A stretch of DNA of 64,000 nt, taken from positions 1,323,001-1,387,000 of the forward strand of contig NC_015275.1 of NCBI RefSeq assembly GCF_000178835.2, in the 5' to 3' direction. Both the position numbers and the translations under genes were made by a program. The DNA comes from Cellulosilyticum lentocellum DSM 5427 (GTDB lineage: Bacteria; Bacillota; Clostridia; Lachnospirales; Cellulosilyticaceae). Shown here piece after piece: positions 1-64,000 of this stretch; within the stretch, counting starts at the first letter, position 1; every line of letters begins with the position of its first letter. Below the pieces are notes generated by a model, which worked only from the letters and a program-made list of their open reading frames with translations, had not been told where the DNA came from and did not search any database.

Positions 1-2679
1 TTTATAGAAATGAACAGTAATGTCTGTTGGTGGGAGCACCGTTTCTTTTTTATACGTAAATGTTCCATTAAATAAACCTTGCTCATTTTCTGCTTTTACT
101 TTAATAGAAGTTATTGTACCAGTAGCTACATCTTTACCTATTTCGAAGCTTTCACCAGAAGCTACTGAAAAAGCTTCACCATTATCGATTTGGCAGGTAG
201 CACTTATTACATTTTTAAGTATTACTTTAATGGAAAGTGTACTACTTGTATAAGTTGTAGTTGTACTACTGTTTCCAGGCGTTAACGTAACAGAAGGCTT
301 GCCATCCGGATTAGTTGAGGTCCAGACACCCTCTTTATACCACATTTCGCCTTCTACGACAAAACCAGGTTTTTCTTTATCTGGAATTTGTGTAGTACCA
401 TTATTCGTATTAAATATAACCTGAGCTGTTTCGTATTCGGCTGGAAGTGTATAACTATACCAGTTATCTCCTTCGCTATTCATAGTAACACCAGGCCATT
501 TAGGTCCAGTTAATGAAAGTACATCATTATAATAGTAGAGGGATGGGGTAGACCAATCAGCAGGCTTATAAAAATGAACCGTGACTGGTTTACGTTCAGT
601 TTTTAAATAAGAATAAGTTTGTGAGTAAGTACCTAGTGTATTAATAGCTGAAACAGTAATTTTAGTTGTTGTCTCTAGGGCTTCCCCCTTACCAATAGTA
701 ATGATATCCCCATTCTTAACAGTATAAGCTTCATTACCATTAATCATGCAAGTAGCTTCAGTGACATTTTGTAAAGCTACCTTTACATCTAAAGTATCCG
801 TATAATATTTAGTTGTATCGGCAACGTTTCCAGGAGTTAATGTAACAACTGGTGTAAGTGGTTCTTCACCATTTTGTTCAATCAAGATAACACCTGCTGA
901 GCCAGCAGTAAAGGTAACAGAGCCATTAGCTACAGTTGCTTTTGCGCCGGTATAAGCATCTTTTACTGGTGTACCATCTTTAAAGATAGAAGATACATTA
1001 ATTGTTGTACTACCTGTTGCATTTAATGCTACAACGACTTTATCAGAGATACCTTCTTTATTATAGGTGCGACTAAATACATAAGGAGAAGAACTAATAA
1101 CAGTATGAGTACCAGCGCCTATAGAAGGGTGGTTCTTTCTAAAGGTACCAATGATTTGCCAGTGATTAAGTGTTGATTGATTCACACTTGACCAGTTCAT
1201 GTCAGAACGACTTGGTTGATCCTTATCAGAGCACGTTTCGCTGCCAGGTCTATTGGTTTCATCACCATAAAAGATTTGAACACCTCCAGGAGATAAAAGT
1301 AAAGCTGTACCTAAATTAGTCATATTAGCCCTAGTTAAGCCTTCGTCATGAGATGAAATATAACTAAGGACATTCCAATTATCCTTTGTATTAACTTTAC
1401 TTGCAATATCTTGATAAGTATTATTAATAGTATTTAGATTGCCATCTTTAGGGAAGAAGAAGTTAATAAGTGAATCAAATTTACCGGTTTCGAAGTATTC
1501 AGCTTTATATTCTACACCAGTATTATATACTTCACCAGTCATCCAGAAATCATCATCCCAATTAGCACCAGCTTTAGTTGGATTAGCAACACGCCACTCT
1601 TTAAGTGCTGTATTACAAGCATCCTTTAATTGTCCCCAGCGGAATGGTTCTACGTGTTTTGCTGTATCAACTCTGAATCCATCAATACCAAATTCACGCA
1701 CCCAAGCAGCTAACCATTTAATATTATACTCAGTAGGAGCAACGCCTAAATCAGTTCTTAAGCTTTTAGCAGCAGGAACAATCCAGTTATCATAACCAGA
1801 AGTTTCTTGTGACCATTTTGTTTTTAAAAGAGGTGCTAAACCTTGATTGCTAGTTACTTCTGTTTTAAAGTCTGGTAAACCTGCCAGGTTCATACGAAGC
1901 TCTGAATTATCTCCAGCAGTATAGCCAGCTACACCAGCACGAATCCAACCAGAACTCCACCATTTTGCCCAGGCGTCATTGTGTCCAGTGTAATCAAGGA
2001 ATAGGTCATGATAGCTATGCCAAGTTTGCCCATTACTAGGTGACCAATTAAGTAGCTCAGATTTACTATGATTGGTTGGCATAATATCATACTCTGTCAT
2101 ATCTTTCATGCTTAGATAACCAGGGTGATTCATAACAATGTCTAAGATAACACGAATACCTTGTGAGTGCGCTTCATCAACGAATTCTCTCATTTCAGCA
2201 ACTGTTCCCATATTTTTATCCATCATGGTATAGTCAAGTGCATAGTACCCATGATAAGCATAGTGTGCAAAGTCACCACTGTTACCACCACCGACGTAGC
2301 CATGCATTTGCTCATAAGGTGCAGTCATCCAAATAGCATTAACACCTAGATTTTTGAAGTAGCCTTCTTTTAGTTTCTTAGTAAGTCCTGCAACATCTCC
2401 ACCATGAAAAGTACCGATATTTTTACCAGTAGCATCTACTTTGGCACGCCCATAGCTAGTATCATTAGAGGTATTACCATTATAGAAACGGTCTGTCATG
2501 GTAAAATAAACAGTAGCATTATCCCAAGTAAAATAGGGATCATCATCAGTAGAAGTAATGGGAACGTTACCAATCAATGAAGTAGATAAGCTGGCTGCAA
2601 ATAAGTTAGGAAAAATCATAGTAAGTGAGATAAGAATAGAAAGTAAAAACTTAAGAACTGCTTTTTTGGAATGAATCAT
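1..2679 (-). CDS. Secreted alpha-amylase (GH13) with C-terminal starch-binding modules, partial
   Basis: This gene hydrolyses alpha-1,4-glucans such as starch outside the cell. It opens at ATG 2679 after a ribosome site (AAGGGGG) about 10 nt upstream, and stays open for 893 codons to the window edge, so its 3' end is missing. Residues 1-28 form a signal peptide (lysines, then a hydrophobic core). The GH13 motifs are all present: region I DIVMNH (D180-H185), region II GFRVDTAKH with nucleophile D338, region III GEVY with acid/base E383, and region IV SHDE with D445. After the catalytic part come beta-sandwich linkers and a module starting VTVHFYKPADW (about 525-595 bp) that looks like a CBM26 starch-binding domain. 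A second copy begins at the left edge (ITVHFYK). The fold and catalytic call is solid; the CBM family is inferred from the motif. Confidence 0.93.
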   Translation of the reverse strand, partial: MIHSKKAVLKFLLSILISLTMIFPNLFAASLSTSLIGNVPITSTDDDPYFTWDNATVYFTMTDRFYNGNTSNDTSYGRAKVDATGKNIGTFHGGDVAGLTKKLKEGYFKNLGVNAIWMTAPYEQMHGYVGGGNSGDFAHYAYHGYYALDYTMMDKNMGTVAEMREFVDEAHSQGIRVILDIVMNHPGYLSMKDMTEYDIMPTNHSKSELLNWSPSNGQTWHSYHDLFLDYTGHNDAWAKWWSSGWIRAGVAGYTAGDNSELRMNLAGLPDFKTEVTSNQGLAPLLKTKWSQETSGYDNWIVPAAKSLRTDLGVAPTEYNIKWLAAWVREFGIDGFRVDTAKHVEPFRWGQLKDACNTALKEWRVANPTKAGANWDDDFWMTGEVYNTGVEYKAEYFETGKFDSLINFFFPKDGNLNTINNTYQDIASKVNTKDNWNVLSYISSHDEGLTRANMTNLGTALLLSPGGVQIFYGDETNRPGSETCSDKDQPSRSDMNWSSVNQSTLNHWQIIGTFRKNHPSIGAGTHTVISSSPYVFSRTYNKEGISDKVVVALNATGSTTINVSSIFKDGTPVKDAYTGAKATVANGSVTFTAGSAGVILIEQNGEEPLTPVVTLTPGNVADTTKYYTDTLDVKVALQNVTEATCMINGNEAYTVKNGDIITIGKGEALETTTKITVSAINTLGTYSQTYSYLKTERKPVTVHFYKPADWSTPSLYYYNDVLSLTGPKWPGVTMNSEGDNWYSYTLPAEYETAQVIFNTNNGTTQIPDKEKPGFVVEGEMWYKEGVWTSTNPDGKPSVTLTPGNSSTTTTYTSSTLSIKVILKNVISATCQIDNGEAFSVASGESFEIGKDVATGTITSIKVKAENEQGLFNGTFTYKKETVLPPTDITVHFYK

Positions 2680-3106
2680 TATAACTAACCCCCTTATTAA
2701 TATAGATAAATTTTTTGCGCTTAACAGTAAATAAATCCTCCTTTCATTAACTAATAATAACAAGCACAAAATAATGACCAATAAGGACAAAAAATTTACA
2801 CTTTTATTATCTAATTTAAATAATAAAAACACAATGAGAATGCAAAAAAATGACCAAGATGTATAAAAAAGTGACGTAAAATGATACAAAGTAATATTTT
2901 AAACCTATTTTCTTAGATGCGTATGAGATCGAAAGAGATGGGAGAAGTATGTGTATAGATGTGTTTAAAGATAGTGGAATTAATCTTGTAGATTCTTATA
3001 AAATTCATGTGGTTTTTATTATATTTTGCTATATTTAATATGTAGTTCAAAAATTATGTTATCATAAAAGAGTAATAAATAAGGAGTACATATAAGGAGG
3101 CATTTT
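2680..3106. other. Divergent intergenic region between amylase and aldo/keto reductase
   Basis: About 425 bp of very AT-rich DNA separates two divergently transcribed genes. It must hold both promoters. I see the ribosome sites of both genes (AAGGGGG near 2690 on the minus strand, AAGGAGG near 3095 on the plus strand). I see no convincing paired -35/-10 boxes, no clear cre site and no small gene. Confidence 0.5.
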
Positions 3107-4093
3107 ATGAGTTATGTAGCAGATAAAAATAGATACCAAGAAATGAAATATAATCGTTGTGGGAAAAGTGGCTTGTTACTTCCGGCTATTACTTTAGGGT
3201 TATGGCATAATTTTGGAGATGAAAATAGTTTAGCCAATGTAAAGGAAATGCTTTTTGGAGCTTTTGATATGGGTATTACGCATTTTGATCTAGCAAATAA
3301 TTATGGTCCAAGTGCAGGCTCGGCAGAAAGCAACTTTGGAGAGGTGATGCGTACAGACCTTAAGCCATACAGAGATGAACTTGTGATTTCTACTAAAGCA
3401 GGCTATGGTATGTGGGAAGGACCATATGGAGATGGTGGTTCAAAGAAATATTTAATTTCTTCTTTAGATCAAAGCTTAAAACGAATGAACTTAGATTATG
3501 TAGATATTTTCTATCATCATAGAAGAGATCCAGAAACACCAATGGAAGAAACAGTAGAAGCATTAAAAAGTATTTTAGATCAAGGGAAAGCCTTATATGT
3601 AGGGATTTCTAATTACAATGCAGAAGATACTAGAACAATGATTAAACTTATGAAAGAGGCAGGGGTAAGGTGCCTGATTCATCAGATGTTCTATAATATG
3701 TTAGAACGTCATAATGAAAAGGTTATAGATGTGTTAGAACAAGAGCAAGTGGGTGCTATTGCATTTTCACCTTTAGCACAAGGCCGTTTAACTAATAAAT
3801 ATTTTAATGGTATTCCAGCGGATTCAAGAGCAGCAGGAACAAGTCCTTTCTTAAATAAAGAGGGGATTACAGATGAGCTTTTAAAGAAAACAAAAGCACT
3901 TAATGACTTAGCAGAAAGCCGTGGTCAAAGTTTATCTCAGATGGCTTTAGCATGGACACTTAGAGGTCATGTGACTTCTGTTATTATAGGAGCTAGCAAG
4001 CTTTCTCAGATTAAAGAAAATGTAGGGGCTATTCAAAAATTAGACTTTACAGCAGAGGAACTTCAAGCAATTGATAAGATTTTATTAGGTTAA
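3107..4093 (+). CDS. Aldo/keto reductase, YghZ-like
   Basis: This is an NADPH-dependent aldehyde reductase of the aldo/keto reductase superfamily, most like YghZ/AKR14 (L-glyceraldehyde 3-phosphate reductase). It is 328 aa, the usual length. The tetrad is visible: D61 in THFDLANNYG, Y66, K97 in ISTKAGYGMW and H138 in IFYHHRRD. The long loop with GPSAGSAESNFGE and MWEGPYGDGGSKKY is typical of the YghZ subgroup, and the C-terminal IIGASKLSQIKENVGA is the cofactor-binding segment. A strong ribosome site (AAGGAGG) sits 8 nt before the ATG. The gene is monocistronic: it runs into a bidirectional terminator at 4116-4168. The natural substrate cannot be told from sequence. Confidence 0.9.
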   Translation: MSYVADKNRYQEMKYNRCGKSGLLLPAITLGLWHNFGDENSLANVKEMLFGAFDMGITHFDLANNYGPSAGSAESNFGEVMRTDLKPYRDELVISTKAGYGMWEGPYGDGGSKKYLISSLDQSLKRMNLDYVDIFYHHRRDPETPMEETVEALKSILDQGKALYVGISNYNAEDTRTMIKLMKEAGVRCLIHQMFYNMLERHNEKVIDVLEQEQVGAIAFSPLAQGRLTNKYFNGIPADSRAAGTSPFLNKEGITDELLKKTKALNDLAESRGQSLSQMALAWTLRGHVTSVIIGASKLSQIKENVGAIQKLDFTAEELQAIDKILLG

Positions 4094-4115
4094 GTAATAG
4101 GCTCATTTAAAGAGT

Positions 4116-4168
4116 AAAATAGGATATAGGCTATGGAAAAATAAACTCCATAACCTATATCCTATTTT
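4116..4168. terminator. Bidirectional intrinsic terminator
   Basis: A near-perfect inverted repeat (AAAATAGGATATAGG on one arm, CCTATATCCTATTTT on the other) lies between two convergent genes. It overlaps the stop codon of the minus-strand gene at 4162. A- and T-runs on both sides let it serve both strands. Confidence 0.85.
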
Positions 4169-4761
4169 GTTTCGTTCAAAGTAGTTTTCATTAAATCAGC
4201 CATGGCAAGGGTGATTTCTTCATCAAAGTTAGTCTTGGAAGTCTCGATAGCGGCTTTTAGTGTTTTTAAATCAGCAGAGTCTAAGGGGATATCGCTATAT
4301 TCAGTTTTAGCAAGTTTTAAGATGTTTTGATGTAGCTCATCTAAATCACTAAAGAGACTATCTCTGAGAAAGTCATAGGGTTCATAGTAAAAGGTTTCAA
4401 TCTCATAGAGGGTATCAATATCAAAAGAATCAGTTGTTTCATAAGTAGATTGGGCTTCATTATAGGTATCATAAAGGTAATTTCCTGAATCAGAAATTTC
4501 TAAGATGGCATGATAAACCTTATTGTAGCTAGAATTAACCACATAAGTACTTCTGCCTTCTTGAATAACCTCATAGCTATAATCAGGGTATTTTGTTGAA
4601 TCAGAAGCAGGACTAATAAGTCCGGAAATCCAACGACCAATAATTCCTACAATAATAGTAAGTACAATAAAAATATGTGGCCAAAATCTCCAAATAACTA
4701 AGGAAGGAATATCAATTTTAGAATCCCTAAAGAGTTTCTCCCTATAGTTATTTCGTGACAT
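4162..4761 (-). CDS. Membrane-anchored hypothetical protein
   Basis: I do not recognise a family. The 199-aa product has a short charged N-terminus and one clear transmembrane segment at about residues 28-50 (IFIVLTIIVGIIGRWISGLI). A mainly acidic, tyrosine-rich extracellular or luminal part follows, including an alpha-helical stretch rich in Asp, Glu and Leu. Its start lies three nucleotides after the stop of a 37-codon gene at 4765-4878, so the pair is very likely co-transcribed and translationally coupled. The stop codon is inside a bidirectional terminator. Confidence 0.7.
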   Translation of the reverse strand: MSRNNYREKLFRDSKIDIPSLVIWRFWPHIFIVLTIIVGIIGRWISGLISPASDSTKYPDYSYEVIQEGRSTYVVNSSYNKVYHAILEISDSGNYLYDTYNEAQSTYETTDSFDIDTLYEIETFYYEPYDFLRDSLFSDLDELHQNILKLAKTEYSDIPLDSADLKTLKAAIETSKTNFDEEITLAMADLMKTTLNETK

Positions 4762-4764
4762 TTG

Positions 4765-4878
4765 TTACCACTCTAATTTTTCAAGTAAAGAAAGTTCATC
4801 ATTTTTTGCTTTTTCTTTAAGTTGTTTTTCATATTGGCGACGTTGCTTTAGAAATTCATTTTGAGCTTTAGTTTTCAT
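4765..4878 (-). CDS. Small highly charged protein, 37 aa
   Basis: A 37-codon frame starts at ATG 4878 behind a good ribosome site (TAAGGAG). It encodes a very hydrophilic, lysine- and glutamine-rich helix (starts MKTKAQNEFLKQRRQYEK, ends LLEKLEW). It ends 3 nt before the start of the membrane protein at 4761, suggesting a two-gene operon. No function is recognised. The ribosome site, the spacing and the helical composition are why it is called real. Confidence 0.6.
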   Translation of the reverse strand: MKTKAQNEFLKQRRQYEKQLKEKAKNDELSLLEKLEW

Positions 4879-5116
4879 AAGTAGTCTCCTTATAAATGAT
4901 AAAAATATGTAGAATATTAAGATTATTATATAGTGAGTAGGTTAAACAATCAATTTAAATAAAAAAATTTAAAATTGATATCTCTATAGAGGAAATGCTG
5001 TGTACTGCAATAGGAATTAAAGATTCAAAACTAAAGAGAGTTAGTATATAATAGCTTTATAAATACTTAGGCTATTATAGAAAGCAAATAAAATACATAA
5101 ATAAAGGAGATAGATC

Positions 5117-5530
5117 ATGAACAGTAAGGTAGATGAAGCATTAGCCCTTTTTAAAGAAGGTTTTTCTTGTTCACAAGCTGTATTTGCAGCTTATGCTAAA
5201 GATTTAGGTATGGATTATGAAATGGCCCTTAAAGTATCACAAGCTTTTGGTGGCGGTATGGGTGGTATGAGAGGTGAATGTGGAGCTGTAACAGGTGCCT
5301 ACATGGTGATTAGCCTTTTATATGGTAGAACTAAAGCTGAAGATGGAGAAGCAAGACTTAAGACCTTTACCATGGTAAAAGATTTTGCAAAACGCTTCAA
5401 AGAAAAACAAGGAAGTACAGTATGTCGTGATTTATTAGAAAATAAATCAGGTAGCCATTATGATATGTGTAGTGATTATGTAAAAGATGCATGCATCATT
5501 TTAGAAGAGATTTTAGAAGAATATAAATAA
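5117..5530 (+). CDS. C_GCAxxG_C_C family redox-type protein
   Basis: The 137-aa product matches the C_GCAxxG_C_C family, small cysteine proteins thought to bind a metal or act in redox reactions. The defining pattern is visible: an N-terminal FSCSQAVFAAY cysteine, then ECGAVTGAYM (GCAxxG-like, here CGAVTG), then TVCRDLL, and YDMCSDYVKDACIILEE near the end. The ribosome site AAGGAGA stands 7 nt before the ATG. It is monocistronic and closed by the strong hairpin at 5559-5604. The family is well known but its biochemical role is not established. Confidence 0.85.
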   Translation: MNSKVDEALALFKEGFSCSQAVFAAYAKDLGMDYEMALKVSQAFGGGMGGMRGECGAVTGAYMVISLLYGRTKAEDGEARLKTFTMVKDFAKRFKEKQGSTVCRDLLENKSGSHYDMCSDYVKDACIILEEILEEYK

Positions 5531-5558
5531 ATGATAATAGTTGATACATAGGGGCTCA

Positions 5559-5604
5559 TATAAAAGCACTAACTTTTTTAGAAAAGTTAGTGCTTTTATA
5601 TAAG
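5559..5604 (+). terminator. Intrinsic terminator
   Basis: A 19-bp perfect stem (TATAAAAGCACTAACTTTT paired with its complement at 5582-5600) follows the cysteine-motif gene by about 28 bp. The U-rich 3' arm makes it a strong terminator. Confidence 0.85.
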
Positions 5605-5794
5605 AAACCTTTCTTAGCCAATAGAGAGGTGCATTTTCATTTTCTTACTTGGTAGGTAGGCCTCATTAAAATACTACCAATAGGTATAAAATAATTAGAA
5701 AAATACTGGGGATGGAATACAAATTAGTCTGACTTTATAATCAGTATATAAGCAGTCGACTGATTTGATTTAATAAATAACAGGGAGGAAGAAA

Positions 5795-6832
5795 ATGAAA
5801 TATTTATCTAGACCATTAATAGATTGGGCGATTCATGAAATTGAAACCAAGTACCCAGAAGATATCAGTATATTAGTAGGTCATAAAGGATGGCGTATAC
5901 CAGAAGATGGGGAAGAGGTGGCTTTTAACTTTTTCATTCCAGCTACCGATAAAGGCTATTCTTTAGCACAAACCTTCATCATTAATGAAATTGGCTATGA
6001 TTTATTTCCTATGTCATGGGAAAGAGTAGAAGGCCTCGCTGAAGTAAATGAAAGTTTAACCACTTGCCTTGCTGATGGTATTATTTTATATGCCAGGAAT
6101 GAGAAAGACAAAGCACGCTTTATTCAATTACAACAGGCATTAAAAGACCACTTAGCAGACCACAGTTTTACTTTTAATAAGGCTTTAGAAAAGATTAATA
6201 GTGCCATGGAACTTTATAAAACTATGGCATTTGAGGAGTCCTTATGCCATGTGAGAAAGGGAGCAGGTTTTATAAGCCAATATTTAGTCGAAGCGATAGC
6301 AACAAGCAATGGGACTTATATGAAAAATGGCCCACAAGATATCATTTCAACATTAAAAGATTTTAAGCAAGTACCTGTGCATTTCATAGGGTTATATGAG
6401 CAGTTGATTAAAGCTGAACAAGTAGAAGTAATCAAAACACTAAGTTATGAGCTCATCAAGATGACAAGGGACTTTTTTTCAAGTAAAGATACAAGAGTAA
6501 TAAAAGAAGAAGAGTGTGAGTTTCAGGATTTGGCTGCATGGTATGAAGAAGGGCGTTATACTTTTAGACGTATTGGCTATTATTGTGAACAAAATGACCC
6601 ATTTAACAGTTTTTCTTGGGGATATCATTTTCAGCGTGAATTTGATTGTATTCAAAAGGATTTTGGACTTAAGGAAATGGATTTGCTAGGGGTATTTAAT
6701 CCAAATGACCTATCCATTTTTAAAGAAAGGTTAGATGAGATTGAAGCATATATTGTATCTGAAATAAAAGCACATGGAGTAAAAATACGAATTTATGATA
6801 CCTTAGAGGCATTTTTAAATCATATGAATTAA
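5795..6832 (+). CDS. Hypothetical protein, possibly nucleotidyltransferase/HEPN-like
   Basis: No family is recognised with confidence in this 345-aa soluble protein. There is no signal peptide or membrane segment. The N-terminal 100 residues alternate strands and helices (DWAIHEIETKYPEDISILVGHKG, then LADGIILYARNEKDKARF), which loosely recalls a degenerate nucleotidyltransferase. The middle part (NSAMELYKTMAFEESLCHVRK) recalls a helical HEPN-type bundle. No catalytic GS..D.D motif is seen, so activity is doubtful. The ribosome site AGGGAGG precedes ATG 5795. It is followed 16 bp later by a small HTH gene, so the two are probably one operon. Confidence 0.6.
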   Translation: MKYLSRPLIDWAIHEIETKYPEDISILVGHKGWRIPEDGEEVAFNFFIPATDKGYSLAQTFIINEIGYDLFPMSWERVEGLAEVNESLTTCLADGIILYARNEKDKARFIQLQQALKDHLADHSFTFNKALEKINSAMELYKTMAFEESLCHVRKGAGFISQYLVEAIATSNGTYMKNGPQDIISTLKDFKQVPVHFIGLYEQLIKAEQVEVIKTLSYELIKMTRDFFSSKDTRVIKEEECEFQDLAAWYEEGRYTFRRIGYYCEQNDPFNSFSWGYHFQREFDCIQKDFGLKEMDLLGVFNPNDLSIFKERLDEIEAYIVSEIKAHGVKIRIYDTLEAFLNHMN

Positions 6833-6848
6833 GAAAGGGCGATGTGCA

Positions 6849-7112
6849 GTGAAATACAAAAATGCCGCTGATATTTTGCCTGATCAACTTCTGAGAGAAG
6901 TGCAAAAGTATACTTCAGGAGAGGCTCTTTATATACCTAAATACAAAGCTCGCAAAAAGTGGGGAGAAGGTTCAGGTGCTAAAGCTTTTTATGATAAGCG
7001 AAATGAAGAAATTCGTATAAAATTCGCTAGTAAAATAGCTATTGACGTATTAGCAGAGGAATATAATCTTTCAGTAGAAACGATTAAAAAGATTGTTTAT
7101 AACAATAAATAA
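6849..7112 (+). CDS. Small helix-turn-helix protein, CD3324-like
   Basis: This 87-aa protein resembles the CD3324/Mor-like family of small DNA-binding proteins. The sequence starts with a conserved segment (MKYKNAADILPDQLLREVQKY), continues with a lysine-rich strand (YIPKYKARKKWG) and ends in a helix-turn-helix (IAIDVLAEEYNLSVETIKKIV). The start is GTG 6849, preceded by AAAGGG. It lies 16 bp after the hypothetical gene at 5795-6832 and is probably co-transcribed. The regulated target is unknown. Confidence 0.75.
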   Translation: MKYKNAADILPDQLLREVQKYTSGEALYIPKYKARKKWGEGSGAKAFYDKRNEEIRIKFASKIAIDVLAEEYNLSVETIKKIVYNNK

Positions 7113-7207
7113 TCTTTTTAGAAACTTGTAATAGAAGTGAAATACAAACTAATAGGTGAGTTGTGTTATAATGAGGGCGAATACTTATGAGGTAAGGAGG
7201 ATGGAAC

Positions 7208-8050
7208 ATGGATATTATGACATCATTAGAAGCTATGACAGCTAAGCTCGATCGCATAGGTAGGAGGTCTATAGGCCTTATTATGACAAAGGGTGCTTTA
7301 CATGAAGGGCATATAGCTTTGATAAAAGCAGCAAGAGCTGAAAATGAATATATTATAGTAAGTAGTTTCTTGCATCCACATGAGTTTTCTTCTGAAGAAG
7401 CTTATAAGCTCTATCCTAGACAGGTGGAGGAAGATCAGGAAATAGCTAGTAAAGCAGGAGTAGACTTTTTCTTTTGTCCAAGTTATGAAGGACTTTATCC
7501 TAATGGTAGTAGTACTTATGTAAGTATCTATACACCACTTATGAATCGTCTTGAGGGTCAAATACATCCTAAGTATTATCAAAGCTTTTTAACTACGGCA
7601 AATTTACTACTAAGTTGTATTAGACCACAGCGTTACTATATCAGTGAAAAGGATTTTCAAAAAAAAGCCTTACTTAGTCAGCTTATACGTGATTTTCACT
7701 ATGTTTGTGAAATAAGAGTCTTACCTACCGAGAGAGAAGCAGATGGACTTATTATAGGAAGTAGAAATACTTTATTAGAGCCAGAAGAAAGGCGATTAGC
7801 ACCGCTTCTTTATCATACGCTTAAAAAAGCAGAGTTAGCTTATCAAAGAGGAAATATTAGTAGTTATAAGCTTAAATTACTTTTAGAGACAGAAATAAAG
7901 CGCTATTATCGTATTCAGCTAGAATATGTGGATGTGTTAGAAATAGAACGCCTGACAAGTATAGAAACCATTATTGAAGAAGCGCTTATAGTAATGAGTA
8001 TACGTCTAGGGAGCGTAAGGCTTTCAGATTATATTTATCTTAATAAATAA
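7208..8050 (+). CDS. Divergent pantothenate synthetase (PanC) homologue
   Basis: PanC joins pantoate and beta-alanine using ATP. At 280 aa this protein has PanC length and layout: MTKGALHEGH (ATP-binding HxGH), LYPRQVEED, LYPNGSSTYV, EKDFQKKALL (KD of the ATP site) and GSRN near residue 180. Several pantoate-site positions are changed: the usual FVNPxQF is SFLHPHEF, the usual SRPGHFRGV is QIHPKYYQS, and SSRN is GSRN. No panB or panD is adjacent; the TPP-controlled thiC follows instead. The ribosome site is AAGGAGG, 8 nt before ATG. Homology to PanC is clear. Whether it still makes pantothenate is open. Confidence 0.8.
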   Translation: MDIMTSLEAMTAKLDRIGRRSIGLIMTKGALHEGHIALIKAARAENEYIIVSSFLHPHEFSSEEAYKLYPRQVEEDQEIASKAGVDFFFCPSYEGLYPNGSSTYVSIYTPLMNRLEGQIHPKYYQSFLTTANLLLSCIRPQRYYISEKDFQKKALLSQLIRDFHYVCEIRVLPTEREADGLIIGSRNTLLEPEERRLAPLLYHTLKKAELAYQRGNISSYKLKLLLETEIKRYYRIQLEYVDVLEIERLTSIETIIEEALIVMSIRLGSVRLSDYIYLNK

Positions 8051-8126
8051 AGGTTGATTTAGAAGAAATATTCTGATATGATTTGCTTGTATGAAATTAA
8101 TATTTAAATAATACATAAAATAAGAA

Positions 8127-8218
8127 AAAGGGGAGTCTGTGCGACAGGCTGAGAGGAAACTAAAGTTTCGACCCATAACCTGATTCAGATCATGCTGACG
8201 TAGGGAAATATTCGAGGA
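8127..8218 (+). promoter_or_regulatory. TPP riboswitch (THI element) controlling thiC
   Basis: The canonical TPP aptamer is present: a GGGAGTCTG arm, the CTGAGAGG core at 8149-8156, a small P3a hairpin, the ACCC box, ACCTGATTCAGATCATG, and GACGTAGGGA before 8216. It lies in the leader of thiC and is followed by a terminator hairpin at 8244-8281, so it should switch transcription off when thiamine pyrophosphate is abundant. Confidence 0.95.
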
Positions 8219-8243
8219 TAGCACTTCGAAAGAAGTGTAAGTA

Positions 8244-8281
8244 ACAGGATATGCCGAAGCCAGCATATCCTGTCTTTATTT
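8244..8281 (+). terminator. Riboswitch expression-platform terminator
   Basis: An 11-bp perfect stem (ACAGGATATGC at 8244-8254 with GCATATCCTGT at 8263-8273) is followed by CTTTATTTT. It stands 26 nt after the TPP aptamer, with a small hairpin (CACTTC-GAAA-GAAGTG) between. This is the expected OFF-state terminator upstream of thiC. Confidence 0.85.
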
Positions 8282-8393
8282 TAAGCTAAGAAGGTGAAGT
8301 ATTTTTTAGTTAAAGGGCTATTAGCTCTATAAATAAAGTTTCAAATGGATATGTAAGGTTACAGAGAAACTCCCTTTAAAAAGGAGAGATTAC

Positions 8394-9701
8394 ATGAAAT
8401 ATCATACACAAATGGAAGCCGCAAAGAAAGGTATAATCACTAAGGAAATGGAGATTGTAGCTAAAAAAGAGTATATGGAAGTAGAAAAGCTTAGGGCCTT
8501 AGTAGCAAAAGGTGAAGTGGCTATCCCATGCAACATTTATCACAAATCTCTTTCTCCAGAGGGAATTGGTACGGGTCTTAAAACCAAGATCAATGTCAAT
8601 TTGGGGATATCAGGAGATTGCAAAAACTATGAAGTAGAATTTGAAAAGGTGAAGGTGGCACTTAAGTTTGGTGTGGAAGCTATTATGGATCTTAGTAATT
8701 ATGGGAAAACAAATACCTTTCGTAAGCAACTTATTGAGATGTCTACAGCTATGATTGGTACAGTACCTATGTATGATGCTATTGGGTACTTGGAAAAAGA
8801 TTTAGTACATATTACACCACAGGATTTCTTAAAGGTCGTAGAAGCTCATGCCAAAGAGGGTGTTGACTTTATGACGATTCATGCAGGGATTAATAGACGT
8901 GCAGTAGAAGCTTTTAAACGTGAAGGACGTAAGATGAATATTGTTTCTAGAGGTGGTTCTCTCTTGTTTGCTTGGATGGAGATGACAGGAAATGAAAATC
9001 CATTTTATGAATATTATGATGACGTATTAGAAATTTTAAGACGTTATGATGTTACCATTAGTCTTGGAGATGCCTTAAGGCCAGGATGTCTAGAAGATAG
9101 TTCAGATGCAGGACAAATCGGAGAGCTTATTGAACTTGGCTATCTAACTAAGAGAGCATGGGCAAAAGACGTGCAGGTTATGGTAGAAGGCCCAGGTCAT
9201 ATGGCAATGAACGAAATAGAGGCCAATATGAAACTACAAAAACGTCTATGTCATAATGCACCTTTTTATGTATTAGGACCATTAGTAACAGATATCTTCC
9301 CCGGTTATGACCATATTACTTCAGCCATCGGTGGTGCTATAGCAGCAGCTAGTGGTGCTGATTTCTTGTGTTATGTGACACCAGCTGAACACCTAAGATT
9401 ACCGGATGTAAGTGATGTTAAAGAAGGAATCATAGCAAGTAAAATTGCAGCGCATGCAGCAGATATTGCTAAGGGCTTACCACATGCAAGAGATTTAGAT
9501 AACAAGATGGCAGAAGCAAGACAAAAGTTAGATTGGGAAGAAATGTTCGAAGTAGCTTTTGATGGAGATAAGGCTAGGGATTACTTTGAAAGTATGCCAC
9601 CAGCTGAAAAACACAGTTGTTCTATGTGCGGTAAAATGTGTGCTGTTAGAACAACCAATCGCATCTTAGAAGGTAAAACAGTGGAATTACATGAAGAGTA
9701 A
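8394..9701 (+). CDS. thiC: Phosphomethylpyrimidine synthase ThiC
   Basis: ThiC is the radical-SAM-type enzyme that converts aminoimidazole ribotide into HMP phosphate for thiamine synthesis in the cytosol. At 435 aa this is the short bacterial/archaeal form. Family blocks are all visible: [86 protein letters not shown] and [11 protein letters not shown]. The cluster-binding cysteines near the C-terminus are C409, C412 and C416 (CSMCGKMC), a C-x2-C-x3-C spacing. The ribosome site AAGGAGAG precedes ATG 8394. Transcription is under the TPP riboswitch at 8127-8218. ThiW follows after a second structured leader. Confidence 0.97.
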
Positions 9702-9796
9702 GAATGAATAATGAAATATTAGGTGTTGAGAGTGAAGAAACAAATAATCAGTGCATAACTTATTATTCATTTTAAATTTTTATATAGGGAAATAGG

Positions 9797-9855
9797 TCTG
9801 AAAAGATGAGGAAGACTAGCAAATGGAAGGGGAGCACCTTGCATTTGTTTTCAGA
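9797..9855 (+). promoter_or_regulatory. Structured hairpin element between thiC and thiW
   Basis: An outer stem TCTGAAAA (9797-9804) with TTTTCAGA (9848-9855) encloses an inner hairpin, CAAATG (9820-9825) with CATTTG (9842-9847), continued by AAGG/CCTT around a GGAGCA loop. The inner hairpin followed by TTTTC could be the thiC terminator. The closed outer stem suggests a more elaborate RNA fold. It directly precedes the TPP-like element. Confidence 0.5.
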
Positions 9856-9963
9856 AGGACAATTAAATAGCTAGGGAACTCGTGTTTCGAGGTGAGAGGA
9901 AGCTTTTAAGTTTCGACCGACCAAATGAAGCTAGTGCTGCATAGAGGCTATTTAATTGTACCT
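9856..9963 (+). promoter_or_regulatory. TPP-riboswitch-like variant in the thiW leader
   Basis: A long closing stem pairs 9856-9871 with 9947-9963 (ACAATTAAATAGC against GCTATTTAATTGT, extended by AGG/CCT). Inside, the 5' part aligns element by element with the upstream TPP riboswitch: AGGG, a short P3-like hairpin (CTCG-TGTTT-CGAG), the GTGAGAGG core, a P3a-like hairpin ending AAGTTTCGACC. The 3' arm is different: instead of ACCTGAT...ATGC...CGTAGGGA it has ACCAAATGAAGCTAGTGCT then GCATAGAGG. It therefore keeps the pyrimidine-binding arm and changes the pyrophosphate-binding arm. It lies about 100 nt before thiW. Confidence 0.6.
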
Positions 9964-10064
9964 AAGATTATCTTGTTTTTTTGAGGTTTAGAGAGTTAGG
10001 ACAATAGCCAAAGAAGGTATAAGGTCTCTAGCACTTAAATAAATCAAAAGAAAGAGGTAAGAAA

Positions 10065-10604
10065 ATGAAAACAAAAAATGCTATATTAAGAATGGTGATG
10101 CTTGCTATATTAATTGCTGTTGGCGTAGTCATTTCACCGATTTTAAGAGTAGAGGGTATGTGTCCAATGGCTCACTTTATTAATGTGGTATGTGCTGTGT
10201 TATTGGGGCCAGCAGATGCTTTTCTATGTGCTTTACTTATAGGAATCATTCGTATGCTTTTTATGGGAATTCCACCTTTAGCTTTAACAGGAGCTGTATT
10301 TGGGGCTACTTTATCAGGTGTTTTTTATAAACTTTCAAAAGGTAAAGTATTAGCAGCTGTTATTGGAGAAGTTGTTGGAACAGGTATCATTGGGGCTATA
10401 GTATCTTATCCGGTTATGACTTATATTTGGGGTAGGACAGGCCTGACTTGGTTGTTTTATGTTCCCTCTTTTATTGGAGGAACACTGATTGGAGGCACAG
10501 TGGCATTTATCTTCTTAGGAGCACTTAAAAGAATCGGCATGCTTAGTAAGGTGCAGAGGAAGCTAGAAAGAGAAGAAGATAGACGGGAAGGAATGGAAAT
10601 TTAA
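10065..10604 (+). CDS. thiW: ThiW, thiazole-type ECF transporter S component
   Basis: ThiW is the substrate-binding membrane subunit of an energy-coupling factor importer, thought to take up the thiazole precursor of thiamine; it uses shared EcfA/EcfT subunits encoded elsewhere. The 179-aa product has about five or six hydrophobic segments (for example residues 9-27, 38-62, 68-85, 92-118, 128-152) and family motifs VEGMCPMAHFINVVCAVLLGP, GIIRMLFMGIPPLALTGAVFG and SYPVMTYIWG. The basic C-terminus is cytosolic. The ribosome site AGAGGT precedes ATG 10065. It follows thiC but has its own structured leader (9797-9963), and ends at a strong terminator. Confidence 0.88.
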   Translation: MKTKNAILRMVMLAILIAVGVVISPILRVEGMCPMAHFINVVCAVLLGPADAFLCALLIGIIRMLFMGIPPLALTGAVFGATLSGVFYKLSKGKVLAAVIGEVVGTGIIGAIVSYPVMTYIWGRTGLTWLFYVPSFIGGTLIGGTVAFIFLGALKRIGMLSKVQRKLEREEDRREGMEI

Positions 10605-10648
10605 AACTGAATGATGACTTCATTTTATGATAGTAGTTAAAGACAACA

Positions 10649-10691
10649 AAAATAGCTCTCCAAGTAGTATCAATACTTGAAAAGCTATTTT
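10649..10691. terminator. Intrinsic terminator after thiW
   Basis: A stem of AAAATAGCT (10649-10657) with AGCTATTTT (10683-10691), continued inside by CAAGTA/TACTTG, forms a hairpin with A- and T-runs on both sides. It separates thiW from the structured region that follows. Confidence 0.75.
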
Positions 10692-10694
10692 GGA

Positions 10695-11085
10695 TTCCAG
10701 ACTCTTGAAATGAACTTTCGTGACTAGCTAAGTAGACCTTAGGCAAAGCGCAAAATGGCTCCTCAGCACGTATGCGCTATAGCGTAGTGCCTACTAAGAC
10801 TAGCTATGAAAGCCAAACCAATGAGTGAGGAGCTCCTAAAAGTCTTGGCCGGTGCACCCTATGCTAGGAAGATAAGACCTTAAGACTCTGGTTTAAAACT
10901 TTATTTTGGGTAATGCGAGGTATAAAAACATTAAAAATAACTTATAAATGGCGCCTTCCTTGCAGCGCACAAGTGAACATTTTCCTTAAGTCCAGAGGTA
11001 CCTATAACAATAGATTGAGACTTGGCTGACCCGGTCAGTTCCTCAAGTTGAAGCTGTGGTAATTATGCCGTGGGAAGTTATTTAT
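10695..11085 (+). ncRNA. Candidate structured RNA of unknown class (strand uncertain)
   Basis: About 390 bp without a credible gene and with a base composition richer in G and C than its surroundings. A closing stem pairs CCAGACTCTT (10697-10706) with AAGACTCTGG (10882-10891), one mismatch. Inside, CTTTCGT/ATGAAAG with AGCT/AGCT, GGCTCCTCA/TGAGGAGC and TAGGCA/TGCCTA arms can pair, and GGTGCACC is self-complementary. A second domain has TAAGTC/GACTT and CTGACC/GGTCAG. I checked for RNase P, tmRNA, SRP RNA, T-box and cobalamin signatures and saw none. It may be an independent RNA or the leader of the PhzF gene at 11180. Confidence 0.45.
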
Positions 11086-11179
11086 TTTGTTTTTACACTT
11101 ATGTATATGTAGTCAAAAATCCGATTCCCTAATAAGAAATAAAATAATTACCAAAATGAGGATAAAGAAAGGTGTTCGT

Positions 11180-11971
11180 ATGAAGATTACCATGTATCAA
11201 GTAGATGCTTTTACTAATGAGCTTTTTAAAGGAAATCCTGTTGCAGTTTGCCTGACGGAAAAGCCCTTAAAGGAAGCATTAATGCAAAAAATAGCAATGG
11301 AAAATAATTTGTCAGAGACCGCATTTTGTTATAAGGAAGGTGAGTGCTATCAGATTCGTTGGTTTACGCCAGAGGTAGAAATCGACTTATGCGGACATGC
11401 TACTTTAGGAACAGCGTATGTTTTATTTAATGAAGTAGAACAAGGAAAGAAACAAATTACTTTTAAGTCACAAAGTGGTGAGATTATTGTCACAAGGAAT
11501 AAGGAACGCTTTACTTTAAGTTTTCCAGTAAGAGAGGGAAGGGCGATCACTCCAAGAACAGATATTATCAAAGCCTTAGGTGGTAATCCTATAGCTTTTT
11601 ATGAATCAAGAGATGTGATGGTCGTTTATGAAACAGAGGAGGAGATTGCGAACTTAAAACCAGATGTAGGTCTTGTTAATCGTTTAGATGTTTTTGGTAT
11701 CATAGTAACGGCAAAGGGTAATGAAGTAGACTTTGTATCCAGATATTTTGCACCAGGGTGTGGTGTATTTGAAGATCCGGCAACAGGTTCTTCTCATTGT
11801 ACTTTAGTACCTTATTGGGCTAAAATATTGGGGAAAAATCAGTTCCTAGATAAGCAGCTATCTAAAAGGGTAGGAACTTTTTATTGTGAGCTAAAAGAAG
11901 ACAAGGTTTATATTAGTGGTGAAGCTATTCAGCTCTTTAAAACTAGTTTTGAAATTGATTTAAATAAATAA
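11180..11971 (+). CDS. PhzF family isomerase/epimerase
   Basis: PhzF-fold proteins isomerise small metabolites; apart from phenazine pathways the substrates are mostly unknown. The start is set at ATG 11180 because AAAGGTG lies just upstream; an in-frame ATG at 11087 has no ribosome site and falls in the structured leader. The 263-aa protein shows the family hallmarks: MYQVDAFTNELFKGNPVAV with the GNP motif, AMENNLSETAF (catalytic Glu), EIDLCGHATLGTAYV and FEDPATGSSHCTLVPYW. Length is normal. A long structured leader and a strong terminator make it a single-gene unit. Confidence 0.9.
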   Translation: MKITMYQVDAFTNELFKGNPVAVCLTEKPLKEALMQKIAMENNLSETAFCYKEGECYQIRWFTPEVEIDLCGHATLGTAYVLFNEVEQGKKQITFKSQSGEIIVTRNKERFTLSFPVREGRAITPRTDIIKALGGNPIAFYESRDVMVVYETEEEIANLKPDVGLVNRLDVFGIIVTAKGNEVDFVSRYFAPGCGVFEDPATGSSHCTLVPYWAKILGKNQFLDKQLSKRVGTFYCELKEDKVYISGEAIQLFKTSFEIDLNK

Positions 11972-11975
11972 ACTG

Positions 11976-12015
11976 AAAAATATCCTTTTAGTGTGAAGCT
12001 AAAAGGATATTTTTG
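11976..12015 (+). terminator. Intrinsic terminator
   Basis: AAATATCCTTTTAG pairs with CTAAAAGGATATTTTT around a 7-nt loop, five nucleotides after the PhzF stop codon. Confidence 0.88.
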
Positions 12016-12198
12016 TCATGACTATTATTTATAGGGGCAGGTGGTTCACTATGAATAAGCTGTATGTCGCCACTTGAATATAGAGATTACACAGATGAGC
12101 TACTTCTTTGTTCTAGACTCTTATTTAACATCTTATTTTTAACCTTAATATATGAAGGTAAGAAGTAGAATTTCTAATAAAGAATTTTATTCCTATTA

Positions 12199-13095
12199 CT
12201 AAATCATAGAAGTTCTAATGATAGCGTCAATAAGCGTGGTAAAATCTATTCCTTTAGCCTTAGCACTTTGAGGAATCAAGCTTGTTTCTGTGAGGCCGGG
12301 AAGTGTGTTAATTTCTAACACATAGATAGTTTCGTTTTTAATAATGAAATCAATTCGGCAATAGCTTTTACAGTTAAATAAAGCCCATATTTTTTCTGCA
12401 ATCTGTGTCACCTTATCTTGAAGGATTGAAGGTAGGAGCGCAATTTCTTCAAGAGCACCATTAATAGTATATTTAGAATTATAATCAAAAAACTGACCAA
12501 ACCGAGGTTTAATACAAACCGTAGGAAAGACTTCACCATCTAAGACAAAAGAAGTAATTTCTTCACCGGCTATATATTCTTCAATCAATAGTTCTTCATC
12601 ATATTTGAAGGCTTCATCGATAGCTGACAATAAATCAGTTTTATTTTCTACTTTACAGGTTCCAATGCTAGAACCGCCAGTATTAGGTTTAACAATAAGC
12701 GGGTAGTTTAAGGTGCTCGTTATACTTGAATTTAATGGTTCACTGGCTTTAATGAGTATACCTTTAGGTGTAGTGATATTTTCTGAAGCAAGAAGTTTTT
12801 TAGTTAAATGTTTATTCATACATAGTGCACTCGTTAAGACGCGGCAGCCACTATAAGGAATATCTAAGGTTTCTAAAAGAGCTTGAATAGTGCCATCTTC
12901 TCCAAAGCGACCATGTAGTGCTAAAAAGGCAAAATCGATGCCACTGAGCTTATCTATAGCCTCTTTTTTTGAATGAAGTACAATAGGAATAGCCTCATAT
13001 TTAGTTTTATTAATATGCTTTAATACTTCTTCACCACTTTTAAGGGAGACTTCCTTCTCTGAAGAGATTCCGCCCATTATAATGCCGACTTTCAT
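12199..13095 (-). CDS. ddl: D-alanine--D-alanine ligase
   Basis: Ddl makes the D-Ala-D-Ala dipeptide for peptidoglycan in the cytosol. The 298-aa ATP-grasp protein starts MKVGIIMGGISSEKEVSL (substrate-binding N-terminus), then has ALHGRFGEDG, PYSGCRV, NYPLIVKPNTGGSSIGT (ATP-grasp loop), the omega loop FFDYNSKYTINGA, CRIDFIIKN and VLEINTLPGLTETSLIPQSAKAKG. The omega-loop residues DYNSKY (Tyr, not His) fit the normal D-Ala-specific form and not a vancomycin-resistance D-lactate ligase. It is slightly short (usual 300-370). It is monocistronic; the start ATG has AGGAAGGTG upstream on the minus strand. Confidence 0.93.
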   Translation of the reverse strand: MKVGIIMGGISSEKEVSLKSGEEVLKHINKTKYEAIPIVLHSKKEAIDKLSGIDFAFLALHGRFGEDGTIQALLETLDIPYSGCRVLTSALCMNKHLTKKLLASENITTPKGILIKASEPLNSSITSTLNYPLIVKPNTGGSSIGTCKVENKTDLLSAIDEAFKYDEELLIEEYIAGEEITSFVLDGEVFPTVCIKPRFGQFFDYNSKYTINGALEEIALLPSILQDKVTQIAEKIWALFNCKSYCRIDFIIKNETIYVLEINTLPGLTETSLIPQSAKAKGIDFTTLIDAIIRTSMI

Positions 13096-13321
13096 TTTGT
13101 CACCTTCCTATTAAAAAAAATAATTATAGTGTTATAACGCCTTGACTAATGCCATTATATGAAAATATATCAATAAAAGGCAGAGCCACGCTTTAACCAT
13201 TTTAAAGAGAAGATGGTTTGATATTGTTATTGTTTTTAGTGATTGTAGCATTATATATGAGTATGCTAGACTAAGCATATTCATATACAAAAATAAGATA
13301 AAAAAGAGAAGGAGTCATGAA

Positions 13322-13849
13322 ATGCCTAAACCACGAAAAATGCTTGGAAGTGTGGATTCACCCTATATTATTTCTCTTATGAATCTCATTGAAACACAAA
13401 GTAAGACCACTATTGCCAAGTGGTGTATCGATTATGCTGAAGAACATATACTCTCTATTTATAAAAAAGCTTATCCAAACGATAATCGTTTACGAGATGC
13501 GATAAATGCCTCAAATGACTGGCTTGATGGTAAAGTTAAATTACCCATGGTTAAGAAACTAATCTTAGAGGCTCGTGCAGCAGCAAGAGAAGCAGAAGAA
13601 AATCCAGCGGCACAAGCAGCTGCTAGGGCTGTTGCACAGGCAGCAACTACAATACATACAACGACTCAGTCATTGAGTCTTGCATTTTATGGTTGTGCGG
13701 CTATTGCATATGATCGTGTTGGTATTGATGAGAAGGCAGAGGTTTATGAGCAAATTGCTTCTGAGGAATGTACTAAAATGGAAGCAGCATTGCGTGCTAT
13801 TGCTGTAGAAAATGAGAAAAATCCAGCTAAAATTAATTGGTATTGTTAA
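13322..13849 (+). CDS. Imm5-like putative immunity protein
   Basis: The 175-aa product matches the Imm-5-like family, which is annotated as putative immunity proteins. The pattern is clear: PRKMLGSVDSPYIISLMNLIE at the N-terminus, ASNDWLDGKVKLP, an alanine-rich helix (AAREAEENPAAQAAARAV), AFYGCAAIAYDRVG, and the C-terminal ECTKMEAALRAIAVENEKNP then AKINWYC. There is no signal peptide. No toxin gene is adjacent, so a toxin-neutralising role here is family naming only. The ribosome site is AGAAGGAGT. A strong terminator follows. Confidence 0.8.
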   Translation: MPKPRKMLGSVDSPYIISLMNLIETQSKTTIAKWCIDYAEEHILSIYKKAYPNDNRLRDAINASNDWLDGKVKLPMVKKLILEARAAAREAEENPAAQAAARAVAQAATTIHTTTQSLSLAFYGCAAIAYDRVGIDEKAEVYEQIASEECTKMEAALRAIAVENEKNPAKINWYC

Positions 13850-13861
13850 GGATGTGCACAG

Positions 13862-13906
13862 AATCGCAGAGGATGCTTTAAATCAAAGTATCCTCTGCGA
13901 TTTTAT
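13862..13906 (+). terminator. Intrinsic terminator
   Basis: AATCGCAGAGGAT pairs with ATCCTCTGCGATT around a 14-nt loop, followed by TTTATAT; it lies just after the Imm5-like gene. Confidence 0.88.
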
Positions 13907-13983
13907 ATATGAATTGAGATGCTACTTTAGTAGTCTAATTTTTATATTTTAAAGGGAGTGATTAATCAACAGGAGTTACTTGT

Positions 13984-14712
13984 TTATATATTTTGATTAC
14001 GGTATTCAATGGGTGTCATGCCCACTAGTTTCTTAAAAGTAGTATTGAAATAGCTCGCACTACTAAAACCCACAGATAAAGCAATTTCTAAAATTGAATC
14101 TGTTCCTTCTTTTAAAAGGTCTTTACTTTTTTCTACTCGTACCATATTAGTGTAGCTACAAAAAGATTGCTTGGTAGCTTTTTTAAAAATAGTACAAAAG
14201 TAACTTTTGTGAAGACCTAGATAAGATGCTAAGGCATCTAGCGTAATAGGTTCAGCATAATGTATTTCAATATAGTCTTTAGCTTTAGAAACATGATAGT
14301 TATATTCTTCCTCCACTTCTTCGTGGGTTTGGGTAAACGAACTACCAATGGCATAGAGTAAATCAATAAGATGCACCATACAATGAGCAGGTTTAAAGGG
14401 AAGGACATTTTTTAAATGAATATCCGTTGTATAAGGGCCAATTACAAAGCATCCAAGTTCTAAATACTTGGGGTTAATAGCACAGATGGTAAAGGTTCTG
14501 CCATCTTCTAGAACATGATGAATCAGAGAATCTTGAGATAAGCGTTCTTGTAAAGTGGCCAGAGTTTCTTTTGAAAGACTTTGTTCTAAAGGATGAGGAA
14601 TAGTATGCCCCATACTCAGAAATACATGATTATTCTTATTGATGGCACATAAAGCTAAATGACTACATAAATAAAAATTTTCCATTACATTTTCAAGTTC
14701 GGTATATAGCAC
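13984..14712 (-). CDS. AraC family transcriptional regulator
   Basis: A DNA-binding activator of the AraC/XylS type, 242 aa. The N-terminal 130 residues are a sensor domain of unknown ligand (ALCAINKNNHVFLSMGHTIPH and GCFVIGPYTTD resemble the start of PocR-like sensors). The C-terminal part holds both helix-turn-helix units: ITLDALASYLGLHKSYFCTIFKK and ILEIALSVGFSSASYFNTTFKK, closing with GMTPIEYR. It is divergent from the siderophore importer beginning at 14892, and the two share a 180-bp promoter region with a Fur-box-like site. A role in activating siderophore uptake is inferred from position, as with several AraC regulators of iron transport. Confidence 0.88.
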   Translation of the reverse strand: MLYTELENVMENFYLCSHLALCAINKNNHVFLSMGHTIPHPLEQSLSKETLATLQERLSQDSLIHHVLEDGRTFTICAINPKYLELGCFVIGPYTTDIHLKNVLPFKPAHCMVHLIDLLYAIGSSFTQTHEEVEEEYNYHVSKAKDYIEIHYAEPITLDALASYLGLHKSYFCTIFKKATKQSFCSYTNMVRVEKSKDLLKEGTDSILEIALSVGFSSASYFNTTFKKLVGMTPIEYRNQNI

Positions 14713-14818
14713 ATGAGTCTCCTTTCAAGTACGTTTACAATTCATATTAATATTTTTAAATAAACCTAAATATCGTGTAAGACAACTAATCATTTAGTTG
14801 ATAAGATTAATTAATAAA

Positions 14819-14833
14819 TGATAATGTTTATCA
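14819..14833. promoter_or_regulatory. Fur-box-like operator
   Basis: TGATAATGTTTATCA matches the 7-1-7 Fur consensus (TGATAATNATTATCA) with one mismatch. It lies 59 bp upstream of the siderophore permease start and in the shared region with the AraC gene, fitting iron repression. Confidence 0.7.
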
Positions 14834-14891
14834 AAAGCAGATATTTATTTAGTATAACACAGGGGTTATATAGTGTCAAAGGAGACAGAAA

Positions 14892-15857
14892 GTGGAGAAG
14901 TATATTAAGAAACGCTATTTGACTGTGCTACTTATTGGACTTTCAATAGGTTCATTATTTGTAGGGGTAAGTAGTCTTCATATAAATGATTTATTAGCTT
15001 TAAAACCAGACAAAGTACAGCTCTTGCTTATAAGTCGATTGCCTAGACTCATTGCTATTATTGTAGCTGGAGTGGGATTAAGTGTAAGTGGGCTTATTAT
15101 GCAACAGATTAGTAGAAATAAATTTGTATCACCTACTACAGCAGCTACTACGGACTTTGCTAAATTAGGAGTGCTTGTTAGTATGATGTGGCTAGGTAGT
15201 ACGAGCCAAATGACCAGGATGATAGTTGCTTTTATATTTGCATTAGGTGGTACGTTAGTTTTTATGACGATGATGAGACGTATTCAACTTAAAAACATCA
15301 TTTTTGTACCTTTAGTTGGAATGATGCTAGGTAAAGTAATAGGCTCTATTACGGCTTATTTTTCATATAAATATGATTTAGTACAAAATATCACTTCTTT
15401 TATGGAAGGTAATTTATCTGTGATTATGTCAGGTAACTATGAGATGCTATATTTAAGCATTCCGGTGGTAATAATAGGTTTTCTTTATGCCAATCAATTT
15501 ACTATTGTAGGTATGGGTGAAGATTTTGCTGCTAATTTAGGTCTTAATTATAAGGCGGTTATGAATATTGGACTTGGTATTGTAGCGATGATTACGGCAG
15601 TCACTTTGATTACGGTTGGGAATATCCCTTTTCTAGGACTTATTATTCCCAACTTAGTTACCTTATATATGGGAGATCACTTAAAAAATGCACTTTATCA
15701 TACCGCACTTATAGGACCTATCTTTTTGCTAATATGTGATATATTAGGACGACTTATTATTTATCCATTTGAGGTTTCCATTGGCATGATGGTAGGGGTT
15801 ATTGGTGGTGTGATCTTCTTGGTGATGATTTTAAGGAGGGCAGAATATGCAGGGTAA
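14892..15857 (+). CDS. Siderophore ABC transporter permease (FecCD family, YclN-like)
   Basis: This is one of two membrane permeases of an iron-siderophore importer. The 321-aa product begins at GTG 14892 behind AAAGGAGAC and has about nine hydrophobic segments. FecCD signatures are visible: LPRLIAIIVAGVGLSVSGLIMQQISRN near residues 50-80, GMGEDFAANLGLNY (cytosolic loop contacting the ATPase) and TVGNIPFLGLIIPNLV. The gene order permease, permease, ATPase, binding protein equals B. subtilis yclNOPQ and Campylobacter ceuBCDE, which import petrobactin- or enterobactin-type siderophores. The next gene overlaps by 11 bp. Likely repressed by Fur through the site at 14819. Confidence 0.9.
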   Translation: MEKYIKKRYLTVLLIGLSIGSLFVGVSSLHINDLLALKPDKVQLLLISRLPRLIAIIVAGVGLSVSGLIMQQISRNKFVSPTTAATTDFAKLGVLVSMMWLGSTSQMTRMIVAFIFALGGTLVFMTMMRRIQLKNIIFVPLVGMMLGKVIGSITAYFSYKYDLVQNITSFMEGNLSVIMSGNYEMLYLSIPVVIIGFLYANQFTIVGMGEDFAANLGLNYKAVMNIGLGIVAMITAVTLITVGNIPFLGLIIPNLVTLYMGDHLKNALYHTALIGPIFLLICDILGRLIIYPFEVSIGMMVGVIGGVIFLVMILRRAEYAG

Positions 15858-16815
15858 GATGATCAAAGCAGACCGAAGAAGAATACTGCTTCTAGTGATT
15901 TTAAGTATCATTTTGATGGCTGCCTTTTTATTGATAGGACTTTCTCCAAAAAGTTTTTCTTATGCACTAGGTAGAAGAATTCCTAAGCTTTATGCCATTG
16001 TGTTAGTAGGTGGTGCCATTGGTTTTTCTTCTCTTATTTTTCAAACAGTAACAAACAATCATATTTTAACACCTAGTATATTAGGATTAGATTCTTTATA
16101 TATGTTAGTTAATACCGTTATTGTTTTTGCGTTAGGAGCAACTAGCAAATGGATTACTAATGCAAAACTTCATTTTGGATTGACACTTGTTTTAATGTTA
16201 ATTGTTTCTGTTTTATTCTATAAAATTGTATTTAAAAATAAAAGTGGTAATATTTTTTACTTGCTCTTAGTAGGTGTTGTAGTAGGGACTTTGTTTGAAA
16301 GCTTTACGACCTTCATGCAAGTTTTAACAGATCCAACAGACTTTTTAACTATTCAAGATAAATCACAGGCTAGTTTTAATCAAATTAACACAGCAGTATT
16401 AGGAGCAGCAACACTTTTAATAGGAGGTGCTTTCCTTTACAGTTTTAAGTTTCTAAAAGTATTAGACGTTATGGCACTTGGCAGAGATCAAGCGATTAAC
16501 TTAGGTGTAGATTATGAAAAAACAGTAAGGCGAATGCTCGTTGTAGTGGTACTCTTGACAGCAGCAGCAACAGCATTAGTAGGTCCCATTACTTTCCTAG
16601 GTTTATTGGTTGTTAATATTGCTAGGTATTTTATTAAGTCCTACCAGCATAAACACTTAACAATAGCTATTTGGCTCTTAAGTATTGTCGCTCTTGTAGG
16701 TGGTCAACTGATAGCGGAGCGTGTTTTAAACTTTGGTGTAAGCGTAGGAATTATTATTAACTTTGTTGGCGGTGTTTATTTTATCTATTTATTAATGAAA
16801 GGACGTGCGAGATGA
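15847..16815 (+). CDS. Siderophore ABC transporter permease (FecCD family, YclO-like)
   Basis: The second permease subunit, 322 aa with about nine membrane segments. Typical features are the N-terminal GRRIPKLYAIVLVGGAIGFSS, the ATPase-contact loop ALGRDQAINLGVDY and TALVGPITFLGLLVVNIARY. It starts inside the end of the first permease gene (11-bp overlap, ribosome site AAGGAGG), and its own stop overlaps the ATPase start by 4 bp, so the three genes are translationally coupled. Confidence 0.9.
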   Translation: MQGKMIKADRRRILLLVILSIILMAAFLLIGLSPKSFSYALGRRIPKLYAIVLVGGAIGFSSLIFQTVTNNHILTPSILGLDSLYMLVNTVIVFALGATSKWITNAKLHFGLTLVLMLIVSVLFYKIVFKNKSGNIFYLLLVGVVVGTLFESFTTFMQVLTDPTDFLTIQDKSQASFNQINTAVLGAATLLIGGAFLYSFKFLKVLDVMALGRDQAINLGVDYEKTVRRMLVVVVLLTAAATALVGPITFLGLLVVNIARYFIKSYQHKHLTIAIWLLSIVALVGGQLIAERVLNFGVSVGIIINFVGGVYFIYLLMKGRAR

Positions 16816-17567
16816 TTCATGTAAAGAATATTTCAAAAGCCTATAGTGGGAAAAAGGTAGTAGATGATGTATCTATTAATATTCCACAAGGTAAGATTAC
16901 CTCCTTCATTGGTCCAAATGGAGCTGGAAAAAGTACAGTTCTTTCTATTATGAGTAGACTGATGAAGAGAGATAGCGGCTTAGTTATGATAGATGGTAAA
17001 GATGTTTTAGAATGGGATCAAAAAGAACTAGCAAAAAAGCTAGCTATCTTAAAACAAACTAACCATATTAATATGCGTCTTACTATTCGTGAGCTTGTGA
17101 GCTTTGGTAGATTTCCACATTCAGGAGGAAATCTAAACGAAGAAGATGAAAGACAAATTGATGAAGCACTAGGATATATGCAGCTCACTGATCTTCAGCA
17201 CCGTTATTTAGATGAGCTAAGTGGTGGTCAAAGACAAAGAGCATACATTGCCATGGTTATAGCACAAAATAGTGAATATATATTACTAGATGAACCACTT
17301 AACAATTTAGATATGAAACATTCTGCAGAGATCATGAAGATCTTAAGAAAGCTAGTTGATGAGTTGGGGAAAACTGTTATCATTGTTATTCATGATATTA
17401 ACTTTGCTTCTTGCTACTCAGATTATATTGTGGCACTTAAAAATGGGATAGTAGAAAAAGAAGGTTACACAGAAGATATTATTAGGGCAGGTGTTTTAGA
17501 AGGAATTTATGACATGCCATTTCATGTACAAAGCATTAATAATCAGAATATCTGTGTGTATTTTTAA
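16812..17567 (+). CDS. Siderophore ABC transporter ATPase (YclP-like)
   Basis: The cytosolic ATPase that powers the two FecCD permeases. The 251-aa protein has Walker A GPNGAGKST (near residue 35), Q-loop ILKQTNHINMRLT, signature LSGGQRQRAYIAMVIAQ, Walker B YILLDEPLNNLD and the H-loop IIVIHDINFA. Its start overlaps the previous stop (ATGA-type overlap). A 280-bp gap with RNA structure separates it from the binding-protein gene, which probably lets the binding protein be made in excess. Confidence 0.94.
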   Translation: MIHVKNISKAYSGKKVVDDVSINIPQGKITSFIGPNGAGKSTVLSIMSRLMKRDSGLVMIDGKDVLEWDQKELAKKLAILKQTNHINMRLTIRELVSFGRFPHSGGNLNEEDERQIDEALGYMQLTDLQHRYLDELSGGQRQRAYIAMVIAQNSEYILLDEPLNNLDMKHSAEIMKILRKLVDELGKTVIIVIHDINFASCYSDYIVALKNGIVEKEGYTEDIIRAGVLEGIYDMPFHVQSINNQNICVYF

Positions 17568-17584
17568 TAAATAAAAAAGGATGC

Positions 17585-17777
17585 CCTCTACTAAAAAGTA
17601 GAGGAACATTTATGAGATATAAATGAGAATGAAAATTATTTAAACTACATTTGTTGAAAGAGATGAAAGGGATGCCTGCCCTCTGGCGTTCTGCTTCTCA
17701 TCTTAGTAGCAATACACTGAGGATAAGTACCCCTCCCATTTTCATAGGTACATAGTGAGGACGGGTATCCCTTTCAT
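17585..17777 (+). promoter_or_regulatory. Structured leader before the siderophore-binding protein gene
   Basis: The 280-bp gap holds several arms. CCTCTACT-AAAA-AGTAGAGG (17585-17604) is a short stable hairpin without a T-tract, probably a processing or 3'-protection stem for the permease/ATPase message. ATGAAAGGGAT (17663-17673) pairs with ATCCCTTTCAT (17767-17777), enclosing GTACC/GGTAC. The half sites GAGGATAAGTACCCCT and GAGGACGGGTATCCCT are a degenerate direct repeat. A weak Fur-like TGAGAATGAAAATTATTT lies near 17623. No known riboswitch is recognised. Confidence 0.5.
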
Positions 17778-17847
17778 TTCTATCAGCGATGACATATAAA
17801 GTTAGCTAGCTAAATAATTACAAAAACAAATAAAAGGAGAATCAATA

Positions 17848-18849
17848 ATGAGTAAGAAATTATTATTAACACTAATGACAGCAGCAGCTATTACTATAAC
17901 AGGTTGTGGCCAAACTACTACAAATGAAGGTACTGGAGCAGTCAATACAGAAGCACCAGTGAACACAGAAGCATCAGCAACGCCAGAAGAAGGCCAAGAA
18001 GCAACAACAGTTAAGGTGGTTCATGCTTTAGGTGAAACAGAAGCACCAAAGAATCCAAAAAATATTGTGGTACTTGAATTAGGGATTTTAGATGCATTAG
18101 ATGCTCTAGAGATTACACCAGCAGGTTTACCTCTAAGTGGAAGTTTACCAAGCTACTTAGCACACCTAGAAGATGAAAGTCTTTATACAAATGTAGGTTC
18201 ACTTAAAGAATTAGATATGGAAAAGATTTATGAAATAGAACCAGAGCTTATTATTATTGGTGGCAGACAAGCAGATTACTATGAAGAGCTTAGTAAAATT
18301 GCACCAACTGTTAATTTGGCAGTAGACAATGCAGATTACCTGACTTCTTTTGAAACAAATATGAATTATTTAGGTGAAATCTTCGATAAGGAAGAAGAAG
18401 TAACAGCAAAAGTAAAAGAAATTAAAGATGCAGTGGCAGAAGTATCAGCCAAAGCGGCAGAAAAAGATGTTAATGCTTTAATAGCTTTAGCTAATGGTGA
18501 TGCTTTTAGTGTTTATGGAAAAGGTTCTAGATTTGGTATCATTCATAATGAATTTGGTATTAAACCAGTAGATGAAACAATTGAAGTATCTACTCATGGT
18601 CAAAATGCTTCCTTCGAATATATTTTAGAGCAAAATCCAGACTACTTATTTGTAGTAGACCGTAGTGCTGTTGTAGCAGGAGAAGGGTCAGCCCCAGCAC
18701 TATTTGATAATGAACTTATTAAAAAGACAGCAGCAAGTGAAAATGATCGTATCATTTATCTTGATCCAACTGTATGGTATACAGCTGGTGGGGGCTTCAC
18801 ATCGACAATGACTATGGTAAATGAAATTGCAGCGGCGATAGAAAAATAA
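17848..18849 (+). CDS. Siderophore-binding lipoprotein (YclQ/CeuE-like)
   Basis: The extracellular binding protein that captures ferric siderophore and delivers it to the permeases. The 333-aa precursor has a lipoprotein signal peptide ending in ITGC (acylated C20), then a low-complexity Thr/Glu/Ala linker to residue 50. The two-lobed periplasmic binding domain has KNPKNIVVLELGILDAL, VGSLKELDMEKIYEIEPELIIIGG and a C-terminal DRIIYLDPTVWYTAGGGFTS. It ends the yclNOPQ-like cluster and is closed by its own terminator. The exact siderophore cannot be read from the sequence. Confidence 0.92.
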   Translation: MSKKLLLTLMTAAAITITGCGQTTTNEGTGAVNTEAPVNTEASATPEEGQEATTVKVVHALGETEAPKNPKNIVVLELGILDALDALEITPAGLPLSGSLPSYLAHLEDESLYTNVGSLKELDMEKIYEIEPELIIIGGRQADYYEELSKIAPTVNLAVDNADYLTSFETNMNYLGEIFDKEEEVTAKVKEIKDAVAEVSAKAAEKDVNALIALANGDAFSVYGKGSRFGIIHNEFGIKPVDETIEVSTHGQNASFEYILEQNPDYLFVVDRSAVVAGEGSAPALFDNELIKKTAASENDRIIYLDPTVWYTAGGGFTSTMTMVNEIAAAIEK

Positions 18850-18858
18850 GTACACAAG

Positions 18859-18897
18859 ATAAGAGCCTAGAATTAACATAATAGGCTCTTATTTTTG
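18859..18897 (+). terminator. Intrinsic terminator
   Basis: ATAAGAGCCTA (18859-18869) pairs with TAGGCTCTTAT (18882-18892), then TTTTG. It ends the siderophore cluster. Confidence 0.88.
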
Positions 18898-18996
18898 TAT
18901 TTAGAGTAGAGATTACTGCTAATAATATTTGGATTATTTAAAAAAGGTTAAAGATATGCTATAATGAGGTGAAGTGGTTTTAAGAGGGGGTATTTA

Positions 18997-21072
18997 ATGA
19001 GAAGAGGTCAGAGGTTAGGAACTAATTCAAAAAAAAGGCAGTTAACCTTTCAAACTAGAAAGAAACAATCATTTAAGCCAACTAGTACAATAAGAAGAAA
19101 CTTATCTATTAAAACGAGGCTCATAGTATTTTGCTTGTGTATATCTTTAATGGCAGTGTTTATACTTGGGGGTATATACAGCAATGTGGCGAAATCAGCT
19201 TTAAGACATAATAGTATACAGCTTAGTACAGAACTCGTTAAACAATCAGTTTTAAATGTAGAGAACTTTGTGTCAAGCATAGAGCAAGCAGTAGATGGGA
19301 TAGCAGTAACTCAGTTAAGTGACAGTGGATTAGTGGAAAATTATTTTAGCACAGATCTAGGAACACAAGTAAAAGCAAAAAATGAGATTCAAGCACAATT
19401 GCTTAGAATAAACGCCCTAAATAGTGACTTAGATGAGATTTTATTTTTGTCCCAGAATGGAAACGTTACCAAAAGAAGCGATTACTTTTCAACAGAAGAG
19501 TTCAGCAGTTTTATTGAAGAAGATAAGGTGAACACATTTTCATGGATAACTCATATGAATTTACCAGGAGATAAGGTGTTACTTACAAATAACTATAAGA
19601 TTCCTAAAAAAGGTGCTAATACCTATACATTAGCTGTAGTTGTTAATCTGGCCAATATTAAAGCTGCTATACAAGAGATGAAAATGATAGATGGTGCGAC
19701 TATTTATTTAGCTGATCAAAATCAAAAAATCTTATTTTGTAGTAAAGAAGAACAGACCATCATTCCCGAAGATATTACTCAGATAGCATCGGGTATAACA
19801 GAGGCCATGAGTGAGCCGATTAATGGTCGTTTAGTAACTTGTGCACCGATTAATAATGGTTGGCAATTCATTGTAGAAGTTCCTATGAATTCGCTTACTT
19901 CAGAGTTAGAGTCAGCTAATATTTTATTAGCATTACTTATAATAGGCATTATTATATTAACTTTTATCATAGGTAATATTTTTGCTAGAAGCTTTTCAAA
20001 GCCAATCCTTAAGCTTGTTAATTTAATGCAGAAAGCCGAGAAAGGTGATTTTACTGTACAAGTGAGTGGTTATAAAAAGGATGAAGTAGGACAACTGTGT
20101 CATAGTTTTAATGAAATGATGCGTCAGACTGGCGAACTTTTAAAGCAAACGCAGCATGTTGTAACAGATACCCTAGAAAGTGGTCATTCTTTACAAAATA
20201 CAATCTTTGAGACAGTTAATAACATTGAGCAGCTTACAACAGGCATTTCAGATTTAGCAGAAGGGACTATGAAACAAGCTCAAGATACTCAAAAAACCAA
20301 TGGTTCTATGAATGAGTTAGCTCAGCATATCTATATGGTTAAGCAGAAAACATCAGATATTATAGCTAGTACAGTAGGGGCAACTACCATGATAGAAAAA
20401 GCTTCTAACACTATGAAAGCTCTAAATACTACGATGTCAGATTCATTAAATGTGGCAGAAGAAATTGGGCTTAGTATGAATGCACTTAATATACTTAATA
20501 AAAATATCAATCATATTATGCAGATGGTAGAAAATATCAGTGAGGAAACTAATTTACTTGCTTTAAATGCTTCTATTGAAGCAGCCAGAGCCGGAGAAGC
20601 TGGGAAAGGTTTTTCTGTAGTGGCGAAGGAAGTAAGAAGATTAGCAGATCAGTCCAAGCAATCTGTAGGTGAAGTAAGACAGACACTAGCAACTATGGAA
20701 AATCATATGTCAGAGACTTTAAGCTTAGTAGAGGAATCCAGAGTTACCTTTAATACACAAGAAAAAGTGGTTAAAGAAACCTATGAGGTATTCTATAGTA
20801 TTATTGATATTTTACAACATATGAGTAATGAACTTTTACAAGTTGGTACCCAAGTAGATAGTATGGAAGGCACAAAAGTAAATGTGATGCAGCAGGTAGG
20901 ACGTATTAGGGATGTTACTCAGGAAGCAGCAGCCACTACACAAGAAGTGAATAGCCTAAGTATACATCAGCAAGAAAGTATGAATCAGTTAACTGTTTTC
21001 TCAGAAGCCTTAATAGAACGTATGGAAAAGCTTAATCATACCATACAAGCCTTCAAGGTTACAGAAAAATAA
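18997..21072 (+). CDS. Methyl-accepting chemotaxis protein
   Basis: A membrane chemoreceptor that signals to CheA/CheW. The 691-aa protein has a basic N-terminus, TM1 at about residues 42-63, a roughly 240-residue extracellular sensor (dCache/Cache-like by size and pattern), TM2 at about 307-331, a HAMP segment ([20 protein letters not shown]), and a long coiled-coil signalling domain. The hairpin tip motif [20 protein letters not shown] lies near residue 517. The start follows AAGAGGGGG. It has its own promoter region after the siderophore terminator, and a strong terminator behind. The ligand is unknown; its nearness to the iron importer is probably chance. Confidence 0.93.
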
Positions 21073-21114
21073 TCTAAAAAAGGATTGCCATTTTGGGCAA
21101 TCCTTTTTTAGATT
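21071..21114. terminator. Intrinsic terminator
   Basis: A 19-bp stem (AATCTAAAAAAGGATTGCC with its exact complement at 21096-21114, 6-nt loop) overlaps the chemoreceptor stop codon and can serve both strands. Confidence 0.88.
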
Positions 21115-21153
21115 ACGATTAAACTGATGTTTTTGATTGATACGATAAATGGG

Positions 21154-21543
21154 TTATTTAATTAATCGTGCCACAAAATCCCCGATAAAAGGAATACGGA
21201 ACTCTTCATAATTGAAAGCTCCAATAACGGCAACGATGGCAATTAAAGTAAAGATAATGCCTACGATAAAACTAGCTAAACCACCTAAGAGTGGAATAAC
21301 ATGTAAGATGCTGATGACAATCACCCTAACCACATAAAGGACAACAGATTGCATAGCGTGGAATTTAACAAGGTTACTTTTCTTTTCCATAAAGAAAATA
21401 AGGATAGGAATGAGCCAAGCTATTCTCCAAACGATTGGTAAGTAAGCAGCAATTACAGGGAGAGCATAAGTAAGAATGGCCATTATGTTGGCATCCATGT
21501 TGGCAATACTTGATTGATGAGGACTATAACTTCCTTTAGACAT
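21154..21543 (-). CDS. Tic20/DUF4870-like membrane protein
   Basis: A 129-aa integral membrane protein with three to four hydrophobic segments (about residues 20-38, 39-52, 67-85 and 88-110). MDANIMAILTYALPVIAAYL, FFMEKKSNLVKFHAMQSVVLY and FVARLI match the Tic20-like/DUF4870 pattern of small bacterial membrane proteins. No function is known in bacteria. The start has AGGAGAAA upstream on the minus strand. It is convergent with the chemoreceptor gene, with the shared terminator between. Confidence 0.78.
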   Translation of the reverse strand: MSKGSYSPHQSSIANMDANIMAILTYALPVIAAYLPIVWRIAWLIPILIFFMEKKSNLVKFHAMQSVVLYVVRVIVISILHVIPLLGGLASFIVGIIFTLIAIVAVIGAFNYEEFRIPFIGDFVARLIK

Positions 21544-21738
21544 AAAACATTTCTCCTTCTATATAATAGTTAAAATTATTATAACATGTTTCCAGAAAAT
21601 TAAAATTAATATTTGATGAAAAATGGATAAGTTTTACATTAACTTTTAAAGTTATAAAATTTTAATATTTAGATAAGTCAAAGCGTGATACAATAAAAAG
21701 AAAATAGTAAAGGTAGGAGAAGAGAAAGGGGATAACTA

Positions 21739-23154
21739 ATGAGAAAATATAAGAAATGGCTAGTGAGTTTTTTATTAGGAACATTTTTGGTAACAACAAG
21801 CTATGGTGGTACTGTTATCCAAAATCCTGTGATGCAAAAAGAGTCTTTTATAAACCGCTTACAAACGTTAGAGGTTAATTATAAAGAAACAGCTCAGATA
21901 AAAGGAAATCTAACAAGAGAAGAAGCAGCTGTATATCTTGTAAAAGCTTTAGGCCTATCGGGTATTGCTAAAGACTATGAAGAGCAAAAGTTATTTAAGG
22001 ATGTTACAACTCATCAAGGAGAAATTAATTTAGTTAAGACACTAGGTCTAATGAATGGAACAGGAAGTGAGACCTTCGGGCCTAAAATAGGATTAAGCGT
22101 CTCAGCAGCTGAAAGTATATTAAGCCGTTTAGAAGCACTTATTAAAGCAGATATGCAGTTTGAACATGCTTTTTATGCCATTAGTTCTAGTAGCCAAATG
22201 GCACTTATTAAAAATTATGATGCGATTAGTTTTGGATGGTCAGAAGTTATTGTAGATGCCAACAAGCAATTTTCTGTAGTAACGGATGGAATAGGCGATT
22301 TTAAAGTCCCTTCAGGATTTGAAGTACCTTTAGACGAAGCAAAAGCTAATGGTGTAGCGACCTACTTAATGGTTTATTACGAAGACCAAGGTGGACAAAT
22401 AAGAGAATTACTTAATGATTCCACCCGAAGAGCTGAAATGATTAGGTCATTAGTTAACTTAACAAAGAAGATTGAAAAAGATGATATAGAAAGAGGTTTT
22501 GATGGTTTAACTATTGACTTTGAACAGCTACGAAGTGCAGATTTAAAAGCACCTTATGTGACTTTCTTAAAAGAGCTAAAAATAGCATTAGCAGCAGAAG
22601 GAAAGAGTTTAATGGTGGCTGTTCAACCCACTACTTATTTTAAAGGCTATGATTATAAAGGCATTGGAGAAGTAGCAGATCGTGTCATTTTAATGGCACA
22701 TGATTATGGAGCTAAAAGCTTAAATGTTAATGAACAAAAGCAAGGAATAGTAATGACACCTATGACACCTATTGATGAAGTTTATGCTACCTTAAGGGAA
22801 GCAGCTACAGCAGTTGCAGATAAAAGTAAGCTAGTACTTCAAATTAGTTTTGCCAGTACGCAGTGGCAAATGAAAAATCAAGAGGTTATTCACACATTTG
22901 CCTATACACCTACATATACTCAGATTGAAACACGTTTAAATACACCAGGAACAGTCAGCTATTATGATGAAATAGCTCAAAATCCTTATGCTATTTATGA
23001 AGTAGATGGTGTTAGAAATATCATTTGGTATGAAAATACAAGAAGTATCGAAGCTAAAGAAGATTTAGCAAAGCTACTAGGCATCAGGGGCATTTCTTAT
23101 TGGCGCCTAGGCACCATACCAGATAGCTATTTAGCTAGTATAAATTTATATTGA
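21739..23154 (+). CDS. Secreted glycoside hydrolase family 18 protein
   Basis: A secreted GH18-fold protein related to YaaH/YdhD-type cell-wall or spore glucosaminidases. The 471-aa product has a signal peptide (residues 1-24), then an SLH-like region (LTREEAAVYLVKALGLSG, residues 50-130) that may anchor it to the wall, then the catalytic TIM barrel. The DxxDxDxE-type motif reads FDGLTIDFEQL with D255, D260 and catalytic E262, and later segments ADRVILMAHDYGAKS and GISYWRLG are typical. The start has AAGGGG upstream. It ends just before the tRNA-Leu promoter, whose -35 box overlaps its last codons. Confidence 0.87.
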   Translation: MRKYKKWLVSFLLGTFLVTTSYGGTVIQNPVMQKESFINRLQTLEVNYKETAQIKGNLTREEAAVYLVKALGLSGIAKDYEEQKLFKDVTTHQGEINLVKTLGLMNGTGSETFGPKIGLSVSAAESILSRLEALIKADMQFEHAFYAISSSSQMALIKNYDAISFGWSEVIVDANKQFSVVTDGIGDFKVPSGFEVPLDEAKANGVATYLMVYYEDQGGQIRELLNDSTRRAEMIRSLVNLTKKIEKDDIERGFDGLTIDFEQLRSADLKAPYVTFLKELKIALAAEGKSLMVAVQPTTYFKGYDYKGIGEVADRVILMAHDYGAKSLNVNEQKQGIVMTPMTPIDEVYATLREAATAVADKSKLVLQISFASTQWQMKNQEVIHTFAYTPTYTQIETRLNTPGTVSYYDEIAQNPYAIYEVDGVRNIIWYENTRSIEAKEDLAKLLGIRGISYWRLGTIPDSYLASINLY

Positions 23155-23179
23155 AAAATAAAGATAAAGTGATTACAAT
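23151..23179 (+). promoter_or_regulatory. Sigma-A promoter of the left tRNA-Leu
   Basis: TTGAAA (23151-23156), a 17-bp spacer and TACAAT (23174-23179) form a near-consensus promoter. The expected start is about 22 bp before the tRNA, so the left tRNA copy should be expressed. Confidence 0.8.
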
Positions 23180-23207
23180 AAGAGATGGACGAATCATCTA
23201 TTTTTAA

Positions 23208-23290
23208 GCAGAGGTGGCGGAATGGCAGACGCGCTAGATTCAGGTTCTAGTGCCCGCAAGGGTGTGGGGGTTCGAGTCCCCTTCTCTGTA
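23208..23290 (+). tRNA. tRNA-Leu(CAG), left copy at the element boundary
   Basis: An 83-nt class II tRNA with a long variable arm (GCCCGCAAGGGT). The anticodon loop is TTCAGGT, anticodon CAG. The acceptor stem GCAGAGG pairs with TCTCTGT, with G1:U72 and G7:U66 wobbles; CCA is not encoded. It marks the left end of the integrated element and has a strong promoter. Confidence 0.96.
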
Positions 23291-23324
23291 CGTAATCTCA
23301 ATGTTTTTCAAATTCTTACATAGG
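23208..23324 (+). repeat. Left 117-bp direct repeat (attL region)
   Basis: This 117-bp stretch (the whole tRNA plus 34 bp downstream, to TTCTTACATAGG) recurs at 40346-40462 with only two differences, both inside the tRNA (G/A at tRNA position 7, T/C in the variable arm). The crossover core cannot be fixed from one sequence. The longest perfect identity runs from the T-arm side of the variable loop through the end of the repeat. Confidence 0.88.
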
Positions 23325-23353
23325 GTTTCAACGCAAAAGCATTCCTACTTTAT

Positions 23354-23393
23354 AGCGCTAGATTTTAATAGTAAAAAACTACAATCTAGCGTT
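23354..23393. repeat. Left pair of putative integrase arm-type sites
   Basis: AGCGCTAGATT (23354-23364) and AATCTAGCGTT (23383-23393) form an inverted pair between attL and the integrase start. The same 11-mer occurs twice near the right end. Ten of its bases (GCGCTAGATT) also occur in the tRNA itself. Confidence 0.6.
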
Positions 23394-23414
23394 ATGAAAA
23401 AGGAGTGTTTTTTT

Positions 23415-24350
23415 ATGGGAAAAAGAATACAAATGACTAAAAATGATGGGGTGAAAACTTTAAAAGAGTTGTATGATGACTTTGAAAAAAATTGTAGGAT
23501 TAGAAACTTATCATCAGAAACAATCAAGTATTATCAAAACTGTTATCACATCTTGTGTAATTACAAGCCAGAAGTTTATCTTGATGAAATCAACAATGAA
23601 TTTGTAAGGGATTATATCTTGTATTTACAACAAACTATGAAGCCAACAAGTGTTAATTGTCAGCTTAGAGGGTTACGTTCAATTTGCAATCATGCTTTTG
23701 ATTTAGGCTTAATGCCAAAGCTTATAATTAAGCAATTGAAGTATGATAAAGAGGTTAGAGAAACTTATACAGAGGAACAAATCAAAAAGTTAATCAAGAA
23801 ACCTAATTTAAAAAAGTGTGGCTTTGTAGAATATCGGAATTGGGTGATTGTTAGCTGGTTCATTGCCACAGGAAATAGAATAGGTACTGTTTTAGAAATA
23901 AAAATTAAAGATGTTGATTTAGCAAATCAATTAGTTGTGCTTAGACATAACAAAAATAGAAATCAGAATATCATTCCTTTATGTTCGTCTATTTGTAAAA
24001 TACTATCAGAATACCTTCAATATCGTAAGGGAGAAGCTGATGATTATTTATTTTGTGCTATGGATGGAAGTAGGCTATCTAAAAGAAGTTTACAATGCAG
24101 TATACAAAAATATAATAGGGACAGGGGTGTAAGTATAGCATCATGTCATGCTTTTAGGAGATACTTTGCAAAGCAATGCGTATTGAATGGTGTAGATATA
24201 TTTACCTTGCAGAAGCTAGGCAACTGGAAGAGTTTAGACGTAGTTAAAAATTATATTAATATATATGCTACTGATATTAAAAATTACGATTCATTTAACC
24301 CATTTCAAACCTTGTATTCTGATAATAACAGGCTAAAAATGACTAAATAG
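23415..24350 (+). CDS. int: Tyrosine recombinase/integrase
   Basis: This enzyme integrates and excises the element at tRNA-Leu. I place the start at ATG 23415, which has AAGGAG 10 nt upstream; an in-frame frame continues back to 23250 but into the attL repeat. The 311-aa protein has an N-terminal SAM-like core-binding domain (LKELYDDFEKNCRIRNLSSE, about 17-110) and a catalytic domain with R155 (GNRIGT), a Lys in RHNKNRNQN, H245 and R248 (HAFRRYF), W271 (LGNWKSL) and nucleophile Y280 (KNYIN). All catalytic positions are present. It lies next to attL and reads inward. Confidence 0.95.
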   Translation: MGKRIQMTKNDGVKTLKELYDDFEKNCRIRNLSSETIKYYQNCYHILCNYKPEVYLDEINNEFVRDYILYLQQTMKPTSVNCQLRGLRSICNHAFDLGLMPKLIIKQLKYDKEVRETYTEEQIKKLIKKPNLKKCGFVEYRNWVIVSWFIATGNRIGTVLEIKIKDVDLANQLVVLRHNKNRNQNIIPLCSSICKILSEYLQYRKGEADDYLFCAMDGSRLSKRSLQCSIQKYNRDRGVSIASCHAFRRYFAKQCVLNGVDIFTLQKLGNWKSLDVVKNYINIYATDIKNYDSFNPFQTLYSDNNRLKMTK

Positions 24351-24490
24351 TGTGATTTGGGCATATTTTTAGATATACGTGCATAAGCTATAGCAATAGC
24401 GTTATAGGGTGATTATACCCATAAATAATTAGGTATTAAATACAGAGTATTAATTATACACTTAGATAAAATATATAGGAGGACTTTCAA

Positions 24491-24706
24491 ATGAGTAAAG
24501 AATGGGATGCTATTACGTATGATGAATTGTATGACCTATTTTGTGTTAAATCTTTTCCCGACAGTATGATTGCTAATATGTACAACGTTGAAAAAAAGGA
24601 AGTTACAAAGAAAAGACGGAAATGGGATATAACTCAAATGGGTGGAGTTTTAGATAGTATATTTAAAGAACTTGCTAAACAATCAACACAGGATGATAAG
24701 CAATAG
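24491..24706 (+). CDS. Small hypothetical protein of the element
   Basis: A 71-aa acidic/basic mixed protein with AGGAGGA directly upstream. The central part (SFPDSMIANMYNVEKKEVTKKRR) looks like a small helix-turn-helix, so a regulatory or excision role is possible. No family is recognised. It follows the integrase by 140 bp and precedes the repeat array. Confidence 0.6.
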   Translation: MSKEWDAITYDELYDLFCVKSFPDSMIANMYNVEKKEVTKKRRKWDITQMGGVLDSIFKELAKQSTQDDKQ

Positions 24707-24721
24707 GTTATATGTATAATA

Positions 24722-24738
24722 TACCAACGACATACGAA
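24722..24738. repeat. Left copy of a 17-bp subterminal inverted repeat
   Basis: TACCAACGACATACGAA occurs here and, in inverted orientation with one change, at 40031-40047. Related ATACGAA half-sites lie near 24796 and 40096. The placement near both ends suggests binding sites for integrase, AlpA or another element protein. Confidence 0.5.
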
Positions 24739-24832
24739 TATCATACTACAATGCTAAAATCTTAGCTGAGTAAATATGTTTTTTAGTCGTATGATATACG
24801 AATAAGATATGAAAGATATAAGAAGTAGAAAT

Positions 24833-24869
24833 GCGCCTCTAAGTCAGCAAGTGATTTAGGGGTGTTTTT
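24833..24869 (+). terminator. Intrinsic terminator
   Basis: CGCCTCTAAGTC pairs with GATTTAGGGGTG around AGCAAGT, followed by TTTTTG. It ends the int-side transcript before the repeat array. Confidence 0.75.
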
Positions 24870-24963
24870 GTGCTTGTTATTAAGAAAAAATAATGAATCA
24901 AACATGTAGAAAATAACAAAATGCTTACATTTATTGATAGTCATAATCTTTGACTGATTAAAA

Positions 24964-24985
24964 TTTTCCACACTTTTGTGGAAAT
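24964..24985. repeat. Inverted DnaA-box-like pair
   Basis: TTTTCCACA (24964-24972) and TGTGGAAAT (24977-24985) form a dyad around a 4-bp spacer. Each arm resembles the DnaA box TTATCCACA with one or two changes. It stands at the start of the array and may belong to a replication origin. Confidence 0.35.
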
Positions 24986-26676
24986 CTTATCTATAAGGGG
25001 GGCTGAAATAAAAAGCTATTTTTTGCTTAAATTTTACTTCACGGATTTTTTAAACATCTTGACTATCAAGGATTTAAATAATAAAACTTCGTCCCTATTA
25101 TGAGTGGAAGTACCTAAAAAATAATTAACCGTTACATGAATAATTCTCAAAGTCATGAGTATTAATGGTTTGAGGTTGATATGTAAAATTGTCATAATGC
25201 ACTAATAAGGGGAAGCACCTAAAAAAATAATTAGAGTGGTACATAAACAATTCACAAATTCAACACTATCAATACTTCAACTTTAAAGTATGATTTTGAG
25301 ATAATCGACTAATAAGGGAAGATAGTTTAAAACTAAATAAGTAAAAATCCTAAAAAAAAGTATTTTTCAAACACAAATAGGTATATACACCATGACTATC
25401 AAAACTTTAAGCTTTTATAATTTAAAAATAGCAAAACGTATATAAGCAACTAATAAGGGAAGATAGTTTTAAAAATATTGTTTTCCTAAAACTAAAAATA
25501 ACAAAATACATATAATACTTGATAACCAAAGCGTTTAGCCAATTAATTTCATTGCCAATACTGGCAAAATATAGTCCATAAGGGGAACAGAAATAAAAAT
25601 CATCTAAAATAAATAAAAACGCCAAAATGAATTGCAACTTTTTAAGAGTTAAGGTCTTATCAATTGGTAGTCAAGATATTTGATAAGCGATAGAAACGTC
25701 ATTATATGAGAGAGAAAAATAAAAAATCCTATCACTATTTTGATTACGAGAATAAATATCTTTAAACTTGTGAGTATCAATGATTTGTACGTATCCATCC
25801 AAATAGAGATAATGACAATAAGGGAAGCATAGAAATAAGTAAAATAATGAATCGAAGCTACCGTGACATAAAATATCATAAATTATATGACTATCAATAG
25901 TTTAATGGCTATGCGTGAAATTGAGATAATGCACTAATAAGGGAAGGCACTTAAAAAAGAATATAAAATATAGGTCGTTCTACCATGAAAACACTTAAAC
26001 TTATGGCTATCAATGGTTTGAGGTTAATATCTAAAGTTATCAAAATAGTTATTAGGGGAAGGTATAAAATATAGAGAAAATAATTAACGTCTAGGTCGTC
26101 CATACGTATGTGTTGGCATAAAACCCATGACTATCAATAGTTTTGTCGTTATTAATTAAAATATAACAAATCTTAGTTAATGTACTAATAAGGGAAGATA
26201 GTTTAAAACTAAAAGTAAAAATCCTATTACTATCCTAAAAAAAGTATAAATATCATCAAACTCATGACTATCAAAGGTTTAAATCTGATATGTGATTTTA
26301 CTATAATCCACTTCTATGAGAGAAAAAATAAACTTTTTTAATGAATCGTAGATAGAAAATACTCAATCATATGACTATCAAGACTTTAAGGCTAATACCC
26401 AAAATAGAGATAATGATAATAAGGGGAAGGCACTATTTTATTTTTATGACGTCATGACTACAATATTTCTATTTTCCATGACTAAATTTTTAATTACATT
26501 ATCTTAGACCATGATTATCAATGTGTTCAAAAAGTGCTATCTTGAGAGTATATGATATATAAATTTCAATTCTTGGCAACTAAATTTCTGAACACACCAT
26601 TCAAAACATTGACTATCAAACTCTACAAAAATCTCTATCTTGGGAGTATATGATATATATGAAAAGGGGAAAACAA

Positions 26677-26808
26677 ATGGAACGCAAACACACAACGATA
26701 AGACTAGATGATTATGTACTCATCCAGCTAAAGCAGTATTGCTTAGATAACAATATCAGCATACAAAGGCTAGTTGAAGATTACATACTCCATCTATTAT
26801 ACAAGTAA
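26677..26808 (+). CDS. Ribbon-helix-helix DNA-binding protein, 43 aa
   Basis: A short gene embedded in the repeat array. The start ATG 26677 has AAAAGGGG 6 nt upstream. The protein has the RHH layout: a basic strand MERKHTTIRLDDYVL, helix QLKQYCLDNN, turn, and helix SIQRLVEDYILHLLY. RHH proteins (CopG, Arc, ParR, omega) dimerise and bind repeated DNA sites. Its own leader is one of the array units (dyad at 26609, TATATGATATATAT box at 26648), so it may bind the array and control itself. This is inference. The gene is shorter than 60 codons and is easily missed. Confidence 0.72.
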   Translation: MERKHTTIRLDDYVLIQLKQYCLDNNISIQRLVEDYILHLLYK

Positions 26809-27777
26809 ATCTAAACGTTTTTAAGCGTATTTTGACTTGTATTGAATGATATAGCCTTTAGTGTAAAGTTGTAAGGATAAACTATATCGTTGAATACAGG
26901 CTAAAATAAGGCAAAAATCATTAAGGAAAATTAAAACGATAAATCTATTGAAATGATTCAAAAATGACGTTTAAAACGAACATCTAATTTTCAAAGCACA
27001 CTTAAACTCCTTGATTATCAATGCCTTTAAACTGAAAAGAAGTAGGCACTATGAGAGGGAAAAACAAAATCAAGAAAAAGGAAGAAAGCCACTAATACCA
27101 AAACATATTGAGTATCAAGGTTTATAGAAGTTTTAATTTGATTTTCGTCCAAAAACCTTATGATAAGATGATAAACGAAGATTAGCTAATTTGTAGATTA
27201 ATAGGAAATTAACTAAAGTGTTGACTATCAACATATATAATTAGCTTAAAGTCTATTTTCATCCAAAAACCTTATGATAAGAAGAAACTAAAAAATGGAT
27301 ATGAGATGAAAAAAGTTGAACACATTGATGGTCAATGATTATAGTAATTTTAAAATGATTTTCGTCCAAAAACGTTTATGATATAAGATGTGAAATGTAA
27401 CGATGATTGATTTTTTATATACTATGACTATCAAATCTTGTAGAGATTTAAAAAAAAAGTCATCCAAAAAGCTTATGATATAACTGATGTCTCAATTCAC
27501 GACGGAATCCCAAAATGGGATTGTGTCTAAAAACTAGAAAACCTTTAAAACAATCAAACTCTTGACTATCAATGATTGTATCAACTAAAAAATAATTTTC
27601 ATCCAAAAAACTTATGGATATAGACAATGTGAATTTTAGGGAAAACTAAAAATGTAACGATGATTAATTTTTTACAAACCTTGATAGTCAATGGATTGTA
27701 GAGTTTAAGAATTATTTTTGTCCAAAAACCTTATGATAGAAAGTATTACATATTCTATTAAATATTTAAACACAGGC

Positions 27778-27812
27778 ATAAGCACTCTATGAATTATAGG
27801 GTGCTTATTTGT
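27778..27812 (+). terminator. Terminator or attenuator hairpin at the end of the array
   Basis: ATAAGCACTCTAT (27778-27790) pairs with ATAGGGTGCTTAT (27796-27808), then TTG. It follows the last array unit and precedes the small gene at 27858. Confidence 0.65.
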
Positions 27813-27857
27813 GTGCTTAAAAGTACGCTAAATCAAAAAAGAAATGGAGAGATTTAT

Positions 27858-28037
27858 ATGAGAGAAACTGTAAAGATTACAAATTACAAACAGGCTAGTT
27901 ATTACATTAAGGAAGGTATTAAACCGATTGACGTATTTTATACAGATAAGATAGTTTTTGTATTTAATACTGAATCAACACAAAAAGTCTGGTCGTTATG
28001 GCGAGATCGTAAGACTGATTTTAATGTAGTTAAGTAA
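27858..28037 (+). CDS. Small phage-type protein, DUF5659-like
   Basis: A 59-aa protein starting at ATG 27858 after GGAGAG. The pattern ITNYKQASYYIKEGIKPIDVF then KIVFVFNTES resembles the DUF5659 small proteins common in Gram-positive phages and mobile elements. No function is known. The stop codon touches the first iteron at 28036. Confidence 0.65.
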   Translation: MRETVKITNYKQASYYIKEGIKPIDVFYTDKIVFVFNTESTQKVWSLWRDRKTDFNVVK

Positions 28038-28138
28038 AAGGGATACGAATACGTATCACAAATAATTAACTACTCACAAAAGGGATACGAATACGTATCA
28101 CAAATATTATAAAAGGGATATGAATACGTATCACAACT
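28036..28138. repeat. Three iterons, putative replication origin
   Basis: A 28-bp unit (AAAAGGGATACGAATACGTA plus TCACAAAT) occurs at 28036-28063, 28078-28105 and 28111-28138, spaced 42 and 33 bp, close to whole DNA turns. Each contains a perfect dyad, GATACG-AATA-CGTATC (third copy has one change). Downstream, AAGTGTAA recurs at about 28150-28200. The replication-like gene starts 160 bp later. Confidence 0.72.
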
Positions 28139-28297
28139 GAACATTAAGAAGTGTAAAGATACAAAGTGTAAAAAATGTTTAAGAAGTGTAACAGTCGTCA
28201 CGCTTACGCTAAACGACAAATCCTAATCATAGAAGAAATTTTACTTTTATGATTTAGCTATTATTTTGAAATATTAAACCGAAGGGAAAATGAAATT

Positions 28298-29722
28298 ATG
28301 AAAACAATTAATAAGGAAAGATTTATTAATAATACTATTAATGTTAACAATGAAATGCCATTCAATACTAATGTATCTGATAATGATTTACTCATTTATG
28401 TACTAGCTAAAAAGAATAAGGGATTTAATATGTGTTCCGTATGTAACATAAATTACTTGTATGATTTAGCAGAATTTAATAATAAGAAATATATCAAACA
28501 AATAAAAGACTCTTTATCCAATTTATCTGATTTAGGATATGTTGGACTATATGACTTGCAATATAATGAAATATCTATTGATACAGTAAAACCTAGTGAC
28601 AATTTCATCATTTATTTTGGTGAAGATGGTTTCGCTAGTGAAAAAAGAGTAGTAAATGGAGAATACTTCCCTACTGAATACTGGTATCTTGATAATGTAA
28701 TGAATGCAAGTAAAAATGTAAATGCTAGATGTAAGTTTATTAGATACTCATTAATAGTTAGACGATTATTAAACTATGATAGTGAAGTTAATTATATAGC
28801 ACATAGCTTAGTTGATAAGTTTATTTCTAATAGAGATACAGTATCAAACTACAATAATATCCTATCTGATTTAGGCTTAATTCATTTTAATAATGATTAT
28901 GTAAGCAAATCAACAGGGAAAAATTCATCTACATATATTGCTTTTAAGCATGAATTAGCTGGTAACAAAGTAACGCTAAGTACATTTAATAAGATACTTA
29001 GTGATATAGCCGAAAAAGATGGATTAGTAATTCAATCTAAAGAGGAACAAGGAAACAAGAGGAAGCGTAAAGCTAAAACTACTGATGATGTTGTATCTGA
29101 TGTTTGGGGTACTACTTTTGAAGATTGTGAGGAAGATGTTTGTGTTGATTTAGTAGAAGAAGTAATGGTTGACGGTAAATCACCTTCCACTTTATCTATT
29201 GATTTTGCAAGTCTTTCTTATGCTGAAAAAGTAAACTATATTAATAATGCTACTTGTTTAGCTGACCTTGAAATAATTGATTATGGCTTTGATTTATCTC
29301 CTATTTTGCAAGTTACTTATGATAATAAAATTAAGTCTTTTAGTGTTGATATTGCCCCTGTTTCAAGTGATAACATTCAGCTTAACAATTCTGCTACTGA
29401 TACTGTAGAAGCTAATACAAGTCAAAATACAAGAGAAAACGTAATATATTTAGCTGATGAGGACTTGACGCCTACACTAGAAGAAAAGTGGATGGAAGAA
29501 ATTAATTTGTTATCTGATGCTTATGTAGAAGTAGAAGAATATCTTGATAAAAAAGGCTTTATTGATGGAATGGGAGATTTAGATATTGCGATTTGGCAAG
29601 TACAAGGTGTATATGAAGATGTGTGTGAAATTGCTAATGAAGTATATAGTGCTAAATGTAAAGAAATCGAATATGATAAGGATGAAGTTGAAAATATGAT
29701 GACTTATTTGAGACAAGCATAA
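28298..29722 (+). CDS. Probable replication initiator or replication-associated protein
   Basis: A 474-aa protein that I do not recognise from sequence alone. The N-terminal third reads as winged-helix repeats (NDLLIYVLAKKNKGFNMCSVC, then YIKQIKDSLSNLSDLGYVGL and FIRYSLIVRRLLNY), a pattern seen in plasmid and phage replication initiators. A Lys-rich linker (KRKRKAKTTDD) leads into a very acidic C-terminal half. The iterons at 28036-28138 directly upstream support an initiator role; this is inference. The ribosome site GAAGGGAAA precedes the ATG. Confidence 0.6.
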   Translation: MKTINKERFINNTINVNNEMPFNTNVSDNDLLIYVLAKKNKGFNMCSVCNINYLYDLAEFNNKKYIKQIKDSLSNLSDLGYVGLYDLQYNEISIDTVKPSDNFIIYFGEDGFASEKRVVNGEYFPTEYWYLDNVMNASKNVNARCKFIRYSLIVRRLLNYDSEVNYIAHSLVDKFISNRDTVSNYNNILSDLGLIHFNNDYVSKSTGKNSSTYIAFKHELAGNKVTLSTFNKILSDIAEKDGLVIQSKEEQGNKRKRKAKTTDDVVSDVWGTTFEDCEEDVCVDLVEEVMVDGKSPSTLSIDFASLSYAEKVNYINNATCLADLEIIDYGFDLSPILQVTYDNKIKSFSVDIAPVSSDNIQLNNSATDTVEANTSQNTRENVIYLADEDLTPTLEEKWMEEINLLSDAYVEVEEYLDKKGFIDGMGDLDIAIWQVQGVYEDVCEIANEVYSAKCKEIEYDKDEVENMMTYLRQA

Positions 29723-29783
29723 CTATTTACTCAACTTGTTAAATTATTCTGAATAATATAGAATAATTTTAGGGGGGAGGTGA

Positions 29784-30149
29784 ATGAATATGGTGAGTTT
29801 ACACGTTAGAAGTTACAATCAACCAATTTATAAAACTAAAACAGTAGAGTTTAAGTGTTGGGAAAATGTAAATGGTTTTGGAAGTTTCATTTTTAAAAAA
29901 CCATCTGATGTTGATACATACAACTATGATGAGTTAAAGAATAATGTAAAATCTGTGATAGATATTACAAACAATAACGTAGAGTATTTAAAGGTTGTTT
30001 TTCAATGGGAAGAAATCAAATATATTAAAGACTTTATTGAACAAGTAAAAAAAGAAATAGAGAATCAGAATAATGAGTACCTAGAAAATATAAGTATTAT
30101 TGATGACTATGATGAAGTTATAGCATTTGATATTTCTATAGGGAACTAA
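29784..30149 (+). CDS. Hypothetical protein of the element
   Basis: A 121-aa acidic soluble protein with a very strong ribosome site (GGGGGGAGGTGA). A second possible start is ATG 29790. Strand-rich N-terminus (VEFKCWENVNGFGSFIFKKP), helical C-terminal half (IKDFIEQVKKEIENQNNEY). No known family is recognised. Confidence 0.6.
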   Translation: MNMVSLHVRSYNQPIYKTKTVEFKCWENVNGFGSFIFKKPSDVDTYNYDELKNNVKSVIDITNNNVEYLKVVFQWEEIKYIKDFIEQVKKEIENQNNEYLENISIIDDYDEVIAFDISIGN

Positions 30150-30194
30150 CCAAAAACATTAGACCTTACTAGAATAAGTATGAAGGGGAATACT

Positions 30195-30374
30195 ATGAAA
30201 GTATTAAAGACAAAAGATTTAATGGAAATATTTGGTTTTAGTAGAACTAAAATGTATGAAGTTTTGCAGAAAGGTATTATTCCAGCAACTAAAATAGGTG
30301 GCGAATACATAATATCTGAAGAAGTTTTAAATGAATGGTTTAAAAGAAATCAAGGTAAAAAAATTAAGTTATAA
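30195..30374 (+). CDS. AlpA/excisionase-type HTH regulator
   Basis: The start is ATG 30195, with AAGGGG 8 nt upstream; an upstream in-frame ATG at 30180 would overlap that ribosome site. The 59-aa protein is a typical MerR-like winged helix of the AlpA/excisionase class: VLKTKDLMEIFGFSRTKMYEVL, then GIIPATKIGGEYIISEEVLNEWF. In prophages and satellites such proteins control excision or activate int. It is followed by its own terminator. Confidence 0.85.
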   Translation: MKVLKTKDLMEIFGFSRTKMYEVLQKGIIPATKIGGEYIISEEVLNEWFKRNQGKKIKL

Positions 30375-30389
30375 TAAAAAACATAACTG

Positions 30390-30420
30390 ACCACTTTGCT
30401 ATATGAGTGGTCTTTTATTA
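30390..30420 (+). terminator. Intrinsic terminator after the AlpA gene
   Basis: GACCACT (30390-30396) pairs with AGTGGTC (30407-30413), followed by TTTTATT. Confidence 0.75.
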
Positions 30421-30451
30421 TGCAAAAAATTAAAGAAATGGAGTGAAAGCA

Positions 30452-30709
30452 ATGCAAAAAATAACAATTAATAGTTTGTATGATGATTTAGCAAAAGAGA
30501 CTGACGTTGAGTTAAAGGAAACAATCAAAGACATTATTGAATGGACAGAAACTCAATACAAAAAAGGTAGTGAGATTTACTGGGATGATGACTGGAAGGA
30601 CTATGTAGCTTTTAAAGATAGTGAGTTTGTGGACTCGTATGCTGGAATGGTTACGCAACAAGACTATTTGTATGAGGAACTAGCTAAAATAATGAAGGGG
30701 GATAAATAG
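30452..30709 (+). CDS. Hypothetical protein of the element
   Basis: An 85-aa acidic, helical protein starting at ATG 30452 (GGAGTG upstream). WDDDWKDYVAFKDSEFVDSY is its most distinctive part. No family recognised. It ends one base before the ATG of the next small gene, so the two are an operon. Confidence 0.6.
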   Translation: MQKITINSLYDDLAKETDVELKETIKDIIEWTETQYKKGSEIYWDDDWKDYVAFKDSEFVDSYAGMVTQQDYLYEELAKIMKGDK

Positions 30710-30710
30710 C

Positions 30711-30881
30711 ATGAAACTATTTAAAAGTAAAAGACAAAGACAATTAGAATCAATCAGTAATACACTTGATGAAATTGATGAAGGTATTGCAGATTTGCAA
30801 CAAGATTTAGATGAAATGCAGATGCTGGCTAAAGAGTGCTTAGTCATTTGCAATCGAATCATAGAACAGTTAGAAAGATAA
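30711..30881 (+). CDS. Small coiled-coil protein, 56 aa
   Basis: ATG 30711 follows the previous stop by one base, with AAGGGGG 10 nt upstream. The 56-aa product has a basic start (MKLFKSKRQRQ) and then a heptad-like coiled coil (LESISNTLDEIDEGIADLQQ and LDEMQMLAKECLV). No family recognised. Confidence 0.6.
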   Translation: MKLFKSKRQRQLESISNTLDEIDEGIADLQQDLDEMQMLAKECLVICNRIIEQLER

Positions 30882-30995
30882 AAAATATGTAGAGTTTGCC
30901 TACTAACAGAGATATAAGCAAACACCCACAAGGAGAATGAAATGAGTCCATAAGACAGGTTGTGTCTTAAAAAATAAAAAAGGGGACTGTTTCAA

Positions 30996-31502
30996 GTGGG
31001 ATATAATTTTAAAGAAGATTTACAGAAAGCAAAATTTGCAGAGGAAAAATTTATAAGCTGGTGCAAAGATAAAAATGTAAAGTATGAAGATGTAAGACTT
31101 GAGAAACATTATCAAGATTTAGATGTTGATGTGGTTATTTATAAAGATGATAAGCCAGTCAATATTGAAATAAAATCGGATGATGGCATTGCAAAGTATA
31201 GCAACAACATTACAATCGAATTGATTAGCAATATGCAGTATAGCACAGAAGGTTGGTGGGTTAAAACTACTAAAGAAGGTGGTAGTAAGTGGTTGCTATT
31301 CTACTCACCTCAACGCAATCTCTTTTATAAGATTAAGACAGATGATTTAAAACAATACATAAAAGAACGTGGGTTTTTGAGAAAGTTAGAAATGTTCAAT
31401 TCGTGGTGTGGACTAATAAATTTGAATAGTTTTTGTAGGTGGAAGGGTATCGAATTAGATAGCCTTATTTTTATGCAACAAAATAAAGAAAGGGTGGCTT
31501 AA
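30996..31502 (+). CDS. PD-(D/E)XK nuclease-like protein
   Basis: A 168-aa soluble protein with a likely restriction-endonuclease fold. The core motif DLDVDVVIYKDDKPVNIEIK supplies the Asp and the E-x-K of PD-(D/E)XK enzymes, preceded by an N-terminal helix with a conserved Glu (AKFAEEKFISWC). Phage Holliday-junction resolvases and recombination nucleases look like this; the exact activity is not known. Start is GTG 30996 with AAAGGGG upstream. It begins the late-gene run and is followed without a gap by the next gene. Confidence 0.65.
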   Translation: MGYNFKEDLQKAKFAEEKFISWCKDKNVKYEDVRLEKHYQDLDVDVVIYKDDKPVNIEIKSDDGIAKYSNNITIELISNMQYSTEGWWVKTTKEGGSKWLLFYSPQRNLFYKIKTDDLKQYIKERGFLRKLEMFNSWCGLINLNSFCRWKGIELDSLIFMQQNKERVA

Positions 31503-31727
31503 ATGAAGATAGTTACAAGCTTGAATATAATAGCATGGTTAAAATCGCATGATATTGAAGTTGAAGAAAAATATAAAGATGATTTTTATTATGCACAAGT
31601 TGAACAAACACAAGAAGTTAAGGAGTTAATGAATAGATACTATGACAACGAGGAACTTCATCTATTCTTAAATCAATTTAAAAATATCAAAAAGAATAAA
31701 GCAAATAGAAAAAGGGGTGTTATGTAA
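31503..31727 (+). CDS. Hypothetical protein before the scaffold gene
   Basis: A 74-aa protein whose ATG follows the previous stop directly and whose stop overlaps the scaffold gene start by one base. Charged, helical (VEQTQEVKELMNRYYDNEE), ends in a Lys/Arg-rich tail. No family recognised. Confidence 0.6.
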   Translation: MKIVTSLNIIAWLKSHDIEVEEKYKDDFYYAQVEQTQEVKELMNRYYDNEELHLFLNQFKNIKKNKANRKRGVM

Positions 31728-32224
31728 TGAAATTAGAAGAATTACAAGGCTTTAGTGAGGAACAATTAGAACAAATAAAGAAAGTTATTCAAAGTGAAAC
31801 AGATAGAGTGAGAACTGACTACACGCAACAACTTAAAGATTTAGAACCATATAAGCCTAAAGAAAAGTCACAGGCTGAATTAGATATTGAAGCTAGATTA
31901 AAGGCTATAGAGGACAGGGAAAAGGCTATTGCAACAAAAGAAGCAGATGAACAATTTACAACTAAGTTTAAAGAAAAGGGTTTACCTTCTCAACTTGCTA
32001 AGTATTTTAAGCAAGGGGTTGAAGATGTAGAAACTTATCTAGATGAGGTTAGTAATGTGTTTAATGAATTGCAGTTGAATACTACTTTTAAGCCATCTGC
32101 TGAACATAAAAGTAGTAAGGATGTTATTACTAAAGACCAATTTAAGGCAATGGGATATAGTGACCGTGTGAAGTTAATGGAAACTAATAGACCTTTATAC
32201 GACAAATTATCAAGTCAACAATAA
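31727..32224 (+). CDS. Capsid scaffolding-like protein
   Basis: A 165-aa, highly charged, helical protein placed directly before the capsid gene, as scaffolds are. The N-terminal coiled coil (EEQLEQIKKVIQSETDRVRTD, DLEPYKPKEKSQAELDIEAR, LKAIEDREKAIATKEADEQF) and the C-terminal basic helix (MGYSDRVKLMETNRPLYDKL) fit Gram-positive phage scaffolds of the DUF4355 type. It should be an internal assembly protein lost from mature heads. Call is by position and composition. Confidence 0.78.
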   Translation: MKLEELQGFSEEQLEQIKKVIQSETDRVRTDYTQQLKDLEPYKPKEKSQAELDIEARLKAIEDREKAIATKEADEQFTTKFKEKGLPSQLAKYFKQGVEDVETYLDEVSNVFNELQLNTTFKPSAEHKSSKDVITKDQFKAMGYSDRVKLMETNRPLYDKLSSQQ

Positions 32225-32302
32225 ACTATTCTCATTTGAGTTTAGTATAAAAATTAAAATTTAACGGTTATGCTACCTAGAAGGCAAGAAAGGAAAAATA
32301 AT

Positions 32303-33148
32303 ATGGCAAATACATTATTACAATCAGACGTAATCACAAGAATGATTAATGAAGCAATGACAGGTAAAGAAAAATTAATGGGGTTAGCTAGTGACTTAGG
32401 AAATCTTCCTAATGGAGTACACGCTGGAAATACTTTTACTATTGTAAAATATCAACACTTAGGAGAAATGGTTGACCTTGCTAAAGGGGACACTATTGCA
32501 ATTGAGGATTTAGTAGCAACAGAATCACAAGAAACAATTGAACACAAAGCTAAAGGTTTTACAATTTTCGACATTGAGAAAGAAACAACTATTGGGGGGA
32601 AATCTTTACTTGATAACAAAATTAGTGACATGGCAGATATTCGTATCAGGGCAATAGAAAAATCCTTAGGTAATAAAATGGCTAAAGCCCCACTTAAATA
32701 TGCAGTTGCTAGTGCTACAGAAGTGACCGAAGATGAAATTAACAATGCCTTACAACAAGCGTTTGGAGATGACCAAGATTATGATACTTTCGCTGGTATT
32801 GTAGTAAATAGTAAAGTAGCTACTGGCTTCTATACAATGAATGGTTTCGTATCTGCGGATTTGACTCACACTCAAGGGGGCAATGGTATTGTTAAGGGTG
32901 GAATAATTGGAAAATTCAGAGGTATAGATGTAATCATGAGTGATGTAACTACATACGATACAACTAAAAATGAAGCGCTTTCATTCATTGTTAAAAAGGA
33001 TGCTATCGGCTACAAAATTCAAGCTGGTGAAGTTGAAGTAGCACGTTCAGCAAACAAGAAAGCAGATGAAGTATATGATGACATCATGTTTTTAACTGGC
33101 GTAATTTCAGAAGCTGGCGTTTGTGTACTTAGAAAGACAATCGCATAA
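32303..33148 (+). CDS. Major capsid protein
   Basis: The start is ATG 32303, which has AGAAAGGAA 8 nt upstream; the in-frame extension to 32270 lacks a ribosome site. The 281-aa product fits an HK97-fold coat protein: N-terminal NTLLQSDVITRMINEAMTGK, GNTFTIVKYQHLGEMVDLAKGD (E-loop/strand), LGNKMAKAPLKYA, FAGIVVNSKVATGFYTMNGF and VKGGIIGKFRGIDVIMSDVT (P-domain), and DAIGYKIQAGEVEVARSANKKADEVYDD. It is a short coat protein. It has its own strong terminator at 33161, consistent with high expression. No maturation protease is encoded nearby. Confidence 0.87.
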   Translation: MANTLLQSDVITRMINEAMTGKEKLMGLASDLGNLPNGVHAGNTFTIVKYQHLGEMVDLAKGDTIAIEDLVATESQETIEHKAKGFTIFDIEKETTIGGKSLLDNKISDMADIRIRAIEKSLGNKMAKAPLKYAVASATEVTEDEINNALQQAFGDDQDYDTFAGIVVNSKVATGFYTMNGFVSADLTHTQGGNGIVKGGIIGKFRGIDVIMSDVTTYDTTKNEALSFIVKKDAIGYKIQAGEVEVARSANKKADEVYDDIMFLTGVISEAGVCVLRKTIA

Positions 33149-33160
33149 TCAAAAAATACT

Positions 33161-33192
33161 AAGGGGGGTATAGTGACACCCTCCTTTTTTTT
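33161..33192 (+). terminator. Intrinsic terminator after the capsid gene
   Basis: GGGGGGT pairs with ACACCCTCC around a short loop, followed by eight Ts (TTTTTTTT). Confidence 0.88.
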
Positions 33193-33206
33193 ATGAGGTG
33201 AAAACA

Positions 33207-33416
33207 ATGAATATGCAACAATTAGCAGAGTATCGCATTAGATGTGAGATTACAATGTCAGCATTAGCAAAAGCGTTAGGTATGCCACGACAACAACTTA
33301 ATAATACAGAAAAGGGTAACGGTAGAAATCAATACGCAAGTTGCGAGTTTAAAGAGAAGTATATAAATGCAATAAATAAAATCATGATGGAACGTATGGA
33401 AAAGGAAGCACATTAA
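33207..33416 (+). CDS. Small HTH (XRE-like) protein
   Basis: A 69-aa protein starting at ATG 33207 (GAGGTG upstream). The region QQLAEYRIRCEITMSALAKA then LGMPRQQLNNTEKGN is a helix-turn-helix of the phage Cro/CI class. It lies between capsid and terminase genes. A regulator of packaging genes, or a terminase partner, are both possible. Confidence 0.7.
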   Translation: MNMQQLAEYRIRCEITMSALAKALGMPRQQLNNTEKGNGRNQYASCEFKEKYINAINKIMMERMEKEAH

Positions 33417-33480
33417 TTTTTGTTGTGTTTCCTATTTTTCATATGAGATAGAACAATAATTAATGAATGGAGAGAAGAAG

Positions 33481-33825
33481 ATGACTAAACAAGAAAAATT
33501 AAAGCTATTTACAAAATGGTACTTGAAATTCCCTCATACCGAGGAAAGCTATAAGAAGAACATATCAGACCAAAGAATGTTAGATTTTAAGTTTGATGAT
33601 GTAATGAATTTAAAGTATGAAGTTGAAGTACAAGAAGCAGTAAAGAATACGGTTAAAGCAAATCATCTTTATGACTTAGTAGAAATCTACTCTAGTATGA
33701 AACAGAAGGCATTGGATGGAGATGTGCAATCAGCTAAATTTATCATGGACTTTTGTAAGTCAGACTTATTCAAAGAAAATGAGAGTGAAATTAGTAAACT
33801 TCTAGCTAATTTAAAAGGTGAGTAA
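33481..33825 (+). CDS. Terminase small subunit-like protein
   Basis: A 114-aa helical protein starting at ATG 33481, chosen because GGAGAG lies 6 nt upstream. It is directly followed (2 bp gap) by the large terminase gene, the standard order. The helical core (VEVQEAVKNTVKANHLYDLV, EIYSSMKQKALDGDVQSAKF) fits the oligomerisation region of small terminases, but the N-terminal DNA-binding part is short. It should recognise the packaging site. The call is mainly by position. Confidence 0.68.
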   Translation: MTKQEKLKLFTKWYLKFPHTEESYKKNISDQRMLDFKFDDVMNLKYEVEVQEAVKNTVKANHLYDLVEIYSSMKQKALDGDVQSAKFIMDFCKSDLFKENESEISKLLANLKGE

Positions 33826-33827
33826 GT

Positions 33828-35384
33828 ATGACTAAACAGGATGAATTATTCTTAAAAATATGGAACAATCCCTATTTATTTTGCAAAAACTTCATCAAAA
33901 TCATAGACAAGCAAGGTAAGGAAATCCCTTTCGTTTGGAATACACCTCAAAAGTATTTATATGATAATTTGGATAAATTTAATGTTATAGGGAAAAGCAG
34001 ACAAGGTGGTATAAGCACATGGGCATTATCTTTGATGATTTGGAAAGCAGTAACCGTTACTCAAAGTACATCTGTATTGTATAGCCATAATGATGAGAGT
34101 ACATCAACAAATTTCCTTAAGTTAAAATCAATGTTTAATAGTTTGCCCGAAGCTATAAAGCCACCTCAAGAAAGAAATAACCGTCAGCAAATACTATTAG
34201 CTAATGGCAGCAGTATTTCATGTTATTGTTTAGGTCGCAAGGAAAAGGGGAGAGGTAGCACGATAAATGGATATATTCATATTACGGAACTTGCCTTTGT
34301 TGATAATGAGATAGCTACTAAGCAATTAAATGCTATTGAACAATCATTAGCTAGTGCTGGAACACTAATTATAGAATCAACATCAAACGGTAACTCCTTA
34401 CATTCTGAATTGTATCTTAAAGCAAAGGACAAGCAGAACGCTTATCGCAATTTTTTCTTTTCATACCCCGATTTTAAGGAAATGTTTAAAGATGACTATA
34501 AAAACTTCCAAAAGATATTCAAAAACTTAAATGGACATAAATTCGGTGAAGCTGATCTAACAGATGAAGAACGTGAGTTAATAAAACAAGATAAACGTAT
34601 TGATTATGATGTTTTATGTTGGAGAAGGGCAAAGATTGGAAATGGTGGACTTGAACAATTTCAACAGGAATATCCCCTCTCGTTTTCGGAATCACTCATT
34701 TCAACTAACACCACAGTTTTTGATAAGCAATGTATCATGAATCAGCGTGAAAGGATAAAGCAAGTCAAAACTTTAATGCCAGTAGTACATAACGTACTTC
34801 AACCTTATTTGAAGAATAAACAGTTGCAAATATATGAACTACCTATCGAGGGTGATAGATATATTATATCGTGTGACTGTTCGGAAGGTATTGGGAAGGA
34901 TTATCACGTTGCTACTGTTTGGAACTATGAGAGTAAGAAACAAGTGTGTGCGTTCAGAAATAATAAAATACGTCCCGATCAATTTGCTGAAATTATAAAT
35001 TACTTAGGCAGATACTATAATAACTCTTACGCAATCGTAGAACTTGCATCGGGAGGTCATGTGGTTTGTGAAAAGCTATATCGAACATATCACTACTATA
35101 ATTTTCACAGACATAAGACTTACGATATGCACGGGAAAGAAATCAAGAAGTTAGGATATGATACAAACGCCAAGACTAAAAGCCTTTGTATAAGTGCATT
35201 AAGGGAAATGTTTGAAAGTAATATTATTCAAGTTAATAGTGAGATTATACTTGATGAGATGTTGACCTATACCTTTGAAAATGGAAAGTATGGTGCTAAA
35301 AATGGTTTTCATGATGATACGGTTATGTCATGTGCTATAGCGTGTGAAGTAATGAAAACGCAAGTTAAATTTAAAGTAATGTAA
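33828..35384 (+). CDS. terL: Terminase large subunit (packaging ATPase/nuclease)
   Basis: The DNA-packaging motor, 518 aa, of SPP1/T4-like type. ATPase part: adenine-binding WNTPQKYLYD, Walker A variant GKSRQGGIST (residues 55-64), Walker B IHITE with E154, and coupling motif ESTS. Nuclease part: ISCDCSEGIGKDY (first Asp), IVELASGGHVV, and FHDDTVMSCAIA (last Asp pair). All catalytic features are intact. It is 14 bp upstream of the portal gene. Confidence 0.95.
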   Translation: MTKQDELFLKIWNNPYLFCKNFIKIIDKQGKEIPFVWNTPQKYLYDNLDKFNVIGKSRQGGISTWALSLMIWKAVTVTQSTSVLYSHNDESTSTNFLKLKSMFNSLPEAIKPPQERNNRQQILLANGSSISCYCLGRKEKGRGSTINGYIHITELAFVDNEIATKQLNAIEQSLASAGTLIIESTSNGNSLHSELYLKAKDKQNAYRNFFFSYPDFKEMFKDDYKNFQKIFKNLNGHKFGEADLTDEERELIKQDKRIDYDVLCWRRAKIGNGGLEQFQQEYPLSFSESLISTNTTVFDKQCIMNQRERIKQVKTLMPVVHNVLQPYLKNKQLQIYELPIEGDRYIISCDCSEGIGKDYHVATVWNYESKKQVCAFRNNKIRPDQFAEIINYLGRYYNNSYAIVELASGGHVVCEKLYRTYHYYNFHRHKTYDMHGKEIKKLGYDTNAKTKSLCISALREMFESNIIQVNSEIILDEMLTYTFENGKYGAKNGFHDDTVMSCAIACEVMKTQVKFKVM

Positions 35385-35397
35385 AGGATGTGATAGA

Positions 35398-36729
35398 GTG
35401 CAAACACTAGAACAATATATAAATGATAAGTATGAGGGAAATCCTACATGGTTTGAACAGGAAGTAAACCAATCAGATCAGATGGCAAGGGTTAGTAGCG
35501 TACTGAATAATAAAGATTATCTTAATATGATACATAGGGTATTAAATAGAAAGGATTTTACTTTCAAGGGTGAGACTTTTGAAGTAAGGAAAACTATATT
35601 TCAAACGGTTAAATCATTCATTAATTTCTTTAATGGTTATATCCTAAGCAATCCCATTTCTCTAGGTGGCAATGATGAAGAAATGGTTAAAGAATTTAAT
35701 ACAGTTTATCGTAAAGCTAAGTATCATAAGCTTAACTTTAACCTACTTGATAGCTTACTTAAATATGGTTGTGCTTATGAATTTGTTTATTATGATGGTA
35801 GCAATATCAAAAGTAAAATAATTAATGGTGAGGATGGCTACCCAGTATATAGTGAAGATACAGACGAGTATATAGGCTTTATTGAAAGCTATACGAGTGC
35901 TAGTAATAATGTAACTTACTATAATGTATATTGGGGCGACAGGGTGGAGTGCTGGACTAATGAAGGTACATATATTCATAAGGTAGGTCAATATACAAGT
36001 TTTGGTCTACCTATTAAATATGAGAATATAGAGATTGATAAAGTAGAATCTATGCTAGAAGATATTAAGCCTATAATGGATGAATTTGAACTATTCATGT
36101 CAAAGTTTGGGGATAGTATAGAAACCAATTCAATCAATCCTATATTGACACAAACTGGTACTATGCTTGAAGCACCTAAAGGCATTGATGTAAATGCGAA
36201 TGGCTATGTACTTAACCTTGAAGAAGGTGGGGAAATGAAGTATGTATCAGCACAGTTAGATTTAAATAGTATTAAATTTTATGTTCACCAGTTACAACAA
36301 CAATTATGTGATATTAGTTGCGTACCTTCTATACTTTACGGTCAAGGAGATGTAGCTAATATTAGTGAGACAAGTATAAAGCTTTTATATGGTAAGTCAC
36401 ATAGTAAAGCTAACTGGTACAAGTACATACTTGAGGATGGCTTTGAAGAAAGACATGAGATAATTAAAACTATATTAGCTAAGAAGGGTAAAAAGTATAG
36501 TGCAGATAGTTATATAGATATTACATTCAATTACAATATTCCTATGTCAGATAAGGATGTTATTGAAAATCTAAGTAAGCAGTATCAAGATGGTTGTATT
36601 GATAAGCAGACGTATATTGAGAAGTCACCTTTAACAAATGATAGTCAGCAAGTATTAGCAAGATTAGGTAAAGAAAAAGTAGCTGATAATGTACAGAGTG
36701 TTGTTTCACCGGAACAGGGGAATCAATAA
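35398..36729 (+). CDS. Portal protein, SPP1 gp6-like
   Basis: The 443-aa dodecameric vertex protein through which DNA enters. It fits the SPP1-type portal family: FNGYILSNPISLGG, LDSLLKYGCAYEFVYYD, DKVESMLEDIKPIMDEFELF, FYVHQLQQQLCDISCVPSIL and GQGDVANISETSIKLLYGKS. The start is GTG 35398 with AAAGGATG upstream. It is the last gene of the packaging run; a 575-bp gene-free stretch follows where other phages would have further head genes. Confidence 0.9.
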   Translation: MQTLEQYINDKYEGNPTWFEQEVNQSDQMARVSSVLNNKDYLNMIHRVLNRKDFTFKGETFEVRKTIFQTVKSFINFFNGYILSNPISLGGNDEEMVKEFNTVYRKAKYHKLNFNLLDSLLKYGCAYEFVYYDGSNIKSKIINGEDGYPVYSEDTDEYIGFIESYTSASNNVTYYNVYWGDRVECWTNEGTYIHKVGQYTSFGLPIKYENIEIDKVESMLEDIKPIMDEFELFMSKFGDSIETNSINPILTQTGTMLEAPKGIDVNANGYVLNLEEGGEMKYVSAQLDLNSIKFYVHQLQQQLCDISCVPSILYGQGDVANISETSIKLLYGKSHSKANWYKYILEDGFEERHEIIKTILAKKGKKYSADSYIDITFNYNIPMSDKDVIENLSKQYQDGCIDKQTYIEKSPLTNDSQQVLARLGKEKVADNVQSVVSPEQGNQ

Positions 36730-37304
36730 ATATATAAGCATCATCAGAGTTGACGAACGTGTAATTATAAAGGTGGATGGAATATCGTCTACCTTTAAAT
36801 AGTAAGTATATGTTATTAATAGGGGTTATTAATATATAGCAACTAAATAACTACACGATGGAATCTATAGATATTCGGCTGTTACCCTTTCACTCATACA
36901 TGTTCAGATGATTATTGACTATCAATTAGTACAGATATACTTGTGTGAAGAATGTAGTATTTGTCACACAATATTATACATGATGGGGAAATGGTCATAT
37001 AGATGAATAAATATAACATTTTGTGTTGATTATGCGGTATCTTACAATAAAATCAATGTTTTAAAAGATTTATTCACATAATATAATGCATCAAACTGTT
37101 GATTATCAATAGATTGTGTTGAAGTGGTAAATTATGTTACTATGCACTAAACTATGCTTATGTGCAATGTATAAAAACAACATAAAATATCATTACCCCT
37201 ACTTGACATATGACTAAATATCTATCCCTTTCACTACCCACAGAAAATATAATACACTAAGCCTATAATTGTAGTATAGTTTATAATAGATGGGGGGTAT
37301 AATA
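36730..37304 (+). other. Gene-free interval with two more array-type dyads
   Basis: About 575 bp without a credible frame. It holds two more copies of the array dyad, TTGACTATCAA (36915-36925) and TTGATTATCAA (37099-37109), each followed at 40-70 bp by AT-rich boxes such as TACATGATGGGGAAATGG and CTATGCACTAAAC. It also contains TTGACA at 37203 and TATAAT-like boxes near 37249 and 37283, so the promoter of the PIN-like gene is here. Confidence 0.5.
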
Positions 37305-38141
37305 ATGATAAATATTAAGGGGAAAGAATATAAATTAGCGTTTGTTGACACTTGTATTCTAAGTCAAATGGTAAGGGATGATAAGTTTTGCCTAGAGGTA
37401 TTAAATAAATCTGTTGAAGAAAAATGGATATTTTGTGTATCTATGTACAATCTTGTAGAACTAAAACAATGCAATAACGATGAAAAGTTAAATAGATTTA
37501 TAGAAATTTTTGATAATATACCAAATGTGTTTATTATTAAATCACATGTAGCAGTAATAAAAGAAGAAGTAGACAGTTATATTAAGGGATTCAAACAAGA
37601 ACAAATTTTACAGGTGAAAATTGGTTCAACTAGTAGTGTGAAACTCAAAGAAGTGCTTTTTGAGTTTAAGGAATTTAATGATTTTGAAAAAGAATTTATG
37701 TCTACTAGAGAAGATACCTTGAATATTATTCAGACAAACTTAAAAGATAGTAAGTATAATCCTACAAATCCTACGGAGATAAAAAATTTTGTTATTAATG
37801 GTACATTAACACAACTCAGCTTAAGACATCCTACTTTTTTAAAAAATAGAATATCGTTTATTAAGAAACATAATTTAATTACAAAAGAACGAATAGAAGA
37901 TAAATTTCCTTCGCTTAAATTAATGCATTATATAATGTACTATAAATTCTTAACTAATAGGAATATGGAATTATCTGATGTTGGAGATTTGGTAATGGTA
38001 GCACCTATTCCTTATATGGATATAGTATTAATAGAAAAACAACAAGCAGAATTTTTAAGGCAGATAGGAAGTAAAATGAAAGAAATTAAGAAACTAGAGA
38101 TATATAAAATGAATGATAAAAACTTAATAAAGGTTCAATGA
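37305..38141 (+). CDS. PIN-like domain protein, probable cargo gene
   Basis: The start is ATG 37305, with GGGGGG 8 nt upstream. The 278-aa product has PIN-type nuclease features: LAFVDTCILSQM with an N-terminal Asp, FCVSMYNLVELKQC with a Glu, and a C-terminal LSDVGDLVMVAPIPYMDIVL with acidic residues followed by IEKQQAEFL. PIN proteins cleave RNA in toxin and defence systems. It stands between portal and neck genes with its own gene-free leader and its own terminator, the usual sign of an inserted cargo (moron) gene. No antitoxin partner is adjacent. Function is inferred. Confidence 0.62.
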   Translation: MINIKGKEYKLAFVDTCILSQMVRDDKFCLEVLNKSVEEKWIFCVSMYNLVELKQCNNDEKLNRFIEIFDNIPNVFIIKSHVAVIKEEVDSYIKGFKQEQILQVKIGSTSSVKLKEVLFEFKEFNDFEKEFMSTREDTLNIIQTNLKDSKYNPTNPTEIKNFVINGTLTQLSLRHPTFLKNRISFIKKHNLITKERIEDKFPSLKLMHYIMYYKFLTNRNMELSDVGDLVMVAPIPYMDIVLIEKQQAEFLRQIGSKMKEIKKLEIYKMNDKNLIKVQ

Positions 38142-38167
38142 GATGCTTTAACAAGCATCTTTTTTTA
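38141..38167 (+). terminator. Intrinsic terminator after the PIN-like gene
   Basis: AGATGCTT (38141-38148) pairs with AAGCATCT (38153-38160), then a seven-T tract. Confidence 0.85.
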
Positions 38168-38189
38168 TTTATAGGAAGAAGGTGATAGT

Positions 38190-38399
38190 ATGGATATAAT
38201 GGCAATTTTAACAACAGTATTTTCAGAATATGGATTAATCGCAACTTTGTTTACAGGAATGTTGGTATGGGTACTTAAAACTAATAATGACAGAGAACAG
38301 AGATACATAACAACTATAGATAATCTTACAACTAACGTATCAAACAAAATTAATGTAATTGAGGATGACATATCAGAAATTAAAGAATTAATGAAATAG
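38190..38399 (+). CDS. BhlA/UviB-like holin-type protein
   Basis: A 69-aa protein with one N-terminal transmembrane segment (YGLIATLFTGMLVWVL, residues 14-29), then the typical KTNNDREQRYITTIDNL and a charged coiled coil. This is the BhlA/UviB pattern, linked to holins or bacteriocin release. It is the only possible lysis gene in the element; no endolysin is present. The ribosome site is AAGAAGGTG. Confidence 0.8.
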   Translation: MDIMAILTTVFSEYGLIATLFTGMLVWVLKTNNDREQRYITTIDNLTTNVSNKINVIEDDISEIKELMK

Positions 38400-38415
38400 A
38401 AAGGCTGGTGATAGA

Positions 38416-38769
38416 ATGACAGTATATAATAGATTGCTATTAGAACTAAGCAATAGACAATACTTTGCTGAAGTAGAATACAATCAGCTTTTAATCGAAA
38501 ATGGTTTAGCTGGAACTGATACATATGATAAAGCTACTATGCAACGTAAGTTATTACTAACTGTATTAGACATATTGAGAATGTTAGGTAATGATACAGA
38601 CAATCTACAAAAGTTAGCAGATGGAGAAACAGGCTTTACAACAAGTCAGCTATATAGTCAGCTTGAAAAGAGAATAGCAAAAGTAGAAAAGCAAATAGCA
38701 GAAATTCCATTGGATTCTAACGAACAGTATAGCGACGTATATATGCTTTTTACTAGAAAGAGGTGTTAG
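38416..38769 (+). CDS. Head-tail adaptor-like protein
   Basis: A 117-aa helical protein (SNRQYFAEVEYNQLLIENGL, MQRKLLLTVLDILRMLGND, QLEKRIAKVEKQIAEIPLD) that fits a gp6/gp15-type connector adaptor, which binds below the portal. The assignment rests on size, helix pattern and position before a stopper-like gene. The stop is 5 bp before the next start. Confidence 0.6.
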   Translation: MTVYNRLLLELSNRQYFAEVEYNQLLIENGLAGTDTYDKATMQRKLLLTVLDILRMLGNDTDNLQKLADGETGFTTSQLYSQLEKRIAKVEKQIAEIPLDSNEQYSDVYMLFTRKRC

Positions 38770-38774
38770 ATAAT

Positions 38775-39872
38775 ATGATTAATGCCACTAATCAAAGGCT
38801 ATTTCAAAATCAACTTAGGTTATACGGTGAGGAAATAAGCATAAAAGGAACGCCATATAAAGCTATTGTCAGAAAGCAAGAAAGCAATATCATATTGCCT
38901 TTTGAAGTGAATTTAGCATTGTATGACGTTTTTATATATGATGGTATGCAATTTATCACTACAGAGGTAAAGACTGTAAATAACGTGTATAATGTCTTTA
39001 AATATCAAAGATTATGTCATACTTTAAATGTAAAGACTAACAATGGTGTTATATATATTCCTTGTATTCCACATGATAGCAAAAGTGTTATAGCTGATGG
39101 AATAAGTATAAGCACTTTATCATCTTCATTAGAAGTAAGGGTGCAAGATAACGAGATCAATAGATTAATAACGACTAATTTTAGATTTTTCGTTTATGAC
39201 TACGTTTGGAGAGTTAAAACAGTATCAAGGCAAGAAGATGGTATTTTGATTTACTATTGTGACTTAGATACTATTACTACTGATGATGATAAAAATAATC
39301 ATGTAGCTAGTGATGTGCTGGAAGTACATACATACTATAATTTAACTATTCAGCCTAGCCAAAATGGAACGGTCACATCTAATGTAATAGGTAAACTATT
39401 AGCCGATACAAGCGTTACATTAACTATAATGCCCAATGATGGCTACGAAATAGATACACTAACTATAAATGAAGTGCCTTGTACGGTAGAAGGCAGTACA
39501 TATAGTTTTACATTAACACAAGATACTATTGTAGTTTGTACCTTTAAAGAGGTAGTACAAGCACTTGTGACTTTTGATGCAGTAGCTGATATTTATTTTG
39601 ATGTTGTAGATAGTACGACATATTCATTAGTGCAAGGTGATACTGGAACACTTACAATAACTAAATATGTAGATAATGTTGCGACAAGTGAAGTTTTAAA
39701 TATTGCTAGAACTGACAGTATAACAAGCACTTATTGTACAACAAGTATTAGCGATAATACTATTACAGTTAAAAATGTAAAGAGGTATACAACTGAAGAT
39801 GTGACGTTTAGCATTAGTGATGATGAAGGAAATAGTATAATTTACAAAGTGAAATTAAAGGGTGCTTTTTAA
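38775..39872 (+). CDS. Head-closure (stopper)-like protein with C-terminal beta-repeat domains
   Basis: The start is ATG 38775, behind AAAGAGGTG; a GTG at 38763 is in frame but overlaps that site. The 365-aa protein has an N-terminal domain of about 110 residues with the strand pattern of stoppers (ISIKGTPYKAIVRKQESN, YDVFIYDGMQFITTEVK). The middle part, YNLTIQPSQNGTVTSNVIG followed by NDGYEIDTLTINEVPC and TLTQDTIVVCTF, is a bacterial InlB-B-like repeat. A last beta domain follows. Such domains usually decorate virions or bind surfaces. Function is inferred; it closes the late operon. Confidence 0.6.
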   Translation: MINATNQRLFQNQLRLYGEEISIKGTPYKAIVRKQESNIILPFEVNLALYDVFIYDGMQFITTEVKTVNNVYNVFKYQRLCHTLNVKTNNGVIYIPCIPHDSKSVIADGISISTLSSSLEVRVQDNEINRLITTNFRFFVYDYVWRVKTVSRQEDGILIYYCDLDTITTDDDKNNHVASDVLEVHTYYNLTIQPSQNGTVTSNVIGKLLADTSVTLTIMPNDGYEIDTLTINEVPCTVEGSTYSFTLTQDTIVVCTFKEVVQALVTFDAVADIYFDVVDSTTYSLVQGDTGTLTITKYVDNVATSEVLNIARTDSITSTYCTTSISDNTITVKNVKRYTTEDVTFSISDDEGNSIIYKVKLKGAF

Positions 39873-39880
39873 AATAAAAA

Positions 39881-39911
39881 AAGGGTGTCAGATTAAAAAT
39901 CCCTCACCCTT
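39881..39911 (+). terminator. Hairpin ending the late operon
   Basis: AAGGGTG (39881-39887) pairs with CACCCTT (39905-39911) around a 17-nt loop; there is an A-run before it but little T-run after it. Confidence 0.55.
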
Positions 39912-40030
39912 ATCATCACATACACGAATAGATTAAGTCATTGGTTATACAAGTATAACTTATGCTTTCTCTATCGTATATATGACTGTTTTAAAGATAT
40001 AATTAAGCTTTATTTTATGATATGAAATCT

Positions 40031-40047
40031 TTCGTATATCGTTGGTA
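40031..40047. repeat. Right copy of the 17-bp subterminal inverted repeat
   Basis: TTCGTATATCGTTGGTA is the reverse complement, with one change, of 24722-24738. Confidence 0.5.
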
Positions 40048-40066
40048 CATTATTGGTACATAAAAA

Positions 40067-40090
40067 AACACCCACTTTGTGAGGGTGTAT
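40067..40090. terminator. Intrinsic terminator near the right end
   Basis: ACACCCAC pairs with GTGAGGGTGT around TTT, with an A-run upstream; a clear U-tract exists for the minus strand, so it may end inbound transcription. Confidence 0.65.
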
Positions 40091-40239
40091 ATCACATACG
40101 AAATATAATAACCATATAATTTGCCAACTACGTTAGGATTATATGATTTTTATTTTTCATATATGCTATTTTTACATAATTACTATTAATTTATTTTATA
40201 TGGAGGAATAGGTGGATAACTTATTCCTTTTTTGTGATA

Positions 40240-40268
40240 TTGACGTATAACTTTATATGTGATAGTAT
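40240..40268 (+). promoter_or_regulatory. Putative promoter upstream of the right tRNA copy
   Basis: TTGACG (40240-40245), a 17-bp spacer and TAGTAT (40263-40268). A start near 40275 would transcribe the right tRNA-Leu copy. The two arm-type sites lie just downstream. Confidence 0.5.
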
Positions 40269-40274
40269 TTCAGT

Positions 40275-40309
40275 AATCTAGCGCTATATTTAGTGAAAAA
40301 TCTAGCGCT
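40275..40309. repeat. Right pair of putative integrase arm-type sites
   Basis: AATCTAGCGCT occurs twice as direct repeats, at 40275-40285 and 40299-40309, matching the left sites at 23354 and 23383. A further array-type dyad, TTGAATATCAA, lies at 40325. Confidence 0.6.
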
Positions 40310-40345
40310 GAAACCTTAGATGTATTGAATATCAACGGATAAAAA

Positions 40346-40428
40346 GCAGAGATGGCGGAATGGCAGACGCGCTAGATTCAGGTTCTAGTGCCCGCAAGGG
40401 CGTGGGGGTTCGAGTCCCCTTCTCTGTA
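40346..40428 (+). tRNA. tRNA-Leu(CAG), right copy at the element boundary
   Basis: An 83-nt tRNA identical to 23208-23290 except at two positions. Here position 7 is A (a Watson-Crick A7:U66 pair) and the variable arm ends GGGC (perfect with GCCC), so both changes improve pairing. It is followed by the 34-bp att sequence and a terminator-like hairpin. Confidence 0.95.
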
Positions 40429-40462
40429 CGTAATCTCAATGTTTTTCAAATTCTTACATAGG
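40346..40462 (+). repeat. Right 117-bp direct repeat (attR region)
   Basis: The second copy of the tRNA plus 34 bp, 115 of 117 bases identical to the left copy. It ends at 40462, after which the two flanks diverge. Confidence 0.88.
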
Positions 40463-40508
40463 AAAGCCCCTCTAGCGTGCTTATTAGCATGTTTTTAGAG
40501 GGGCCTTG
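40463..40508 (+). terminator. Hairpin downstream of the right tRNA
   Basis: GCCCCTCTA (40466-40474) pairs with TAGAGGGGC (40496-40504), with T-runs inside and after. It is probably the native terminator of the host tRNA-Leu, now separated from the left promoter by the element. Confidence 0.65.
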
Positions 40509-40527
40509 TTATTTTATGCGAGGACTT

Positions 40528-40676
40528 TCAGTTCAGTTTGAAGTTTGAACCGCCTCCTGTCAAATAGTCTGGTGAAACCATAAAAACTTTTACATCTTCA
40601 TCCATAGTTTGTGGTTGGAGATATTTTGATGATACGTCTTTTCGTAAATACACTTTATACTCTGAAGATGAGGATA
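40528..40676 (-). pseudogene. C-terminal remnant of an unknown protein
   Basis: On the minus strand a frame of about 49 codons runs from just after a stop near 40677 to TGA 40528. It reads SEYKVYLRKDVSSKYLQPQT, then EDVKVFMVSPDYLTGGGSNF and KLN, which looks like the end of a real protein. It has no start or ribosome site. The IS element lies directly upstream of it, so it may be what is left of a gene destroyed by insertions. Low certainty. Confidence 0.35.
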
Positions 40677-40751
40677 GTCTCTAATCAGATGCAATTATTT
40701 ATTTGTTGTAATGCCTACAAAAAAAGGGGCTGTAAAAAAACAGCCTCGAAA

Positions 40752-40792
40752 CAAGGAGCAGGTCGCCTGTAGCGACCTGCTCCTTGTTTTTT
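40752..40792. terminator. Terminator inside the left end of the IS
   Basis: A 15-bp perfect stem, CAAGGAGCAGGTCGC with its complement at 40772-40786, loop CTGTA, then TTTTTT. It ends about 90 bp beyond the transposase stop on the minus strand and also blocks plus-strand entry. Confidence 0.8.
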
Positions 40793-40882
40793 AATAGATT
40801 TATTATCATTATCACAAAATTAGAAGTCACTTATTAAGCCTATGGTTTTATAGGCTTTAAATGATGATATTATATCCGTTTT

Positions 40883-42469
40883 TTATGCAACTATGGATGT
40901 CCGATGTTTCTTGTTATGATACTTATAGAGGTTGTATCCACAAGAAATTAACGTGAATTCTAAAAGGACAGCTTTTTCTCCTCGCCGAAATAATCTTTTA
41001 TAAGATCTATCCCACTTAATTATCCCAAATGTCCCCTCTGATTGAATACTTCTGTTCATACACAATAAGGCACCATGAATTGATTCTAGATTATTTATTA
41101 CTTCCTTATGTATTTCTGTTAATTCTCGATTAAGGCGTACTGTTCTATTTCCATGTGATCTTTTGCAACATTCACTACGATATGGACATCCTGCACAGTC
41201 TTCACATTCATATATTTCTTCTGTTCTACCATATTGATTTTTATATATATGCCTATCACATTTATATATAAACTTTTTATTATTAGGACAGATCAGGTTT
41301 CCTTGTTCATCTCTTTTGAAATTTACTGCACGATATGGATCATAATGATATTTTTCATTCTTAGTTTCCCTCTCAAACATAGTAAATTTCATATATTTTT
41401 CCATGCCATGTTCCTCACAATAAAGATAATTATTATAAGAACCATATCCTGCGTCAGCAACAGGATACGTTGGATAATGACCATAAGTAGCATTAAACTT
41501 TTCCATTAAAGGTTGAAAACATTCCATGTCTGAAGCATAAGGTTTTGCGTCTATTACAGCTATATATTCATCACATATGGAAGCCTGCATGTTGTAAGCA
41601 GGAAGGAGCTGGTCATTTCCCATATAATCACGTTTGATTCTCATAAAAGTTGCATCGTGATCAGTTTTTGAATAACTATTTCTTCGCTCACCACATACTT
41701 CGAGGTGCTTTGCATATTTCTTGAGGCGTTCTAGATACCCCTGCATTTCCTGATACTGTTTTTGATGGATACTTTTCTTATGCCCCGCTCCGGAAACAAA
41801 TTTTGAAACCTCTAGATTTATTGCCTTCTGATAATTTTCAAGCAATGCCTCAACGTAATCAATCGCATATTCATCTCTTTTTTCTAACTTCACATTAAGA
41901 AAACTAAGAACCTCTGAATTCATTGTATCGATGAGTAATGAGATCTTTTCGAACACTTTGTTTCTATTTTTGATGCAAGATTTCTTCCATACCCAGGTAT
42001 AGCGATTAGCATTAGCTTCGATCTTTGTTCCATCGATGTAAGTGTGATGTAAATCCACATGCTCTTGATCAAAAATATAAGAATTGATATCAATGAAGAT
42101 TTGTTCAATTGAAGTCGTTAATTCATTACGAATAAAGTTGCCGAAAGTAGCAAAAGATGGAGCTTTCATTCCGTCAAGAAGATACATATATCTGATGTCT
42201 GTACGGCAGAGTTTTTCAATATTTCTTAAAGAACTAATGCCATGCTCCATAAAAGTGAAAAGTATAATCTTAAGCATTTTATCTGAATCACATCTTGGAC
42301 GACCTGTTTTGCAGTCCTTCTCTACAAAATATCGTGTTAGGTCAATGTGATCCATTACTTCGCATAAAGTATATACTGGATCTGAAATATCAATTATTTT
42401 TTCGATATCCAATGGTAATTTTAGCTGTCTTGGTGTAAAATTATCATTGGTATTTTTGTTTAGTAGCAT
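40883..42469 (-). CDS. IS1182-type DDE transposase
   Basis: The 528-aa transposase of the IS. It begins with the family-typical FTPRQLKLPLDIEKIIDISD, followed by the N-terminal DUF772-like domain (GRPRCDSDKMLKIILFTFME), the DDE domain with HTYIDGTKIEANANRYTWVW, ADAGYGSYNNYLY, and a C-terminal DDE part with CPYRSECCKRSHGNRTVR and EGTFGIIKWDRSYKRLFRRG (final Glu). It is full length with no frameshift, so it may be active. The start is inside the right end after a hairpin terminator, which should limit read-in transcription. Confidence 0.92.
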   Translation of the reverse strand: MLLNKNTNDNFTPRQLKLPLDIEKIIDISDPVYTLCEVMDHIDLTRYFVEKDCKTGRPRCDSDKMLKIILFTFMEHGISSLRNIEKLCRTDIRYMYLLDGMKAPSFATFGNFIRNELTTSIEQIFIDINSYIFDQEHVDLHHTYIDGTKIEANANRYTWVWKKSCIKNRNKVFEKISLLIDTMNSEVLSFLNVKLEKRDEYAIDYVEALLENYQKAINLEVSKFVSGAGHKKSIHQKQYQEMQGYLERLKKYAKHLEVCGERRNSYSKTDHDATFMRIKRDYMGNDQLLPAYNMQASICDEYIAVIDAKPYASDMECFQPLMEKFNATYGHYPTYPVADAGYGSYNNYLYCEEHGMEKYMKFTMFERETKNEKYHYDPYRAVNFKRDEQGNLICPNNKKFIYKCDRHIYKNQYGRTEEIYECEDCAGCPYRSECCKRSHGNRTVRLNRELTEIHKEVINNLESIHGALLCMNRSIQSEGTFGIIKWDRSYKRLFRRGEKAVLLEFTLISCGYNLYKYHNKKHRTSIVA

Positions 42470-42486
42470 AAATAAATTATACCAAA

Positions 42487-42523
42487 AAAATCGCTGAAGT
42501 CTTACGACCTCAGCGATTTTTTC
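42487..42523. terminator. Terminator inside the right end of the IS
   Basis: AAAATCGCTGA pairs with TCAGCGATTTT around a 10-12-nt loop, with runs of A and T on both sides. It lies between the right terminal repeat and the transposase start. Confidence 0.75.
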
Positions 42524-42645
42524 GTTAGGGGAGTTTTTTTACATCCCCTAAAAGTTTTGTTTGACCTAAAAGTGATTTTAAGTCACTGTTTCTGTTAACA
42601 GATGAGAAGTTTTTAATAAGCTAAGTAAATTAGAATTTAGGTTGT

Positions 42646-44829
42646 TTAAGATGAATGCTTTTTATTTACATACTCTTTATAATAAGCCATGAGAATGGTA
42701 GCAGCTTCTGCTCTTGTAACATTGTCATTAGGTGCAAGCAGCCCATTGCCTTTACCTATTATAATACCTTTTTCCACTGCCCATGCCATGGCTTCTTTCG
42801 CATAATCGTTAATTTTATTGGCATCATTAAAGCCTACTAACGTAGCATTTGCTTTTGGTGAGCCGCAGTACCTCCAAAACATGGTCACAAATTGCTCTCT
42901 TGATACATTACCACTTGGGTTGCTAGCGTCTGAGATTTCACTTTTCATTGCCCAAGCACGTGCATCCTCAAATACATTAATTCCGGATAACTCCTCACCT
43001 TCTAAACGGCCTATTACGGTCCAAACCATAGCTCTTGTCATTAATTGTTTAGGTGCGAAGCTATTTTCACTGTTTCCTGCAAAGAGTTTCTTTTCATTTA
43101 CAAACTTCACAGCTTCATAATACCAATTTGTTTCTACAACATCGTTAAAGGTATTTACCCATGTTACAGGTTGTTCATCTGTAGGAGGTACAACAGGTTC
43201 CTGTTGACTTTTCTTAAAAGTGGTTTCTATGGTTACCTTACCGCTAGGCATCTTAAAGGAATAGGTGCCATCTGCATTTTTAGTCACTTCAATGATGTTG
43301 CCTTTTTCATCCTTTACTACTAGTGTATCTATTTCATAGCCTGCTTCTGCCTTGGGGGTCAATTTTACTATTTCACCTGCAGCCGCTTTTTCTTTATCTA
43401 ATACCAACTGCCCATGTTCTGTTTTAGAAGTATCAGTAGTGACTGTATAGATAGGTGTATAGGTACTACCGCCTCCGCCTGAAGAAGAACCCCCACTGCT
43501 AACAGACTTAAAGGTTACTTCAATGGTATGATTTGCTTGTACATTACTAAAGGTATAGTTTGAAAGAGCACCTTTGCTTACATTATCCACCTTAACATCA
43601 GAAATAACATAGCCACGTTTTGGTGTAAAGATATAGCTTTGATTGTCTCCTTGATTAACTACTGTAGCCCCAACTGCATTCCCAGCTGGTGAAGAAATAC
43701 TTCCTCCTGCACCTGCTGTTGCTGTAATCGTATAGGTAGGCTTTGGTATCACACTAAAGGTTACTGTAATGGTGTGGTCTTCTTGTACATTATCAAAGGT
43801 ATAGCTTGAGATAGCACCTTTACTTACATTATCCACCATTACCTCTGAGATAACATAGCCACTGTTTGGTGTAATGTTATAGGTTTGAATGGCTCCTTTG
43901 CTAACTACTGTAGGCTCAGCTGGATTTCCAACTGCTATAATACTTCCTCCTACACCTGCTGTTGCTGTAATCGTATACTTTCTTCTCCATTTAGCTGGTG
44001 ACTTAGCTGCTTCTATTAACTCACCCCAGTTATCAAAAGAGCCGATAGCTCCTTCATAAAGTTCTACATTAGGGTCAATTACAATAGTCTTTGCCTTAAT
44101 TGCTCTTGCATTTACTCCATTGGACGTTGTTACTACTTCCCCATCACCACGGGTCGAAATAGTTAATGTACCTTTCAAAGCCTGAAGTCCAGCACCTGTA
44201 CCTCCTGTGGCATTGAGCTTAACCTGATCCCCTATCTCAAGGGCATCTGTCAAGTCTGCAAAAAAGCCAAAACTTCCTCCATTCACCGTTAGACTTCCAT
44301 TCCCACTAACAGTAACACGTTTGTTGTTATAGATGGCAATAGCAGTTGTGGGAGCTGTCACCTCGTTATTTCCCTTTATAACAAGGTTTAAATTCATAAC
44401 CTTATCGTTACCACTGCTTTTTCCTATCATTACAGCATCCCCACTTTTTGATGTAATGTTGGCACCGCTAAGGATTAAGGTATAGGTAGGGAGTCCTCCC
44501 TGATCAGCATCTTTTTTAACCGCCCAGTTCCATCCTGAATTAGGTAATGTGTCAGTATTTGCGGCAGTTTCTGTAATGGTCAGTCCGTCTGACGAGGTTG
44601 TTCCAAAAGTATAGCAGCTAGATGTAGTGGTAGGCATGGTGACTAATAAGTGTCCACCTACCCCATAATTAAAGCCAATATTGTCACTAAGTTCCGCAGC
44701 TTGTCCATCCCATGTTCCATACCAACTTCCATTCCATGATCCAGTCCATGCCGCAAAGGTAAGCTGGGCTGGCAGCAAGGTACACACCATACATAGCGTG
44801 AGAAATACACTAAAAATACGTTTTCTCAT
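42646..44829 (-). CDS. SLH-domain surface protein with InlB-B-like repeats
   Basis: A 727-aa cell-surface protein. A signal peptide (residues 1-27, ending LTFAA) is followed by a parallel-beta, carbohydrate-binding-like region (about 30-270: WNGSWYGTWDG, VVIKGNNEVTAPTTAIAIYN). Two clear repeats follow, each starting TYTITATAG(V/A)GGSI and ending HTI(T/E)VTF, and a third related repeat (TPIYTVTTDTSKTEHGQLV). A Ser/Gly linker separates them. The last 170 residues are three SLH domains (WYYEAVKFVNEKKLFAGN, RAMVWTVIGRLEG, AMAWAVEKGIIIGKGNG) that bind cell-wall polysaccharide. It may be a surface adhesin or structural protein. Confidence 0.87.
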   Translation of the reverse strand: MRKRIFSVFLTLCMVCTLLPAQLTFAAWTGSWNGSWYGTWDGQAAELSDNIGFNYGVGGHLLVTMPTTTSSCYTFGTTSSDGLTITETAANTDTLPNSGWNWAVKKDADQGGLPTYTLILSGANITSKSGDAVMIGKSSGNDKVMNLNLVIKGNNEVTAPTTAIAIYNNKRVTVSGNGSLTVNGGSFGFFADLTDALEIGDQVKLNATGGTGAGLQALKGTLTISTRGDGEVVTTSNGVNARAIKAKTIVIDPNVELYEGAIGSFDNWGELIEAAKSPAKWRRKYTITATAGVGGSIIAVGNPAEPTVVSKGAIQTYNITPNSGYVISEVMVDNVSKGAISSYTFDNVQEDHTITVTFSVIPKPTYTITATAGAGGSISSPAGNAVGATVVNQGDNQSYIFTPKRGYVISDVKVDNVSKGALSNYTFSNVQANHTIEVTFKSVSSGGSSSGGGGSTYTPIYTVTTDTSKTEHGQLVLDKEKAAAGEIVKLTPKAEAGYEIDTLVVKDEKGNIIEVTKNADGTYSFKMPSGKVTIETTFKKSQQEPVVPPTDEQPVTWVNTFNDVVETNWYYEAVKFVNEKKLFAGNSENSFAPKQLMTRAMVWTVIGRLEGEELSGINVFEDARAWAMKSEISDASNPSGNVSREQFVTMFWRYCGSPKANATLVGFNDANKINDYAKEAMAWAVEKGIIIGKGNGLLAPNDNVTRAEAATILMAYYKEYVNKKHSS

Positions 44830-45225
44830 TTCTTAATCCTCCTTGGTATCTTTTCCATAAATTTAATTTAGGTAATTCAATTATGTATGTGGTTTTGTAG
44901 AGCCACTTCAGCAAACGATTCAAAGATATTTCATCCTATGGTTACTGTGCATCCCATTGCCCTAAGAAATAAAGGATATATCGATGATAAGCTTGCTCTA
45001 AATCGTTTTTTCATAATCATATTCCTCCTTTACGAATTTTTGCTTCACATAAAGATATTGCTTCACATCTTCAAGTTATCATAAATTTGTCGCAAAAACC
45101 GACCGATGCATGAAACATGATTTTTTCGATACGAATCATAGTTTAGAGAACTCAATTTTTATATCATACTTATATTGGGAAAATAGTGGAATGGAGAGAG
45201 ATATTGAACAGAGAGGAAAAGTAAC
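44830..45225. other. Divergent intergenic region
   Basis: About 395 bp, AT-rich, upstream of the SLH gene on one side and a small gene plus hcp on the other. A minus-strand ribosome site (AGGAGGATTAAG) precedes the SLH gene. I see no RNA element or further gene; short frames here lack ribosome sites. Confidence 0.4.
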
Positions 45226-45372
45226 ATGCTTAGTGGTACAAGACACGTGTTAAAAGTAATAGAGAGATGGTATCAGTGGTTTGCAATACTAACTATTGTA
45301 AGTGTATTTAGTCCAGAAGATGCAGAGGTTACGATGAGGGTGATTATTTATTTCTTTATTTTTAATTTGTAG
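45226..45372 (+). CDS. Possible small membrane protein, 48 aa
   Basis: ATG 45226 follows GAGAGGAAAAG. The 48-aa product has a basic N-terminus (MLSGTRHVLKVIERW) and two hydrophobic stretches (FAILTIVSVF and VIIYFFIFNL). The ribosome site supports it; no family is recognised. It lies about 95 bp before hcp. Confidence 0.4.
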   Translation: MLSGTRHVLKVIERWYQWFAILTIVSVFSPEDAEVTMRVIIYFFIFNL

Positions 45373-45467
45373 CCATAGCTACGTAATTTGATGTTGCTTT
45401 TAGATATAATACAGTTATCAGCAGCGAAGAAATGGCTAAAATCCGTTAAAATAAAGGAGAGAGAAAT

Positions 45468-47390
45468 ATGAATAATCAAATGTATTGTATGCAATGTCAA
45501 GAGACAGCAGGAAACAAAGCATGTACAAAGGTAGGGGTATGTGGTAAAAGTGCAGAACTAGCTAATATGCAAGACTTACTCATCTATGTAACAAAAGGGA
45601 TATCTGAAGTGACAACAAGATTACGTCAAGAAGGAAAAGAGGTAAGTAAAGACTTAAACCACTACATCACACTTAACTTATTTACAACGATTACAAATGC
45701 AAACTTTGATGATGAAGTATTTTATGCAAGAGTAAAAGAAACTTTAGCAAAGAAAAATGAATTAATGCAGCAGTTAACTAACAAAGATCATTTATCTGAA
45801 GCAGCTACTTGGGATATTGCCTTGGAAAACAAAACAGGCATTTTAGCTTCTCTTAAGAATTTAGTATCTGGAAACAAAGAAGCTAGTGAAGTTAATCAAA
45901 TTTTAAAAGCAAAAGCTGAATCAGATGAAGTAGGTGTTTTAGCCACGGAAAATGAAGATATTCGTTCATTAAGAGAGTTAATTACTTATGGCTTAAAAGG
46001 CTTATCTGCTTATTCTAAACATGCTAATGCATTAGGTTATGATAATGAAGCAATCGATGCGTTTATGCAAGAAACATTAATGAAATTACTAGATGATTCA
46101 TTAACAGCAGACGATCTTGTAGCTTTAACATTAGAAACAGGTAAAGTAGGTGTTGATGGAATGGCATTACTTGATACAGCCAATACATCAACTTACGGTA
46201 ACCCAGAAATCACAAAAGTTAATATTGGTGTAGGTAAGAATCCTGGTATTTTAGTATCGGGTCATGACCTTGCAGATATCGAACAATTATTAATTCAAAC
46301 AGAAGGTACTGGGGTAGATGTCTATACTCACTCTGAAATGTTGCCAGCACACTATTATCCACAGCTTAAGAAGTATAGCCACTTAGTAGGGAACTATGGA
46401 AATGCTTGGTGGAAACAAAAAGAAGAGTTTGAAGCCTTTAATGGACCTATCTTAATGACTACAAACTGTATTGTACCTCCAAAAGCATCTTATAAAGATA
46501 GAATGTTTACAACTGGTGCAGCTGGCTATGTAGGCTGTAAGCATATAGAAGGTGAAGCAGGTAGCCAAAAAGACTTTTCAGAAATCATTGCTTTAGCAAA
46601 AACATGCAAAGCGCCAACAGAAATTGAAACAGGAGAAATCATTGGTGGTTTTGCTCATGAACAAGTATTTGCATTAGCAGAGACAGTAGTAGAAGCTGTA
46701 AAATCTGGTGCTATTAAAAAGTTCGTAGTAATGGCAGGGTGTGATGGTAGAGCTTCTAAAAGAAATTACTATACAGATTTTGCAAAAGCACTTCCAAAAG
46801 ATACAGTGATTTTAACAGCAGGCTGTGCAAAATACAAATATAATAAACTTGATTTAGGCGATATCGGAGGCATTCCAAGAGTATTAGATGCAGGACAATG
46901 TAACGATTCTTATTCTTTAGCTCTCATTGCACTTAAATTAAAAGAGGTATTTGGTTTAGCAGATATCAATGAATTACCAATCATCTATAACATTGCTTGG
47001 TATGAACAAAAAGCAGTTATTGTATTATTATCATTACTTTATCTTGGAGTAAAAGAAATTCACTTAGGACCAACACTTCCAGCTTTTCTTTCTCCAAATG
47101 TAGCTAAAGTATTAGTAGAAAACTTTGGTATTGGTGGTATTTCTACAGTAGAAGAAGATATGGAGATGTTCTTTGGTGAAGAAGCAAAAATGGCTGAGAC
47201 TTCTCAAGGGATGATTACAAAAGACATGGTGATTGGCGATATCTTAAAAATTAATCCTGAAAATGCAAGGGTATTAATGGAAGCTGGTATGCACTGCCTT
47301 GGATGCCCATCTTCTCAGATGGAAACTTTAGAAGAAGCTTGTCAAGTACATGGTTTAGATGTAGAAGCATTAATAGAAAAATTACGTTAA
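45468..47390 (+). CDS. hcp: Hybrid cluster protein (prismane) fused to a DUF1858 domain
   Basis: Hcp reduces nitric oxide or hydroxylamine and takes part in nitrosative-stress defence in the cytosol. The protein is 640 aa, about 90 more than usual. N-terminal cysteines C7, C10, C19 and C25 ([20 protein letters not shown]) bind the [4Fe-4S] cluster; hybrid-cluster ligands appear in [51 protein letters not shown] and AGQCNDSYS. After residue 570 comes an extra domain with [20 protein letters not shown] and [18 protein letters not shown], a DUF1858 domain with a CxxC. It has AAAGGAGAG upstream and a terminator downstream, and a Crp/Fnr gene follows. Confidence 0.95.
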
Positions 47391-47393
47391 TAT

Positions 47394-47441
47394 AAAAAGC
47401 TAGTCTTCGGCTTATAAAGGGCTGAGGACTAGCTTTTATTG
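47394..47441 (+). terminator. Intrinsic terminator after hcp
   Basis: AAAAGCTAGTC pairs with GACTAGCTTTT around a looped stem (TTCGGC...GGCTGA), followed by ATTG. Confidence 0.8.
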
Positions 47442-47632
47442 ATTTTTAGCATAATAAGAAAAAGGTGATTAAAGCGAGTAGGCAAGAAGCTTTGTAAGTA
47501 TTAGAAAAATGTTATAGTTTAGGGAAAGTCTGGTAAAAAGTTCTTTTGAGAGTAATTTTAAAATAGATAGTGCAAGAAAAAGAAGAAAGTAATAAGATAG
47601 ATTTATAATGAATTAAAGGAGAACGAGTCAAA

Positions 47633-48328
47633 ATGATTAAGCGCTATGCAGAGTGTTTATTGCAATCAGCTCTATTTCGTCAAATCAAAGAAGAGGAGCT
47701 GGAAAAACTATTATCTTGTTTGGCATTTAAAATGGTAACCTATGAAGCAGAAGAATATCTCTTTCATGCAGGAGATGAAGTAGGTCATATAGGCATTGTT
47801 CTAGAAGGCTGCATAGAGATTATCAAGGAAAACATAGCAGGAGAGCGTCATATTATAGCTTTCTTAGAAGCTTCACATATGTTTGGTGAATCCGTCGTAT
47901 GTACTTCTAAAAGAATTGCCCCTGTATCTACTAAAGCAAGAGAAAAAACAACTGTTATATTAATTCCATATAAATATGTGATTGAAAATTGTAGTAACGG
48001 ATGTTCTTTTCACACACAACTCATTCATAATATGTTAAGGGTACTAGGGGACAAAAACGAAATGCTTAATATAAAAATGGAACTCCTACTATTAAAAGGG
48101 ATGAGAGAAAAACTAGCCACTTATCTTTTAAAAGAAGCACAAAGGAGTGGCAAGCTGGCTTTTAATATTACACCTAATAGAGAGGCACTAGCTGAATTTC
48201 TTAATGTGTCACGTCCTTCTATGTGCAGAGAATTAGCTAGAATGAAGGAGGACAATTTAATTGATTTCTATAAAAATAGTTTTAAATTATTAGATATAGA
48301 AGCTCTTAAAAAGTGCCTTAATCATTAA
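47633..48328 (+). CDS. Crp/Fnr family regulator
   Basis: A 231-aa DNA-binding regulator with an N-terminal cyclic-nucleotide-binding-like beta-barrel (FHAGDEVGHIGIVLEGCIEI, FLEASHMFGESVVCTSK), a long dimer helix, and a C-terminal helix-turn-helix (TPNREALAEFLNVSRPSMCRELARMKED). No N-terminal Fnr-type cysteine cluster is visible. It follows hcp, so it is a candidate nitrosative-stress regulator like HcpR. This is inferred from position. Ribosome site AAAGGAGA. Confidence 0.88.
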   Translation: MIKRYAECLLQSALFRQIKEEELEKLLSCLAFKMVTYEAEEYLFHAGDEVGHIGIVLEGCIEIIKENIAGERHIIAFLEASHMFGESVVCTSKRIAPVSTKAREKTTVILIPYKYVIENCSNGCSFHTQLIHNMLRVLGDKNEMLNIKMELLLLKGMREKLATYLLKEAQRSGKLAFNITPNREALAEFLNVSRPSMCRELARMKEDNLIDFYKNSFKLLDIEALKKCLNH

Positions 48329-48355
48329 ATGTTATTGGCTATGTGAGGGATAGTA

Positions 48356-49588
48356 ATGAGAAGAAAAAAGTATAGGTTATGGCAAAGTTGTATGGTAATG
48401 CTTTTATTAATACAATCACTAAAGGGGAATCCATTAGATTTAAAAGCCATTTATTCGGAACAAATTAGTACAGAAACGAATAAGGCACTAGAGCAAATAG
48501 CACAGGATTATGAAGAAATGACGGAGGTAATAACTATTGGATATTCTACAACTAAGCAAACTGAGATTAAAGCACTTAAATTAGGAAAAGGAGAAAAGAG
48601 TATTCTTATTAATGGGACGCATCATGGAAGAGAGGCTCTAACAACAGTGCTTATTTTAAATCAAATAAGCTATTTAGCAGAAGCGTACGTAGAGAAGCAA
48701 ACAATCAATGGGCAAGATGTACGAACGGTGTTGAATACAGTATCTATTTGGTTTGTTCCCTTGGTGAACCCTGATGGTGCAACAATTGCTTTAAGTACTA
48801 GACCAGAATGGAAAGCGAATGGAAGAGGTGTAGATTTAAATCGTAATTATCCAACCCTCTATGCTACCATAGCCACTAAGCCTACACCGGGACCTAGCGG
48901 ATATGCAGGGACAGAAGCTTTCTCTGAATTGGAAACACAAGCACTGAGAGATCTATGTAAAGTGCAAGAGTTCGAAGCAGCTATAGCTTATCATAGTGCT
49001 GGGGAAGTGATTTATTGGTGGTATCATCAGACAGGTGAGCTGTATAAACATTCTTTAGTAATAGGATGCATGCTTTCTCATGCAACACAGTATAGCTTAG
49101 TGCCTATTAGCCAATCAAGAGGAGGACGTGGATTTACAGATTGGTTTATTCAGAGTTTAAAGAAGCCTTCTTTTACCTTGGAAGTAGGAAAAAATGCAAA
49201 TGGTAAAAGGCTTTCTTTAATGGAATACGACCAGATTTGGAAGGCTAATAAGGAGATACCATTTTTGTTAGCTAAAGAAATGATTAATTTAAACTCTCAT
49301 GAGTGGCAAGTGACTATAAACGAAGTACAAATAAAAGGAAAAACTATTTTTGGTAGAGGGGTAGTACCTGTTAAGGCAATCTGCCAAGCACTGAATTTGA
49401 ATTATAGCTATATGCCAGAAGAAAAACAAATTAGTTTAACAGATGGGAACAATATTCTAAGCTTTAAACAGGGTGAAAAAATAGCATTATATAATGAAGA
49501 ACCATTAGAAATAGTTGTGCCAGCACATATTCAAGAAGGAGAAATGTATCTTCCTTTAAAAAACATCTTAGAGCTTTTTTCTATGTGA
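48356..49588 (+). CDS. Secreted M14-family zinc carboxypeptidase
   Basis: A 410-aa secreted metallopeptidase. A signal-like N-terminus (residues 1-25) precedes the M14 domain: zinc ligands HHGRE, LVNPDGATIAL, GVDLNRNYP (substrate-binding Arg), zinc His in AIAYHSAGEV, and catalytic Glu in FTLEVGKN. The C-terminal 90 residues (INEVQIKGKTIFGRGVVPVK, LNYSYMPEEKQISLT, MYLPLKNILEL) form a copper-amine-oxidase-N-like (stalk) domain that binds cell surface material. It starts 27 bp after the regulator. It resembles wall-peptide carboxypeptidases; the substrate is unproven. Confidence 0.88.
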   Translation: MRRKKYRLWQSCMVMLLLIQSLKGNPLDLKAIYSEQISTETNKALEQIAQDYEEMTEVITIGYSTTKQTEIKALKLGKGEKSILINGTHHGREALTTVLILNQISYLAEAYVEKQTINGQDVRTVLNTVSIWFVPLVNPDGATIALSTRPEWKANGRGVDLNRNYPTLYATIATKPTPGPSGYAGTEAFSELETQALRDLCKVQEFEAAIAYHSAGEVIYWWYHQTGELYKHSLVIGCMLSHATQYSLVPISQSRGGRGFTDWFIQSLKKPSFTLEVGKNANGKRLSLMEYDQIWKANKEIPFLLAKEMINLNSHEWQVTINEVQIKGKTIFGRGVVPVKAICQALNLNYSYMPEEKQISLTDGNNILSFKQGEKIALYNEEPLEIVVPAHIQEGEMYLPLKNILELFSM

Positions 49589-49682
49589 GTTAGTTACATA
49601 CAAAAAGAATAGAAATTCTTATAATAAGAATAGAATAACCGAAAAGGTTAAAAATATCATTTGATTATGAGGAGGAGATTAT

Positions 49683-50006
49683 ATGTTTTCCATTTTTAAT
49701 AGAAATAATAATAAAGAAACTATTTGGGCAGAAGATTTGGATGATATGTTAGATGATATCCATTTAATAGATATACGAGAAGGTTACGAACTGTTATCAG
49801 GTAAGGTAAAAACAGCTCAGCATATTCCAATGGGCAATTTATTAAGTACACCTGAACGCTATTTGAATCAAGATGAAAAGTATTATATTATGTGTCAATC
49901 CGGTATGAGAAGTATGAGAACAGTTAAAGCACTTCAAGAAAAAGGCTATAACGTAGTGAATGTAAAAGGTGGTATGGCTGCTTATAAAGGAAGAAATAGA
50001 ATTTAG
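49683..50006 (+). CDS. Rhodanese-like sulfurtransferase
   Basis: A single-domain rhodanese, 107 aa, that can move a persulfide sulfur. Core features: HLIDIREGYELLSGKVKTAQHIPMG, then active-site loop IMCQSGMRSMRT with C71, and GYNVVNVKGGMAAY. No signal peptide, so it acts in the cytosol. The ribosome site is AGGAGGAG. It is 44 bp before the CoA-disulfide-reductase-like gene, probably one operon. Confidence 0.9.
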   Translation: MFSIFNRNNNKETIWAEDLDDMLDDIHLIDIREGYELLSGKVKTAQHIPMGNLLSTPERYLNQDEKYYIMCQSGMRSMRTVKALQEKGYNVVNVKGGMAAYKGRNRI

Positions 50007-50049
50007 GTAGAGTTTTATAATAAATAACCTATTAGAATAAGAAAAGGAA

Positions 50050-51759
50050 GTGAATGTTATGGGTAAAAAAATAGTCATTGTAGGTGGTGTAGCAGGAGGA
50101 GCTTCAGCAGCAGCTAGACTCAGAAGACATAGTGAAAAAGATCAAATTATTATGTTTGAAAAGGGACCTCATGTATCATTTTCAAACTGTGCTTTACCTT
50201 ATCATTTAAGCAGAACTGTCGAGCCAGCAGGTAAGCTGGTTTTAATGAATCCGGAAAAGTTTTTAAAGCAATATAATATTATAGCAAGGGTTAATGAAGA
50301 AGTTGTAGCTATCGATAGAACTAATAAGAAAGTTAAGGTTTATCAGCACTCAACAGGTAAAACTTATGAAGAAAGTTATGATAAATTGATTTTGTCACCA
50401 GGTGCTAAACCTATCGTTCCGCAGCTTGAAGGATTAGATACTATTCCTACTTTTACAGTAAGAAATGTAGCAGATATTATAAAACTCAGATCACATATAG
50501 AGCAAAATAAGGTCAAAACAATAACAGTTATTGGTGGTGGCTATATAGGTATTGAAGTAGCAGAAAATCTAAGAGAAGCAGGTTATGATATTACCTTAGT
50601 AGAAGGAGAAAAACAAATCTTACGCCCCTTTGATGAAGAGATGGTACAAGTTTTTCACAAGGTGCTTACGGACCATGGTGTTCAGCTTTTACTAGGTAGT
50701 CCTGTAAGTCACTTTGAAGCTAGAACAGTCATATTGGCTTCTGGAGAAAAGATACCAACAGAAATGGTAGTAATGGCAATAGGCGTTAGGCCTGAAAGTA
50801 AGTTAGCCCAGGAAGCTGGTTTAGAAATGAGTCCAACAGGTGCTATTGCAGTTAATGAGAGCTATCAAACCATAGATGATGATATTTATGCCATAGGAGA
50901 TGCTATTGATGTCAATCATCTATTAACAGGTGAAAAAGCACGTTTAACTTTAGCAGGCCCTGCCCAAAAAGCAGCAAGAGCAGTAGCAGATAATATCAAT
51001 GGCATAGAAATTAAAGCTAGCGCTTATATGGGGAGTTCAGCTATTAAGGTTTTTGAGTATAATGGAGCTTCTACAGGTCTAAATGAAAACATAATTAAAG
51101 CTCAAAAGTTAGGGCTTTATTATGATAAAGTTCACTTTATTTTAAATGATAAAGTAGGCATTATGCCAGATAGCAATCCACTTCACTTTAAACTTCTTTT
51201 TGAAGTGCCAACAGGTAGAATATTAGGTGCACAGGCTATTGGAAAAGGGGACGTAGATAAGCGAATTGATGTGATTGCCACAGCTATGAAGTTTAATGCC
51301 ACAGTTTATGATTTAAAGGATTTAGAGCTTTGTTATGCACCACCTTTTGGAACAGCAAAAGATATTGTGAATTATGCAGGATATATTGCTAGTAATTTAT
51401 TAGCAGGTGACTTTAAACAGGTAACAGTAGATCAAGTAAGACCACTGCTAGAGCAAAATCAAATCTTTATCGATGTGAGAGAAGTAGGTGAATACGAAAG
51501 AGGTCATCTTGAAAAAGCTAAAAATATACCACTGAGTGAACTAAGACAACGAACTCAAGAAATTCCTAAAGACAAGCCAGTTTATATTCATTGCCGTACA
51601 GGCCAAAGAAGCTACAATGCAGTATTAGCACTGCAAAACCTAGGTTATACTAATGTAGTTAATGTAACAGGGGGCTTTCTAGGACTAAGCTTTTATGAGT
51701 ATTTTAAGGATCAAGTAGAGCAAAGAAAACCCATTATGACAGCTTATAATTTTAACTAA
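50050..51759 (+). CDS. CoA-disulfide reductase-rhodanese fusion (CoADR-RHD)
   Basis: A 569-aa flavoprotein of the pyridine-nucleotide disulfide oxidoreductase family. FAD motif IVGGVAGGASAAARLRR at the start; active Cys C44 in SFSNCALPY, the single-Cys pattern of CoA disulfide reductases and NADH oxidases; NAD motif TVIGGGYIGIEVAE; second FAD motif IYAIGDAID. From residue 465 there is a rhodanese domain (IFIDVREVGEYERGHL, catalytic C515 in YIHCRTGQRS). CoADR-RHD enzymes reduce polysulfide or persulfides with CoA. The adjacent rhodanese and hcp suggest a shared role in sulfur or nitrosative stress. Confidence 0.92.
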   Translation: MNVMGKKIVIVGGVAGGASAAARLRRHSEKDQIIMFEKGPHVSFSNCALPYHLSRTVEPAGKLVLMNPEKFLKQYNIIARVNEEVVAIDRTNKKVKVYQHSTGKTYEESYDKLILSPGAKPIVPQLEGLDTIPTFTVRNVADIIKLRSHIEQNKVKTITVIGGGYIGIEVAENLREAGYDITLVEGEKQILRPFDEEMVQVFHKVLTDHGVQLLLGSPVSHFEARTVILASGEKIPTEMVVMAIGVRPESKLAQEAGLEMSPTGAIAVNESYQTIDDDIYAIGDAIDVNHLLTGEKARLTLAGPAQKAARAVADNINGIEIKASAYMGSSAIKVFEYNGASTGLNENIIKAQKLGLYYDKVHFILNDKVGIMPDSNPLHFKLLFEVPTGRILGAQAIGKGDVDKRIDVIATAMKFNATVYDLKDLELCYAPPFGTAKDIVNYAGYIASNLLAGDFKQVTVDQVRPLLEQNQIFIDVREVGEYERGHLEKAKNIPLSELRQRTQEIPKDKPVYIHCRTGQRSYNAVLALQNLGYTNVVNVTGGFLGLSFYEYFKDQVEQRKPIMTAYNFN

Positions 51760-51869
51760 ATAGAAATATAATATGATAAAAGAGTATTCATTTTATTCGG
51801 TTATTAAAGTATACAGGTAAAGGCTATTGGAGGCAGTAGAATTCTTATAGTGTTTAAATCATAATACCC

Positions 51870-51912
51870 CAAAAAAAGGAAGGATTCAGGTGAACTGAAT
51901 CCTTCTTTTTTT
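51870..51912. terminator. Bidirectional intrinsic terminator
   Basis: A stem AAGGATTCAG with CTGAATCCTT around GTGAA, bounded by AAAAAAA and TTTTTTT, lies between convergent genes. Confidence 0.88.
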
Positions 51913-52828
51913 ACCAAATTTCCGTGTCATAACTTGTAAACCATGTAAACAACCCTTTTTTACTACCGGCATAAGTAAGATCTTTATCAGGCATATAATT
52001 CATCCAAGTACAAGCAAAACTTGTAATAAGTTTTTGTTTTGTATCAGTTGTTTCGTAGTGAGATAGATCGTAATATCCCCAAAATTTTGCTTCAGGATAA
52101 GTAGTTATTAATTCTAAAGCAAGCTGCCCCATATGACTTTGTAGTTGTTTTTTTACATATACGGCTGTATCTGGAGCTGTAAGTGTTAAGTTTTTTAAGT
52201 GTGCTATATCTTGTTCTGAAAGCTTGGCGGCTATTTCAAAATCACAAGGATAGTATTTAAGCTTATTTTCATTAACTGTGAGGCTGAAAGTGAGAGGAAT
52301 GTCACCAGCTACAGTTTGGCAGATACCATATTTATTGGTTAAATCGTTTTGGATGATAAGCTTTGTTTCTTCAGTAAATTGAGGGCTTCCAGGTTGCACA
52401 GTTGTAGTAGGTGAGTTGATATCAATGACACCACTAGCATAATTGATATTGCAACCTAATCCTTCAGAAATAGCACGCAAGGGAACCATAGTAGTGCTAT
52501 TAATTTGAATAGGTGCTAGGGTTAAGGTGATTTGTGTTTCTGAATTAGAAGCGAAGTCTAATTTAGTCATTTCTAAGGAACCCATGCTTAATTGTAAATT
52601 AGCTAGGTCACTATAAATGGTAATGGTATTAGTAGCAGAGGACCATTCCACGAAGGCTCCTAATTCTTCACTAATGACACGAAGAGGTACTAAGGTTGTA
52701 CCATTTTGTGTGATAGGTGCTACTTTATTTAGAATTTCTTTTCCATTAACTTGAATTTTAATAGGAGTAGCCAAAGTGGTAGTTGCGGATAATAAGGTAG
52801 TTATAAAAAATACCCCTAATTTTTTCAT
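51911..52828 (-). CDS. Secreted stalk-domain (copper amine oxidase N-like) protein
   Basis: A 305-aa exported protein with a signal peptide (residues 1-20, ending TTLA). Two copies of the copper-amine-oxidase-N (stalk) unit follow: APITQNGTTLVPLRVISEEL then GAFVEWSSATNTITI, and NSTTMVPLRAISEGLGCNIN. The remaining 150 residues form an unassigned alpha/beta domain (ITLTLAPIQINS, LELITTYPEAKFWGYYDL). These units bind cell-wall or surface partners in Clostridia; the function is unknown. Confidence 0.8.
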   Translation of the reverse strand: MKKLGVFFITTLLSATTTLATPIKIQVNGKEILNKVAPITQNGTTLVPLRVISEELGAFVEWSSATNTITIYSDLANLQLSMGSLEMTKLDFASNSETQITLTLAPIQINSTTMVPLRAISEGLGCNINYASGVIDINSPTTTVQPGSPQFTEETKLIIQNDLTNKYGICQTVAGDIPLTFSLTVNENKLKYYPCDFEIAAKLSEQDIAHLKNLTLTAPDTAVYVKKQLQSHMGQLALELITTYPEAKFWGYYDLSHYETTDTKQKLITSFACTWMNYMPDKDLTYAGSKKGLFTWFTSYDTEIW

Positions 52829-53164
52829 AATGATAGTCTCCTTTAGCTTAATAAGATAACAGGTCTTATGTAGTTAACCTTAAGTTAAATCAAGGTAAAA
52901 ATATTATACAATATAGGAAAAGTAAAAACAAATAATGAAGGGTTTCGTCTTTTAAATGTAATATTTCACATGTTTATTAATAAAAAATAGACTTTTAAAA
53001 AAGTAAGTTTGCAATAGAAGAAACAAGCAGGTAAAGTGAAAAAATAAGCAATATTACTAAATAAAAAATAAAAATCAAATAATATTATATGTAAATAACA
53101 TACTAAAATATAAAACAAACAATGTATAAATTGCACTATATAATGTTTAAATAGATAAAAATAG

Positions 53165-53192
53165 TTGACATAATCGAAGCTAATGATAAAAT
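53165..53192 (+). promoter_or_regulatory. Sigma-A promoter of the PTS gene
   Basis: TTGACA (53165-53170), a 16-bp spacer and TAAAAT (53187-53192). Confidence 0.75.
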
Positions 53193-53232
53193 TAATAGGT
53201 AAAAATAAAAATAAGCATGTGCAAAGTGACCA

Positions 53233-53246
53233 TGAAAACGGTTACT
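53233..53246 (+). promoter_or_regulatory. cre site (CcpA operator)
   Basis: TGAAAACGGTTACT fits the cre consensus TGWAARCGYTWNCW with one mismatch. It lies about 35 bp downstream of the predicted transcription start, where CcpA blocks elongation. Confidence 0.65.
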
Positions 53247-53268
53247 TAGCAAAAGTAAGGAGACAAAC

Positions 53269-55485
53269 ATGAAAAATAAAGGTATAAGTAAAGTTTTTGG
53301 CCTTTTACAACGTGTAGGTAAGGCATTCATGTTACCGATTGCACTTTTACCAGCAGCAGGGATCTTACTTGGTGTAGGTGGTGCGTTACTTAACGTAGCA
53401 TCTCTTGAAAATCCACCAGCTATTTATCAAGGTCTTATTAGCTTTGTTAATATAGAGGCTGTAACAGCTATATTAACAGTTATGCAAAAAGTAGGTGGAG
53501 CAGTATTTGACAATTTACCATTGTTATTTGCGATTGGTATTGCTGTAGGATTAGCTAAGTCAGATAAAGGAACAGCTGGTCTTGCAGGAGCTGTTGGTTT
53601 CTTAATTATGAATACAGCTGTTTCAACTATGTTATCTTTAGGGGTAACACCATTAGGTGTGTTAACTCCAGACAATATACCAGCAGAGTATAGCTCATAT
53701 GTAACAACAACACTTGGTATATTTACACTTAATCTTTCTGTATTTGGTGGTATGATTGCAGGTATTATTGCATCGACGCTACATAACAAATATCATAAGA
53801 TTCAATTACCACAAGTTCTAGGCTTCTTTGGTGGTTCTAGATTTGTTCCAATTGTAACTTCAGTAGTTATGTTATTCGTTGGTGTACTTTTATCATTTGT
53901 ATGGCCAGTCGTTCAAAATGGTATTGCAGTTATTGCAGATCTTGTTAATAATTCAGGTGCCATGGGAACATTCTTATATGGAACAATTGAACGAAGCCTT
54001 ATTCCAGTAGGTCTTCATCATGTATTCTATACACCATTCTGGTATACAGGATTCGTGGAAGGTACAGTGCATCTTGTAGACGGTACAACAATGTTAGTTA
54101 ATGGTGCAAACACAGCATACTTTGCACAACTTTCTAATATGTCAGGTCTAGTAGGTGCAGATGCAGCAACTATGGCTGAAGTTGTAAAAGGTACTTCACG
54201 CTTCATGGCTGGTAAATTCCCATTCATGATGTTCGGTCTTAGTGGTGCTGCTTTAGCGATGTACAAAAATGCCCTTCCTTCTAAGAAAAAATTAGTGGGT
54301 GGTTTACTTTTATCAGGTGCATTAACAGCAATGATTACAGGGATTACAGAACCTCTTGAGTTCACTTTCTTATTCGTAGCACCAGTATTATATGCAGCTC
54401 ATGCTGTTTTAGCAGGTTTATCATTCATGTTAATGGATATCTTTAATGTATTTGTGGGTATGACTTTCTCTGGTGGTCTTATTGACTTTACACTATTTGG
54501 CCTTCTTCCAGCAGGAGCAGGTGTACCAACCAACTGGATATACATTGTATTAGTAGGTCTTGTATTCTTTGTTCTTTACTATGTAGTATTTAACTTCTGT
54601 ATTAAGAAATTTAATCTTAAAACACCTGGTCGTGAAGAAGATGAAGAAGATGGGAATGCAGCATCAGGAGATCAAAAAGGACTTGCTCTTGCGATTCAAG
54701 TACTTGAACACTTAGGTGGCAAGGAAAATATTACAAACTTAGATGCATGTATCACACGTCTTCGTGTAGGTCTTAGTGACATTAAGAAGGTAAATAAAGC
54801 AGCGCTTAGAAGTTTAGGTGCGGCAGGTGTCATGGAAGTTGGAGACAATGTTCAAGTTATCTTTGGTGGAAAATCAGATGTTATCAAAAATGATATTCTA
54901 GATATTATTGAAGGTAAAGTAAGTGCTGAAGCACTTGCAGCAGCAAAAGAAGCTATAGCTACTAAAGAAGATGAAAAAGTAGAAATAAAAGCAGAAGTAA
55001 AAGAAAAAACACAAGGAACTAGTGCTTCAGTGGAAATTAAAATGCCATTAACAGGGCGTTTAATGCCTATTACAGAAGTACCGGATCCAGTATTTGCAGA
55101 AAAAATGATGGGCGATGGTTTTGCCATTGAACCAACAGATGGAAAAGTTTACTCACCAGTGAGTGGTAAAGTGACAAACGTATTTCCAACAAAACATGCA
55201 GCTACTTTTGAGACAGAAACAGGTCATGAAGTACTTATTCACTTTGGATTAGATACTGTAAAATTAGGCGGTGAAGGCTTCGAGTCTCATATCGAACAAG
55301 GGCAAGAAGTAAAGGCTGGTGACTTGATTTTAACAGTAGATCTTGAAAAAGTTAAGGCAAAAGTACCATCTGTTATTACACCAATTGTTTTCCCAAATCT
55401 TAAAGAGAATGAAATAGTTGAGATTGTAAAAATAGGTGATGTAGAAGCAGGTGCCAAAGAAGCTGTTGTAATTAAACAAATATAG
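53269..55485 (+). CDS. Glucose/N-acetylglucosamine-type PTS permease, EIICBA
   Basis: A one-protein sugar PTS that imports and phosphorylates a hexose. The 738-aa protein has the EIIC membrane domain with about ten segments (MLPIALLPAAGILLGVGGAL, MIAGIIASTLHNKYHKI, ERSLIPVGLHHVFYTPFWY, TGITEPLEFTFLFVAP), the EIIB domain with phospho-cysteine C494 in NLDACITRLRVGL, an Ala/Lys/Glu linker, and the EIIA domain (MPLTGRLMPITEVPDPVFAE) with phospho-histidine H658 in VLIHFGLDTVKL. It is glucose-family (PtsG/GamP/NagE); glucose versus GlcNAc cannot be settled. Regulation by CcpA is suggested by the cre site at 53233. No antiterminator (RAT) sequence was seen. Confidence 0.95.
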   Translation: MKNKGISKVFGLLQRVGKAFMLPIALLPAAGILLGVGGALLNVASLENPPAIYQGLISFVNIEAVTAILTVMQKVGGAVFDNLPLLFAIGIAVGLAKSDKGTAGLAGAVGFLIMNTAVSTMLSLGVTPLGVLTPDNIPAEYSSYVTTTLGIFTLNLSVFGGMIAGIIASTLHNKYHKIQLPQVLGFFGGSRFVPIVTSVVMLFVGVLLSFVWPVVQNGIAVIADLVNNSGAMGTFLYGTIERSLIPVGLHHVFYTPFWYTGFVEGTVHLVDGTTMLVNGANTAYFAQLSNMSGLVGADAATMAEVVKGTSRFMAGKFPFMMFGLSGAALAMYKNALPSKKKLVGGLLLSGALTAMITGITEPLEFTFLFVAPVLYAAHAVLAGLSFMLMDIFNVFVGMTFSGGLIDFTLFGLLPAGAGVPTNWIYIVLVGLVFFVLYYVVFNFCIKKFNLKTPGREEDEEDGNAASGDQKGLALAIQVLEHLGGKENITNLDACITRLRVGLSDIKKVNKAALRSLGAAGVMEVGDNVQVIFGGKSDVIKNDILDIIEGKVSAEALAAAKEAIATKEDEKVEIKAEVKEKTQGTSASVEIKMPLTGRLMPITEVPDPVFAEKMMGDGFAIEPTDGKVYSPVSGKVTNVFPTKHAATFETETGHEVLIHFGLDTVKLGGEGFESHIEQGQEVKAGDLILTVDLEKVKAKVPSVITPIVFPNLKENEIVEIVKIGDVEAGAKEAVVIKQI

Positions 55486-55501
55486 AATCAAGTACAAAAA
55501 G

Positions 55502-55534
55502 AGCTGTTATGCATAAAGCGTAGCAGCTTTTTTT
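55502..55534 (+). terminator. Intrinsic terminator after the PTS gene
   Basis: AGCTGTTATGC pairs with GCGTAGCAGCT, one mismatch and a G:U, followed by TTTTTT. Confidence 0.8.
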
Positions 55535-55666
55535 GTAGCTGTAAAAAGGCTTAAAGTCATGGATAAAGAAACTACCTATAATTGAGTAAGCAAAATATTA
55601 GATTGAAAAAATGATAATAATAATTTAGAATAGCCTTATTATTTTAAATAACTAAGGAGATTCAAG

Positions 55667-55987
55667 ATGAGCCAATTTGAAAATACAACTATTATTAAGA
55701 AAGCAAATGTTTATTTCAAAGGGAAAGTGACAAGCCATACCGTTATTTTATCCAATGGAGAGAGAAAGACATTAGGTATAATGCTTCCAGGTAACTACAC
55801 TTTTTCTACAGGTGATAAAGAAATCATGGAGGTTTTAGGTGGCTCTATGGATGTGAAATTACCAAATAGTGATTGTTTTGTTACCTATGGAGAAGGTACT
55901 AGCTTTGAAGTTGAGAAAAATAGTAGTTTTGATCTTATTATTAAAGAAGTAAGCGACTATTGTTGTTCTTATGTAAAAGAAAGCTGA
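55667..55987 (+). CDS. ppnP: Pyrimidine/purine nucleoside phosphorylase PpnP
   Basis: A small cupin-fold nucleoside phosphorylase, 106 aa, which splits several nucleosides with phosphate. The family pattern is present: [78 protein letters not shown] and a C-terminal YCCSYVKE. Length is exactly typical. Ribosome site AAGGAGA. It is transcribed alone. Confidence 0.93.
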
Positions 55988-56031
55988 GATAACGAATATT
56001 TGAATATAAATAGACAAATAATAAAAAGTTG

Positions 56032-56060
56032 TTGCGAATGAATTTGACTAATGCTATAAT
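56032..56060 (+). promoter_or_regulatory. Sigma-A promoter of the Mn2+ riboswitch transcript
   Basis: TTGCGA (56032-56037), a 17-bp spacer and TATAAT (56055-56060), just upstream of the aptamer. Confidence 0.78.
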
Positions 56061-56071
56061 AAAGGAAATTT

Positions 56072-56172
56072 ATAGCGTATTCCATAAGGGAGTAGTCGGC
56101 ACTGAACGTGTGATTAAATCAACATCATGAATTTTATTCTGGTTTAATCTTGAATGGCGAGACTTATATACT
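56072..56172 (+). promoter_or_regulatory. Mn2+ riboswitch (yybP-ykoY type)
   Basis: The 5' core CATAAGGGAGTAGTC and the 3' core GAATGGCGAGACTTATA match the two conserved internal loops of yybP-ykoY RNAs, which meet across a four-way junction to bind Mn2+. It precedes a P-type cation pump gene, a usual target. Its 3' core is also the 5' arm of the terminator at 56153-56203, so ligand binding and termination exclude each other, giving an ON switch. Confidence 0.82.
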
Positions 56173-56203
56173 TCAAAAAGTGTATAAGTCTCGCCATTTT
56201 CAT
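56153..56203 (+). terminator. Riboswitch terminator overlapping the aptamer
   Basis: AATGGCGAGACTTATA pairs with TATAAGTCTCGCCATT around a short loop with ACTT/AAGT, followed by TTCATT. It shares GGCGAGAC with the aptamer. Confidence 0.85.
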
Positions 56204-56280
56204 TATAACTTTATAAGAATAAGCTATAAGTATAGAAGTATCTAAAAATTCAATGGATTAAAAGGAGTGAGCACAAACAA

Positions 56281-59070
56281 ATGAAATACTTCAATGAAAC
56301 ATCAGAAAGAGTATTAGAAGAGCTCAAGGTAGACTCGGAGCATGGGCTTGCCAGTGGGGAAGCCAGAGCGCGCCAAGAAAAATATGGCAAAAATGAATTT
56401 ACTCCAGGGGAAGAAGAAACACTATGGGATAATATTAAAGATAGTTTGACAGAACCTATGATTATTATCTTGCTTGTAGCAGCTGCTATAAGTGCCCTTG
56501 TAGGAGAATTTGCAGATACTATTGGTATCGTAGTGGCTGTAGCTTTGGGTATTACAATTGGTATTGTAACAGAAGGTAAATCTAAAAAAGCAGCTAAAGC
56601 GCTTTCTAAACTAACTGAAGACATTCAAGTAAAAGTAGTTAGAGATGGTAAAGTCACTACTATTTTAAAATCAGATATTGTACCAGGTGACATTGTTCAT
56701 ATTACAACAGGGGACATGATTCCAGCTGATGGGCGTATGATTGAAAATGTTAACTTAAAAGTAAGAGAAGATATGTTAACAGGTGAAGCCGACGATGTTA
56801 GTAAAAAAGCAGACCTTGTAGTAGAACTTGAAAGTATTCAAAATAATAAAGGTGAAACCATTATTCAAGATCCAGTGCCAGCTAAACAAAGAAACATGGT
56901 ATTTGGTGGTACTTTCGTAGCACAAGGTACAGGGAGCTTTGTTGTAACATCTATTGGTGATGATACTGAGATGGGACGTATTGCACAAAACCTTAATGAA
57001 GATGCAGGTGAAACACCTCTTCAAATTAAACTTGGTCATTTAGGGACTACGATTTCTAAGGTGTCAAGTGCAATTGCTGGCCTACTCTTCATCTTCATGA
57101 CTGTAAGAATGATTATGGATGGTTCAGTACAACCTGATACTTCAAGCATTACCGGTTTCTTAAGCTCAGTAGATGGTATTAAAACAGCCTTCATTGTATG
57201 TATTGCCCTTATTGTAGCAGCTGTACCAGAAGGTTTACCAACGATGATTAATATGACACTTGCTATTACTATGCAAAAGATGGCTAAGATTAATGCATTA
57301 GTAACTAAGAAAGAAGCTTGTGAAACAATAGGTTCTATTTCTGTTATTTGTTCAGATAAAACAGGTACACTTACACAAAACCGAATGACAGTAGAAACAG
57401 TGTATGTGGGTGGTTCTTATGTAACAGAGCCTCCAAAAGGAACACCATGTTTATTTGACCTTAACTGCTTATTAAATGGAACAGCTGATATTGAGCAAGA
57501 TGGTAAAGAGTTTAAATACTTAGGTAGTGCTACAGAGTGTGCGCTTCTTTTATATTATCGTGATAGAGACTACCGTGAAGAAAGAAAAAATGCACATATT
57601 CACTCACAAATACCTTTTGATTCTAAGCTTAAACGTATGTCTACTGTTATTAAGCATGAAGGTAAAAGTGCAGTACTTGTAAAAGGTGCACCTGAAGTAC
57701 TTCTTGAGTCTTGTGCTTTTGTTCAAGAAGGGACAGAAATTGTACCACTTACAGAAGAAAAGAAAAAAGTATTATTAGCTGGTATTGAAAAACTACAAGT
57801 AAAAGCTATGCGTGCACTTGGTTTTGCTTTTAAATATTTAACAGAGGAAGAAGTAAGCAGAGCTATTGCAGAAGACGGTACCATTAATGAACCAAAATTA
57901 TTAGAAGAGCAGTTAGTATTCAATGCCTTTGTAGGTATTCGTGATCCACTTAGAGAGGATGTTATTGAGGCTGTTAAAACAGCAGCTAAAGCAGGCATTA
58001 CAACTAAAATGCTTACAGGTGATAACATCAATACAGCAAAAGCTATTGGTGCAGAGCTTGGTCTTTTAGAAGGTGGCAAAATTGCTGTTGAATCTTCTTA
58101 TATTGATACTTTAACAGATGAAGAATTACGTGAAGAAATTAAAAACATTAATATCGTAGCACGTTCTAAACCAGATACCAAAATGAGAATTGTAACAGCA
58201 CTTCAAGAAAATGGAGAAGTTGTTGGTGTGACAGGTGATGGTATTAATGATGCACCAGCGCTTCATAAAGCAGACGTAGGTATTGCTATGGGTATTGCTG
58301 GTACTGAAGTAAGTAAAAATGCTGCAGATATTATTTTAACAGATGATAGCTTTAGTACGATTGTAAGAGGAATACAATGGGGACGTGGTATTTATGAAAA
58401 CTTCCAACGTTTCATTCAATTCCAGCTTACAGTTAACGTTGTTGCATTCCTAATTGCAGTTATATCTCAAATATTGGATCAACCAATGCCATTTACAACA
58501 ATTCAACTTTTATGGGTAAATATTATCATGGATGGACCTCCTGCATTAGCATTAGGACTAGAGCCAGTAAGACGTTCTGTTCTTAGCAGAAAACCAGTTA
58601 ACAGAAATAGTAGTATTATTACCAAGACCATGCTTAAGTCGATTATTACTAATGCAGTCATCATCTCTGCTATTATCTTAGTTCAAATGATCTTTAATCC
58701 ATTAGGAGCAGATACAACAGTAATGCCTAATGGTGCATCTGAAATGGAAACAGTATTATTTGGTCTTTTTGCATTCTTTGCATTGTTTAATGCTTTTAAC
58801 TGTAGAGAAATTGGTTCAGGAAGTATTATACCTCATTTCTTTGCAAATACAATTGCATTAAAAGTAATTAGTATTACAGCAGTAGCACAATTAATCTTCA
58901 CACAAGTATTTACAGATTTCTTTAATGCTGTACCACTAAGTGCTGTAATGTGGGGCAAGGTTATTTTAACAGCAGCACTTATAGTAGTAATCAATGAAAT
59001 TGGTAAAGCTGTGATTAGGGCTTTCTCTTCAAATAAAAAAGAGAAAGAAGTAGCTAAAGTAAACGCATAA
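56281..59070 (+). CDS. P-type cation-transporting ATPase (Ca2+/Mn2+ type)
   Basis: A plasma-membrane P2-type pump, 929 aa, probably exporting Mn2+ and/or Ca2+. N-terminal cation-ATPase segment, then GKNEFTPGEEET, the actuator motif MLTGEADDVSK (TGE), PEGLP membrane motif in VAAVPEGLPTMINMTLAITM, phosphorylation D359 in CSDKTGTLTQ, ATP-binding KGAPEVLLESC, TGDNINTAKAIG, and hinge VTGDGINDAPALHKADVG. C-terminal membrane segments include LTVNVVAFLIAV and WVNIIMDGPPALALGLEP. The Mn2+ riboswitch in the leader supports Mn2+ export. The ribosome site is AAGGAGTG, and a terminator follows the gene. Confidence 0.93.
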   Translation: MKYFNETSERVLEELKVDSEHGLASGEARARQEKYGKNEFTPGEEETLWDNIKDSLTEPMIIILLVAAAISALVGEFADTIGIVVAVALGITIGIVTEGKSKKAAKALSKLTEDIQVKVVRDGKVTTILKSDIVPGDIVHITTGDMIPADGRMIENVNLKVREDMLTGEADDVSKKADLVVELESIQNNKGETIIQDPVPAKQRNMVFGGTFVAQGTGSFVVTSIGDDTEMGRIAQNLNEDAGETPLQIKLGHLGTTISKVSSAIAGLLFIFMTVRMIMDGSVQPDTSSITGFLSSVDGIKTAFIVCIALIVAAVPEGLPTMINMTLAITMQKMAKINALVTKKEACETIGSISVICSDKTGTLTQNRMTVETVYVGGSYVTEPPKGTPCLFDLNCLLNGTADIEQDGKEFKYLGSATECALLLYYRDRDYREERKNAHIHSQIPFDSKLKRMSTVIKHEGKSAVLVKGAPEVLLESCAFVQEGTEIVPLTEEKKKVLLAGIEKLQVKAMRALGFAFKYLTEEEVSRAIAEDGTINEPKLLEEQLVFNAFVGIRDPLREDVIEAVKTAAKAGITTKMLTGDNINTAKAIGAELGLLEGGKIAVESSYIDTLTDEELREEIKNINIVARSKPDTKMRIVTALQENGEVVGVTGDGINDAPALHKADVGIAMGIAGTEVSKNAADIILTDDSFSTIVRGIQWGRGIYENFQRFIQFQLTVNVVAFLIAVISQILDQPMPFTTIQLLWVNIIMDGPPALALGLEPVRRSVLSRKPVNRNSSIITKTMLKSIITNAVIISAIILVQMIFNPLGADTTVMPNGASEMETVLFGLFAFFALFNAFNCREIGSGSIIPHFFANTIALKVISITAVAQLIFTQVFTDFFNAVPLSAVMWGKVILTAALIVVINEIGKAVIRAFSSNKKEKEVAKVNA

Positions 59071-59098
59071 AAGAATTAATAAAAGAACTAATGAAAGA

Positions 59099-59139
59099 AA
59101 AGTGCTAGTGTAACCAATAGGGTTCCTAGCACTTTTTGT
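59099..59139 (+). terminator. Intrinsic terminator
   Basis: AAAGTGCTAG pairs with CTAGCACTTTTT around an inner AACC/GGTT stem, ending the ATPase transcript. Confidence 0.85.
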
Positions 59140-59197
59140 CTTTTATTTTCGTATAAAAAAGACAAAAAGGGATATCCTCTAGATGAGGTGAAAAAGG

Positions 59198-59311
59198 ATG
59201 ATTGTAGTGCAATGGGACTTAAACAAAGTATCAAAGGAATGGTTAGAAGCTAGAGGGTGGAAGTATATTAAACATGTGACTGAAAATTGGGTAGAGATGC
59301 GATTAGGATAA
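59198..59311 (+). CDS. Small protein, 37 aa
   Basis: ATG 59198 stands 8 nt after GAGGTG. The 37-aa product (MIVVQWDLNKVSKEWLEARG, then WKYIKHVTENWVEMRLG) is compact and mixed in charge. No family recognised. The ribosome site and the codon use support it. Confidence 0.5.
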   Translation: MIVVQWDLNKVSKEWLEARGWKYIKHVTENWVEMRLG

Positions 59312-59430
59312 GTAAATATTTATTTCAATATTATGAATGAATTATCGTATAAATGTAATAAAAAATTAACACAAGTTATTTGAAGATTTGTTATAATTAA
59401 TTATCATGCATTTTATGAGGAGGTATTTTT

Positions 59431-61764
59431 ATGAAAAGGCGCTGGCTTTTGCGGATAGGAGCTATAGTTTTAACAAGTACACAGCTTCTATCCCTATTAG
59501 GTTGCACTAGGGAGGAGCCTCAAACGTTTTCGGAGCTAGTTAACTCCAGTACGAGTAACAAAGAGGCTTTAAAGGTAACGGAAACAGGTTCAATTATGCA
59601 GCTTTCAGCTTTACCAGAGAAATACATAGCGGATTACAATTATAAAGATATTACGTGTGTACCACAGGTGGAGCAAATGCCTGTAGCAGATGATTTTTCT
59701 AATGTCATCAACTTTGATCAATTTGAAGGCTTTACCTCTAATCAATTACAAATGCTTAAAGAAAATGGCTTTGTAGTGATGCAACCTAGGGCTGAATATC
59801 CATACTTAAAATTGCATCAAGTGTATGAAGGAGGACAGTATACCAAGACACCTTTATTTATTACAACTGATGCGGTACTTAACTTATATCATATTTTTTA
59901 TAGCGAAAGCCTAAAGGGGTTAGAAGCTTCTGAGCTTAATGAGGAACTTAATCGATTTACTGGTATTATGCTCAAAGAAAGTTTGGCTGTATATGAGAAT
60001 CCGGAGAATGCTAGTATTAAGAAACAACTTTTGAGAATTACAGCTTGCTATGGAGTAGCTAATAAGCTTCTAGGAGAAAATACCAAGCTTCCCGATGAAG
60101 TGCAAAGTCTTGTAGATGAAGAAGTAAATTTAATAAATACAGCTAAAGAACTAACTACTTCTCCTATTACAGGTAAAAAGTTAGATTATACCCAGTATAC
60201 AGTAAGAGGTCATTATACAAATGCAGAGAGATTAACTCGTTATTTTAAAGCAATGATGTGGTATGGGCAAGCTGGCTTTGAAATGATTGACAGTAATAGA
60301 AAATTTAGTTTAGAAAACACCCAACTTTCTTTAATGATGAGTTTACTTATTCTTAATTCAAAAGAAGCTACTGCAAGTTGGGACCGAATTTATACGGCAA
60401 CTTCTATTTATGTAGGGGCAGCTGATGATTTAACCTTATACGATATACAGCCAGTTATTAAAAAGGTGTATGGTGAAAAGGTAGGTCTACTGAGTTTTAT
60501 GGATTCATCAAAGGAAACTTCATTAAGAAATGAAATAGAAGGTCTAAGGACTCCTGAGATCCAAAATAAATTAGTAATAACTCAAGGAGTAGCTACAGGG
60601 ATGCAGTTCCGTGTTATGGGGCAACGTTATACCATAGATGCTGATATTATGCAAAATTTAATGGAGCCATTTTTAAGACCTGTACCTTCAGGTTTAGATG
60701 TGACAGCAGCATTAGGTAGTGAACGTTCTGAAGAATTAGTATTAAAATACTATAAGCCAAATGAAAAGTGGGAGAATTATTTACCTACTTTAAAGAACCT
60801 GCAAGACAAATGCAAGGTACTTTCAAACAAAGCATGGGAAGCAAACTTATATTCAGGATGGGTATGGGCGATTTCCTCTGCTACAAAGTCTTTTGAGAAG
60901 ATAGAAGGTATGCCGAGCTTTATGAGGAATGAAGCGTGGACTGATAAGAGTATTCATACAGCTTTAGGTAGCTACGCTGAGTTAAAGCATGATACAGTCC
61001 TTTATTCAAAACAACCTGTAGCAGAAATGGGTGGACCACCAGAGAATATGCCTTATATTTATGTAGAACCAAATATTGAAGTTTATGCTAAGCTTTTAAG
61101 TCTTACAGAAAATACAATGACTAGCTTATCTTCAAGAAATCTCTTAAGAGATGAGACGAAAGAGGTTCTTGAACGTATCCAGAAAGATTTAAAAATTATT
61201 TTAAGTTGTGCCAAAAAAGAATTAACTAATGAAACGTTTACAGCTGAAGAATATGATCGTCTAAGTTCTTTTGGCGGTATGGTAGATTCAGTAAGTACCC
61301 AGCTAGCAAGTATGAATATGTCTATTGATGCAGCTACTACTGAGAATTATACATCTGCTGTGATTTCCGATGTAGCTACAATTTTGGATGCCGGAAATTA
61401 TCTAGAATTAGGTTCAGGTTTGCCTTATGAAATTTATGTTATTTGTCCTTATAAAGGAAAACTTTTTTTAGCACAAGGAGCTACTTTTAGTTACTATGAA
61501 TTCTTATCAGATACAAGATTAACAGATGAAGAGTGGCATAAGTTATTAGGAATTGAAAAAAGCATTAACAAGGAATATGGCTTTGAAAGTATTACAATGA
61601 CTACCCCAACAGAAGGACTTAAAGATTTAGTACCTGAATGGACAAAATCTTTTGTATCTACAGAGCCTAACAAGGTAACGACTACCAGTGTAGAAGTCAT
61701 TTGGGATGATGCTATGTTACCTGATAATCCAACACCAGGACCAGATGGTTTATATGATTATTAA
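59431..61764 (+). CDS. DUF3160 lipoprotein
   Basis: A 777-aa surface lipoprotein. The signal peptide ends in SLLGC (lipobox, Cys about residue 24). The mature part is the DUF3160 domain: TPLFITTDAVLNLYHIFYSE, YKDITCVPQVEQMP, TRYFKAMMWYGQAGFEM, FMAMSEGTRFRV-like MQFRVMGQRYTIDADIMQNL, GPPENMPYIYVEPNIEVYAK. Function unknown. The following gene's start overlaps its last codons, so the two form a unit. AGGAGGT precedes ATG 59431. Confidence 0.82.
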   Translation: MKRRWLLRIGAIVLTSTQLLSLLGCTREEPQTFSELVNSSTSNKEALKVTETGSIMQLSALPEKYIADYNYKDITCVPQVEQMPVADDFSNVINFDQFEGFTSNQLQMLKENGFVVMQPRAEYPYLKLHQVYEGGQYTKTPLFITTDAVLNLYHIFYSESLKGLEASELNEELNRFTGIMLKESLAVYENPENASIKKQLLRITACYGVANKLLGENTKLPDEVQSLVDEEVNLINTAKELTTSPITGKKLDYTQYTVRGHYTNAERLTRYFKAMMWYGQAGFEMIDSNRKFSLENTQLSLMMSLLILNSKEATASWDRIYTATSIYVGAADDLTLYDIQPVIKKVYGEKVGLLSFMDSSKETSLRNEIEGLRTPEIQNKLVITQGVATGMQFRVMGQRYTIDADIMQNLMEPFLRPVPSGLDVTAALGSERSEELVLKYYKPNEKWENYLPTLKNLQDKCKVLSNKAWEANLYSGWVWAISSATKSFEKIEGMPSFMRNEAWTDKSIHTALGSYAELKHDTVLYSKQPVAEMGGPPENMPYIYVEPNIEVYAKLLSLTENTMTSLSSRNLLRDETKEVLERIQKDLKIILSCAKKELTNETFTAEEYDRLSSFGGMVDSVSTQLASMNMSIDAATTENYTSAVISDVATILDAGNYLELGSGLPYEIYVICPYKGKLFLAQGATFSYYEFLSDTRLTDEEWHKLLGIEKSINKEYGFESITMTTPTEGLKDLVPEWTKSFVSTEPNKVTTTSVEVIWDDAMLPDNPTPGPDGLYDY

Positions 61765-62614
61765 GCTGTATAAGAAAAAGCAATTAAGTAAAAAACAGAT
61801 AGTTAGCTATTTGATGATGATAGGAATAATTGTACTGGTAACTATTGGATTTATTATAAGCAGTCCTGCCATAAAAGAGATAGTAAAGACAGAAGTAGCG
61901 GATATAGAAGGTCAGGGTTATACACTTACTTTGAAAAATCATCAGTTGTATGTAGAAAATTCAATTACTAAAGTTATAAGCACTTTGCTAGAAGGGCCTT
62001 TGTTAGATATGACCTGCTACGATATGAATCAAGATGGAAAAAAAGAACTTTTAGTATTAACTCTGAATAAGGAATCTTCTAAGGTTAAGGGGAGAAGTTT
62101 TGGAAGAGAGTTACAGTTTTATACATTAGAGGTAGAGAATGAACTATTAACGCCGTATTTAATTTACAAAAATGATATAAGTAGTGTAAATCCTTTTAGT
62201 TTAAGAGCAGGCAAATTAGAACCAGGTGAGGCGTATACGAACATATTTGTAGGTGTTTATAAAAATACAAAATATTATAAAGAAGTAATGAATAGGCCGT
62301 TTTTCTTTTCATGGAATGGTGAGTTTATAGAACGTAAGTGGACTGGTTCTTATTTATCTCATAATGAATTAATGGATTTAGTGTTCGTTGATCTAACAGG
62401 AGATGGTGCTGATGAAGTTGCGGTTTTAGAAAAAACACCAGCAGGGACCTATCAAGTTTCTTTATATAAGTGGCTAAATTTTGGCTTTGATTATTTAACG
62501 ACTAGCAAACAGACTTATCCTCAGCTAGGCTGTTTAAAGTTAGAAAAAAAGGGTGAGCAAAGTAAAATAAAGCTTCAATATTCTAATGGAGCTGAGGAAG
62601 AGGTAGATTTTTAA
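61754..62614 (+). CDS. Membrane-anchored protein with VCBS/FG-GAP-like calcium loops
   Basis: Start set at ATG 61754, overlapping the DUF3160 stop by 11 bp; a longer in-frame version would run deep into that gene. The 286-aa product has a basic N-terminus, one membrane segment (YLMMIGIIVLVTIGFIIS, about 17-34) and an extracellular part with two loops of the EF-hand-like D-x-N/T-x-D-G type: YDMNQDGKKELLVL and VDLTGDGADEVAVL. Those occur in VCBS/FG-GAP repeats. No function is known. It appears to be the partner of the DUF3160 lipoprotein. Confidence 0.75.
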   Translation: MIIKLYKKKQLSKKQIVSYLMMIGIIVLVTIGFIISSPAIKEIVKTEVADIEGQGYTLTLKNHQLYVENSITKVISTLLEGPLLDMTCYDMNQDGKKELLVLTLNKESSKVKGRSFGRELQFYTLEVENELLTPYLIYKNDISSVNPFSLRAGKLEPGEAYTNIFVGVYKNTKYYKEVMNRPFFFSWNGEFIERKWTGSYLSHNELMDLVFVDLTGDGADEVAVLEKTPAGTYQVSLYKWLNFGFDYLTTSKQTYPQLGCLKLEKKGEQSKIKLQYSNGAEEEVDF

Positions 62615-62744
62615 TCTATCTCTTCTTTTGCGTAAAAAAGAAAGATATATCTTTAGGATATTGTTTAACAGACAAAAAGACGATATAGTAAAAACAGGGT
62701 GACACCCAAAACGGTAATAAAGACACAGGAAAAGAGGGATTGAG

Positions 62745-63719
62745 ATGAAGATTGCTATTTTAGGGGCAGGGAATATTGCAAGTGTTATGGCTAAAACAAT
62801 AGGTCAAATGGAAGAGGCAAGCTGTTATGCAGTAGCAGCCAGAGATTACACACGTGCCAAAGAGTTTGCGGAGGAATATGGCTTTCAAAAAGCTTATGGT
62901 TCCTATGAAGAAATGGTACAAGATCAAGAAGTAGAACTTGTTTATATTGCTACACCTCATTCACACCACTATGAGCATGCTAAGCTTTGTTTAGAATATG
63001 GCAAGCATGTATTATGTGAAAAGGCTTTTACAGTTAATGAAAAAGAAGCTAGGGCTCTTATAAGTCTAGCAAGAGAAAAGAAGATACTTTTAGCAGAAGC
63101 TATTTGGACCAGATATATGCCATCTAGAAAACGTATTAATGAAGTATTAGCAAGTGGCATCATTGGAACACCACATACACTTACTGCTAATTTAGGTTAT
63201 GTCATTGCAGATAAACCAAGAATTATTGAACCAAGCTTAGCAGGTGGTGCTTTATTAGATATTGGTATTTATCCTATAAACTTTGCACTAATGGCCTTTG
63301 GTGATGACATAGAAAGTATAAGTTCAGCAGCAGTTTTATCAAATACAGGTGTCGATTTGCAAAATAGTATTACTTTTAAATACAAAGATGGTAAAATGGC
63401 TATTTTAAATAGTACAACTTTAGCCTTGACCAATCGAGAGGGTATTATTTCTGGAGATAAAGGTTATATGGTAGTCGAAAATATCAATAACTGTGAACGT
63501 ATCCGCATTTTTTCTCATGATCGAAAAGAAATTGAGAACTTTATTATGCCAAAACAAATTTCAGGCTATGAATATGAGGTAAGAGCTTGTATTAAAGCAA
63601 TTAAAGAAGGCAAGCTAGAATGTGAAGAAATGCCACATATAGATACACTACGTGTATTAGAAATTATGGATCAGCTTAGAAAAGAATGGGGTGTTTCCTA
63701 TCCTCAAGAAGAATGTTAA
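62745..63719 (+). CDS. Gfo/Idh/MocA family oxidoreductase
   Basis: A 324-aa NAD(P)-dependent sugar/inositol dehydrogenase of the Gfo/Idh/MocA family. Rossmann motif ILGAGNIASVMAKTI at the start; VYIATPHSHHYEHAKLCLEY, then GKHVLCEKAFTVNEKEA (EKP-like motif, here EKA); AEAIWTRYMPSRKRINEVL; GGALLDIGIYPINFALM with the family Gly-Asp region. Substrate not predictable. It has AGAGGGATTGAG upstream and is transcribed alone. Confidence 0.9.
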   Translation: MKIAILGAGNIASVMAKTIGQMEEASCYAVAARDYTRAKEFAEEYGFQKAYGSYEEMVQDQEVELVYIATPHSHHYEHAKLCLEYGKHVLCEKAFTVNEKEARALISLAREKKILLAEAIWTRYMPSRKRINEVLASGIIGTPHTLTANLGYVIADKPRIIEPSLAGGALLDIGIYPINFALMAFGDDIESISSAAVLSNTGVDLQNSITFKYKDGKMAILNSTTLALTNREGIISGDKGYMVVENINNCERIRIFSHDRKEIENFIMPKQISGYEYEVRACIKAIKEGKLECEEMPHIDTLRVLEIMDQLRKEWGVSYPQEEC

Positions 63720-63819
63720 AATAATACATTTGGTAGATACAGGTCTATTTTGCGTTAGGCTTGTATCTGCAGTGAAGATGGAAAATTCATAATTTCTACC
63801 CCTATGAAAGGGACATCAA

Positions 63820-63852
63820 AGCACTTAGGTAAAAGCCTAGGTGCTTTTTTGT
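63820..63852 (+). terminator. Intrinsic terminator
   Basis: AGCACTTAGG pairs with CCTAGGTGCT around a 6-nt loop, followed by TTTTT. An AGATACA/TGTATCT stem at about 63732-63770 may add to it. Confidence 0.85.
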
Positions 63853-63888
63853 TGAATAAAAAATATTGAATAGAAGGAGAGGAAGATT

Positions 63889-63978
63889 ATGAAAAATAAA
63901 ATTAAACCATCTATTTTACCAGGCTTTATGGAGCTTACTCCGAAGAATCAACTAACTTTTAATGAAATGATACGTTGA
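63889..63978 (+). pseudogene. Start of a HisS/HisZ-like gene broken by an in-frame stop
   Basis: ATG 63889 follows AGGAGAGGAAG. The 29-codon frame reads KIKPSILPGFMELTPKNQL then TFNEMIR, which resembles the N-terminus of histidyl-tRNA synthetase-like proteins (PSILPGFMEL.P..Q..F). It meets TGA at 63976, and the same frame continues CKGVYRC to the window edge, also like the family. The gene is either disrupted, or this is a base error. The window ends 22 bp later. Confidence 0.45.
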
Positions 63979-64000
63979 TGTAAAGGTGTTTATAGATGTA

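Follow-up and report, generated by a model that had tools for sequence, protein, structure and literature searches.

The stretch analysed, 'the window' in what follows, comprises 64,000 nucleotides of Cellulosilyticum lentocellum DSM 5427 and contains thiC followed by thiW, a gene for a predicted thiazole transporter, with a structured leader occupying the interval between the two (Table 1). An earlier note on this DNA, made from the letters alone, had proposed that the leader harbors a variant derived from the TPP riboswitch, with a normal TPP riboswitch upstream and a thiazole transporter gene downstream; the last two are as it said, the one being the RF00059 match ahead of thiC and the other agreeing with the Pfam match to thiW. 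Two further matches to RF00059, the Rfam model of the TPP riboswitch with a gathering cut-off of 54.3 bits, are present in the same genome, one before thiM-thiE (L001) and one, at 46.7 bits and under the cut-off, before a gene for a ThiT-type thiamin transporter (L003; PF09515). A search of the host genome for ThiG yielded two short partial matches (L160 and L161, 31.4 and 29.6 bits) and none of full length, which suggests, at the level of sequence, that the host is without de novo thiazole synthesis, and it may therefore depend on thiazole salvage. A promoter scan found no promoter, and a terminator scan of 9600-10120 found a single terminator-like site, at 9601-9619, with none inside the element. 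Two near-alike tRNA genes (RF00005; 23208-23290 and 40346-40428) are 17 kb apart in the window.

Table 1. Genes, RNA elements and predicted structural parts at the thiC-thiW locus, in window coordinates
Feature	Position	Strand	Basis
thiC, upstream gene	8394..9701	+	PF01964, E 2.1e-194
thiW, predicted thiazole transporter, 179 aa	10065..10604	+	PF09512, E 1.3e-44
Ordinary TPP riboswitch of thiC	8119..8225	+	RF00059, 61 bits
P0 hairpin, loop GGAGCA (9831-9836), conserved 5' domain	9820..9847	+	R1 match 9818-9923; covariation
P1, 5' strand	9859..9872	+	14-pair helix with 9946-9959, contained in minimum-energy fold
Conserved GC.A(T)GGGA strand	9870..9877	+	kept in 22/22 copies
P3 hairpin, conserved loop GUGUUYC (9882-9888)	9879..9891	+	covariation; loop in 22/22 copies
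UGAGAG, containing UGAGA of the J3-2 T-loop	9893..9898	+	22/22 copies
P3a hairpin	9899..9914	+	covariation; in minimum-energy fold
GACCG (A47, C48, C49 apparently kept; G in place of C50 of TPP riboswitch)	9915..9919	+	ACCG in 22/22 copies
P4-like stem-loop, predicted, variable, at site of pyrophosphate arm	9925..9942	+	minimum-energy fold
P1, 3' strand	9946..9959	+	minimum-energy fold, helix scoring
Predicted hairpin UUAUCUU (9968-9974) / GAGGUAA (10054-10060), masking thiW ribosome-binding site	9968..10060	+	minimum-energy fold of 9790-10064, z -4.9

Landmarks that can be read by eye in the window copy are GTGAGA at 9892-9897, the P3 pairing of 9879-9882 with 9888-9891, the P3a hairpin and GACC at 9915-9918, and the core, the two hairpins and the ACC box described in the earlier note are accordingly there. 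The fold of the element is more stable than those of 200/200 dinucleotide shuffles (z -3.7), and the minimum-energy fold includes P1, P3a and the P4-like stem. P3 is absent from it, GGAAC (9875-9879) pairing instead with GUUUC (9884-9888), and its assignment comes from comparison across leaders rather than from the folding of a single sequence. The unit placed at 9856-9963 in the earlier note does belong to a copy of an RNA that is structured and conserved, but this RNA begins about 35 nt earlier, with the P0 hairpin.

A conserved RNA family and its genes

For the comparison 110 thiW loci were gathered, 30 from genomes of relatives including that of the window (L004-L033) and 80 from genome contigs (L044-L123). 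Homologues with covariation, for which the earlier note had advised looking, exist: in an alignment of 54 thiW leaders having the core pattern (A1), 17 of the 18 pairs show compensatory change on both sides and 97.2% of the cells pair, values matched by 0/500 shuffles and with slid structures dropping to 40-51% paired. Covarying pairs are found in every helix considered, namely 8/9 in P0, 4/4 in P3 and 5/5 in P3a. A covariance model, R1, was derived from aligned thiW leaders. Since both A1 and a larger set of 74 copies were selected by core patterns, figures for conservation are taken from an alignment of 22 copies found by R1 (A2; four rows shared with A1, and the alignment fitted to the model). 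There both-side changes are seen in 14/18 pairs (7/9 for P0), and the P0 loop GAGC, the strand GC.A(T)GGGA, the P3 loop GUGUUYC, UGAGAG and ACCG are identical throughout. By a strict pattern P0 is found in 73 of the 74 copies, the chance level being 54 in 2000 random stretches. Markedly enlarged versions of P3a occur in L092:1342-1425 and L140:1501-1629, and the retention of the core-adjacent pairs in both gives the helix extra support.

R1 scores split cleanly, with strong copies at 51.8 to 102.2 bits and the next-best matches at or below 45.2 bits. More than 50 bits was reached at 76 of the 110 thiW loci, made up of 4/30 and 72/80, the 80 being the closest thiW relatives and hence a biased set; L024 carries the motif. 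The window copy, itself in the training set, scored 81.5 bits for the match at 9818-9923. A DNA similarity search of 59 genomes returned, beyond the window itself, one match with E <0.001, a partial one (L035).

Further to the loci chosen for their thiW gene, two overlapping genome samples not selected for thiW were searched with R1, one of 391 genomes from the class and the other of 398 from the phylum. Strong matches (65.8 to 94.8 bits) numbered 18 in the class sample and 6 in that of the phylum, amounting to 22 distinct copies with that of the window included. All but one of these precede thiW, in keeping with the gene context given in the earlier note, and in 16 of the 21 thiM follows thiW; the exception (L138) precedes thiM (PF02110), followed by a thiE-like gene. 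The context of L141, which failed the gene-context pattern, was checked by tblastn. The association with genes for the supply and use of HET-P thus extends to 22/22 copies before thiW or thiM. The use before thiM, the 5' P0 hairpin and the frequent tandem with TPP riboswitches considered below are features that the earlier note did not have.

What is kept, and what is lost, of the TPP riboswitch

Kinship with the TPP riboswitch, on which the central proposal of the earlier note was built, is borne out by what R1 finds when it matches weakly. From the 55 weaker matches (<=45.2 bits) listed for the class sample 12 loci were tested, and 12/12 have an RF00059 score exceeding the cut-off at the site; in the genome of the window, R1 matches other than the element itself fall on two RF00059 riboswitches only. 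A loose TPP pattern, applied to stretches of about 330 nt (to the whole 2000-base locus for L142), picks up the weak matches at 56/56 thiW/thiC loci and at 12/12 class-sample loci, one 14-bit partial match (L091) being excluded, against a background of 3/74 strong copies and 74/2000 random 330-nt stretches. Because the weak matches tested are TPP riboswitches, the thiW element is considered to be related to them. Chance resemblance was entertained as an explanation and is ruled out by the covariation together with the presence of RF00059 riboswitches at the weak R1 matches.

In the opposite direction, the TPP model hardly recognizes the element. No Rfam family matches it in a scan of 9600-10150 at E<=10, RF00059 at its cut-off overlaps it in 0/41 thiW loci scanned from among the 74 copies, and a search of 12 relatives with RF00059 at E<=1 gave one match to an element, L075, with 25.4 bits against a cut-off of 54.3. 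The weak or partial match that had been anticipated is therefore to be had from L075 but not from the window copy.

In the structure of the Escherichia coli thiM riboswitch, as outlined in PMC3764141, U39-A43 form a T-loop that grips the pyrimidine ring and is stabilized by A41 with G18-C48 and by the G19-G42-A47 triple, with G60, C77 and G78 serving the pyrophosphate. By our own alignment the element would keep G17-G19 (to which we map the GGG of the conserved strand), U39-A43, A47, C48 and C49, and at 16-50, where the TPP riboswitch has G16-C50, a U or A appears to face G. The pocket bases UGAGAG, GGG and ACC are there in 22/22 copies, and the outer pair, 16-50, is lost. The two RNAs have in common P1, P3, P3a, the UGAGA T-loop, two G-C pairs of P2 and A47, as well as location in leaders of thiamin genes; they differ in that the element is without the P4-P5 pyrophosphate signature, has gained P0 and has a conserved P3 loop. 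The signature, CTGAT followed by GTAGGGA, is seen in 49 of 54 TPP riboswitches called by RF00059 and in 0/74 copies of the element (four have just a CTGAT-like sequence and one just a GTAGGGA-like sequence), and no counterpart of G60, C77 or G78 is recognizable. That the pyrophosphate arm is missing, as the earlier note had it, applies therefore to the copy in the window and to the others alike. Its further statement that a shorter loop takes the place of the arm is correct in part: a short stem-loop is predicted there in the window, but the replacement is variable, with Clostridium-type copies still having a stem at the site and L104 and L114 just 6 nt between CGACCG and the 3' strand of P1. 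The latter two, from Fusicatenibacter MAGs, are apparently minimal copies with no P4 stem and with a P0 that fits R1 poorly (51.8 and 58.4 bits).

Switching direction

P1, in which the strand ahead of GCGA pairs with another beyond the aptamer, was scored in long and short leaders against 300 re-pairings. The 32 long leaders have a mean helix score of 20.9 versus 15.0 (sd 0.6, maximum 16.7). For the 38 short leaders the values are 15.7 and 14.3 (sd 0.43, maximum 15.3), slightly above the control with sequences that are related, and several of them have no good P1. Nine leaders of a single clade have a P1 whose 3' strand extends as far as the Shine-Dalgarno sequence (CTTTTCGTA with TACGAAAAG before AGG); P1 of L114 is likewise directly ahead of it. 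If ligand binding stabilizes P1, the stabilized helix would mask the Shine-Dalgarno in some of the short-leader relatives, turning translation of thiW, or of thiW-thiM, OFF, and it is from this extension of P1 that we infer the OFF direction. By a reading of A1 by hand, P0 and P1 overlap by about 3 nt in that same clade of nine, and the two could consequently be rivals, with the direction reversed.

Terminators are present in 11 of the 32 long leaders, among which nothing consistent emerged as a shared antiterminator. The 5' halves of the terminators of L058, L063 and L077 can pair with the P3 loop (CGTGTTT), a possible antiterminator, though a weak candidate because the sequences are related. 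In Clostridium-type leaders, pairing of GCxAGGG with an anti-Shine-Dalgarno was looked at in 12 listed cases, of which 10, picked by hand, have x matching its partner, two of them via G-U; in the remaining two CCTCG is elsewhere (L158) or there is none (L159). As an anti-Shine-Dalgarno is constrained anyway, such an alternative pairing is only a lead.

Candidate ligands and the tandem with TPP riboswitches

What might a TPP riboswitch that has parted with its pyrophosphate arm be sensing? It is probable, in our judgment, that the element is a new riboswitch class, a TPP riboswitch minus that arm plus P0, with thiamin, thiamin monophosphate or an HMP compound as its ligand, and that it gates thiazole salvage, often adding a second input to that of a TPP riboswitch ahead of it. 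The more particular reading of a cis-regulatory riboswitch whose retained pocket accommodates the aminopyrimidine of some compound that is not TPP, with thiamin or thiamin monophosphate the most likely, is one that we favor tentatively and from the conserved bases. Retention of the pyrimidine pocket is the reason for favoring an aminopyrimidine ligand, loss of the pyrophosphate arm that for disfavoring TPP, and the OFF logic on thiazole salvage that for preferring thiamin or thiamin monophosphate. The job of the lost arm, either docking or recognition of the rest of the ligand, would then fall to P0 and the GUGUUYC loop.

The kept pocket would also suit an ON switch for HMP-PP, HMP-P or HMP, a pyrimidine precursor that accumulates when thiazole is short and would open thiW and thiM. 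Such a switch would have arrived independently at the role of the thiS motif, the HMP-PP riboswitch, which is itself an ON switch according to the account in PMC6478431, and whose gene context and tandem arrangement with TPP riboswitches those of the element resemble; moreover, in a host with thiC and only weak partial matches to ThiG, HMP-PP could signal thiazole shortage. Nevertheless, the position of P1 next to the Shine-Dalgarno, as seen in some short leaders, favors OFF, and the site that serves the pyrophosphate in the TPP class has been lost; this possibility, though the main rival, is rated as rather unlikely. As described in PMC6478431 and PMC6429828, thiS motifs, like the element, precede thiazole-related genes, thiW among them, and 20 to 30% of them sit after a TPP riboswitch. 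That the element is itself a thiS motif is ruled out by architecture: the latter is portrayed in PMC6478431 as one uninterrupted terminator hairpin with a run of U, six or more, in which the aptamer is embedded, whereas the fold of the element is branched and akin to that of the TPP class, with no terminator within it.

Were the TPP-like arm to have become a scaffold and P0 a new pocket, the ligand could be the thiazole, HET or HET-P, in feedback on uptake and phosphorylation. The association with thiW or thiM in all 22 copies would accord with this, as would the newness and invariance of the P0 and P3 loops, but every base of the pyrimidine pocket examined has been kept, needlessly for a thiazole sensor. 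A thiazole-only ligand is on that account less likely than one bearing the pyrimidine, and we regard it as quite improbable. A reduced TPP riboswitch still responding mainly to TPP, with P0 substituting for the lost arm and the tandem merely sharpening the response, can invoke kinship to the TPP class and the tandem TPP riboswitches for one ligand noted in PMC9481103; given the lack of recognizable equivalents of G60, C77 and G78 and the contrast in signature between 0/74 copies and 49/54 RF00059 matches, it is very improbable. Homology of the T-loop pocket to a proven aptamer, and confinement to the context of a single pathway, leave scant room for there being no metabolite at all, i.e. for a leader structured for protein binding or RNA stability.

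Returning to thiamin and its monophosphate as the favored ligands, a passage in PMC9481103 refers to unpublished work of the Breaker laboratory in which some RNAs classed as TPP riboswitches prefer one or other of these compounds. Like the element, these are TPP-like RNAs, and they are mentioned there, with their altered specificity, in connection with tandems. Going by how they are described, they differ from the element in that they currently count as TPP riboswitches, a class to which the Rfam model does not assign it; the variants might nonetheless include the thiW-leader family. No published description of this thiW-leader RNA was found in the literature searched, subscription papers and supplements being outside its reach.

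Of the 74 copies, 42 have a TPP pattern in the 600 nt ahead of them (four leaders had less sequence than that), as have 14 of the 21 from the genome samples in a stretch of about 320 nt. RF00059 itself matches in the 400 nt before the element at 31 of 41 loci scanned, loci that were selected in part for having such a match. Together with its upstream TPP riboswitch the element would form a two-input gate, with thiazole salvage shut when either compound is plentiful. If so, there is a further gate of this type in the vitamin B1 metabolism of anaerobic Bacillota, gut bacteria included, and an account of those thiW and thiM leaders where Rfam scans found nothing at the place of the element. Starting from a TPP riboswitch, one sensor arm has seemingly been dropped and a new domain added, and as many genomes retain a TPP riboswitch some hundreds of bases upstream the evolutionary steps are directly comparable. 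In seven cases (L093, L094, L096, L102, L105, L111 and L115) two RF00059 riboswitches and then the variant element are found upstream of thiW, and by pattern L106 and L116 seem to have the same triple arrangement.
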